From: Sedimenticola sp. | GTDB taxonomy: Bacteria > Pseudomonadota > Gammaproteobacteria > Chromatiales > Chromatiaceae | NCBI GenBank assembly: GCA_027083925.1 | Contig: JALWMK010000141.1 | Span: 1-38,152, forward strand | Direction of reading: 5' to 3' | DNA: 38,152 bases | Part shown: piece after piece, positions 1-38,152 of the stretch | Layout: each line of letters begins with the position of its first letter | Numbering within the stretch: position 1 is the first letter of the stretch | The notes under the pieces: model-generated | Databases searched by the model: none | Seen by the model: the letters and a program-made list of their open reading frames with translations, nothing else | Told to the model about the DNA's origin: nothing | Position numbers and translations under genes: made by a program

Positions 1-3000
1 TGGTGTCTGCTTTGGTCGGGCAGAAAATGCCTGCGGTTGCCGTCACGGATCAGTTCAACCTGTTTTCCCTGGTCAAGTTCTATCGCGCCACCGTTGGGGC
101 AGGCATCAAGCCCCTGTTCGGGGTGGATCTGTGGCTGCGCAATGCAGAGCAGATCAACCAGCCGGACCGGCTGTTGTTGCTGGCGCAAAATGACACGGGT
201 TATCGCAACCTGCGGGAGCTGGTTTCGCGGGGCTACCAGCAAGGCCAGCACCTGGGCAGACCCATGCTCGACCGGCAGTGGCTGGACGGGGAAAGTTGCC
301 GGGGCTTGATTGCCTTGTCCGGTGGCAGGGATGGGAATGTGGGCCGCGCCCTGCTGTCGGGAAATCAGGTGTTGGCGAACGAGCTGCTGGATCGTTGGCT
401 GGAGTTGTTTGGCGATCGCTATTACCTGCAACTGGTGCGCACCGGCAGAGCCAATGAGGAGGCCTGCCTGCACGCCAGCGTGGCGTTGGCGCAGCAGCGC
501 CAGGTGGCCGTGGTCGCCACCAATGAAGTGTGTTTCCTCAAGCCGGGTGATTTCGATGCCCATGAAGTGCGGGTGTGCATCAACCAGGGACGCACCCTGG
601 ATGATCCCCGCCGCCCCAGGGACTATTCTCCTGAGCAATATCTGCGCACAGCGGAGGAAATGGCCGAGTTGTTCTCCGATATCCCCGAGGCGCTGGAAAA
701 CAGCGTGGAGATTGCCCGCCGCTGCACCGTGGAGATGACCTTCGGCGAGGATTATTTGCCGGACTTCCCCGTACCCCAGGGGCTGACCATGGATGAATTT
801 TTTCGTCAGTTGTCGCAAAAGGGGCTGGAAGAGCGGCTGCAGAAAATCCTTGACCCGGAAGCGGAGGATTTTGCGGAAAAACGCCGGCCGTATGACGAGC
901 GCCTGGAGACCGAACTGGGTGTCATTATCGATATGGGGTTTCCCGGCTATTTTCTGATTGTCGCGGATTTCATTCAATGGGCCAAGGATGAGGAGATCCC
1001 CGTGGGGCCGGGTCGGGGTTCGGGAGCGGGATCGCTGGTCGCGTACGCCCTGAAGATCACGGATCTGGATCCCCTGGAACATGAACTGCTGTTCGAGCGT
1101 TTTCTCAACCCGGAACGTATATCCATGCCGGATTTCGATATCGACTTCTGCATGGACAGGCGTGATGAAGTGATCGACTATGTGGCGGAGCGCTACGGGC
1201 GGGATGCGGTATCCCAGATTATCACCTACGGCTCCATGGCGGCAAAGGCCGTAGTGCGCGATGTGGGGCGGGTGTTGGGGCACCCCTATGGCTTTACCGA
1301 CCGGATTGCGAAGATGGTGCCTTTTGATCTGGGCATCACCCTGAACAAGGCTCTGGAAGAAAGCGAAGAACTGAAGCAGGCCTACGAGAAGGATGAGGAA
1401 GTCACCCAGCTCATCGATATGGCCCTGCAACTGGAAGGCCTGACCCGCAATGCAGGCAAACATGCCGGCGGTGTAGTGATTGCGCCGGGCAAGCTCACAG
1501 ACTTTACCGCCCTGTATTGCGAGGCGGACGGCAGCAACCTGGTTACCCAGTTCGACAAGAATGATGTGGAAGCCGTGGGGCTGGTCAAATTCGATTTTCT
1601 GGGCCTGCGTACCCTGACCATCATCGACTGGACGCTCAAGACCATCAATCGCCAGCGCCAGGGGCAGGGGTTGGCAGCGGTGGATATCAATGTGATCCCC
1701 ATGGATGATGCCGAATCCTTCCGGTTGCTCAAGTCCGCGGCCACCACAGCGGTGTTCCAGCTCGAATCCTCCGGCATGAAGGAACTGATCCGCAAGCTTC
1801 AGCCGGATTGTTTCGACGAGATCACCGCATTGGTGGCGCTGTATCGTCCCGGCCCCCTGGGCACCGGCATGGTGGATGATTTCATCGCTTGCAAACACGG
1901 GCATCAGGAAGCCAGATATCTGCATCCCAGCCTGGAAACCATCCTCAAACCCACCTATGGTGTAATCCTGTATCAGGAGCAGGTGATGCAGATTGCCCAG
2001 GTGCTGGCCGGCTATTCCCTGGGGGGTGCGGACTTGCTGCGTCGCGCCATGGGCAAGAAAAAACCGGAGGAAATGGAAAAGCAGGGTGAGATCTTCCGCA
2101 AGGGCGCGGTGGAGCGGGGTGTGGACGAAGCCTTGGCGACACAGATCTTCGACCTTATGGCGCATTTTGCCGGTTATGGCTTCAACAAGTCTCACTCCGC
2201 TGCCTATGCACTGGTTTCCTACCAGACCCTGTGGCTGAAAACCCACTATCCGGCGGCTTTCATGGCGGCGGTGTTGTCAGCGGATATGGACAATACCGAC
2301 AAGGTCGTGCATCTCATCGAAGAATGCCGGGAGATGAAGCTGGAGGTATTGCCCCCACAAGTGAATCGTTCTGAGTACCCGTTTGCTGTGGATGGTGATG
2401 AGAAGGTCGTCTATGGCCTGGGCGCGATCAAGGGTGTGGGGGAGTCCGCCATAGAAGGCATTATCGAAGCGCGCAAGGAAGATGGCCCGTTTCAGGATCT
2501 GTTCGACTTTTGTCGGCGCATCGACCTGCGCAAATGCAACCGCCGGGTGCTGGAATCCCTGGTGCGGGCCGGTGCGCTGGATGAGCTCGGCAGCAATCGC
2601 GCCACCCTCATGGCGCAACTTCCCCTGGCCCTGAAAATGGCGGAACAGCACCATGCGCTGCAAGCCGCCGGGCAGAGTGATCTGTTTGGCTTGAGTGAAC
2701 CGGAAGCGCCACCCGCCATGGGCATCATTCCGGAAGATGTGGCTGATTGGAGCGACGAGCAACGCCTACGGGGCGAAAAGGAAACCCTGGGGCTGTTTCT
2801 CACCGGGCATCCCATCGATTTCTACGAACCGGAAGTAAAAGAGCTTGCCGCCCGCATCGGCAACCTGTCCCTGGATGACAGCCAGAGAGGTTATGGAAGG
2901 GGCAAGGAGGTGACAGTTGCCGGACTGGTGATGGCGGTAAACAAACGTGCCACCCAGCGAGGCATGATGGCCAGCGTGTTGCTGGATGACAAAACCGGGC

Positions 3001-3464
3001 GTATCGAACTGACGCTGTTCAATGAGGCTTTTGAATGTTGCAAGGATTTGCTGGTGGTGGACAAGGTACTGGTAGTGCAGGGCAAACTGGTTCACGATGA
3101 GTACCGGGGCGGTTTGGGCTTGCGGGCAGAACAAGTAAACAGTTTCGAATCCTTTCGCCAACGGCGTCTTGCGGCGCTGGATCTGGTGCTGGATGAACAG
3201 TTCATTCGCAGCCAAAAATGGGCGGCGGTGGATGTGCGTAATCAGCTGCTGGCACTGCTTGGAGATTTCCAGGGGGGGACGGTGCCGGTATGCGTCCGCT
3301 ATCGACGCCAGGATGCCTCGGCATTGATCCGTCTCGGGGAGAAATGGCGGATTACGCCGGATGATGAGCTGTTGCGGCGCCTGCGCCGGCTGCTGGGAGA
3401 CGGCAGCGTCGTGCTGCATTTTGCAGGGAATTCAGTTAATGCGGCTGCGGCAATTGGGGTATGA
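1..3464 (+). CDS. dnaE: DNA polymerase III alpha subunit, 5' partial
   Basis: Catalytic subunit of the replicative DNA polymerase III holoenzyme. The frame is open from the window edge and about 30 N-terminal residues of the PHP domain appear to lie upstream; the GTG at position 3 aligns with an internal position of the family and is not the start. Visible landmarks are the glycine-rich GPGRGSGAGS motif near residue 335 and PDFDIDF near residue 376, which carries two of the catalytic aspartates. FDFLGLRTL near residue 530 carries the third. An OB-fold segment (VTVAGLVMAVNKRATQRG) lies near residues 970-990. The 1153 visible residues fit the usual ~1160. accA follows 32 bases later, the order seen in E. 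coli and relatives, so co-transcription is likely. Confidence 0.97.
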   Translation, partial: VSALVGQKMPAVAVTDQFNLFSLVKFYRATVGAGIKPLFGVDLWLRNAEQINQPDRLLLLAQNDTGYRNLRELVSRGYQQGQHLGRPMLDRQWLDGESCRGLIALSGGRDGNVGRALLSGNQVLANELLDRWLELFGDRYYLQLVRTGRANEEACLHASVALAQQRQVAVVATNEVCFLKPGDFDAHEVRVCINQGRTLDDPRRPRDYSPEQYLRTAEEMAELFSDIPEALENSVEIARRCTVEMTFGEDYLPDFPVPQGLTMDEFFRQLSQKGLEERLQKILDPEAEDFAEKRRPYDERLETELGVIIDMGFPGYFLIVADFIQWAKDEEIPVGPGRGSGAGSLVAYALKITDLDPLEHELLFERFLNPERISMPDFDIDFCMDRRDEVIDYVAERYGRDAVSQIITYGSMAAKAVVRDVGRVLGHPYGFTDRIAKMVPFDLGITLNKALEESEELKQAYEKDEEVTQLIDMALQLEGLTRNAGKHAGGVVIAPGKLTDFTALYCEADGSNLVTQFDKNDVEAVGLVKFDFLGLRTLTIIDWTLKTINRQRQGQGLAAVDINVIPMDDAESFRLLKSAATTAVFQLESSGMKELIRKLQPDCFDEITALVALYRPGPLGTGMVDDFIACKHGHQEARYLHPSLETILKPTYGVILYQEQVMQIAQVLAGYSLGGADLLRRAMGKKKPEEMEKQGEIFRKGAVERGVDEALATQIFDLMAHFAGYGFNKSHSAAYALVSYQTLWLKTHYPAAFMAAVLSADMDNTDKVVHLIEECREMKLEVLPPQVNRSEYPFAVDGDEKVVYGLGAIKGVGESAIEGIIEARKEDGPFQDLFDFCRRIDLRKCNRRVLESLVRAGALDELGSNRATLMAQLPLALKMAEQHHALQAAGQSDLFGLSEPEAPPAMGIIPEDVADWSDEQRLRGEKETLGLFLTGHPIDFYEPEVKELAARIGNLSLDDSQRGYGRGKEVTVAGLVMAVNKRATQRGMMASVLLDDKTGRIELTLFNEAFECCKDLLVVDKVLVVQGKLVHDEYRGGLGLRAEQVNSFESFRQRRLAALDLVLDEQFIRSQKWAAVDVRNQLLALLGDFQGGTVPVCVRYRRQDASALIRLGEKWRITPDDELLRRLRRLLGDGSVVLHFAGNSVNAAAAIGV

Positions 3465-3496
3465 TAGGCGACATCTGTAATTTGTGAGCTGCCTCT

Positions 3497-4456
3497 ATGG
3501 ATCTCAATTTTCTCGAATTTGAACAACCCATTGCGGAACTTGAAGCAAAGATCGGTGAATTGCGCCTGCTGGGCGATGATGCCGAGATCAATATCCAGGA
3601 AGAAATCGAGCGCCTGGAAGAAAAGAGCCGCAAGCTCACCGAATCCCTGTTTTCCGCACTGAATCCCTGGCAGACATCGCAGCTGGCGCGCCACCCCCTG
3701 CGCCCCTATACCCTGGACTACATTGAACGCATCGTGGATGATTTTGAAGGTCTGCACGGCGACAGGGCTTTTGCAGATGATCAGTCCATTGTCTCTGGCA
3801 TCGGGCGCATTGATGGCCGGGCAGTGATGATCATAGGCCATCAGAAGGGAAGGGACACCAAGGAAAAGCTCAAGCGCAACTTTGGCATGCCCAGACCGGA
3901 AGGATACCGCAAGGCCTTGCGCATGATGGAGACCGCAGAGCGTTTCAAGCTTCCGGTGCTGACCTTTATCGATACGCCGGGCGCCTACCCCGGTATCGAT
4001 GCGGAAGAGCGGGGCCAGAGTGAAGCCATTGCCAGAAATCTGCGGGAAATGGCAGGTTTGCGCACGCCAATTATCGCCACGGTCATTGGCGAGGGCGGCT
4101 CCGGTGGCGCGCTGGCCATTGGTGTGGCCGACAAGCTCATGATGTTGCAGTATGCCACCTATTCGGTAATCTCACCCGAAGGCTGTGCTTCCATCCTGTG
4201 GAAAAGTGCAGACAAGGCCGCCCAGGCGGCTGAAGCCATGGCCATCACTTCAGACAAGCTCAAGGATCTGGGTTTGATTGATGGCATTGTGCCAGAGCCT
4301 TTGGGGGGCGCTCATCGGGATCCGGATGCCATGGCTGCAAATCTCAAGCAATCCTTGATCAAATCCCTGGATCAACTGCAGGGAAAACCACAGGATGAAT
4401 TACTTGAAAGTCGCTATCAGCGACTGATGTCTTATGGGGTGTTCAGCGAAGCCTGA
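3497..4456 (+). CDS. accA: Acetyl-CoA carboxylase carboxyltransferase subunit alpha
   Basis: Alpha subunit of the carboxyltransferase half of acetyl-CoA carboxylase, which moves the carboxyl group from biotin on AccB to acetyl-CoA to make malonyl-CoA for fatty acid synthesis. The 319 residues match the family length. The N-terminus begins [19 protein letters not shown] and the first ~50 residues look like the family's coiled-coil segment. The crotonase-fold core shows [12 protein letters not shown] near residue 155 and [12 protein letters not shown] near residue 197, the oxyanion and CoA-binding glycine loops. The start is an ATG with only a weak purine stretch before it. It lies just after dnaE. 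The beta subunit gene accD is not in this window. Confidence 0.97.
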
Positions 4457-4536
4457 TCTCCACAATCCTGTTCAAACCGGATTAGACAGGGGTACGAAAC
4501 GCAGGGACAGGACTGTCGTAGACCGGGGTGCTGATC

Positions 4537-5847
4537 ATGATGTTTTCTCCGCAGAAGTTGTTGCACAAACTGCAAACGCTTCCCGTTCCGGAACAATACT
4601 GGGTGGCATTCAGTGGCGGGATGGATTCCACAACGCTGCTTTATGGCCTGTCGCAAATACGCGCACAACTGCCAGCGCCCTTGCAAGCTGTCCACATCAA
4701 CCACGGCCTGCAGGACAAAGCGCTGGAATGGGAGAAGTTCTGTCGGGAGACCTGCGCCAGGCTGGATATTCCGTTGACCAGTCTGCAACTGAACCTCAGG
4801 CCTGCATCGGGAGAAAGCCTGGAAGCTCAAGCCAGGGATGCCCGCTACGCCGCCATCGCCGCGCACATGAATGCCGGGGACATGCTGCTTACCGCGCACC
4901 ATGGGGACGATCAGGTAGAAACCCTTTTGTTACAACTGCTGCGTGGGGCCGGTGTTTCCGGCTTGGCATCCATGCCTCTGATGCGGCACTGGCAGGCAGG
5001 CTGGCTGGTGCGCCCATTGCTGGAATTCAGCCATGAAGAACTGCAGGACTGGGCGCAGCAGGAACATTTGCAGTGGCAGGACGATCCCAGTAACGATCAT
5101 CTGGGCATCCGCAGAAACTACCTTCGCCACAAAGTCATCCCCCTCCTGAAGAATCAATGGCCCGGGCTTATCAAAACCACCAGTCGCTCAGCGCGTCATT
5201 GCGCCGAAGCCGCACAGTTGATGAAAGAGGTGGGAATGGCGGATCTGGTTCTGATGTATGACGCCGGCCGGCCCTGGCAACTGTTGATTTCCGGACTGGA
5301 GGTGCTTTCACCACAAAGAAAAAAAAACCTGCTGCGGCACTGGGTTCGCCACCAGGGTCTTCCGCTGCCAGGGCATCAGATAATAGAGCGCATTCTCACA
5401 GAAGTCGTAGGGGCACGCCAGGCAGGCAGCCCCCTGCTAAGCTGGGAGAATGGCGAGATACGGCGTTTCCGTAATACCCTCTACCTGATGCCGCCGTTGC
5501 CGCCTGCACCAGCTGATGGCTTGCGCCTGCAATGGGATTGCAGCAAGCCCCTCGATCTTCCCCAAGGCCTGGGGCGGTTGTCAGTGACAGATAAGACGCA
5601 ATGGCTGGCGGACGGTGTGGAAGTGGTATTCCGCACCGAGGGTCTAGCATGCCGCCCCGACCAGAGGAAAAACACCCGTAGCTTCAAGCGCCTTTGCCAG
5701 GATTTGGCTATCCCTCCCTGGCTGCGCCCACGCCTGCCGCTGGTATATGGCGCCGATGGTCTGATCGCAGTAGCGGACTACTGCCTATGCCAGCCTGAGC
5801 TGGGAAAGAACCCGTTTGTCTGGGAAAGACCCGAGTGGCTGCGTTGA
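4537..5847 (+). CDS. tilS: tRNA(Ile)-lysidine synthase
   Basis: Converts C34 of the CAU-anticodon tRNA-Ile to lysidine using ATP and lysine, so that AUA is read as isoleucine. The ATP-pyrophosphatase P-loop SGGMDSTTLL is at about residues 26-35, followed by HINHGLQ and LLTAHHGDDQVETLLLQLLRG, the typical N-terminal synthase core. The TilS-specific substrate-binding and C-terminal domains follow, with KNTRSFKRLCQDLAIPPWLR near the end. Start choices are GTG at 4528 and ATG at 4537 or 4540; I prefer 4537, with low certainty between them. It follows accA by about 80 bases. No clear terminator is visible between its stop codon and the repeat element at 5881. Confidence 0.95.
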   Translation: MMFSPQKLLHKLQTLPVPEQYWVAFSGGMDSTTLLYGLSQIRAQLPAPLQAVHINHGLQDKALEWEKFCRETCARLDIPLTSLQLNLRPASGESLEAQARDARYAAIAAHMNAGDMLLTAHHGDDQVETLLLQLLRGAGVSGLASMPLMRHWQAGWLVRPLLEFSHEELQDWAQQEHLQWQDDPSNDHLGIRRNYLRHKVIPLLKNQWPGLIKTTSRSARHCAEAAQLMKEVGMADLVLMYDAGRPWQLLISGLEVLSPQRKKNLLRHWVRHQGLPLPGHQIIERILTEVVGARQAGSPLLSWENGEIRRFRNTLYLMPPLPPAPADGLRLQWDCSKPLDLPQGLGRLSVTDKTQWLADGVEVVFRTEGLACRPDQRKNTRSFKRLCQDLAIPPWLRPRLPLVYGADGLIAVADYCLCQPELGKNPFVWERPEWLR

Positions 5848-5880
5848 CATGGAAGTATCATCGGACAACACAACAAGCTT

Positions 5881-6129
5881 AAGAGTCCCTCTATTAATTC
5901 ATGATTGGCGTCTGCGCATGGGGGCAGCGACAACTTCGTCGCCTGCAGGGAGGCAGGTGAGGGGTGTACGCCGGGAGCGGAAGCGTTGAAAATCTGGCCA
6001 ATCGCCTGCTACAAGGTGAATTGCGCTTGCGCAAGAGAAGCTGCCCTGGGGCATTTGCTGCGATCTTCGCCTTGTTCTCACTGTCCTCATGCACGAATCT
6101 GCTCAAACAGAATCAATAGAGAACCCCTA
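5881..6129 (+). mobile_element. MITE-like element, copy A (degenerate ends)
   Basis: First of three copies of a short non-coding element found within 6 kb. It shares near-identical internal sequence with the copies at 9330-9549 and 11514-11763, for example the stretches around TTCGTCGCCTGCAGGGAGG and CATTTGCTGCGATCTTCGCC. The ends carry the conserved inverted core CTCTATTRATTC but the outermost bases have drifted from the GAGGGCACCTC seen in the other copies, so this copy is probably older. It contains the 10-base palindrome CTTGCGCAAG at 6026-6035. No transposase gene is present, so it would need a helper enzyme. It fills the gap between tilS and the PqiA-like gene. Confidence 0.75.
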
Positions 6130-6152
6130 AGCCCAATATCAGAAAGAGTACG

Positions 6153-6710
6153 GTGAAGGTATTGAAACAAAAACACAATCAACAGTTTCACCAGCGTTCC
6201 CAAGGCATGTCCGTCTCAGGCTTTCGCAACAGCTATGCCGCCCGGCATCCATTGACCGGTGTATTGATCAATCTTTTGCTGTTGCTTGCAGCGGCACTGT
6301 TGGCGTTGGGCCTGAAGCTGCCCCTGGTCAGTGTGGAAAAGTTCTATTTTTTTGGTAATACGGTGAGCTTGTTGTCTGCCATCAGCCAGCTCTGGCAGGG
6401 ACAGGAAAAGAGTCTAGCGATCCTTCTGCTTGGTTTCAGCGTGGTATTTCCGGTGATCAAGCTGCTGTTGCTGCTTCTTGTGTGGAACCTGGAGGACAGC
6501 AACAGCAGCCGCCACCAGCGTCATCTTGCCTGGTTGGCCACCTACAGCAAATGGTCCATGCTGGACGTGTTCGTGGTCGCCCTGCTGGTAGTTACGGTCA
6601 AGCTCGGCGCCCTGGCCCAGGCGCAAGTGGAGTTTGGCCTGTATGCCTTCGCTGCCAGCGTCATTCTGACCATGCTCGTCTCGGCCTGGATCGGGCGCTA
6701 TACGGCCTGA
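6153..6710 (+). CDS. Paraquat-inducible protein A (PqiA)-family membrane protein
   Basis: Inner-membrane protein of the PqiA family. Larger PqiA/YebS proteins work with MCE-domain partners in lipid transport between membranes. This protein is about 185 residues, a single PqiA domain. Four hydrophobic segments are visible, with the family signature SKWSMLDVFVVALLV near residue 131. It lacks the N-terminal cysteine pairs of E. coli PqiA and no MCE-domain partner is nearby, so its role is open. The start may be GTG at 6153, with AGAAAGAG upstream, or ATG at 6207, which gives MSVSGFRNSYAARHP. It starts about 24 bases after repeat copy A and converges on the LTA-synthase-family gene with a 7-base gap. 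Confidence 0.85.
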   Translation: MKVLKQKHNQQFHQRSQGMSVSGFRNSYAARHPLTGVLINLLLLLAAALLALGLKLPLVSVEKFYFFGNTVSLLSAISQLWQGQEKSLAILLLGFSVVFPVIKLLLLLLVWNLEDSNSSRHQRHLAWLATYSKWSMLDVFVVALLVVTVKLGALAQAQVEFGLYAFAASVILTMLVSAWIGRYTA

Positions 6711-6717
6711 GTCCCTT

Positions 6718-8760
6718 TCATTCCTTCATCTCTTTGCTCGGCGTATCCGGCACACCCGTATGATTGTCCAGCAAAGCGTGCATGGCGGTACTGACATACG
6801 CCTTGAGATCGGCAAGCATTTCTTTTTTCTCCGGCATGTCTTTCTCCAGAGTCAGGGAAGGGCTGGGATAGAGCTGGTAGCGGCCCGCCATGGCTTTGCC
6901 GTGGGGCGGCTTGATGACGATGCGGTTGCCGCGGAAATGGGCCACCGTATGGTCGCTGCCGGAAGGTTTGATGATGCCAAAACCGGGATCATCATCGGGC
7001 AGGGAAAGCAGATCACGCCCCCAGCACTGATGCCGGAAGGATTTCCCCAACAACAGGCTGACTGCGGTGGGCACTACGTCCATCTGCGTGGCCGCCCGGC
7101 GCAAGCGCTTGCCGAAGGTTTCCTGCACACCGGGAGCGATGAGCAGCATAGGGACATGGAAGCGCAGCAAATCAATTTCGCCCAGTTGCTGTTTGACGCC
7201 AAAGCCATGATCGCCCACCAGCACAAACAGGGTGTTTTCATACCAGGGCTGCTTCTTTGCCTCGTCGAAAAACCTGCCCATGGCCCAGTCTGCATAGCGC
7301 TGGGCCGTGAGGTGTTCGTCAAGGCTGCCGAACCCGGTCACCGGACTGACCGGCAGAGGATCGGGTAAGGCATAGGGGGTATGGTTGGACAGGGTCTGGA
7401 GAATGGCGAAAAAAGGCTTGTCCCTGTCCATGCGGTTCAGTTCCCGCAGAGCCTGGTCGAACATGTCCTGGTCGGACACGCCCCAGGTCGGGTCGGTATA
7501 TACGGGATTTTCCATCTGATCCCGGCCGATGAAACGGGTCATGCCCTGGTTGCGGAAAAAACCTTTCTGGTTGTCCCAGTTGAACGCGCCGTTGTAGACA
7601 TATACGTCCTGGAAACCCAGGGGTTTGAGCAATACCGGCAGCCCGGAAAACTGATGCTGGCCTTCCGGTTCCTGCATCAGGTATTCGAATCCCGGCAGAT
7701 TGGGAAAACAGGCGCCAGTGGCAAACATACCCTGGTGGGTGTGGGTGCCGTTGGAGAAGAAATGATCGAACAGCAGACCTTCTCCGGCCAGTTCGTCGAA
7801 GCGGGGTGTGATGCCGTGGTCGTTGCCCAGGGCGCCGGTAAACTGGGCGGAAAAGCTTTCCATGATTATGAGCACGAGATTTTTCGGGCGCCGGGGCAGC
7901 TTCGCCCGGGGTTCATGGTTGCGCAATAGCGGGTATTGCTCCGGCAGCAACAGGGTATCGTTCGTTGCAAGGAGCAGCTTGCGGGTGCGTGTCAGCGCCT
8001 GTTCCCTGGGCATGGCCTTGAGCCAGGTTTTTCCCGCATCTTTTTTCTTGTTGCCTGTTGCGGCTTTGATCAGGGACCAGGTGCCGTTCAGGGCCAGGTG
8101 GTTGGCGAACAGGTGTTGGCTGTGAAAGGCATCTCCCCAACGCAGGGGTGCGCCCTGGCGCAGGGTGCCCCGTGCGCCCCAGGCCACGAGGAAGGCGCAG
8201 AGCAGGAATGCCGGCACAAGCAGCCACCAGGCTGGATACTGCTGGCCGTATTTACGGGTAAGCTGGTTCATACCCGACAAGGCCCAAATATAGAATGCCG
8301 TGAGCGCCGTCCACAGCAGCAGATAGCGCACTACGGGGAAGCCGTGCCAGATCATGCTGCTCACCGTTGCCGGATCTTCTTTCAGGTACTGGATGGCCAG
8401 GCTGTTCAACCGGGTATGGAACTCGTGATAGAACTCGGGTTCGGTCACACCCAGAAAAAGCACGATGCCGCCGGTAATGATCAACCAGATCCGGGCCAAA
8501 CGCCGGCTGCCCAAGCCATTGGGCAGCAGCAGGGCTAGAGTCAGAGGCAAGACCAGGTAACTGGCGATGATCAGGTCGAAGCGCAGGCCCACAGCAAATG
8601 CCCAAAGCAAATCCGCAGTAGGGGTATTCGCCGCCAGATCCGGATTTCTGGCCCAGAGGACAACGCGCAATAGCGCCTGCAGAAACAGCAGCAGAACCAC
8701 CACCAGACTGATGAAGCTGATGTCCGCCAGAAAGGCGCGCAGATGTCCGGAGTTTTTCAT
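6718..8760 (-). CDS. LTA synthase family protein (membrane sulfatase-fold phosphotransferase)
   Basis: Membrane enzyme of the alkaline-phosphatase/sulfatase superfamily, related to LtaS, OpgB and phosphoethanolamine transferases. In Gram-negative bacteria such enzymes typically transfer phosphoglycerol or similar groups to periplasmic glycans or lipids. About five hydrophobic segments occupy the first ~230 residues. The catalytic domain begins with NLVLIIMESFSAQF near residue 293, has a candidate nucleophile threonine in SNGTHTHQGMFATG near residue 335, and the metal-binding FVLVGDHGFG further on. The frame is open upstream to 8919, but that stretch overlaps a transposase remnant on the other strand. 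I take ATG 8760 (MKNSGHLRAFLADISF), about 680 residues; ATG 8799 is possible. The exact substrate is unknown. Confidence 0.88.
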   Translation of the reverse strand: MKNSGHLRAFLADISFISLVVVLLLFLQALLRVVLWARNPDLAANTPTADLLWAFAVGLRFDLIIASYLVLPLTLALLLPNGLGSRRLARIWLIITGGIVLFLGVTEPEFYHEFHTRLNSLAIQYLKEDPATVSSMIWHGFPVVRYLLLWTALTAFYIWALSGMNQLTRKYGQQYPAWWLLVPAFLLCAFLVAWGARGTLRQGAPLRWGDAFHSQHLFANHLALNGTWSLIKAATGNKKKDAGKTWLKAMPREQALTRTRKLLLATNDTLLLPEQYPLLRNHEPRAKLPRRPKNLVLIIMESFSAQFTGALGNDHGITPRFDELAGEGLLFDHFFSNGTHTHQGMFATGACFPNLPGFEYLMQEPEGQHQFSGLPVLLKPLGFQDVYVYNGAFNWDNQKGFFRNQGMTRFIGRDQMENPVYTDPTWGVSDQDMFDQALRELNRMDRDKPFFAILQTLSNHTPYALPDPLPVSPVTGFGSLDEHLTAQRYADWAMGRFFDEAKKQPWYENTLFVLVGDHGFGVKQQLGEIDLLRFHVPMLLIAPGVQETFGKRLRRAATQMDVVPTAVSLLLGKSFRHQCWGRDLLSLPDDDPGFGIIKPSGSDHTVAHFRGNRIVIKPPHGKAMAGRYQLYPSPSLTLEKDMPEKKEMLADLKAYVSTAMHALLDNHTGVPDTPSKEMKE

Positions 8761-8797
8761 GGAGAAGGCGAAGGGCGATAAAATTGGAGAACCAAAC

Positions 8798-8803
8798 ATT
8801 ATA
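8798..8803 (-). promoter_or_regulatory. Possible -10 element for the LTA-synthase-family gene
   Basis: On the minus strand the bases read TATAAT exactly, 37 bases upstream of the preferred ATG at 8760. No good -35 hexamer is seen 16-18 bases further upstream, so this is a weak call. Confidence 0.3.
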
Positions 8804-8838
8804 GCGGATTGAAGCTGCTGTTTCCTTGGTTCCGATGA

Positions 8839-9121
8839 ATGTACAATTGTATTCAGGTGCATCCCAGTCGATTGGGATGCCGGGTAGTCGAATTGAATGT
8901 GCAGCCAGATCACATGCATCTGCTGGTGAAGGTGCCGCCAAAAATCCCGATATCGAAGTCGCTTGGTGTGGTGAAAGGAAAAACCGCATTGCGGAAATCA
9001 TGTCTGGGCAAAAGGTTACTGCGTTGATGCCGTAGGAATAGACGCTGAGATGATACGGACGTATGTAAAATATCAGGGGAAGCAGGAACAATGCCAAGTT
9101 CAAATGGACTTGGGCAAGTAA
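8839..9121 (+). pseudogene. IS200/IS605-family transposase (TnpA, Y1 type) remnant
   Basis: Decayed Y1-family HUH transposase of the IS200/IS605 type. The first part reads CRVVELNVQPDHMHLLVKVPP followed by a conserved serine and KGKTALR, including the His-x-His metal-binding motif (HMH). After 9000 the similarity continues in a different frame as NHVWAKGYCVDAVGIDAE and then IRTYVKYQGKQEQ, with the catalytic-tyrosine region, ending at TAA 9119-9121. The N-terminal third is missing and roughly 16 residues between KGKTALR and NHVWAKG are lost with a frame change, so no functional protein is made. It lies just upstream of the LTA-synthase-family gene on the opposite strand and next to repeat copy B. 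Confidence 0.8.
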
Positions 9122-9145
9122 TTGATGAAAGGGGACAGCTTGCCA

Positions 9146-9168
9146 GCCAGCCTTCTCGGAAGGCTGGC
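9146..9168 (+). repeat. Perfect hairpin 25 bases after the transposase remnant
   Basis: GCCAGCCTTC and GAAGGCTGGC form a perfect 10-bp stem around a 3-base loop. A second small stem (GCCCC/GGGGC) follows at about 9174-9190. IS200/IS605 elements carry subterminal hairpins recognised by TnpA, so this is a candidate right-end hairpin of the decayed element. A role as a transcription terminator is less likely because no T-run follows. Confidence 0.5.
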
Positions 9169-9201
9169 ATCAAAGCCCCTTATAGGGGGCAAAAAGCAAG
9201 C

Positions 9202-9226
9202 CTGCGCTCTTAGAACGCAGATTTTT
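9202..9226 (+). terminator. Possible weak intrinsic terminator
   Basis: CTGCG at 9202 pairs with CGCAG ending at 9220, with TCT/AGA able to extend the stem past one mismatch, followed by A and five Ts. It could end transcription entering from the transposase remnant. The stretch 9227-9329 shows nothing else I can identify. Confidence 0.35.
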
Positions 9227-9329
9227 ACTGATTTTGCCTTTATTCAATACGACGACCAGAGCGAACACTGATAACGGCTTTCGCTGCTGAAATTAGCTGA
9301 GTGTGACCTTTTTGACGGTTCTTCATGTA

Positions 9330-9549
9330 GAGGGCACCTCTATTCATTCATGATTGGCATCTACGCACATGAGGGCGGCGATAACTTCGTCGCCTGCAGG
9401 GAGGCAGGTGAGGGGCGTAAGCGGAGAGCGAAAGCTTTGAAAATCTGGCAAATCGCCTAGCTGTCCTGGGGCATTTGCTGCGATCTTCGCCTTGTTCTCA
9501 CTGTCCTCATGCACGAATCTGCTCAAACAGAATTGATAGAGGCGCCCTC
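9330..9549 (+). mobile_element. MITE-like element, copy B (left border of cassette)
   Basis: A 220-bp element with clear terminal inverted repeats: GAGGGCACCTCTAT at the left and the complement of ATAGAGGCGCCCTC at the right. It is the same element as 5881-6129 but lacks 31 internal bases, including the CTTGCGCAAG palindrome. It encodes no transposase. No convincing target-site duplication is visible at its borders. Its right end lies 14 bases before the start codon of the Crp/Fnr-type gene, so it forms the upstream border and possibly the leader of the cassette. Confidence 0.85.
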
Positions 9550-9563
9550 AAGAATATGGTTCA

Positions 9564-10157
9564 ATGAAATATTACAGAAAAATGATCGAACACTTTGTTC
9601 CTGTCACTGATAAAGAGTGGGCAGATGCCATTAAAATATTCAGAGAAGTACAGGTAAAAAAAGGGACGCTCATTCATCGATCGGGTGAAATATTCAGCGA
9701 TATATGGTTTGTTGAAAACGGATTGGCCAGATCCTATTTTACTGACATTAATGGTAGAGATTTTACATGGCAACTCTATTTTCGTGGTAAAAGCAAGCAT
9801 GGGTTAAACCATTTCATGGATGATAGCGTCAGCTTCTATGAACAAGAGGCATCTATGCTAAATTTTGAGATACTGGAGGATTCGGTTTTTTATGTCGCGT
9901 CCCTGGATGACCTGGATAAATTTATATCACAAGACAAAAAATGGGAGCATCTGGCGCGTCTTTGGTTGCATGACACTTACTTTGCGGCAACATACAAGCG
10001 TGTGATTTCTCTGATGTCCGAAACTGTGGCGGAGAAATATGAACGCTTACTTGAGGAGTACCCATCCATTTTCGATCATGTCAAGTCCTATCATATTGCC
10101 TCCTATCTGGGCATTGCCCCCCAGACCCTCAGTAAATTAAAAAATGAATCCAGGTGA
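9564..10157 (+). CDS. Crp/Fnr-family transcriptional regulator (cassette gene 1)
   Basis: A 197-residue regulator with a cyclic-nucleotide-binding-like beta-barrel in the first ~110 residues (VQVKKGTLIHRSGEIFSDIW, then FVENGLARSYF). A short C-terminal helix-turn-helix reads HIASYLGIAPQTLSKLKNE. The compact recognition helix and lack of an Fe-S cysteine set resemble the Crp/Fnr subgroup common in Bacteroidetes, so the ligand cannot be predicted. The start may be ATG 9564 or ATG 9582 (MIEHFVPV). No good ribosome binding site precedes either, because the repeat ends at 9549, so the native leader may have been lost. Base composition is much more AT-rich than in flanking genes. It probably regulates the two genes that follow. 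Confidence 0.85.
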   Translation: MKYYRKMIEHFVPVTDKEWADAIKIFREVQVKKGTLIHRSGEIFSDIWFVENGLARSYFTDINGRDFTWQLYFRGKSKHGLNHFMDDSVSFYEQEASMLNFEILEDSVFYVASLDDLDKFISQDKKWEHLARLWLHDTYFAATYKRVISLMSETVAEKYERLLEEYPSIFDHVKSYHIASYLGIAPQTLSKLKNESR

Positions 10158-10212
10158 ATGAAAGTCAATTCTTCATTGCATATAATTTCCATTTATTAAT
10201 GGAGACAATCAA

Positions 10213-10992
10213 ATGAATACTTTTCAAGAATTCAAAGACTTGCATGGTCAGAGTGACCCTCTTTATATCGGTAATGTGTGGGATGCCAATAGTGCGTTCC
10301 TATTTGAAAAGATGGGGTATAAGTCAATAGGTACCTCAAGTGCAGTAATTGCCGCATCCTTGGGCTATGAAGATGGCGAAGAGATGAGTTTTAACGAACT
10401 TCTGAATGTCGTTTTGACTATCACGTCAAGAACATCGTTGCCCTTGACCGTTGACTTGGAAGCAGGTTATAGCAGAGATGATAAAGAAGTTTTGAAAAAT
10501 ATCATACAGCTATATGAATTAGGTGTTGTGGGAATAAATTTGGAAGATTCCGTCGTCGAGAAGGGCAATAGGCGCATCGTCGATGCAGCAGAGTTTAGTG
10601 AAACCATAAGGTTTCTAAAGAATGGTTTTCTTAAAAAAGGAATCAGCATTTTCCTCAATGTAAGAACGGATCTTATTATGATGGGGATAGATAACCCATT
10701 GAAAGAAACGGTCGAACGAGCAACTCTTTATGAAAGGAGTGGTGCTGATGGAATATTTGTTCCATGCGTAACCGATGAAAGTGATATTCGAAAAATAGTA
10801 GACTCCATATCCCTTCCCGTCAATGTTATGGCTATGCCCAATTTGCCTGCGTTTTCGACATTGCAAGCACTTGGCGTTAAAAGAGTCAGTATGGGACCCT
10901 ATTTCTATCACTGTATGAATGAGTGGTTTTGCCGCATGGTCGAGTCTGTCAACGAACATCAATCGTTTTCTCCTGTTTTTTCAAAGCAATGA
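10213..10992 (+). CDS. Isocitrate lyase/PEP mutase-family protein (cassette gene 2)
   Basis: A 259-residue TIM-barrel enzyme of the isocitrate lyase/phosphoenolpyruvate mutase superfamily, which breaks or forms C-C or C-P bonds in small 2-oxo or phosphoryl acids. Landmarks are NVWDANSAFLFEKMGY near residue 21, the metal-site segment LPLTVDLEAGYSRDD near residue 76, and VVGINLEDSV near residue 105. The region where isocitrate lyases carry KKCGH is not recognisable, so true isocitrate lyase is unlikely; the substrate is unknown. ATG 10213 has GGAG upstream. Its stop overlaps the next start codon (ATGA at 10989-10992), which implies translational coupling. It is AT-rich like its cassette neighbours: 23 of the 60 bases at 10201-10260 are G or C. 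Confidence 0.87.
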   Translation: MNTFQEFKDLHGQSDPLYIGNVWDANSAFLFEKMGYKSIGTSSAVIAASLGYEDGEEMSFNELLNVVLTITSRTSLPLTVDLEAGYSRDDKEVLKNIIQLYELGVVGINLEDSVVEKGNRRIVDAAEFSETIRFLKNGFLKKGISIFLNVRTDLIMMGIDNPLKETVERATLYERSGADGIFVPCVTDESDIRKIVDSISLPVNVMAMPNLPAFSTLQALGVKRVSMGPYFYHCMNEWFCRMVESVNEHQSFSPVFSKQ

Positions 10993-11555
10993 GTAGCATT
11001 CATATTCAATATCAGAAAACTAAAATTGGTGAGATTATTATGGGATCTTTCAATAACAGGCTCTGTTTGCTTGATTTCAGGTATAGAAAAATGCGTTCAC
11101 GTATTGATAGCAGAGTAAAGAAAGGACTCATGGCGGAGTATGTTGAAAAAGATGATAATGTTCTTTCGAAGGCAAGAGCGCAGCTTGAAGAATATATCAA
11201 TGGGAACAGGGCAGCATTTACGATTCCGCTACAAATGGTTGGCAGTGACTTTCAAAAAATGGTATGGAGGTCTTTACTGAAAGTCCCTTACGGCGCTACC
11301 TCAACTTATTTACAAATTGCCAGGGATATTAACAATGAAAAAGCTGTTCGTGCTGTTGCTAACGCCAATGGAGCAAACTGTATTGGTGTAATCATACCTT
11401 GCCACCGCATCATTGGGTCTGATGGAAGTCTTGTCGGTTATGCTGGAGGCTTATCTGTTAAAAAGAGATTATTGAAACTGGAAAGAGAGTATGACTCTTT
11501 CAGTTCTAAAATAAGGGCACCTCTATTCATTCTGTTTGAGCAGATTCGTGCATGA
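10989..11555 (+). CDS. ogt: Methylated-DNA--protein-cysteine methyltransferase (cassette gene 3), C-terminus altered by repeat
   Basis: Suicide repair protein that takes an alkyl group from O6-alkylguanine onto its own cysteine. The active-site motif IPCHRIIGSDGSLVGYAGGL is intact near residues 142-161, and the helix-turn-helix region VPYGATSTYLQIARDI is also present. I start it at ATG 10989 (MSSIHIQYQKTK), which overlaps the previous stop. The open frame begins upstream at 10923, but that part lies inside the preceding gene. The last 13-14 residues (about RAPLFILFEQIRA) and the stop codon come from repeat copy C, which begins at 11514. The conserved domain ends before this, so the protein may still work. 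The symbol reflects the family; equally it could be called a stand-alone Ada C-terminal domain. Confidence 0.87.
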   Translation: MSSIHIQYQKTKIGEIIMGSFNNRLCLLDFRYRKMRSRIDSRVKKGLMAEYVEKDDNVLSKARAQLEEYINGNRAAFTIPLQMVGSDFQKMVWRSLLKVPYGATSTYLQIARDINNEKAVRAVANANGANCIGVIIPCHRIIGSDGSLVGYAGGLSVKKRLLKLEREYDSFSSKIRAPLFILFEQIRA

Positions 11556-11763
11556 GGGCAGTGAGAACAAGGCGAAGATCGCAGCAAATGCCCCAGGGCA
11601 GCTTCTCTTGCGCAAGCGCAATTCACCTTGTAGCAGGCGATTTGCAAGATTTTCAAAGCTTCCGCTCCCAGCTTACGCCCCTCACCTACCTCCCTGTAGG
11701 CGACGAAGTTATCGCTGCCCTGATGTGCGTAGATGCCAATCATGAATTGATGGAGGTGCCCTC
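11514..11763 (-). mobile_element. MITE-like element, copy C, inverted (right border of cassette)
   Basis: Same element as 5881-6129 and 9330-9549 but in reverse orientation. It has terminal inverted repeats AGGGCACCTCTAT at the left and the complement, GAGGTGCCCTC, at 11753-11763. The 250-bp length and the presence of the CTTGCGCAAG palindrome match copy A, not the internally deleted copy B. Its left end is fused in frame to the alkyltransferase gene. The remaining gap to the next gene (11764-11906) contains no feature I can identify with confidence. Confidence 0.85.
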
Positions 11764-11906
11764 GCAGGGCGCAAATTACCCCACTGTGTGCTCGCCTGCG
11801 GTATCAAGGTGCAGAATCCTCCCAGAATTCGTTTTACGGCTATGTTCAATTCCCGGCGGGGGTTGTAAACTCTCGCCCTTGAGTATTGATCCAAGGGTAA
11901 CTCCGT

Positions 11907-12482
11907 GTGGGCATGAAACAAATGGTTTTTCTGGCGCTGTTGCTTTTTGCAGCGGGCCTTTCGCATGGCGCGCCTACCGACAGGTATGAGGAGCTCACGG
12001 GCGAGCAGGATGACTTTGAGGCGAATGTAAAGGAATGGGAAGAGCGTTTTTCCGGGGTTCCACTGCTGCCGGGTGATGATGCCTGGGCATCGGTGCGGGT
12101 CGATTCCCTGCCGAAAAACCAGCGCGCTTTTCTGGATATGAGCACCCTGAGTGTTTCAGACAAGGATTATGTGGTGCGATACTGGCTGCTGATCCGCTCC
12201 ACTGCCGGCGGCTATACCGCCACGTTCGAGGGACTTCGCTGCGGAACGCAGCAGTATGCCATCTATGCGTATGGAAATCCCCGGCGCAAGCCAGCCGTGC
12301 GTGAGGTGAAGACGCCGAAATGGAAGAAAATTGGCGGCGTCAGGAGCGCGTACCGCAAGGAGTTGGCGGAAGATGTTTTTTGCACCGGGGGCGTACCGCG
12401 AGAGCGCTATCAGATAGAACAGGCAGTGAGGGGACTGTTTGAGCAGCTCAACCCTTTTGACAACTGGATCAATGATGACTAG
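11907..12482 (+). CDS. CNP1-like family exported protein
   Basis: A protein of about 190 residues with a signal peptide (MGMKQMVFLALLLFAAGLSHGAP), probably periplasmic. The body (DLPKNQ-like SLPKNQRAFLDMSTLSV, DYVVRYWLLIRSTAGGYTATFE and a conserved CGTQQYAIYAYG segment) matches my memory of the CNP1-like family (PF08750) of Beta- and Gammaproteobacteria, whose function is not known. The start is GTG 11907, with AAGGGT about 10 bases upstream, or ATG 11913. Its 3' end overlaps the parE start by 8 bases, which suggests translational coupling. Two cysteines (in LRCGTQ and VFCTGG) could form a disulfide in the periplasm. Confidence 0.75.
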   Translation: MGMKQMVFLALLLFAAGLSHGAPTDRYEELTGEQDDFEANVKEWEERFSGVPLLPGDDAWASVRVDSLPKNQRAFLDMSTLSVSDKDYVVRYWLLIRSTAGGYTATFEGLRCGTQQYAIYAYGNPRRKPAVREVKTPKWKKIGGVRSAYRKELAEDVFCTGGVPRERYQIEQAVRGLFEQLNPFDNWINDD

Positions 12483-14388
12483 CTACAATGCCTCAGCCAT
12501 AGAAGTGCTCAGTGGCCTGGAGCCGGTGCGCAAGCGCCCGGGGATGTACACGGATACCACCCGCCCCAACCATCTGGCGCAGGAAGTCATCGACAACAGC
12601 GTGGATGAGGCGCTTGCCGGGTATGCCAGCAAGATTGAGGTCAAGCTGTATAAGGACGGCTCTCTGGAGGTTGTGGATGATGGCCGGGGCATGCCGGTGG
12701 ACATTCACCCGGAAGAAGGTGTTCCCGGGGTGGAGGTCATCCTGTGCAAGCTGCATGCTGGCGGGAAATTTTCCGACAAATCCTATCGGTTTTCCGGTGG
12801 TTTGCATGGCGTGGGCGTGTCCGTGGTGAACGCCTTGTCACGGCATCTGGAGGCCTGGGTCAAGCGTGACGGCAAGGAATACAATATTGCCTTTGCCAAT
12901 GGTGAAAAGGTTTCTGATCTTGAAGTGGTGGGCAAGGTAGGCAAACAGAATACCGGCACCCGCATTCGCTTCTGGCCGGATGTGCAGTTTTTCGACAGCC
13001 CCAAATTCAGCATTCGCCAGCTCAAGCATGTATTGCGGGCCAAGGCAGTGCTTTGCCCCGGTCTGCATGTGCGCTTTACCGACGAAAAGAGCGGTGAGAA
13101 CGAAGAATGGCAGTATGCCGACGGTTTGAAAGACTATCTGATGGATGCGCTGCGGGGCTTTGAAATATTGCCCGAGTCACCTTTCGTCGGCAGTATGAGC
13201 AGCAGCAATGAAGCGGCAGATTGGGCATTGCTATGGCTTCCCGAGGGTGGTGAGCCGGTTACCGAAAGTTATGTGAACCTGATTCCCACCGCACAGGGTG
13301 GCACCCATGTAAACGGCTTGCGTACCGGACTTACCGAGGCGGTTCGTGAGTTTTGTGAATTCCGCAACCTGCTGCCCCGGGGAATGAAAATCACCCCGGA
13401 CGATGTGTGGAGCAAGGTTAACTATGTGCTTTCTGTAAAGATGGCTGATCCCCAGTTTTCCGGTCAGACCAAAGAGCGTCTGTCTTCGCGGGAATGTGCT
13501 GCCTTTGTTTCCGGTGTGGTGAAAGATGCTTTCAGCCTGTGGCTGAACCAGAACACCGCCGAGGGGGAGCGCATTGCCGATCTGGCCATTCATGCGGCTC
13601 AAACACGCATGCGGGCCGGGCGCAAGGTGGTGCGCAAGAAGGTGACCCAAGGGCCGGCGCTGCCGGGCAAGCTGGCAGATTGTGCTTCCGATGACATGAA
13701 GCGCACGGAACTTTTTCTGGTGGAAGGGGACTCCGCCGGTGGTTCCGCCAAGCAGGCCAGGGACAAGGATTTTCAGGCAATCATGCCCCTGCGCGGTAAA
13801 ATATTGAATACCTGGGAAGTGGATTCCGCCGAAGTGCTGGCCTCCCAGGAGGTACATGATATTTCCGTGGCTATTGGCGTGGAACCGGGAGCGGATGATC
13901 TTTCCAGACTGCGCTTTGGTAAAGTCTGCATACTGGCGGATGCAGACTCGGACGGTCTGCATATTGCCACTCTGCTGTGCGCGCTGTTTGTGCGTCACTT
14001 TCCCGGGCTGGTGAAAAAAGGACATGTTTATGTGGCCATGCCGCCGCTGTATCGTATTGATGTGGGGAAACAGGTGTTCTATGCCCTGGACGATGCGGAA
14101 AAGCAGGGCATACTGGCGCGCATCGAAGCTGAGCAGCTGCGGGGCAAGGTCAATGTGCAACGCTTCAAGGGGCTGGGTGAAATGAATCCCATGCAGCTGC
14201 GGGAAACCACCATCCATCCGGATACCAGAAGACTGGTGCAACTGGCTATGGAAGCAGGAGATGAAACCATGAGTATGATGGATATGTTGTTGGCCAAGAA
14301 GCGCTCGGGAGACCGCAAGGCCTGGCTGCAGGAAAAAGGGGATCTGGCGGAAGCCGCCCGGGAATTGGTCGCTGGAGTCGGGAGCTGA
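12475..14388 (+). CDS. parE: DNA topoisomerase IV subunit B
   Basis: ATPase subunit of topoisomerase IV, which decatenates replicated chromosomes together with ParC. The GHKL ATP-binding motifs are QEVIDNSVDEALAGYASK near residue 34 and DDGRGMPVDIHPEE near residue 63, with GGLHGVGVSVVNAL near residue 105. The TOPRIM domain shows FLVEGDSAGGSAKQARD near residue 413 and the metal-binding DADSDGLHI near residue 488. Total length is 637 residues, as expected. ATG 12475 gives MTSYNASAIEVL, which matches E. coli ParE; the frame is open further upstream inside the CNP1-like gene. Its TGA overlaps the start codon of the cytochrome gene in TGATG. Confidence 0.97.
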   Translation: MTSYNASAIEVLSGLEPVRKRPGMYTDTTRPNHLAQEVIDNSVDEALAGYASKIEVKLYKDGSLEVVDDGRGMPVDIHPEEGVPGVEVILCKLHAGGKFSDKSYRFSGGLHGVGVSVVNALSRHLEAWVKRDGKEYNIAFANGEKVSDLEVVGKVGKQNTGTRIRFWPDVQFFDSPKFSIRQLKHVLRAKAVLCPGLHVRFTDEKSGENEEWQYADGLKDYLMDALRGFEILPESPFVGSMSSSNEAADWALLWLPEGGEPVTESYVNLIPTAQGGTHVNGLRTGLTEAVREFCEFRNLLPRGMKITPDDVWSKVNYVLSVKMADPQFSGQTKERLSSRECAAFVSGVVKDAFSLWLNQNTAEGERIADLAIHAAQTRMRAGRKVVRKKVTQGPALPGKLADCASDDMKRTELFLVEGDSAGGSAKQARDKDFQAIMPLRGKILNTWEVDSAEVLASQEVHDISVAIGVEPGADDLSRLRFGKVCILADADSDGLHIATLLCALFVRHFPGLVKKGHVYVAMPPLYRIDVGKQVFYALDDAEKQGILARIEAEQLRGKVNVQRFKGLGEMNPMQLRETTIHPDTRRLVQLAMEAGDETMSMMDMLLAKKRSGDRKAWLQEKGDLAEAARELVAGVGS

Positions 14389-15416
14389 TGAGGTATTGGA
14401 GCTGCTTGTTTCTGTTGCTGTGCATGCCGTTGTACGCGGCGCCTGACGGCAAGACGCTGTATGAAGAGAACTGTAGCGCCTGTCATCATTTCCGGGGGCA
14501 GGGTGGAATCGGTTTGCCCCTGTCGGTAGAGGTGCTTTCCCAGGTTTCTGACGACTATATCGCAAAAACCATTCGCCACGGGCGTCCTGGTCGTATCATG
14601 CCCTCTTTCCCGAAGCTCAGTTCGGCCCAGGTGGCTGCTGTCGTGCGCTATGTTCGAAGCTGGACGGGCAAGCCTGGCCCGGTATTTGAGGCTGCGAAAA
14701 TCCGCGGAGATGCCAAAAAAGGCAATGTCTTGTACCAGAAACACTGCGTCCGCTGCCATGGCAAGGATGGCAGCGGCGAAGGGGTGGGCACCGGGGTAAC
14801 CCTGTCCCGGGAACGCTCCTTTATGGTCATGCCTGCAGCCCTGAACAACAGCGGATTTCAGCGATCTGCCTCTGACGCCATGATTCGGGACATCATATTG
14901 ATCGGACGCAAGAGCAGCAACATGCCTTCGTTCCGGGGCAAGATTTCGGATCAGGAAGTCGCTCATGTCATCGCCTATCTGCGCACCATGGAGCCGCCAG
15001 CGCCCAGGAAAGGTTCAGAAGAATGGGCGGGAAAACCCGCCTATGTCATGGAGTCGCCCTATGATCTTGAGACCACGGTGGAAAATGTGAAGCAGGCGCT
15101 GGCGGGGGCGAATTTCCGCATTTTCCCCCAGCGCTATCTGGAGCAGGGGTTGACGGATGAGTTCAGCGTCAATACCCGCCAAGTGGCCATCCGCTTCTGT
15201 AATTTCAAGGAGCTTTACCATTTGCTCAATATCGATCCGCGCCTGGGCACGGTGTTGCCTTGCCGCATCAATGTTCTGGAGCAGAATGGAAAGGTACTGG
15301 TTATTTCCGCAAACGTGGCGCAGCTGGCTACCCTGTTCAATAATCAGGAGCTGTCCGAGGTCGGCGTGCTTATGGAGGAGATCATCCTCGCCGTAATGGA
15401 GGAGGCAACCCTGTGA
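14388..15416 (+). CDS. Exported diheme cytochrome c fused to a DUF302 domain
   Basis: Signal peptide (MRYWSCLFLLLCMPLYAAP), then two class I cytochrome c domains. Heme-binding motifs are CSACH at residues 29-33 and CVRCH at 120-124, with candidate axial methionines in GRIMPSF and NMPSFRGK. Residues ~215-342 form a DUF302 domain (beginning YDLETTVENVKQALAGANF), a small fold found in many sulfur and copper-linked proteins whose role is unsettled. A periplasmic electron-transfer or ligand-sensing protein is inferred. It lies between parE and parC, overlapping parE by one base and the following gene by four. A sulfur or metal redox role is possible from the gene content of the window, but nothing here proves it. 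Confidence 0.85.
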   Translation: MRYWSCLFLLLCMPLYAAPDGKTLYEENCSACHHFRGQGGIGLPLSVEVLSQVSDDYIAKTIRHGRPGRIMPSFPKLSSAQVAAVVRYVRSWTGKPGPVFEAAKIRGDAKKGNVLYQKHCVRCHGKDGSGEGVGTGVTLSRERSFMVMPAALNNSGFQRSASDAMIRDIILIGRKSSNMPSFRGKISDQEVAHVIAYLRTMEPPAPRKGSEEWAGKPAYVMESPYDLETTVENVKQALAGANFRIFPQRYLEQGLTDEFSVNTRQVAIRFCNFKELYHLLNIDPRLGTVLPCRINVLEQNGKVLVISANVAQLATLFNNQELSEVGVLMEEIILAVMEEATL

Positions 15417-15868
15417 GAGTGATTGTCGGCATATGCCTTATCTTATTGTTCGCCTTCCCGGTGCAGGCCGATCAGACTCTGGTAATGGCGCGCAGCGACG
15501 CCAAAGCCGGGCATGTCATGGAGGTGCTCAGGGAAACCCTTCCGGAATATGGTTACAGCGTCGCTCATGTCCAGCGTTGTGATGGTGGCATGGCCGAGTT
15601 CGATTACAAGACCGATTTCTATCGGGTAGTGTTCTTCGGCAAGGTCGAGGAAGTGCGGCGTATTCTTGCCCGCCATCCGGAGATGTCTCCCTACCTGCCA
15701 TTGAAGATCGCGGTGATTGCGGAAAACAATGAGACCCTGCTGGCAGCCATGGATCCCCGGGCATTGAGTCCCATGTTTCCTGATGACCCCGAGCTGCAGC
15801 TGCAATTGTCCCGCTGGCACAGTGATATTCAGGCTATGCTTGAAGAAATGCGGCAGCTGAAAAAATAG
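15413..15868 (+). CDS. Exported stand-alone DUF302 protein
   Basis: A 151-residue protein with a signal peptide ([19 protein letters not shown]) and one DUF302-like domain with the core [20 protein letters not shown] and [18 protein letters not shown]. It begins at a GTG that overlaps the TGA of the cytochrome-DUF302 gene (GTGA at 15413-15416), so the two are probably translated together and may form a periplasmic complex through their DUF302 domains. parC starts one base after its stop codon. A single cysteine (HVQRCDGG) remains in the mature part. Function is unknown. Confidence 0.75.
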
Positions 15869-15869
15869 C

Positions 15870-18113
15870 ATGGAAGAAAACTACACTTCTGACGGGACAG
15901 AGCGCCTGGGTCTGGCGGAATTTACCGAGAAGGCTTACCTGGACTATTCCATGTATGTCATTCTGGATCGGGCCTTGCCGCATATCGGCGATGGCCTCAA
16001 GCCCGTGCAACGACGCATTGTCTACGCCATGTCCGAGCTGGGATTGTCGGCGGCCAGCAAGCACAAGAAGTCGGCACGCACCGTGGGGGATGTGCTGGGC
16101 AAGTTTCATCCTCATGGAGACACTGCCTGCTACGAAGCCATGGTGCTCATGGCCCAATCCTTTTCCTATCGCTATCCGTTGATCGACGGCCAGGGAAACT
16201 GGGGATCACCGGATGATCCAAAATCCTTCGCCGCCATGCGCTATACCGAGGCCAAGCTTACTGCTTACGCCAAGGTATTGTTGTCAGAGCTGGGGCAGGG
16301 GACGGTGGAATGGGTTCCCAATTTTGACGGCACCCTGAAAGAACCGAGCCTGCTGCCCGCACGTCTGCCGAACGTATTACTCAACGGCGCCAGCGGAATT
16401 GCCGTGGGCATGGCAACGGATATTCCACCGCACAATCTGCGGGAAGTAGTCAGCGCCTGCGTCCGCCTCATCGAAAGCCCAAAAACCACTCTGGAAGAAT
16501 TGTGTGAGCATATTTCCGGGCCGGACTATCCCACCGATGCCGAAATCATCACCCCCAGGGCAGACTTGCTGAAAATCTATCAGACCGGGCGAGGCAGCGT
16601 ACGCGCCCGCGCTTGTTGGGATAAAGAAGATGGCAATGCGGTAGTCAGCGCCCTGCCGCACCAAGTATCCGGAAACAGAATCCTGGAGCAGATTGCCAGC
16701 CAGATGCGAGCCAAGAAGCTTCCCTGGATCGAAGACCTGCGGGACGAATCCGACCACGAGAACCCCACGCGCCTGGTGATCGTGCCGCGCTCCAACCGGG
16801 TGGATCTCGAACGCCTCATGTCGCATTTGTTCGCCACCACAGATCTGGAAAGAAGCTACCGGGTGAATCTGAATCTCATCGGTCTGGACGGACGACCCCA
16901 GGTCAAGGATTTGCGCGTCATTCTCAAGGAATGGCTGGAATTCCGCTTTGTCACCGTCAGGCGGCGTCTGCAGCATCGCTTGAACAAGGTGCTGGACAGA
17001 CTGCATCTGCTGGAAGGCCTGCTGGTGGCCTTCCTGAACATCGATGAGGTCATCCATATCATCCGTACCGAAGATGAACCCAGGCCCGTACTCATGGCGC
17101 GTTTTGACCTGACGGAAGTGCAGGCTGACTATGTGCTGGATACCAAGCTGCGGCAGTTGGCGCGTCTGGAAGAGATAAAAATCCGTGCCGAACAGGAAGA
17201 GCTGGCGAAGGAGCGGGATCATCTGGAAAAGACCCTGGGTTCCAGGCAACGCATGAAAACCCTGGTGCGCAAGGAGCTGGAAGCAGATGCCGAGGAATAT
17301 GGCGATGAGCGCCGTTCCCCCATCGTGGAGCGGGAAGCCGCCGTGGCCATGGATGAAAGTGAGCTTGCCCCCAGCGAGCCCAGCACGATAGTGCTGTCGG
17401 AAAAAGGCTGGGTGCGTGCAGCCAAGGGACATGAAATTGATCCTGCCAGCCTTGGCTACAAGGCTGGCGATAGCTTCAAAGATGCCGTGCGGCTGCGCAG
17501 CAACCAGGTGGCGATCTTCCTGGATTCCACCGGGCGCAGTTATTCTCTCCCCGCCCATACCCTGCCATCGGCAAGGGGGCAGGGCGAGCCTCTTACCGGA
17601 CGTTTTTCTCCCCCGGATGGCGCTTTGTTCGTGTCCGTTCTCGGTGGTGACCCGGAACAGCACTGGCTGCTGGCGAGCGATGCAGGCTATGGTTTTATTA
17701 CCCAGGCCAGAAACCTGGTTGCCAACAAGAAGGCGGGAAAGACAGTGCTCACCCTGCCCAAGGGGGCAAGGGTGCTCAAGGCGCAGCCGGTCAGCGATCC
17801 GCATACCGACCGGGTGGTGGCAGTCACCAGCGCGGGGCGCATGCTGGTTATTCCACTGAGTGATCTGCCGGAAATGCTGCGGGGCAAGGGCAACAAGATT
17901 ATTGGCATACCAGGCAAGCGGGTGGCAGAGCGGGAAGAGTATGTGATCGCCATGCTGGTAGTGCCCGAAGGGGGCAGGATCCGACTGATTTCCGGCAAGC
18001 GGCACCTGAACCTGAAGGCCGCAGACCTCAACGCCTATGAAGGAGAACGTGGGCGCCGTGGCAACAAATTGCCCCGGGGTTTCCAGAAAGTCGATGGCCT
18101 GGAGCCGGGTTGA
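15870..18113 (+). CDS. parC: DNA topoisomerase IV subunit A
   Basis: Breakage-reunion subunit of topoisomerase IV, partner of the ParE encoded 1.5 kb upstream. The catalytic tyrosine is Tyr125 in [10 protein letters not shown]. The quinolone-resistance region reads [12 protein letters not shown], with Thr85 where E. coli has Ser80 and Glu89 at the position of Glu84. The winged-helix and tower regions are present, and the C-terminal beta-pinwheel (ending [15 protein letters not shown]) gives 747 residues, as usual. The gene starts one base after the DUF302 gene. All five genes from 11907 to 18113 are packed with overlaps or 1-base gaps, which argues for a single operon. Confidence 0.97.
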
Positions 18114-18158
18114 GCTGCTGTTCAGCAAAACTACGCTATGCATAGCCGTGCTCTGTGG

Positions 18159-18164
18159 CATAAT
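18159..18164 (+). promoter_or_regulatory. Possible extended -10 promoter upstream of yajC
   Basis: TGG followed by CATAAT gives an extended -10 (TGn-CATAAT) about 65 bases before the yajC start. The -35 position is poor. It would let yajC-secD-secF be transcribed separately from parC. Confidence 0.3.
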
Positions 18165-18229
18165 ATCCGGCTTCGCAATCCCCAATTTGGCTGGCGGCGG
18201 TGTTCAGGCGGTCAGCGGAGGTAGGTTAT

Positions 18230-18562
18230 ATGAGTTTTTTTATCAATGATGCAATGGCAGAAGCTGCTCCCGCTGCTGCCGGACCGGGTGGCTTGACGGG
18301 TCTGCTTTTTCCTATCGGCCTGATCCTGATTCTGTATTTTTTCATGATTCGTCCCCAGGTAAAGCGCCAGAAAGCGCACCGCGCACTGGTGGAAAGCCTG
18401 AAAAAAGGTGACGAAGTCCAGACCACTGGCGGCCTTATGGGGCGCATTACCGAGGTGGGTGAAAACTTCGTCAAGGTAGATGTGGCTGATGGCCTGGAGG
18501 TCACCATACGCCGGATCGCTGTAGAAGCGGTAATGCCCAAGGGGACGCTCAAGGAACTTTGA
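18230..18562 (+). CDS. yajC: Preprotein translocase subunit YajC
   Basis: Small accessory subunit of the SecDF-YajC complex at the inner membrane. The 110 residues begin MSFFINDAMAEAAPAAAG, with one membrane segment (LLFPIGLILILYFFMI) followed by the family motif RPQVKRQKAHRALVESLKKG and the cytoplasmic small beta domain. ATG 18230 is set by a strong GGAGG eight bases upstream; the frame is open from GTG 18200 but that start has no such site. It lies upstream of secD as in most proteobacteria, though here parC precedes it where E. coli has queA-tgt. Confidence 0.95.
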   Translation: MSFFINDAMAEAAPAAAGPGGLTGLLFPIGLILILYFFMIRPQVKRQKAHRALVESLKKGDEVQTTGGLMGRITEVGENFVKVDVADGLEVTIRRIAVEAVMPKGTLKEL

Positions 18563-18609
18563 GCCATTTGCCAACATCCTTTTTTCGCCACCTGTAGCCG
18601 CAAACTGAC

Positions 18610-20466
18610 ATGCTGAATCAATATCCTCTATGGAAGAATCTCCTGGTTGCCTTCGTGCTTGCAATCGGGCTGTTTTACGCCTTGCCCAATCTCTACAGCC
18701 AGGATCCTGCAATCGTTGTTTCCGGCTCCCGTGGGGCGGTGGTGGACAGTCCCCTGCAGGAGAAGATAAATACAGCACTTGAAAGTAGTGGCATTGCAGT
18801 CAAGGCGATGGAAGAGAAGGAGGAACGTCTGCTGATCCGTTTTCCTTCCACCACCGACCAGCAAGAAGCCCAGCATGTGATTGCCGGCGTATTGCCGGAG
18901 AATGTGTCCTATGCCTTGACCACGGCGGCGAATGTTCCTGGCTGGCTTCTGGCCGTGGGGGGCAAGCCCGTGAATCTGGGTCTGGATTTGCGTGGTGGTA
19001 TCCATGTGCTTATTGACGTGGATATGGATGCGGCGATCAAGGATAAGATAGAGGCCTATACCGGGGATGTGCGCACCGCCCTGCGCAGCAGGAAGTTGCG
19101 TTATCTGACCGTGAAGGCGGATGCCAAGGGGGTTGATGTCAAGTTCAAGGATGCCGCTACCCGAGACAAGGCGGAAGAAGCCCTGGGCAATGAGTTCCGC
19201 AATCTAGGTATGGAAACCAGGGATGCCGAAGGCGCCTATTTTGTGCGTCTCACCCTGCCTCCGGCAGAAACACGCTTGATCAAGAGATTTGCCCTGCAGC
19301 AAAACATTACCACCATCCGTAACCGGGTGAATGCCCTGGGCGTGGCGGAACCGCTGGTACAGCAGCAAGGTGAGAGGCGCATCGTGGTGGAGCTGCCTGG
19401 TGTGCAGGATCCTACCCAGGTAAAGAATATACTGGGAGCAACGGCAACCCTGGAATACCGGCTGGTGGATACCGAGCATGATGCGCTGGATGCCAAGAAC
19501 AGCGGCAAGGTTCCGCCGGGATCGCGCCTGTACAAGGTGCGGGAAGATGGCCGTCCCATTTTGCTGAAAAAACGGGTCATCGTTACCGGCAACCAGATCA
19601 CGGATGCTTCCTCGGGTTTTGACCAGCGTTCCGGCAGCCCCATGGTGCTGGTTAATCTGGATGGCAAGGGCGCCCGGCGCATGCGCAATGTCACTATTGA
19701 CAATGTGGGCAAACCCATGGCCGTGGTGTTCAAGGAAAACCGGATTGTGGGCAGGGATGCGGAAGGCAAGCCCATCAAACGCCTGGTGGAGGACGTGATC
19801 AGCGTAGCCAATATTCTCGAACCTCTGGGCGCACGTTTTCAGACCACGGGCCTGGACAGTCCCCAGGAAGCCCATGAGCTGGCGTTGTTGCTTCGCGCCG
19901 GCGCACTGGCTGCACCTATTGATATTGTGGAAGAACGAACCATTGGCCCCAGCCTGGGCCAGGAAAATATTGATCAGGGCTTCAATTCGGTCATTATCGG
20001 GCTGTTGCTGGTGATGGTGTTCATGGTGGTTTACTACAAGGTTTTTGGCCTGTTTGCCAATGCCGCGCTGATCGCCAACCTGGTTCTGATGATGGCGGTG
20101 CTGTCATTGCTGCAGGCGACCCTGACCTTGCCGGGTATCGCTGGAATCGTCCTGACAGTGGGTATGGCGGTAGATGCCAACGTACTGATCTATGAGCGTA
20201 TTCGTGAAGAAATGCGGGTGGGAAGTACGCCTCAGGCCAGCATTCACGCCGGATATGCAAAGGCGTTCAGCACCATCATGGATGCGAATATAACCACCTT
20301 GATCGCGGCCATCGTCCTGTTTTCTATCGGCAGTGGCCCGGTAAAAGGTTTTGCTGTCACCTTGGCTATCGGCATTATGACCTCCATGTTTACTTCTATC
20401 GTGGGAACCCGCGCACTGGCGAATCTGGTGTATGGCGGCAAGCGCGTCAAGAAGCTCGCAATCTGA
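18610..20466 (+). CDS. secD: Protein translocase subunit SecD
   Basis: Inner-membrane subunit that uses the proton gradient to pull secreted proteins out of the SecYEG channel. The 618 residues match the family. An N-terminal membrane segment is followed by the periplasmic P1 head, with the family signatures LGLDLRGGIHVLIDVD near residue 121 and RNRVNALGVAEP near residue 238. Five more C-terminal membrane segments include GMAVDANVLIYERIREE near residue 519, which carries a conserved aspartate of the proton path. It lies 47 bases after yajC and 15 before secF. Confidence 0.97.
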   Translation: MLNQYPLWKNLLVAFVLAIGLFYALPNLYSQDPAIVVSGSRGAVVDSPLQEKINTALESSGIAVKAMEEKEERLLIRFPSTTDQQEAQHVIAGVLPENVSYALTTAANVPGWLLAVGGKPVNLGLDLRGGIHVLIDVDMDAAIKDKIEAYTGDVRTALRSRKLRYLTVKADAKGVDVKFKDAATRDKAEEALGNEFRNLGMETRDAEGAYFVRLTLPPAETRLIKRFALQQNITTIRNRVNALGVAEPLVQQQGERRIVVELPGVQDPTQVKNILGATATLEYRLVDTEHDALDAKNSGKVPPGSRLYKVREDGRPILLKKRVIVTGNQITDASSGFDQRSGSPMVLVNLDGKGARRMRNVTIDNVGKPMAVVFKENRIVGRDAEGKPIKRLVEDVISVANILEPLGARFQTTGLDSPQEAHELALLLRAGALAAPIDIVEERTIGPSLGQENIDQGFNSVIIGLLLVMVFMVVYYKVFGLFANAALIANLVLMMAVLSLLQATLTLPGIAGIVLTVGMAVDANVLIYERIREEMRVGSTPQASIHAGYAKAFSTIMDANITTLIAAIVLFSIGSGPVKGFAVTLAIGIMTSMFTSIVGTRALANLVYGGKRVKKLAI

Positions 20467-20481
20467 TTCAGGTAACTGTCC

Positions 20482-21420
20482 ATGCGAACCCTCACCTCAT
20501 CCCTGCATTTTGATTTCATGGGCAAGCGCAAGTTTGCCATGGCGCTGTCAATTTTCCTGATCCTCTTGTCACTGGCTTCTCTGGCTACCCGGGGGCTGGT
20601 TTTCGGCATCGATTTTACTGGTGGAACCCTGATTGAAGTCGGTTATGCTCAGGAGGTTGATCCCGAGGTGGTTCGCAAGGTTCTGGCAGATAACGGTTTT
20701 GCCGAAGCCCAGGTACAGCAGTTTGGTACTCCCCAGGATATCCTGATTCGTCTTGCTCCCCGGGAAGGTGTCAAGAGTTCGGATTTGAGTGACAAGATAT
20801 TCAGTATTCTCAGCAAGGCATCCGCTGGTGAAATAGAGTTGCGGCGGGTGGAGTTTGTTGGCCCGCAGGTTGGCGATGAACTTACGGAAGATGGCGCTCT
20901 GGCAGTACTGGTCGCCTTGATGGCGATTCTCATGTATGTCGCGGTGCGCTTTGAATGGCGGTTTGCTGTGGGATCGGTGATCGCCTTGGTGCATGATGTG
21001 ACCATTACACTGGGATTTTTCTCCCTGTTCCAGATGCAGTTCGATCTGACCGTACTGGCGGCAGTGCTGGCGGTAATAGGCTATTCCCTGAATGATACTA
21101 TCGTAGTGTTTGACAGGATTCGTGAGAATTTCCGCAAAATTCGCAAAGGGGAATCGGAAGAGGTTATCAACATCTCCTTGAACCAGACGCTGGCGCGTAC
21201 CATCGTCACTTCATTGACGACCCTGATCGTTCTGCTGGCCCTGTTTGTGCTGGGTGGAGAAATTATTCACAACTTCTCCCTGGCGCTGATTCTGGGTGTC
21301 GTGGTGGGTACTTATTCTTCGATTTATGTCGCCAGTAGCGCCGTGTTGATGCTGGGTGTGAGCAAGGCGGATTTGATGCCGGTGCAGAAGGAAGGGCAAC
21401 AGGTTGACGACATGCCCTGA
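20482..21420 (+). CDS. secF: Protein translocase subunit SecF
   Basis: Partner of SecD in the SecDF translocation motor. The 312 residues include the N-terminal membrane helix and FGIDFTGGTLIEVGY near residue 36. A periplasmic loop and five further membrane segments follow, with GYSLNDTIVVFDRIRENFR near residue 201. It is the last gene of the yajC-secD-secF group; a strong terminator begins 26 bases after its stop codon. Confidence 0.97.
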   Translation: MRTLTSSLHFDFMGKRKFAMALSIFLILLSLASLATRGLVFGIDFTGGTLIEVGYAQEVDPEVVRKVLADNGFAEAQVQQFGTPQDILIRLAPREGVKSSDLSDKIFSILSKASAGEIELRRVEFVGPQVGDELTEDGALAVLVALMAILMYVAVRFEWRFAVGSVIALVHDVTITLGFFSLFQMQFDLTVLAAVLAVIGYSLNDTIVVFDRIRENFRKIRKGESEEVINISLNQTLARTIVTSLTTLIVLLALFVLGGEIIHNFSLALILGVVVGTYSSIYVASSAVLMLGVSKADLMPVQKEGQQVDDMP

Positions 21421-21445
21421 GGCGTAACAGTTTCCCAGAAATAAT

Positions 21446-21483
21446 AAAAGCGCGGCAGGACTATATCTGCCGCGCTTTTTTTT
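21446..21483. terminator. Strong bidirectional intrinsic terminator
   Basis: GCGCGGCAG (21450-21458) and CTGCCGCGC (21467-21475) form a perfect 9-bp stem with an 8-base loop, flanked by AAAA on the left and eight Ts on the right. It serves secF on the plus strand and, read the other way, the HerA-like gene that stops at 21485. Confidence 0.93.
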
Positions 21484-21484
21484 G

Positions 21485-23176
21485 CTAGCGTTTTTGCTGC
21501 CACCAGTGCTGCACGATATCTGCTACATCCAGGTCATCCGGCCCGGTGCGCCAACTCTTGGACAGGGGTACGTCGGCGCTTGCTGGGGGCGGATTGGGAA
21601 CATCGACCTGAAAGCGGGTGGGCAGGGGCGTGGCATCGCCCACTGCCAGCACTTCACCCCGGCTGAGGGAGGCCAGGGTTTCCGCCATATCGGCCTCACC
21701 CTCGGGCATCAGGCTGCGCACATAGGCCTGGTCATCCGGATTGCTGATACGCAGGCACAGGTAGTTAGAGCACTGTGCCAGGACGGTTTCGGAAAGCTCC
21801 GTGGGCCGTTGGCTGATGACGCACAATGCCACGCCGTATTTCCGTCCCTCCTTGGCAATTCGTTCCATGGCTTTGCGGGTTGCCGCCAGGGCCGGGTCGC
21901 CTTCCCTGGGCAAGTATTGGTGAGCTTCCTCGCATACCAGGAGGATGGGGAATTCCCTTCTTTTCGGGTTCCAGTAATTGAATTCATAGGCCAGGCGGGC
22001 AATTTGAGAAGAAACCATGGGGCGTACATCTGATGGAATCGGGCTAAGGTCGATTACCGTGATCTGGCGTTTTTCTTCACCCAGGCCGATGAAATCACGC
22101 AGCAGATCCTCAAGGTGTTCCGATTTGGTGCGTTTGGAAGGGCGGAGCAGGAAATCATAGCGCTTGTCGTTATACATGGACTGGAAGCGCACCAGAAAAT
22201 TGTCGAAAGCACCGTACAGGGTGCCCTTGGTCTTGCCGAAATCCAGTTGTTGCTCATTGGCCTGCTTGAAGTGCAGGTAGAGTTCCTTGAGTGGAAAATA
22301 GACCGGGGAGTCTACAGATAGCTGCTCCAGCCCCAGGTGGGTATTTGCCTTTTTACGCAATGCATATAAAACATCGCGCAAATAGGCGATTTGCAGCGTT
22401 GCCGTTGGATCAGTCTTGTCGATTAGAAAATCCACCAGCTCTGCGTAGGTAAGCAACCAGTAGGGTATTTCCAGCTCGCGGGCATCGACATGGCGCACCA
22501 TCTCCTTGGGAAAGGCGCTGTGCATTTTTCCCTGTTCATCTTTCCAGCCATATTCACCATGCAGATCCAGCATGACGATGTGCGATTTGGGCATGGTTTT
22601 TACAGTTTTCTGCAGCAGACTGGTAACTGTCCAGGATTTACCCGCGCCGGATTGGCCCAGTATTGCCATATGACGGGTGAACAGTGGGTTGGGATCGAGG
22701 AATACCTTGATTTCATTGCGGCTGCTGAGTCTTCCCAGGGAAAGGTTTTCGCTGCGGAAACGATCAAACAGCACTTCCAGCTGCTTGGCGGTTACCAGAT
22801 GGACTTCTGCCCCTGTCACCGGAAATTGCTTCACCCCCCGGATGAAGGTTCCCTGCTGGTCAATTTCCCCCAGGGGCAGGATTGTTACATAACGCTTTTT
22901 TGAGGGTCTTGCGATGCTTCCTGTCATGGAGTCTTTCTTGTTGTCGGTAGTAAACTCCTGGGGTGGATCCTCCCACATCTTCAATACCTGGCCGAGGATA
23001 CTGATATGGAGGTGCTTGATCAGAAGCTGGGAGCCCAGCTGTCCCACAGACAGGGTTTCGGCGCCGATCTTTATCACGGGTTCAAAACCTTCCGCTTCGG
23101 TGAACAAGGTGGCGATAAGCTGCCCGCCGGAAACTTCAGTTATATTGCCGACCTGTGTACTATCTGATGTCTGCAT
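21485..23176 (-). CDS. HerA-like ATPase with DUF87 domain
   Basis: A 563-residue ATPase of the HerA/FtsK superfamily. HerA proteins are hexameric DNA translocases that in archaea work with the NurA nuclease; some bacterial members act in DNA repair or defence. A beta-barrel-like N-terminal region precedes Walker A ILGQSGAGKSWT near residue 174. Walker B PILLVCEEAHQYLP is near residue 410, followed by VISQRPTELSETVLAQCSNY. I start it at ATG 23176 (MQTSDSTQVGNITEV), which has AGGGAG six bases upstream; the frame is open to 23461 but that extension is low quality and overlaps the neighbouring gene. No NurA-type nuclease or SIR2 partner is adjacent, so its role is unresolved. Confidence 0.87.
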   Translation of the reverse strand: MQTSDSTQVGNITEVSGGQLIATLFTEAEGFEPVIKIGAETLSVGQLGSQLLIKHLHISILGQVLKMWEDPPQEFTTDNKKDSMTGSIARPSKKRYVTILPLGEIDQQGTFIRGVKQFPVTGAEVHLVTAKQLEVLFDRFRSENLSLGRLSSRNEIKVFLDPNPLFTRHMAILGQSGAGKSWTVTSLLQKTVKTMPKSHIVMLDLHGEYGWKDEQGKMHSAFPKEMVRHVDARELEIPYWLLTYAELVDFLIDKTDPTATLQIAYLRDVLYALRKKANTHLGLEQLSVDSPVYFPLKELYLHFKQANEQQLDFGKTKGTLYGAFDNFLVRFQSMYNDKRYDFLLRPSKRTKSEHLEDLLRDFIGLGEEKRQITVIDLSPIPSDVRPMVSSQIARLAYEFNYWNPKRREFPILLVCEEAHQYLPREGDPALAATRKAMERIAKEGRKYGVALCVISQRPTELSETVLAQCSNYLCLRISNPDDQAYVRSLMPEGEADMAETLASLSRGEVLAVGDATPLPTRFQVDVPNPPPASADVPLSKSWRTGPDDLDVADIVQHWWQQKR

Positions 23177-23366
23177 ATGAACTCCCTGGATGAAACATGA
23201 TTGAGGTAAGCAGCCATTGCCTATCACCCTGTAAACTATCAGGAATGCCGTGGCTGAACATCCGATATAGTGTAACGGATAGAATGCAAGATTACCTGCT
23301 TCCGCCCGTGATCTGTGATTGAATACATGAATTGTTTGAGGTGCTCCGGATGATAGGATTGTTACC

Positions 23367-24500
23367 ATGTCAAGAATAACTGTTATTGGTGCAGGTTTTG
23401 GTGCGCTTACTGCGGTGCAAAAACTGCGTAAGCTGGATGCCGGGTTGCATATTGATGTCATCGCCCCCAGGCCTGAGTTTATTTATCTGCCAGGGTTGAT
23501 CTGGATTCCTACGGGGTTGCGGAAAGGATCGGATCTGAGCATTCCCCTGGAAAATTTTTTCAGGCGCCTGCATGTGGATTTTCATGCGGGCAGTGTTACT
23601 GGCCTGGAGCAAAATGGCAGGGTAGTGGTGACGGACAATGCCAAGGTGGAAAATGATGGCCTGATCATCGCCAGCGGCGGGCGCTTTATCAAGAAGCTGC
23701 CTGGCATCGAACATGCCATTACGCCCTGCGAAGGCATTCCCGCTGCAGAGAAGATTCGTGAGCGTCTGGCAGCCATGAACGATGGTGGCACCATTGCTTT
23801 TGGTTTCAGCGGCAATCCCAAAGAGCCGTCAGCCATGCGCGGCGGTCCCATGTTCGAGTTTCTCTTCGGCATTGACCGCTGGCTGCGCAAGCAGGGACGG
23901 CGGGATCAATTTGAGCTGGTTTTTTTCACCCCTGCAGAAAAGCCCGGGCAGCGCTTGGGCGAAAAGGCGGTGAAAGGCATTCTTTCCACCATGGAAAAGC
24001 GCAATGTCACTACTTATCTTGGCCACAAGATCAAGGCGTTTGAAGCGGGGAGGGTGGTTACCGAAGGCGCTGAGTTTGCTGCGGATCTGATTATTTTCAT
24101 GCCCGGTATGACAGGCAACAAGTGGTTTGCTGAAAGCGGCTTGCCACTCTCCGAGGGGGGGATGCTCAAGGCGAATCACTTTTGCCAGGTGGAGGGGCAG
24201 GACAGAATTTATGTAGCGGGCGATTCGGGAAGTTACCCCGGGCCTGGCTGGCTGCCCAAGCAGGCGCATATGGCGGATCTGCAGGCGGAAGCGGCGGCAA
24301 GCAATTTGCTGGCTGAAATGAAGGGAGGGCAGCCATCTGCAACCTTCCAGGCAGAGCTGGTTTGCATCATCGACAGCTATGACACTGGTATGATGGTGTA
24401 TCGTACGGAAAAACGCAGCCTGGTTACGCCGGCTTTCTCCGGCCTGCACTGGGCAAAGCGTTTATTTGAATGGCATTACCTGCGGGAATACAGAAAATAA
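23367..24500 (+). CDS. Sulfide:quinone oxidoreductase-like FAD flavoprotein
   Basis: A 377-residue two-dinucleotide-binding flavoprotein closest to sulfide:quinone oxidoreductases, which oxidise sulfide and pass electrons to quinone at the membrane. The FAD-binding site ITVIGAGFGALTAVQKL is at residues 4-20, and a second FAD contact is IYVAGDSGSYPGPGW near 281. Of the three SQR redox cysteines, equivalents of the first (Cys121 in TPCEG) and third (Cys333 in LVCIIDSY) are present. The middle one, normally in a GxxC segment, is replaced around GFSGNPKEPSAMRGGPMFEF (residues 146-165). Activity as a true SQR is therefore uncertain. It is the first gene of a tight plus-strand group ending with recQ. 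Confidence 0.82.
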   Translation: MSRITVIGAGFGALTAVQKLRKLDAGLHIDVIAPRPEFIYLPGLIWIPTGLRKGSDLSIPLENFFRRLHVDFHAGSVTGLEQNGRVVVTDNAKVENDGLIIASGGRFIKKLPGIEHAITPCEGIPAAEKIRERLAAMNDGGTIAFGFSGNPKEPSAMRGGPMFEFLFGIDRWLRKQGRRDQFELVFFTPAEKPGQRLGEKAVKGILSTMEKRNVTTYLGHKIKAFEAGRVVTEGAEFAADLIIFMPGMTGNKWFAESGLPLSEGGMLKANHFCQVEGQDRIYVAGDSGSYPGPGWLPKQAHMADLQAEAAASNLLAEMKGGQPSATFQAELVCIIDSYDTGMMVYRTEKRSLVTPAFSGLHWAKRLFEWHYLREYRK

Positions 24501-24501
24501 C

Positions 24502-25017
24502 ATGATATTTGACAATCTACCTGAAGATGTCCACAAAAAGGCGCGGCATCCTCACGAACTCCTGTTAATCAACCTCATCACCAACCATATCCTGTTGTTT
24601 GTGGGCTTGCTGGGTGTGGTAAAGGACGAGCCCTGGTTATTGCTGATCGTGCCGGTGTTATCTATCAGCATCCTGACGTACCTGGTGTGGCGTGCCCTGA
24701 TATCAAAAAAAAGGGATCACTGGTTCGTTTTTTGTCACTGGCAATTATGCGCCCGCCGCAGCCGCTTCTTTATTGGCATGATTGCCCTGATGGGTTTGGG
24801 TATCGTGGTTATCCTGGTTTCTGCAGGCGGAAACCTTAATGATCTGCGCCCAGGGCATTATGCCATTGGTGGGATCGTCATGCTGCCCACCCTGTTCTCG
24901 GTGCTGGTGCTGATCCTGATGGAATCTGATGCTGTACACAAGGCGGGTATCGGCGATGTTCCGGAATGGCTGGTGAAGAAGTACCCGCCTGCAGAAGAAC
25001 TCAAAGCCAATGGGTGA
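24502..25017 (+). CDS. Four-span inner membrane protein, unassigned
   Basis: A 171-residue protein starting at ATG 24502, one base after the flavoprotein stop codon. Four hydrophobic segments are visible (around LLLINLITNHILLFVGLLG, LLLIVPVLSISILTYLV, FFIGMIALMGLGIVVILV and IVMLPTLFSVLVLILM), with a charged N-terminus and a charged C-terminal tail. I do not recognise the family. Tight linkage to the SQR-like flavoprotein suggests a membrane partner, perhaps an anchor or quinone-site component; this is inference from position only. Confidence 0.7.
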   Translation: MIFDNLPEDVHKKARHPHELLLINLITNHILLFVGLLGVVKDEPWLLLIVPVLSISILTYLVWRALISKKRDHWFVFCHWQLCARRSRFFIGMIALMGLGIVVILVSAGGNLNDLRPGHYAIGGIVMLPTLFSVLVLILMESDAVHKAGIGDVPEWLVKKYPPAEELKANG

Positions 25018-25702
25018 TCATATTTTTCTCAAGGTATTGGGGGTTACCATGATTGCACTGGCTGCAGCGCTGTGGCTTCCTGGTGGTCAGCCGCCGGAGA
25101 AATACGATAATCTCCCCTGGCAAATTGAAGTAACCGGTGACGGATACAGTACAGTGTTTGGTATTACGCTGGGCAAAAGCACCCTGAGTGAAGTGGAGCA
25201 GCTACTTCAGGAGCAGCCGAAGATCAGCCTGTTTGCCACGGATGATGGAAATCGTGTTGTGGAAGCGTATTTCAATACGGTTACTATCAGTGGCTTCAAG
25301 GCCAAGATGGTGGCTACCCTGGGGTTCAATGAGGAGCAGTTGCAGAAATTGTATGACCAGGGAGAGCGGATTGCCACCCTGGCAATGGGAAAGCGCAAGG
25401 TAACATTGTCCGATGCCAATCTGGCCAAAGCCAGGGATACAGTGGTAGTGGCGCTCACCTATTTGCCAAGAACCAATCTGGATGAATCTACGGTAATAAA
25501 GCGTTTTGGCGAGCCTGCAGAAAAAATTCTGGAGGCTGATGAAAAGACCGAACATTGGTTCTATCCTGACAAGGGGCTGGATGTGGTGATGTCTGCGGAG
25601 GAGAGGGAAGTCCTGCAGTATGTGGCACCGAATGATTTTGATCGGCTGCGAAAACCACTGGAAAAGATGAATCGTACGGATATCAGGCAATCCTCGCCTT
25701 GA
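25010..25702 (+). CDS. Membrane-anchored or exported protein, unassigned
   Basis: A 230-residue protein with a single N-terminal hydrophobic segment ([20 protein letters not shown]), followed by a soluble, probably periplasmic domain ([18 protein letters not shown], then a charged alpha/beta region). The start overlaps the previous stop by 8 bases, which suggests translational coupling. The segment [17 protein letters not shown] resembles the general pattern of small periplasmic proteins that begin with a F-G-I-T-L-G-x-S motif, but I cannot assign a family. It precedes recQ by 16 bases. Confidence 0.7.
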
Positions 25703-25718
25703 GAGGGAGGTTGAATTG

Positions 25719-27848
25719 ATGTCCAGCCAGGGCCAGGCGCGCAAGGTTCTTGAGCAGATATTTGGCTACGCCAGCTACCGCGCTTCCCAGCAGGAAATCA
25801 TCGACTGCCTGATTGCCGGGCAGGATGCTCTGGTGCTGATGCCCACCGGGGGCGGAAAATCCCTGTGCTATCAAATTCCGTCACTGATTCGTCCGGGTGT
25901 TGGCATCGTCGTCTCCCCGCTGATTGCCTTGATGCAGGATCAGGTGCTGGCATTGCAGCAGCAGGGAGTGGCTGCAGCCGCGCTCAACTCTTCTCTGACA
26001 CCGGCAGAAGCACAGCATATAAAACGGCAGCTATTGAACGGGGAGCTGCAATTGCTGTATGTTGCCCCCGAACGATTGATGACGGACAGCTTCCAGGCAC
26101 TGTTGCGGCAGATTCAGGTTGCGCTGTTTGCGATTGATGAGGCGCATTGTGTGTCCCAGTGGGGGCATGATTTCCGGCCTGAATATATCCAGCTTTCCAC
26201 GCTGCACGAAACCTTTCCTCAAATTCCCAGGGTTGCATTGACTGCCACTGCAGATGAGCCTACGCGCAGGGAAATCATGCAGCGCCTCGACCTGGAGCAG
26301 GCCAAGCACTTTATCAGCGGCTTTGACCGACCGAACATTCGCTATCGGGTTGCTGCGGACAGCAGCAATAGCAGGCAACAGCTACTGCATTTTATCGAGC
26401 TGGATTATCCCGGTCAGGCGGGCATCGTCTACTGCCTTTCGCGTCGCAAGGTGGAGGAAACGGCTGCCTGGCTGCAGCGGCAAGGTATCAAGGCGCTGGC
26501 CTATCATGCCGGCCTGCCGCAACAGGTTCGGGCCGAAAACCAGAACAGGTTTTTGCGTGAGGAAGGGGTTGTTATCGTCGCCACCATCGCTTTTGGCATG
26601 GGTATCGACAAGCCGGATGTGCGCTTCGTTGTCCATCTGAACCTGCCTAAAAGCCTGGAAGCCTACTATCAGGAAACAGGCCGCGCTGGGCGGGATGGAG
26701 CGCCGGCAGAGGCGCTGCTTTTCTATAATCTGCAGGATGTCATCACCCTGCGCCAGTTTGTAGATCAATCTGATGCTGATGAAGCGCACAAGCGCATCGA
26801 AAGCCAGAAACTGGAACGCATGCTGGGTTACTGTGAGCTTACCAGCTGCCGCCGGCAGGCGTTACTGGCCTATTTTGGCGATCATCTGGAAGAGCCTTGC
26901 GGGAATTGCGATATCTGTCTGCATCCGCCCAAAACCCGGGATGGTACAGAAGCTGCACAAAAAGCCCTGTCCTGTGTGCATCACACTGGCCAGCGCTTCG
27001 GCGTGAACTACCTGATTGACGTGTTGCTGGGAAAAGACAATGAGCGTATCCGGCGCTTTAGCCACCACCAGATCAGTACTTTTGGTATTGGCGCGGAATT
27101 GAACCAGAAACAATGGCGGGGACTGTACCGGCAGTTGATTGCCCAGGGCTTCCTGGCCCTGGATCGGGAAGGACATGGTGGTTTGCAACTGACCGAGTCC
27201 TGCCGCCCCCTGTTGCGGGGCGAGAAAACCCTGCTATTGCGTGAAGAAAGCAAAGCTGAAAAGAAAGGCAAAACCAGGGGCAAGCGCCATTATGGTGGCA
27301 CAAATACCCGATTGTGGGAGGCGCTGCGGGAAAGGCGCATGGAATTGGCCCAGGAACAGGGGGTTCCTCCCTATGTCATCTTTCACGACGCCACCCTGAT
27401 GGCGATAATGGAGCAGCAACCCCGAACCATGGAGCAGATGAGTCATATCTCTGGTGTGGGTGTGCACAAGCTCGATGCCTATGGGAAAGCTTTTCTGGAG
27501 GTGCTGGCTGCACATGAGCAGACGCAAGAGGCTCCGGTTACGGATACGGTAGCTGAAAGTATAGAGCTATTCCACCAGGGCTTTGGTGTGGAGGAGATTG
27601 CCCGGCGGCGTGGCCTGAAATCTTCCACCATCTACAGCCACATGGCCAAGGGGATCGAGCAGGGCAGCATGGTGCTGCAAGATGTGGTGTCCCTGGATGC
27701 AGAGCGGATACAATATATTCAGGATCTTATGCTGGAGCAGGGTGCTGATAACCGCCTGGGGCCGGTATTTGAAGCCCTCGAAGAGAGCGTGGACTATGGG
27801 GTGCTGGCCTGCATTCGGGCAGAACTCAGTCAGCGTCTGGATAGTTGA
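25719..27848 (+). CDS. recQ: ATP-dependent DNA helicase RecQ, long form
   Basis: A 3'-5' DNA helicase used in recombination repair and restart of stalled forks. Walker [13 protein letters not shown] lies near residue 41, the DEAH box [18 protein letters not shown] near 139, and the arginine-finger segment [10 protein letters not shown] near 317. The zinc-binding cysteines (CELTSCRR, then CGNCDIC) follow near 370-395, and then a winged-helix RQC domain. An HRDC domain is at ~530-595 and a further ~100-residue C-terminal extension has a helix-turn-helix region ([21 protein letters not shown], probably HTH_40). E. coli RecQ is ~610 residues; this one is ~709 because of the extension. ATG 25719 has GGGAGG eight bases upstream. 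Its 3' end overlaps ccoS on the other strand. Confidence 0.95.
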
Positions 27849-28038
27849 GACCCGGCCGTTTTTTTCTCCGGGATGGTTCGCCATTTTCGCTTTCTGGCTT
27901 GTCTTCATCCATGAGAATACGGTTGCCATCGCCCTCCATGTCATCGTACTGGCCACGTTTAATGGCCCATATCAACACGCCCACGAACAGCAGCCCAAAA
28001 AAGATCATGCCGGGGATCAGGGTGTAAATAATGTCCAT
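27826..28038 (-). CDS. ccoS: cbb3-type oxidase assembly protein CcoS
   Basis: A 70-residue single-span membrane protein needed to insert heme or copper cofactors into the cbb3 oxidase. The membrane segment [20 protein letters not shown] and the following [15 protein letters not shown] match the family's W-A-x(n)-QYDD-x-G motif. It is longer than the usual 50-60 residues because of a charged tail ending [14 protein letters not shown]. Its ATG overlaps the ccoI stop in TAATG. The last 23 bases of the gene overlap the end of recQ on the opposite strand. Confidence 0.93.
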
Positions 28039-30494
28039 TATTTTCTCTGTTGTCTGAAGAGTGTGCGTATCCGCGCCGCATTACCGATCACCAGCAGGGA
28101 GCTGGCAGGCATGGAAATAGCGGCGATCAGCGGTGTTATCATGGCAGACATGGCCAACGGCACCATAATGATATTATAGGTGAAGGAAATAATAATGTTT
28201 TGACGAATGGTGCGCAGCGTCCGCCGGGAGAGGGAAACGGCCAGATGAATCTTCTCCAGTTCTTCTCCTATCAATACGATATCAGCGCTTTCCATGGATA
28301 CGTCGGTGCCGGATCCTATGGCGATACCCACATCAGCACGAATGAGTGCTGGTGCATCGTTAATGCCATCACCAACCATGGCAATCTGTTCTCCCTGCTT
28401 TTGCAAGTTGGCGATGACCCGATCCTTGTCCTCTGGCAAGACCTCGGCAATAACCTGCATGCCACCAAGTTGTTGTGCGATGGATTCTGCTACTGCGCGC
28501 CGGTCTCCGGACAACATGGTCAACTGGATATTTCTGGTGCGCAGGGATGCGATCAACTGTTTTGCATCAGGGCGGAGTTGGTCGGCCACGCCGATCAGGC
28601 CCCTGTGAACGCCATCCATGGCGACATGAACCGTGGATGTACCCCGCCGTTCAAGTGCCGGGGTTTGTTCAAGCAGTGACTCATCGAGCTGGACACCCTG
28701 CTTCTGAAGCCAGTTCACGGTGCCTATAACCATGGTGTGTTGTTGTGCCTGGGCGCGGATGCCAAGGCCGGATCTGGTGATGAACTGTGTTACCTCAATT
28801 TGTTGCAAGTCAAGATTTCTTTCTTTTGCCTTGGCAATGATCGCTTGGGCAATACTGTGCTCCGAGAGCCGCTCTGTTGCCGCGGCAAGCAGCAATAGCT
28901 GTGCCTCATCCATGCCCTTGCCCGGAATGATCTGCACCACCTGCATTTTTCCTTCTGTAAGGGTTCCGGTTTTGTCGAAAACGAAATGCTGCACATGAGA
29001 CAGGGTTTCCAGCACGGTGCTGTTCTTGATCAGTATTCCATGCCTGGCGCCCTGTCCGGAAGCTACGGCAATGGCCATGGGCGTGGCCAGGCCAAATGCA
29101 CAGGGGCAGGTGATGATGAGTACTGACGTGGCAGCCATGAGAGCCACTTCGAAATCACTGCGCACCCAAAGGAAAAAGGTAAGGCTGGCAAGGCTCAAAG
29201 TGGCAAGCACAAACCAAGGTACGATGCGATCTGCCGTGCACTGGATAGGAGCTTTCGAAGCCTGCGCCTCTTCCACCAGGCGGATGATTTTTCCCAAGGC
29301 AGTGTTATTCAACGTGCCCGTAACATCGATGGTCAAAGCGCCCTGCGCATTGACGGTGCCTGCCGATACACTATCTCCGGGGTGTTTGGCAACAGGCCTG
29401 GATTCTCCGCTGAGCATAGCTTCGTCAACCTCGCTTTCTCCCTGAAGCACAATGCCATCAACCGGAATTTTTGCTCCTGGCTTGACAATAACAGTATTGC
29501 CTGGCCGAACCCGGCGTATGGGCACGGACTTTTCCTCGCCATCCTGCAGCACCAGGGCAACTTTGGGCTGCAGGTCAAGAAGGCGCTGGGTGGCGGCAAC
29601 TGCATGGCGCTTGGAAACGCCCTCCAGATGTCTGCCAACCAGAATAATGAAAATAAAATTCACCACAGTGTCAAAATACACATGCTGATCCGGCAGGCCA
29701 GCAATGGTCACCCAGGTGGAATAGGCCCAGGTGACGGTTGCACCCAGGGCAATGGGCAGATCCATGCCCAGGTGCCTGGTACGCAGACTGGTCCATGCGC
29801 CTTTCAGGAAAGGCCAGCCGGAATAGAACAAAGTGGGGGTGGCCAGCACGAAACCTACCCAGTGAAACAGGGAGCGGAATTCACCTTCGTCAGCGCCGCT
29901 GTACAGGGCAATGGAAACCCATAGCAGGTTCATCATGGTGAAACCGGCAAAGGTGATGCGGAAGAGAAAGTCGCGGGTTTGTCTTTTCAGAATGCCTTCT
30001 GCGGCTTCAGGATCAAATGGTGTGACGGCATAACCGATTGTTCCCAGGTGGCGGATGATTTTCGAGAGTTTGACCTGGCTGTTGTCCCAGCGCAGCAGCA
30101 ACCGTTTTGCGGATAGGTTTACCCGTGCAGAGAGGATGCCCGGAAGTTTTTTCAGGCTGTGTTCGATAAGCCATATGCAGGCGGCACAGTGGATGCCTTC
30201 AACCAGCAAGTGAACCTCTCGCTGCTGCCCATGCTCCTCTACAAATTCCGACTGAACCTCTTCCAGGTCAAAGATATCCACGTCTTCAGGAGGCGTTGGA
30301 GGAGGCTCGAGAAGGGTTCCTTCGGGAGTACGTTTGTAGAAACCGTCCATTCCTGCGGCATAAATGGCTTCACATACGGACTGACAGCCAAAACAGCAAA
30401 AATGCTGTTTCTCACCACCAACCTTGGCAATAAAATCCTGGCCGGGAGTCAAGGGCAGGCTGCAATGAAAGCAGCTGCCATTCTGGGAGTTCAT
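28038..30494 (-). CDS. ccoI: Copper-exporting P1B-type ATPase for cbb3 oxidase assembly
   Basis: Heavy-metal P-type ATPase (also called FixI) that moves copper across the inner membrane for the CcoN active site. The N-terminus is rich in cysteine (CFHCSLPL, then FCCFGCQSVCEAI), followed by a metal-binding HMA domain with CAAC (GIHCAACIW, near residue 102). The CPC motif in the membrane is in ITCPCAFGLATP near residue 477. The phosphorylation site DKTGTLTEG and hinge GDGINDAPAL are intact. The 818 residues are typical. It overlaps ccoH by four bases (ATGA) and ccoS by one. Confidence 0.96.
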   Translation of the reverse strand: MNSQNGSCFHCSLPLTPGQDFIAKVGGEKQHFCCFGCQSVCEAIYAAGMDGFYKRTPEGTLLEPPPTPPEDVDIFDLEEVQSEFVEEHGQQREVHLLVEGIHCAACIWLIEHSLKKLPGILSARVNLSAKRLLLRWDNSQVKLSKIIRHLGTIGYAVTPFDPEAAEGILKRQTRDFLFRITFAGFTMMNLLWVSIALYSGADEGEFRSLFHWVGFVLATPTLFYSGWPFLKGAWTSLRTRHLGMDLPIALGATVTWAYSTWVTIAGLPDQHVYFDTVVNFIFIILVGRHLEGVSKRHAVAATQRLLDLQPKVALVLQDGEEKSVPIRRVRPGNTVIVKPGAKIPVDGIVLQGESEVDEAMLSGESRPVAKHPGDSVSAGTVNAQGALTIDVTGTLNNTALGKIIRLVEEAQASKAPIQCTADRIVPWFVLATLSLASLTFFLWVRSDFEVALMAATSVLIITCPCAFGLATPMAIAVASGQGARHGILIKNSTVLETLSHVQHFVFDKTGTLTEGKMQVVQIIPGKGMDEAQLLLLAAATERLSEHSIAQAIIAKAKERNLDLQQIEVTQFITRSGLGIRAQAQQHTMVIGTVNWLQKQGVQLDESLLEQTPALERRGTSTVHVAMDGVHRGLIGVADQLRPDAKQLIASLRTRNIQLTMLSGDRRAVAESIAQQLGGMQVIAEVLPEDKDRVIANLQKQGEQIAMVGDGINDAPALIRADVGIAIGSGTDVSMESADIVLIGEELEKIHLAVSLSRRTLRTIRQNIIISFTYNIIMVPLAMSAMITPLIAAISMPASSLLVIGNAARIRTLFRQQRK

Positions 30495-31048
30495 TGACTG
30501 CTGCTGGATAACACGGATATGCGGCGGGTCAGTTTCAGGCTGTCTTCGCCCTTGCTCAGCACGACGTTGAGATCCCAGGCGCCCTTCAGGGGGAAAATCA
30601 GCTCTGCGCTAAATACGCCAGGTGCGATTTTTTGCATCTTGGTGCTGAAGTCGGCGTTTACGTTGCTAGGCCGGTAGGCCTGAATGACGGCCCCGTCTGC
30701 ATCGATAGGAGTGCCTTTGGCATCCACCACATTGAAGGAGTAACGCGCAGACTCCCCGGTAACAGGTTTGCGTATCGTATTCAGCGTCATATACCAGCCG
30801 AGGCGGTTGCGCATCTGTTGCTGTGATACAAAATTCCGCTCTTGATCCCTACCTTTCTCATAGTAGTTTTTTTCCACCAGCCCAGGGCTGGTCACGATTG
30901 CGGTCACGATAAAGGCAGCATTGACGCCCAATACCAAAAGGATGCCACCGATCCATCCCAGAACCCATGGGTTTCTGAATGCTTCCTTGTTGTGTTGTGA
31001 GAAGCGGGGAGTATTTCCAGTGCGTGTTTCATTCATAGTGGGGTTCAT
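30491..31048 (-). CDS. ccoH: cbb3 oxidase accessory protein FixH/CcoH family
   Basis: A 185-residue single-span membrane protein of the FixH family. The membrane segment VLGWIGGILLVLGVNAAFIV is followed by the family marker PGLVEKNYYEKGRDQERN and a periplasmic beta-rich domain. CcoH stays with the cbb3 complex and supports its maturation. The start overlaps the end of ccoG by four bases (ATGA at 31045-31048); a second in-frame ATG at residue 5 (MNETRTGN) is possible. Confidence 0.93.
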   Translation of the reverse strand: MNPTMNETRTGNTPRFSQHNKEAFRNPWVLGWIGGILLVLGVNAAFIVTAIVTSPGLVEKNYYEKGRDQERNFVSQQQMRNRLGWYMTLNTIRKPVTGESARYSFNVVDAKGTPIDADGAVIQAYRPSNVNADFSTKMQKIAPGVFSAELIFPLKGAWDLNVVLSKGEDSLKLTRRISVLSSSSQ

Positions 31049-32472
31049 GGTTTTGGAGCAAAAAACATGCTTTCGTAAGAAGAGGTTTGTGTGGGATCAT
31101 CATGATTGACAATCGTGAAGGTGATCGGTGTGCGTTCATCCTTGATGTTTTCGGCCGGGGCGTTGATAAACATAATGTAAGAGCCGGTGTTGCCTTTTCG
31201 TGCCAGCAAGGTTTTTTCAGCGCCTTTGAGTACCATTCCTTCAATGCCGGATGCGGTTACCTTGATAGGGATATCATCGGTGGTTTTGTTGAGAATCTTA
31301 ACATCATACTTGTTCTGTATTGTGCCATCGCTACGTTGTACGAACAATGGTGAGCGGCCATGTAAAACCTTGACTTCGATATGCCCCAAACTGGTAAGAC
31401 CGTAAATGATGCCGCTGATCGACAAGGTCAGGATGGTCAGGTAAACCAGCACTCTGGGACGTTTTAACAAAGGCAGTTGTTTTTTGCCTTCCATCTCGTC
31501 CATGGAGGCATAGCGAATCAATCCCGTGGGGCGGCCGATTTTTCCCATTACCGCATCGCAGGCATCCAGGCACAAAGAGCAGGTAATGCAGCCTTCCTGC
31601 TGACCCATGCGGATATCGATGCCGGTAGGGCAGACCGCAATGCACTGTTTGCAGTCGATGCAGTCGCCGTTGCCTTCCACAAGCTGGCCTTTCTTCAGGC
31701 GCCCGCGAGGTTCGCCACGATGAAAATCATAGGTGGGCAGAATGGTTTCCTTATCGTACATGACGCCCTGAATGCGGGCGTAGGGACAAAGCCAGAAGCA
31801 GGTCTGTTCACGCAGTTTGCCTGCCAGCAGCATGGTTCCGGCAATGAACAAGGCAATCACACCATATTCCGTGGTGCTGGCGTTGAAAGTAAGAAGGTCA
31901 TGCCAAAGCTGGCGAGCATCGGTGAACCAGGCTACGAAGCTGATTCCCGTTAACACAGAAATAATAAACCACACTAAATACTTGAGTGATTTCTTGCGTA
32001 TTTTTTCTGTGTTCCAGGGGCCGGCATCCAGTTTTCGGCGTTTGGCCGGTGTGCCTTCAATCTTGTCCTCCAGCCAGATAAATAAATCTGTCCAGGCAGT
32101 CTGGAAGCAAAAAAAGCCACAATATACCCGACCTGCAATCGTGGTAACGGCCGCCAGCAGCATGGCAAAGAACAACAGTACCAGCGCCAACATCCATACA
32201 TCCTGGGGGAGGATGGTGAGGCCGAAGATATGGAACTGGCGATCTGGAATGTCAAAAAGAATGGCTTGCTGGCCATTCCAGCGGAGATAGGGGCCAAAGA
32301 AAAGAATCAGCCAGATGCTGTGTGTAACCCACTTCAGGCGACGCCATTTGCCCACCGCCTTTTTCGGGTAAGTTTTTTCTTCGCCGGTGTTGACATGCCA
32401 GTTGGCGACTTCCTCATAGATATCGTCGGAATAGTTTGCCTTGCTTTCTTTGGAAGTGGATGATTCTGTCAC
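31045..32472 (-). CDS. ccoG: cbb3 oxidase accessory iron-sulfur protein CcoG
   Basis: A polytopic membrane ferredoxin-like protein proposed to reduce copper for CcoN assembly. It has about five membrane segments, and two [4Fe-4S] cysteine clusters in CIDCKQCIAVCPTGIDIRMG and CITCSLCLDACDAVMG near residues 270-305. A periplasmic Ig-like FixG C-terminal domain is also present. I prefer GTG 32472 (MTESSTSKESKANYSDD) because AGGAG lies six bases before it; GTG 32490 is also in frame. It is the first gene of the ccoGHIS group, and all three downstream junctions overlap. Confidence 0.94.
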   Translation of the reverse strand: MTESSTSKESKANYSDDIYEEVANWHVNTGEEKTYPKKAVGKWRRLKWVTHSIWLILFFGPYLRWNGQQAILFDIPDRQFHIFGLTILPQDVWMLALVLLFFAMLLAAVTTIAGRVYCGFFCFQTAWTDLFIWLEDKIEGTPAKRRKLDAGPWNTEKIRKKSLKYLVWFIISVLTGISFVAWFTDARQLWHDLLTFNASTTEYGVIALFIAGTMLLAGKLREQTCFWLCPYARIQGVMYDKETILPTYDFHRGEPRGRLKKGQLVEGNGDCIDCKQCIAVCPTGIDIRMGQQEGCITCSLCLDACDAVMGKIGRPTGLIRYASMDEMEGKKQLPLLKRPRVLVYLTILTLSISGIIYGLTSLGHIEVKVLHGRSPLFVQRSDGTIQNKYDVKILNKTTDDIPIKVTASGIEGMVLKGAEKTLLARKGNTGSYIMFINAPAENIKDERTPITFTIVNHDDPTQTSSYESMFFAPKP

Positions 32473-32523
32473 CGTGTTCTCCTGGTTCACATGTTATATA
32501 CAGGGCAAATGCTGAACCTTCAA

Positions 32524-32529
32524 ATTATA
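32524..32529 (-). promoter_or_regulatory. Candidate -10 for ccoGHIS
   Basis: The minus strand reads GGATATAATTT, an exact TATAAT, about 52 bases before the ccoG start. No good -35 is seen, which is consistent with an activator-dependent promoter, but I could not find a full Fnr site beside it. Confidence 0.45.
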
Positions 32530-32629
32530 TCCTGAATCCGTGGGTTCATGACGGCGCATAGCGCAAGCTCTTGATCTCCCAGCGGTTAAAAAAATACCCG
32601 CTTAGACCTAATGGTGAAGCCAAGACTTG

Positions 32630-32738
32630 TTGATTCCACCGGGAAATCAATATCATACGCTCTGAATCTGCGGATTCAGGTATATCTGAACGGGCTGGTG
32701 TCAGCCCGGAAATCCCACATCCTGGTGCAATTTCCAGG
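32630..32738. repeat. Cluster of four consecutive hairpins between the two cco gene groups
   Basis: Four inverted repeats follow each other in 109 bases. They are TTGATT...AATCAA (32630-32650), CTGAATC-TGCG-GATTCAG (32662-32679, 7-bp stem, 4-base loop), CGGGCTG-GTGT-CAGCCCG (32691-32708, 7-bp stem) and CCTGG...CCAGG (32721-32738, 5-bp stem). No T-run follows any of them. An open frame runs through on the minus strand, but it matches nothing I know. This could be a small structured RNA, an operator or nucleoid-protein site, or a dispersed palindromic repeat. The rest of the interval from 32473 to 32813 shows only the -10 listed separately. Confidence 0.6.
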
Positions 32739-32813
32739 TTAGATATTGCCATTGCGGTGTCGGGCTGTCAGTGATAATTCACAATATCTGCAGGATTAAC
32801 AAGGCATTGCAAT

Positions 32814-32843
32814 AAAAAAACAGGGGAGCTTTCAGCCCCCCTG
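32814..32843 (-). terminator. Intrinsic terminator of the ccoNOQP group
   Basis: On the minus strand CAGGGGGGC pairs with GCTCCCCTG (one G-T pair) around a TGAAA loop, followed directly by seven Ts. It lies 26 bases after the stop codon of the 38-residue gene and separates the ccoNOQP group from ccoG. Confidence 0.9.
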
Positions 32844-32868
32844 CCAGTTTGTCTATTCGTGATAGCTG

Positions 32869-32985
32869 TCAATCGTCAGATTTTGTTTCATTCATGAGTT
32901 TCCTTACTTTCCAAACCAGAAATATGAACACAATTACGGCAATGGTTACTGACAGATAAGATGCTATGGCTGTCCAGTCCGACAT
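32869..32985 (-). CDS. 38-residue single-span membrane protein in the cco cluster
   Basis: A very short gene starting at ATG 32985. The protein begins MSDWTAIASYLSVTIAVIV and continues with FIFLVWKVRKLMNE before ending TKSDD: one hydrophobic span, then a positively charged stretch and an acidic end, suggesting the C-terminus is in the cytoplasm. A strong AGGAGGGA ribosome binding site ends seven bases before the start. It lies 69 bases after ccoP and immediately before the operon terminator. Some cbb3 enzymes contain small extra subunits such as CcoM of Pseudomonas stutzeri, so this is a candidate small subunit or assembly factor. I do not recognise its sequence. Confidence 0.75.
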   Translation of the reverse strand: MSDWTAIASYLSVTIAVIVFIFLVWKVRKLMNETKSDD

Positions 32986-33012
32986 GATTATCCCTCCTGA
33001 AAGGATGTGGAA

Positions 33013-33036
33013 AGGCACCCGGAAATCCGGGTGCCT
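33013..33036. promoter_or_regulatory. Perfect hairpin between ccoP and the small gene
   Basis: AGGCACCCGG and CCGGGTGCCT form a perfect 10-bp stem around a 4-base loop, 18 bases after the ccoP stop. Only a short TTT follows on the minus strand, so it looks more like an RNA-stabilising or partial-termination element that would set the level of the small gene relative to ccoNOQP. Confidence 0.7.
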
Positions 33037-33054
33037 GAGCTGGTTGTTAACTAC

Positions 33055-33897
33055 TTACTGACCACCGCCAAGGGCGTGCACATAAACGGCAAGCTTCTTG
33101 ATCTGGATGTCTGTCAAACGCTCTTTCCAGGCCGGCATTTCAGCTTTGCGGGTATTGGGGTCAGTAGGATCGTTGACGCCATGCGCAATGGTGGCCTTGA
33201 TGCTGGCCAGTTGATCCTTGGCAGTGAAGCGCCAGATTTTGTCAACCAGATTGGCAGAGCCCAGCGCTGCCATACCCTTGCCATCCGGGCCGTGACAACC
33301 GATACAACCCTTGGCTGCATACAAAGGCTCGCTCACAACAGTGCCATTGTGGATTGCTCCAGCCAATTTGTCGATTTCCGCGGTGCTAAGCTGAGCGCCG
33401 CCCATTTTCGGCATCACGGCCTTGCGACCGTCAGCGATGGATGTGTTAATCAGGTCAATGGAGCCGCCAAACAGCCAGTCATCGTCAACCAGGGCGGGGT
33501 AGCCGGGGTTTCCGCCGCCGCCGCTGCCGTGACAGGCAGCGCAGTTGTCTCCATACAGCACTTTTGAAGAGCGCACCACATAGTTTTTCAATTCATCGTC
33601 TGCGAGGATGGCTGCGGCACTCATACCAGGCAGCTTGTCTTCGTATTTGGCGCGAATATCCGTTACTTCTTTCATGTCTTTCTTGAATTCGCCGATGGAT
33701 GTCCAGCCAGCCAGCCCCTTGAAGTGGCTGTTTAGCATAGGCCAGGAAGGATAATACAGGGTATACAACACCACCAGGATCCAGCTGGCATGTAGCCCGA
33801 GCATCCACCATTTTGGTGGTGGGTTGGTCAGTTCCGCCAGAGTCTCGTCCCAGACGTGACCGGTAGTCTGGCCGTGAGGATTGCTATTGTCACTCAT
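33055..33897 (-). CDS. ccoP: cbb3 cytochrome oxidase diheme subunit CcoP
   Basis: Membrane-anchored diheme cytochrome c that receives electrons and passes them to CcoO. One membrane segment (WWMLGLHASWILVVLYTLYY) is followed by two cytochrome c domains with heme sites CAACH near residue 119 and CIGCH near residue 198. Candidate axial methionines are in VMPKMGG and AEMPAW. The sequence PPPKWWMLG and the FKDM-like FKKDMKEV region are typical of CcoP. The 280 residues are normal. It overlaps ccoQ by four bases (ATGA at 33894-33897). Confidence 0.97.
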   Translation of the reverse strand: MSDNSNPHGQTTGHVWDETLAELTNPPPKWWMLGLHASWILVVLYTLYYPSWPMLNSHFKGLAGWTSIGEFKKDMKEVTDIRAKYEDKLPGMSAAAILADDELKNYVVRSSKVLYGDNCAACHGSGGGGNPGYPALVDDDWLFGGSIDLINTSIADGRKAVMPKMGGAQLSTAEIDKLAGAIHNGTVVSEPLYAAKGCIGCHGPDGKGMAALGSANLVDKIWRFTAKDQLASIKATIAHGVNDPTDPNTRKAEMPAWKERLTDIQIKKLAVYVHALGGGQ

Positions 33898-34100
33898 TTT
33901 TCTTTCTCCGAGTCTGTATTCTTTTCGTCAAACGGAATGTTCCGTTGTGATTCAAGACGTTCTTTGTTCTTCGGGTTGAACACATAGGTATAGATCCATA
34001 CCATGGCCAGCAATGTTCCTATCGTCAGGATCATGCCGATCCAGTCATGCAGGGTCATTGCTGCCCAGTTGGTCTGGAAATATTCCCGAAGACTACTCAC
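33894..34100 (-). CDS. ccoQ: cbb3 cytochrome oxidase subunit CcoQ
   Basis: Small single-span subunit that stabilises the cbb3 complex. The core ([20 protein letters not shown], then [19 protein letters not shown]) ends with the family tail NIPFDE. Two starts are possible: GTG 34100, overlapping the end of ccoO, with AAGGAAGG upstream and giving 68 residues; or ATG 34058, giving 54 residues but no clear ribosome binding site. I prefer the GTG. It lies between ccoO and ccoP as expected. Confidence 0.82.
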
Positions 34101-34815
34101 GATAATCCACGCCTTCCTTGAGGTTGGCCATGGTACCCAGTACCTGTAGATAGGCGACCAGTGCTTCCATCTCTGACTTGCCGTCAACGTCAGCGGCAGT
34201 TGCGATGTCTGCATCGGTATAGGGCACGCCAATCATACGCAGCCCCTTAAGATTCCTCTCGAGTTGCTTGCCATCGACAGCGTTTTCCATCAGCCAGGGA
34301 TAATTCGGCATCACAGACTCGGGAACCACAGAGCGTGGCGCCAACAAGTGTTGGACATGCCATTCATCGGAGTACTTGCCACCAACTCTTGCCAGATCCG
34401 GGCCGGTTCGCTTGGAACCCCATTGGAAGGGATGGTCATACATGGACTCGGAAGCCAGTGAATAATGACCATAGCGCTCAGCTTCATCGCGGAAGGGGCG
34501 GATCTGCTGCGAATGACACAGATAGCAGCCCTCGCGGATGTAGACATCACGGCCCGCTTGCTCAAGGGCGGTGTAGGGGCGGACGCCATCGCCGGTCTTC
34601 CAGGTGGAAAGGTCTTTACGATCCGCCTTGGCCACGTTGGCCTGCCAGACAATTTCCGGGTGCTTGTTATGCTCCATGGTATCGTCCAGGTAGAACAGGG
34701 GGACAATCTCCACCAGGCCACCCACGGATAACGTTACCAGGAGCAAGACGAACATGACGAATACATTGCGTTCCGCCTTGTCCTGCAGTTTGGTTGAATG
34801 AATTTTATCAGCCAT
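34093..34815 (-). CDS. ccoO: cbb3 cytochrome oxidase monoheme subunit CcoO
   Basis: Membrane-anchored monoheme cytochrome c of the cbb3 oxidase. An N-terminal membrane segment ([20 protein letters not shown]) is followed by the heme site [17 protein letters not shown] near residue 96. The family segments [15 protein letters not shown] and [20 protein letters not shown], the latter with the likely axial methionine, come after it. The 240 residues are somewhat above the ~200 of many CcoO proteins but within range. AGGAG precedes the start; the gap to ccoN is 14 bases. Confidence 0.97.
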
Positions 34816-34829
34816 TGTTGATTCTCCTG

Positions 34830-36245
34830 TTAAGCCGTAGCCGCAGCAGCAGTAGAGCTGCGCTCGGTGGAAGCCTTGCGAATGGTCATAATGACGTTGT
34901 AGAGCATGATGACACCACCTGAGAAGAAGATCATGCCGCCGATGGCGCGCATGGCATAGTAGGGGTGCATGGCAGCTACTGATTCAGCGAAGGTATAGGT
35001 CAGGGTGCCAAATTCGTCATAGTCGCGCCACATCAAGCCTTGCATGATGCCGGATACCCACATGGCAGTGATGTATACAACCGTGCCGATGGTGGATGTC
35101 CAGAAGTGGATGTTGACCAGCTTGGCGGAGTACATCTTGACGCCCCAGAGCTTTTCCACCATATGATAGAGCGCACCTGCAGATACCATGGCAACCCAGC
35201 CCAACGCACCAGAGTGGACATGACCTACCGTCCAGTCAGTGTAATGGGAGAGAGCATTAACTGACTTGGCGGACATGACCGGACCTTCAAAGGTGGACAT
35301 GGCGTAAAAAGCCAGAGACATGATCATGAAGCGCAGGATGTAATCCTCACGCAGTTTGTCCCATGCGCCGGAGAGGGTCATCATCCCGTTGATGGCGCCA
35401 CCCCAGGAAGGGATGATCATGGCCAGAGAAATGGCTGCACCTACGGAACCTGTCCAGTCAGGCAGTGCGGTGTATTGCAGGTGGTGAGCACCCAGCCAGA
35501 CATAACCAAACATCAGTGCCCAGAAGTGCAATACGGACAAACGATAGGAGAATATCGGGCGATTGGCCTGCTTGGGTACAAAATAATACATAATGCCCAG
35601 GAAGCCAGCAGTCAGGTAGAAGCCCACCGCATTGTGGCCCCACCACCATTGAATCATGGCATCCTGCACACCGGAGAATATGGAGTAAGACTTGAACAGG
35701 CTGACGGGAATCGCCAGGCTGTTGACCACATGCAGATAGGTGATCATGACGAACATGCCCATGAAGAACCAGTTGGACACATAAATATGGCTGGTCTTGC
35801 GCTTGGCAATGGTCATGATGAAGTTCAATCCAAAGGATAGCCAGACCACGGCAATGGCCAGATCAATGGGCCATTCCAGTTCAGCGTATTCCTTGGACTG
35901 GGTGATACCCAGTGGAAGAGTGATAACTGCAGCGACAATGATCAGGTTCCACCCCCAGAAGGTGAACCAGGCCATTTTCGGACTCCAGAGAGAGGTGCCG
36001 CCGGTTCGTTGCACGCTGTAGAATGCGGTAGCAAACAAGGTACAACCACCGAAGGCAAAGATTACAGCGTTTGTATGAAGGGGCCGTAAGCGACCGAAAG
36101 TAAGTTCGGCGATATCAAAGTTGAGGAACGGCCATGCCAGTTGTGATGCGATGAAGGTTCCCACCAGGGTTCCCACAACAAGATAGACGACCGCCATGAT
36201 GGAAAACCATCGTATGACGTCAAAATCATATTTCGTTTCTTCCAC
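34830..36245 (-). CDS. ccoN: cbb3 cytochrome oxidase catalytic subunit CcoN
   Basis: The 12-span catalytic subunit with low-spin heme b and the high-spin heme b3-CuB site, which reduces oxygen at low concentrations and pumps protons. Ligand histidines are visible in [43 protein letters not shown] and [15 protein letters not shown] start it at GTG 36245 ([15 protein letters not shown]), which has GGGAGG at good spacing; an ATG at 36284 is in frame but lacks this. That gives 471 residues, normal for CcoN. It begins the ccoNOQP group. Confidence 0.97.
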
Positions 36246-36382
36246 GAAAACCTCCCAGTTCAGATTTCGAAAAAAACAACCCATAAAGCTTGTGTTTGCG
36301 GAAGCCTTGTTTTCTTACAGCACCCAAGTACACCGAAATATTTCGTGACCTGTTTAACAAAAGAAGGTTCCCGACCGACGAG

Positions 36383-36388
36383 ATTATA
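36383..36388 (-). promoter_or_regulatory. Candidate -10 for ccoNOQP
   Basis: The minus strand reads TTTGTATAATCTC, an exact TATAAT about 138 bases before the ccoN start. No clear -35 is present. The Fnr-like site at 36440-36453 would be centred near -70 relative to the start this predicts, one of the spacings at which Fnr-type activators can work. Confidence 0.45.
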
Positions 36389-36439
36389 CAAAGATTAAGG
36401 GGTAGTTATATGAGAAATGTCAGTTTTTTGCAGTTATAT

Positions 36440-36453
36440 TTGATTTTTGTCAG
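36440..36453 (-). promoter_or_regulatory. Fnr/Anr-like operator upstream of ccoN
   Basis: The minus strand reads CTGAC-AAAA-ATCAA, matching the Anr/Fnr pattern TTGAY-N4-RTCAA at nine of ten positions. With an Fnr gene directly upstream, low-oxygen activation of ccoNOQP is a reasonable inference. Confidence 0.5.
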
Positions 36454-36546
36454 ATGCAAACGGGGAATTTGGCGTAATCGGGGAGGTTTTCAGGGCAAAA
36501 AACAGAACGCTGTAGAGAAAGCAATCTATTGATGTTAAAGCCGTTG

Positions 36547-37260
36547 TCAGTAAACAAACAGGGCGCTCAGGCTGGATTCGTCTATGATCTCGATATTTTT
36601 TGCCTTGATGTCAATCAGGTTCCGGGATTGGAGGTTTTTCAATGTGCGGATCACGGTTTCCATGGCCAGGCCGAGGTAATCGGCAATGGCTTCTCGTGAC
36701 ATGGGTAGCCGGAACTGGCGTGCGGGAAGACCGCGAGTATCCAGGCGGCTGGCGATATTCACCAAAAATGCCGCAATCCGCTGCTCTGCTGTTTGCATGC
36801 CTGTCAGCGAGCGCTCCCATTGCAGTTGCCGTGCATGATGCGCGGCGGATCCAAGCAGGTATTTCTGTACGTTGATCAATTCGTCTTTGGACAGGGCTTC
36901 TCCCAGGGAAGAAAAATCCAGCTGGCAAATGGAGCCTTTTTCCAAGGCGTAGGTAGTGTGGTTGCAGGTGTTCTGCCCGATATTCTCGATGCCGGCGATT
37001 TCTCCCGGCAGATAAAACCCCATCACGCGACTGTTGCCCAGCATGGTGGCGTTACTGATGCATGAGCCTGAGTGAATCAGGTACAAATAGCGGAAAGTTT
37101 CCCCTTCATGGTACAGCACCTCATTCTTCCTTACCGGGTGATTGCGCAATACAATGCGGTTCAAAGAGCTGCAATCCGGGGTTTCCAGCCCCAACACCCG
37201 GGCAGTCTGATAGAGCGCGCAGTTGCGGCACATGACCGCTGATGTGTTGTTTGCTTGCAT
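36547..37260 (-). CDS. Divergent Fnr-type regulator lacking one cluster cysteine
   Basis: A 237-residue Crp/Fnr-family regulator with a sensory barrel (GETFRYLYLIHSGSC, then YLPGEIAGIENIG) and a C-terminal helix-turn-helix (MSREAIADYLGLAMETVIRT). Fnr needs four cysteines for its oxygen-sensing [4Fe-4S] cluster. Here Cys11, Cys14 and Cys112 fit three of them, but the expected third N-terminal cysteine is Ala20; Cys30, Cys67 and Cys99 are alternatives. The recognition helix has ETVIR where Fnr has ETISR, so the DNA target may differ. ATG 37260 has AAAGGA seven bases upstream. It follows canonical fnr by 96 bases and precedes the cco genes. Confidence 0.88.
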   Translation of the reverse strand: MQANNTSAVMCRNCALYQTARVLGLETPDCSSLNRIVLRNHPVRKNEVLYHEGETFRYLYLIHSGSCISNATMLGNSRVMGFYLPGEIAGIENIGQNTCNHTTYALEKGSICQLDFSSLGEALSKDELINVQKYLLGSAAHHARQLQWERSLTGMQTAEQRIAAFLVNIASRLDTRGLPARQFRLPMSREAIADYLGLAMETVIRTLKNLQSRNLIDIKAKNIEIIDESSLSALFVY

Positions 37261-37324
37261 GGAATATCCTTTTGCGATCAAGGTGAATACTGAACGTCAG
37301 GGGAGTGGGCTGTGAAGCCATGAC

Positions 37325-37360
37325 CTGATCAGCCAGTGCCGCCTGACGTGGCCCGATCAG
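37325..37360 (-). promoter_or_regulatory. Hairpin overlapping the fnr stop codon
   Basis: CTGATC at 37325 pairs with GATCAG ending at 37360, and GCCA/TGGC extends the stem inside. It covers the fnr stop codon and has no T-run. It could be an attenuator or RNA-processing element between the two regulator genes. Confidence 0.4.
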
Positions 37361-38118
37361 TTTGGCGCCCGTAATCTGTCAAGACATGTGGTCTGATTGG
37401 AAAGCAGGCTGTACAGGCGATCCATGTTCAATATCTCAATATGCTTTCGATCCACAAGAAGGGTTTTTTCGTCCTGAAAATGAGTAAACAAACGACTGAC
37501 AGTTTCCAGGGCCAGACCCAGATAAGAGCCGATTTCCTGACGGGACATACTCAGGTTGAATTCCACAGGGGAAAAACCGCGGTCGTGAAAGCGTACAGAA
37601 AGACTGAGCAGAAATGCAGCGAGACGTTCTTCGGCGGTACTTTTCCCCAGTAACACCATCAAACCGGTTTCCTTGGTAATTTCCCGGCTCATCAGGCGAA
37701 ACAATTGATGCTGAAGGCCTGGTATGGATGAAGTCAGCTCCTCAAGGCGTTGAAATGGCACTTCACAAACAGCCGTGGTTTCCAGCGCCTTGGCGGAACA
37801 CAAATGCTTGTCGCATTCAATGCCGTCCAGACCAACGACTTCACCCGGAAGGTGGAAACCAACTACTTGCTCCGAGCCGTTCGGACACTGGGTGTAGGTC
37901 TTGATGGTGCCGGTTTTCACAACGTAGAGGCTGTGAAATTTGTTGCCGGTCTGAAATACATGGCCACCGCGCTGCAGGGGACGATTGCGCTGCACAATGG
38001 CATCAAGTTGATCAATGTCGCCGCTGTCTAGCCCCAGGGGAAGGCAGAGTTTTGCCAGCCCGCAGTTTTTGCATGCGACTTTGAGTTTGTTCAGGGGGAT
38101 AACCTTGTTTTTGGGCAA
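37357..38118 (-). CDS. fnr: Fnr oxygen-responsive transcriptional regulator
   Basis: A 253-residue Fnr orthologue. The cluster cysteines are all present: Cys16, Cys19 and Cys25 in CKNCGLAKLC and Cys118 in TTAVCEVPF. The recognition helix MSRQEIGSYLGLALETVSRL keeps the E-x2-SR residues that read TTGAT half-sites. Fnr binds DNA as a dimer when its [4Fe-4S] cluster is intact, that is, without oxygen. The start appears to be TTG 38118, because an in-frame TAG lies upstream and no ATG or GTG is available nearby. It is the first of two adjacent Fnr-family genes upstream of the cco genes. Confidence 0.94.
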   Translation of the reverse strand: MPKNKVIPLNKLKVACKNCGLAKLCLPLGLDSGDIDQLDAIVQRNRPLQRGGHVFQTGNKFHSLYVVKTGTIKTYTQCPNGSEQVVGFHLPGEVVGLDGIECDKHLCSAKALETTAVCEVPFQRLEELTSSIPGLQHQLFRLMSREITKETGLMVLLGKSTAEERLAAFLLSLSVRFHDRGFSPVEFNLSMSRQEIGSYLGLALETVSRLFTHFQDEKTLLVDRKHIEILNMDRLYSLLSNQTTCLDRLRAPN

Positions 38119-38133
38119 TGGAGTTCTCTATAG

Positions 38134-38139
38134 ATTATA
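38134..38139 (-). promoter_or_regulatory. -10 element of fnr
   Basis: The minus strand reads CCATATAATCTATAG, an exact TATAAT. Transcription would start about 10 bases before the TTG start codon, giving a very short leader. The -35 region lies at or beyond the window edge. Confidence 0.5.
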
Positions 38140-38152
38140 TGGTTTCAGGGGG

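Follow-up and report, generated by a model that had tools for sequence, protein, structure and literature searches.

Insertion of and recombination between MITE copies as the probable origin of a composite-transposon look-alike in Sedimenticola sp.

Do two inverted copies of a miniature element around three genes of deviant base composition make a composite transposon? The question is raised by a locus within the 38,152 nucleotides of Sedimenticola sp. DNA analyzed here (the window), where the core of one copy, GGGC...GCCC, occupies positions 9332 to 9547 on the forward strand and that of a second copy, inverted relative to the first, occupies positions 11515 to 11761 on the reverse strand. 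The facing arms are 91% complementary between 9330-9458 and 11635-11763 and 94% complementary between 9459-9548 and 11514-11603, which bears out the description, in an earlier note on this DNA, of an inverted pair around exactly three genes. The same note had reported a compositional shift, and the composition analysis that we ran agrees with it: G+C is 0.39-0.40 in 9501-11500 (~40%), versus 0.53-0.60 over most of both sides. As argued below, the bracketing element is a MITE, a new family member set in an ordinary rearrangement, and the bracket probably arose as a side effect of the many MITEs in this genome and does not move as a whole.

All three genes lie on the forward strand. A Crp/Fnr-like regulator of 197 amino acids (9564 to 10157), whose start lies 16 nucleotides past the left MITE core, was recognized by a cNMP-binding/Crp-like match with an E value of 4e-5, below the Pfam cut-off. 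It is followed by an enzyme of the PEP mutase/isocitrate lyase superfamily (10213 to 10992; PF13714 PEP_mutase, 227 bits); every equivalog model, prpB and PEP mutase among them, scores far below its cut-off on this protein, and we therefore leave its substrate unassigned. The third gene (10989 to 11555) encodes an Ogt-type methylated-DNA-protein-cysteine methyltransferase (MGMT; PF01035/PF02870) with 105.1 bits for PF01035 (cut-off, 27), 105.4 bits for TIGR00589 (cut-off, 46.4), and the active site PCHR within the sequence IPCHR. The regulator-enzyme-repair set named in the earlier note is thus confirmed by these domain matches. A promoter scan gave a weak hybrid match at 9533-9560, too near the start of crp to convince, and the eight promoter matches are not far above the mean of shuffled sequences (5.3; standard deviation, 2.2). 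Rfam had no match in 8800-12600, and a plasmid collection had none by blastn. Given how near the left border the operon begins, we also asked whether the genes might be an integron cassette; inspection by eye showed nothing resembling attC.

The elements at the two borders belong to a family present throughout the genome. The assembly, in which the window lies on contig C141, comprises 2.58 Mb in 176 contigs, and at least 76 MITE copies were located in it, a number taken from search outputs rather than from one whole-genome scan. A blastn search of this genome gave at least 63 matches (best 40 of 109 candidates scored), and an 18-nucleotide pattern of the MITE end matched 135 times, versus 0 for the reversed control pattern (100 of the 135 ends were among the matches listed), so that the element pair is far beyond chance. 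The copies fall into two size classes of about 158 and 250 bp, with the ends GGGCRCCTCTATTNATTC and imperfect terminal inverted repeats, positions 2-56 and 196-250 (~55 nucleotides) being complementary at about 80%. No transposase gene was found inside the copies. Of the single full-length copies with both flanks, 18/23 have an exact 4-bp target duplication, mostly TNNA, and 21/23 full-length copies have a left flank of the TNNA form. The earlier view of the ends as MITE-like holds on all these counts (short length, terminal inverted repeats, copy number, lack of a transposase, 4-bp duplications); that view had also tied the repeats to the cassette, and here the pair is real but its members belong to the genome-wide family.

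An autonomous partner with the same ends was not seen in 20 stretches of this genome and 10 of congeners, and the single-ended copies of this genome and the congeners yielded only truncated copies, copies at contig ends, and other miniature elements, with no autonomous insertion sequence; transposition of the MITE would need a transposase given in trans by another element. Related, diverged elements occur in congeners and are the nearest relatives of the family. Among these is a miniature element of ~109 bp with the ends GGGAACCTCGAATAATTC / GGGCRCCTCGAAAAATCG in congeners G005 and G009 (loci L188-L193, L195, and L197), and its ends number several dozen in G005 alone. Within the present family, four copies (L009, L015, L158, and L166) have one common left flank, TTTGGCTTAA, and therefore appear to lie inside copies of another repeat.

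How closely are the two bracketing copies related? The left one belongs to the 250-bp class but has lost about 30 nucleotides internally, and its gap-free identity with the right one is 92.7% over 219 sites, below both the 94.0% that it has with its nearest unlinked copy and the 97.6% that the right one has with its own. By these identities, each of the two copies is closer to an unlinked copy than to the other. Target duplications are absent at either MITE, singly or as a pair: the left one is flanked by TAGA (9328-9331) outside and TCAA (9548-9551) inside, and the right one by ATAA (11511-11514) inside and TCGC (11762-11765) outside. The outermost 4-mers (TAGA and TCGC) thus differ, in agreement with the earlier failure to find matching direct repeats outside the borders. 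The transcript of the right MITE is predicted to form a single long hairpin (-106.3 kcal/mol; z, -6.9). A third, degenerate copy was found by sequence match at 5888 to 6121 (forward strand), within a stretch (about 5843-6217) that G009 and G010 lack at the orthologous position. MITE pairs as close as this one occur at chance frequency: 6 neighboring pairs within 2.3 kb were observed versus 4.9 expected by random placement (P = 0.38), and ordinary genes, such as a hemC-like and a sugar-nucleotide gene (names read from the sequences), lie between the members of other close pairs.

The operon itself also exists without the MITEs. A different gammaproteobacterial MAG (L070) has all three genes, with 89.7% DNA identity over window positions 9548-11514, and the matching interval is exactly the stretch between the two MITEs. 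The Crp-like regulator is 97% identical to that of L070, and the MITE had no match in L070 or in a further homologue, L071, whether at the locus or elsewhere in the genome. Comparison with ParE exposes a conflict of identities. In congener G009, ParE is 97% identical, whereas its own trio, at another locus, is only 73, 56, and 64% identical; in the L071 genome, ParE is 73% but Crp 95% identical. This contrast rests on G009 and L071 and not on L070, in whose genome no ParE orthologue was seen (the best match, at 41%, is probably GyrB). In the Crp tree, the window protein groups with those of L070 and L071 with strong support (100/98), apart from that of the congener. Because of the identity conflict between ParE and the trio, these comparisons show an operon of foreign origin that was horizontally acquired, which supports the earlier proposal of a foreign gene set and documents a recent movement of the Crp-PEP mutase-like-MGMT operon between distantly related bacteria. 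The genes that come after the Crp-like regulator vary among L070 and L072-L092 (small membrane protein, PEP mutase-like enzyme, MGMT); MGMT is often among them and recurs in both Gammaproteobacteria and Campylobacterota.

Both insertion points of the MITEs can be read against the MITE-free homologue. L070 and L071 keep TTAAATCAAGAA 5' of crp and have TTATATTAAATCAAGAA in common upstream of it, and the window has the MITE and then only TCAAGAA, which places the left MITE at a TCAA site. At the other end, the C terminus of MGMT reads SSKINRKI-stop in L070 and SSKI followed by MITE-encoded residues in the window: the right MITE breaks the gene four codons ahead of the native stop, and the last 13 residues and the stop codon (11553-11555) come from the MITE and replace the native NRKI. 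Since the frame runs from SSKI into the MITE, the right copy entered an existing gene and operon. The earlier picture of repeats around exactly three genes therefore stands as far as the bracket is concerned and not for the third gene, inside which the right MITE begins. On a contig of a Sulfurovum MAG (L086:2487-2894), a different miniature element with the ends AGGGCACCTCTAATAATAG...TATTAGAGGTTCCC occupies the 3' end of an MGMT gene that is truncated, at a codon close to the one interrupted in the window, and its flanks (TTTA/ATAA) are also unmatched. Since an element of the same end type is found at almost the same codon, the association of element and gene could recur across phyla; we nevertheless regard it as very improbable that the 3' end of this MGMT gene is a recurrent target of related miniature elements with GGGCACCTCTA ends, which would thereby travel with the operon or help to mobilize it.

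The outer flanks come from places that are not neighbors in relatives. To the left, a 5' fragment of an IS21-type istA, named from its translation (9229 to 9332, reverse strand), is cut exactly at the MITE; it is 85% identical to a longer copy on another contig of this genome (G000:C72), which runs on beyond TAGAG, and the homology stops at the MITE edge with TAGA, a TNNA site. Farther out, positions 8845 to 9075 (forward strand), with similar DNA in G005, encode what we take, from a C-terminal motif in the translation, to be a probable IS200/REP-associated transposase fragment. To the right lies a native flank (11764 to 12482, forward strand) made of the CNP1 promoter region and the CNP1-like gene (11913-12482), after which comes parE. 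Homology with the DNA upstream of CNP1 in G009, G010, G005, and G014 begins exactly at 11762-11764, and in G010, G005, and G014, CNP1 adjoins xseB-ispA and not LTA synthase (gene names read from the sequences). The comparison with relatives for an empty site, proposed in the earlier note, thus came out against insertion of a composite unit: CNP1 has xseB-ispA as its neighbor, and istA continues in C72. As the broken istA and the CNP1 region are not neighbors in relatives, two ancestral places meet at the bracket. In this genome, xseB-ispA is found on C36 beside pepA-holC-like genes, with no MITE (names read from the sequences). About 44 bp of CNP1-xseB intergenic DNA occur twice here, with CNP1 at window positions 11764-11807 and with xseB at L138:1181-1224, and once in relatives, between both genes. 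We found none of the reciprocal products: neither the remainder of istA, nor the DNA lost upstream and downstream of the operon, nor a junction of xseB with a MITE. The lost partners would have TTATATTAAA for the operon upstream, AATAGAAAAATATAAC for the operon downstream, and GGTAGTTTTGATC for the xseB side.

We consider a history in three steps to be the probable explanation of the locus. The Crp-PEP mutase-like-MGMT operon was acquired horizontally, as the identity conflict shows. Copies of the resident high-copy MITE inserted just 5' of crp and within the last codons of MGMT, as the comparison with the MITE-free homologue shows. Finally, recombination or deletion between MITE copies would have exchanged the DNA beyond each MITE, as the recombinant flanks suggest, leaving one MITE next to the broken istA and the other next to the CNP1 promoter region. 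The order of these events is our reconstruction. Exchange or deletion between MITEs is favored because a single composite insertion does not give the meeting of two ancestral places. Counting against this explanation are the failure to find the reciprocal products, the location of xseB-ispA in this genome beside pepA-holC-like genes with no MITE and with a second copy of the ~44 bp of intergenic DNA, and the flanks of the right MITE, since neither ATAA nor TCGC is a TNNA site. Independent insertions at both sides, the alternative offered in the earlier note, come nearer to the truth than its composite, and MITE-MITE recombination has to be added to them.

The composite transposon that the earlier note had in mind would require that a transposase recognized the outer ends of the MITE pair and carried the three genes to this place together with both MITEs, as a single unit. 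The inverted arrangement, the complete outer ends, the foreign AT-rich cargo, and documented precedents in Acinetobacter and for TIME-COMP all speak for such a unit, which we nonetheless regard as improbable. The outer 4-mers differ in a family whose single copies mostly have exact 4-bp duplications, the outer flanks are not neighbors in relatives, and the two copies are only 92.7% alike; moreover, the right MITE cuts the MGMT coding sequence, a version of the operon with 90% DNA identity has no MITEs, and equally close pairs occur at chance frequency around ordinary genes. A search for the cassette elsewhere, also suggested earlier, covered 23 Crp loci, some of them short or cut by contig ends; the unit did not recur at any of them, and none has this MITE at both ends. 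About equally improbable is a version in which MITEs flanked the operon before its arrival and gave it entry through homologous recombination with copies resident in the genome; recombinant flanks at both MITEs and the description of MITEs as recombination hotspots (PMC10969869) would agree with such an entry, but the nearest homologues, L070 and L071, lack this MITE in their loci and genomes, and the nearest related elements are in congeners.

The main residual rival to insertion followed by MITE-MITE recombination is an assembly join inside the right MITE. The MITEs at the operon edges would then be real, and the outer flanks would have been attached through the repeat by the assembler. Many contigs of the MAG end inside this MITE, and mismatched flanks are what a false join is expected to give. 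The left MITE has no 77-mer in common with any other copy in the subset compared, and the left join is therefore unlikely to be false; the right MITE is identical to other copies over as many as 129 bases, so that the right join is less certain. Overall, we hold a false join to be unlikely, if somewhat less so than the two transfers of a bounded unit.

Comparison with known systems places the locus among the products of recombination. Bacterial MITEs as described in a review, which considers them hotspots for homologous recombination (PMC10969869), resemble the present family in their short length, imperfect inverted repeats (55 bp here), high copy number, 4-bp duplication, and lack of a transposase; we did not match the ends of the family or an autonomous partner to a named insertion sequence. 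In Acinetobacter, MITE pairs were reported to mobilize class 1 integrons (PMC3934969), likewise with two copies of one MITE around foreign genes; those copies are identical, lie in the same direction, and have a 5-bp duplication, whereas ours are 92.7% alike, inverted, and without a duplication. TIME-COMP elements, composites built from Tn3-derived miniature elements (PMC4133298), also enclose a foreign core of lower GC between miniature elements; however, they were captured transposing with 5-bp duplications and have identical or near-identical ends, neither of which holds for the bracket described here. The present bracket thus fails the tests of a composite and fits the recombination view. 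A very abundant MITE together with recombination can yield a convincing look-alike of a composite transposon, and the tests that separate the two are the outer target duplications, the ancestral neighbors of the flanks, and the position at which the cargo is cut relative to a MITE-free homologue.

Follow-up and report, generated by a model that had tools for sequence, protein, structure and literature searches.

A conserved 38-residue membrane protein gene after ccoP in Sedimenticola sp., a candidate accessory subunit of cbb3 oxidase

A frame encoding 38 residues that follows ccoP in the window (the whole 38,152-nucleotide stretch of Sedimenticola sp. DNA analysed here) is a genuine gene, conserved far beyond what would be expected of a chance frame. 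It is most probably the last cistron of a ccoN-ccoO-ccoQ-ccoP-small gene unit, with a product that probably serves as an accessory cbb3 subunit, stabilising the oxidase or helping in its assembly as CcoM is reported to do. A preliminary description of the locus had considered an extra small cbb3 subunit or assembly peptide likely, and this reading gains support, by inference, from position, co-transcription and the precedents of CcoM, CcoX and CcoY.

The cbb3 oxidases serve microaerobic bacteria, sulfur oxidisers and symbionts among them, as terminal oxidases of high affinity. To our knowledge, CcoM, CcoX and CcoY were each found only through structure or genetics, and in single organisms. The present gene family, which has its fixed place behind ccoNOQP in many bacterial families, offers a candidate for such a subunit, generally overlooked so far and open to testing, and it merits inclusion in family models and in purification or modelling work.

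Evidence for the gene

The preliminary description gave the coordinates of the frame correctly (Table 1) and left its strand unstated; the strand is minus, and the plus strand of 32869-32985 holds no such 38-residue frame. The minus-strand translation of 32985-32869 is MSDWTAIASYLSVTIAVIVFIFLVWKVRKLMNETKSDD*, running from an ATG at 32985-32983 to a stop codon at 32871-32869. The strong ribosome binding site, the single hydrophobic span, the basic-then-acidic tail that follows it and the position between ccoP and a terminator, all previously claimed, were borne out on this strand. Single-sequence structure prediction gives one helix (residues 2-36, mean pLDDT 85), directly preceded by an invariant Asp. 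Since the positive charges follow the helix, the well-established positive-inside rule would place the N-terminus outside and the C-terminus inside, and the product is accordingly predicted to be a bitopic inner-membrane peptide.

Table 1. Features of the cbb3 locus in the window
Feature	Position	Strand	Basis
ccoN	34830..36284	minus	Pfam COX1; 3mk7_A E 4e-207
ccoO	34093..34815	minus	Pfam FixO 4e-82
ccoQ, separate from the small gene	33894..34058	minus	position between ccoO and ccoP; weak FixQ match
ccoP, dihaem subunit	33055..33897	minus	Pfam FixP_N + Cytochrome_CBB3; matches 3mk7/5djq CcoP
Intercistronic hairpin, ccoP/small gene	33013..33036	minus	10 pairs, stable, no long T run
Shine-Dalgarno AGGAGGGA	32998-32991	minus	sequence; 5 nt before the small-gene ATG
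Small gene, 38-residue single-helix membrane protein	32869..32985, including stop codon	minus	conservation, coding constraint, predicted helix 2-36
Intrinsic-terminator-like site closing the ccoNOQP-small gene unit	32845-32819	minus	12-pair stem, then T run
ccoG, at the head of the ccoGHIS maturation cluster, beyond the terminator	31045..32490	minus	Pfam Fer4_18 + FixG_C

The synonymous/non-synonymous comparison proposed in the preliminary description revealed coding constraint. Among 14 sequences of close relatives, pooled pS was 0.69 and pN 0.19 per site in the small-gene frame, these being uncorrected proportions from non-independent pairs, while the two shifted frames of the same strand gave 0.22/0.33 each and the synonymous bias was gone. 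The protein has been conserved among relatives while the underlying DNA changed.

At E<=0.1, a search of the order with the single 38-residue sequence matched 67 of its 195 genomes. At the best 30 places, the window included, ccoP was immediately upstream in every case, and ccoG was found in the downstream stretch of 28; of the other two, L007 is at a contig end and L025 has no ccoG within 1.5 kb. From 433 confirmed relatives, 80 named loci were also gathered through CcoP, blind to the small gene, with plasmid records carrying ccoP (rhizobial or Methylobacterium, about 36% identity) left out of the counts. The small gene follows directly after ccoP in 76 of these 80, with profile scores of at least 29.7 bits, and in 61 of the 76 an SD-like 4-mer is present. 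Carriers include Sedimenticola selenatireducens, S. hydrogenitrophicus, Candidatus Thiodiazotropha, Motiliproteus sediminis and a Thiohalomonas denitrificans assembly; the record nearest to the window (L096) is an assembly labelled Sedimenticola sp., with a CcoP that is 98% identical. In L136 the small-gene frame is present without a clear start, and the four named loci without the gene are L123, L157, L171 and L172, L171 having just 239 bases downstream.

Transcription unit

Beyond the terminator-like site of the window, the gene order is ccoG, ccoH, ccoI, ccoS, and ccoS (27826-28038) matches the FixS model. On the other side, the frame 33897-34100, from which ccoQ was assigned, matches FixQ with an E-value of 7e-4, under the Pfam cut-off. 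Of the 76 named loci that carry the gene, 65 have a terminator-like site in the stretch separating it from ccoG, as against 5 of 76 shuffled stretches, and only 10 show such a site in the gap that follows ccoP. Because the terminator follows the small gene and precedes ccoG, the gene would be the last cistron of ccoNOQP and lie outside ccoGHIS. Adjacency and downstream terminators together point to co-transcription of the small gene with the structural subunits.

The gap between ccoP and the small gene folds at -27.1 kcal/mol (z -4.62), and a GC-rich hairpin occupies this gap in 50 of the 76 related loci, as a raw count. In combination with the strong ribosome binding site, the hairpin looks like a device that sets the small gene's own level of expression. 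It might also be an RNA-processing or attenuation element. Rfam returned no match anywhere in the window, and a scan for FNR boxes gave 19 matches where 18.8 were expected, hence no evidence of such boxes. Upstream of ccoN, two neighbouring minus-strand frames (approximately 36560-37270 and 37370-38120) resemble regulators of the FNR/CRP type, and both carry an N-terminal Cys motif, as judged by reading the sequence.

Distribution alongside CcoP

Two profiles of the family were built, A1 from 29 members and A2 from 42. Within the order, A1 matched 116 of 195 genomes at E<=0.1. The strong matches (E<=7.5e-9) comprise 114 places in 113 genomes; weaker matches fell for the most part within long frames at other places and were dropped. 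Of the 114, 112 stand on the strand of ccoP and downstream of it, at a distance of 16-280 nt (median 95). With these and the two sets of loci above, the conserved short frame after ccoP that the preliminary description had suggested looking for in relatives is well documented. CcoP itself was found in 171 of the 195 genomes. Among the matches listed, a CcoP of the window's type is accompanied by the small gene in 112 of 143 genomes and lacks it in 31; in the other genomes among the 171, CcoP is more distant.

Across the whole class, A2 had matches at E<=0.01 in 42 of 369 genomes. A1 was used to fetch 29 loci, of which 28 have the gene between ccoP and ccoG and one (L045) is cut off by the end of its contig. 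When the lists were compared by eye, 28 of the 34 class genomes with CcoP at E<=1.1e-95 were found to have an A2 match at E<=4e-6; those without are G277, G425, G404, G426, G303 and G196. The more distant CcoPs among the matches listed in the class had no small-gene neighbour. Presence of the small gene follows the lineage of CcoP. A draw of 72 genomes from the phylum yielded 7 matching genomes outside the class, all in one family (f189), and all four of the f189 loci fetched place the gene between ccoP and ccoG. This family is, at a guess, perhaps one of iron-oxidising Zetaproteobacteria. The small gene is thus present in further families of the Gammaproteobacteria and in at least one class of Pseudomonadota besides.

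Family members are not confined to the operon. In three class genomes, unlinked paralogues were found (L246, G331:C7; L247, G538:C11; L249, G319:C1) with no cco gene in the stretch fetched, and their tail carries a Cys (LMKTCNS or LMKSCNS) where linked members have T or H. Relocation away from the operon therefore does occur. A further variant (L056, G227:C10), situated between ccoP and ccoG, is a 96-residue member with a long C-terminal extension rich in Lys, Ala and Ser.

Forty ccoP downstream regions without a profile match were read for small membrane frames, and most had a short gap to ccoG with no such frame. No such small frame follows ccoP in L227 and L242; a ccoH-like gene directly follows it in L209; no cco gene was detected in the downstream stretch of L210, L239 and L244; and the L207 stretch runs to the contig end. 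L240 (G106:C6) holds an apparent decayed remnant, with a TTG start and a score of 14.1 bits, in a lineage otherwise without the small gene, and the gap between ccoP and ccoG in L243 / L157 (G122:C189) is taken up by another small membrane frame that looks unrelated. Given that the gene is missing, with an empty gap, from some genomes with the window's type of CcoP, the oxidase can evidently do without it, and dispensability in some lineages suggests that its role is accessory and not catalytic.

No curated Pfam or NCBIfam model reached its cut-off on the small-gene product, whether searched as a single sequence or as family members, so the label "unrecognised" given in the preliminary description is apt for both collections; weak, sub-threshold matches were to unrelated membrane families. 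Nothing relevant emerged from the PDB, searched with the single sequence and two profiles, no chain of the solved cbb3 structures matched the product by sequence, and searches of the open-access literature turned up no gene described as lying between ccoP and ccoG in gammaproteobacteria. Taken as a whole, the matches define a new family of predicted one-helix, cbb3-linked proteins, so far unnamed in gene catalogues.

Candidate roles of the product

Under the favoured reading, the small gene would be translated from its own strong Shine-Dalgarno sequence after the intercistronic hairpin, within a unit closed by the terminator, and the peptide would insert into the inner membrane with its N-terminus out and its C-terminus in. 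It would then pack against the membrane part of CcoN and CcoP as an accessory subunit and stabilise the cbb3 oxidase or help to assemble it, by analogy with CcoM, CcoX and CcoY. Physical association with the oxidase and a stabilising role are what these precedents lead one to expect; counting against a subunit are the 31 listed genomes in which a CcoP of the window's type stands without the gene, and the absence of the gene beside other CcoP lineages of the class.

Among the precedents, CcoX (DUF4006) and the 33-residue CcoY of Campylobacter jejuni are one-helix proteins encoded just after ccoP, CcoX being essential and CcoY important for oxidase activity (PMC8267372). The small-gene product shares their size, single helix and location directly downstream of ccoP, whereas C. 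jejuni ccoX and ccoY precede ccoZ and ccoH and the window's small gene precedes a terminator and then ccoG. DUF4006 was absent from the six Pfam families matched by the 42 family members at E<=0.01. CcoQ/FixQ, too, is a small cbb3 protein with one helix, encoded in the same operon and with an N-terminal "DWV" flavour in common with the small-gene product; unlike the small gene, ccoQ is present in the window as a gene of its own, and the FixQ model (PF05545) had no match at E<=0.01 among the 42 members. Apart from the family's long member, the natural segments that scored highest with the profile were for the most part N-terminal ones resembling CcoQ or CcoN. Origin as a CcoQ duplicate was considered and rejected, direct profile similarity being not above that of shuffles (40 of 200 as good).

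CcoM has until now been regarded as a Pseudomonas speciality. It resembles the small-gene product in size (36 versus 38 residues), in its single helix and basic end, in the Asp just before the helix, in cbb3 context and in implied topology; the two differ in that identity is only about 20% and that ccoM lies outside the cco operon, whereas the small gene forms the end of ccoNOQP. CcoM of Pseudomonas stutzeri (PDB 5djq chain N) is reported to stabilise the cbb3 oxidase or help in its assembly. In the present collection it occurs in 50 of 51 genomes of the Pseudomonas-type genus, and in G565, where CcoM is identical, ccoM is about 0.58 Mb from the nearest ccoP.

It is tempting, if tentative, to regard the small gene as the operon-linked orthologue of ccoM, with the unlinked ccoM a relocated and diverged descendant whose product occupies the same seat. 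Besides the similar length and topology, hhalign of CcoM against A2 gave P 4e-4 in an ungapped alignment from residue 1, and against an extended profile (108 sequences) P 8e-5, with 0 of 400 column shuffles as good; the profile-profile alignment runs end to end, with Asp and Val in register. Also in keeping with orthology, ccoM is unlinked in Pseudomonas, unlinked copies of the small-gene family exist elsewhere, and none of the four genomes of the Pseudomonas family (f160) in the phylum draw matched the small-gene family. Against it, 4 of 300 column shuffles and 5 of 300 natural membrane segments equalled or beat CcoM in hhalign with the first profile. In hmmsearch, CcoM scored 7.5 bits with the first profile, a value reached by 32 of 567 natural membrane segments and 148 of 2000 shuffles, and 5.5 bits with the extended profile, reached by 60 of 567 and 502 of 2000, respectively. 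Nor did either of the two profiles used on the PDB find 5djq_N at E<=10. The profile comparison is suggestive, and because hmmsearch cannot separate CcoM from natural segments and shuffles, CcoM serves as a functional model and possible relative, its homology unproven. Were orthology to hold, which is at present rather doubtful, the small gene would be a widespread operon-encoded "M" subunit, shared by Gammaproteobacteria and a second class of Pseudomonadota, and Pseudomonas CcoM its relocated, diverged copy; many cbb3 oxidases would then be four-subunit-plus-M enzymes, with one subunit missing from family databases.

Rather than residing in the finished enzyme as an accessory subunit, the product could act as a transient assembly factor that guides CcoP or the insertion of haem or copper, in the manner of CcoH and CcoS, although this is unlikely. 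These one-helix accessory proteins of cbb3 biogenesis are fitting precedents, CcoH being called an assembly factor and CcoS being named for cofactor insertion in the title of a cited reference, and dispensability in some lineages would suit an accessory role of this kind. Unlike the small gene, however, CcoH and CcoS are encoded in the separate ccoGHIS cluster, and the terminator seen in 65 of 76 loci assigns the small gene to the structural unit; FixH and FixS (PF03597) had no match among the 42 members.

Less probable by a wide margin is that the membrane peptide has some unrelated task, such as that of a small regulator, and is carried as a passenger of the operon: the sequence by itself names no function, and the sub-threshold matches are to unrelated membrane families, but linkage to ccoP at 112 of 114 and 76 of 80 places, across many families and in a second class, would be difficult to account for if the two had no function in common, and unlinked copies are few. 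Finally, the notion of a chance open frame, or of part of the 3' untranslated region, which the small size and the abutting terminator might bring to mind, is ruled out by presence at 76 of 80 named ccoP loci and by coding constraint, with the synonymous bias, the conservation of the protein over changed DNA and the recurrent Shine-Dalgarno sequence all weighing against it.
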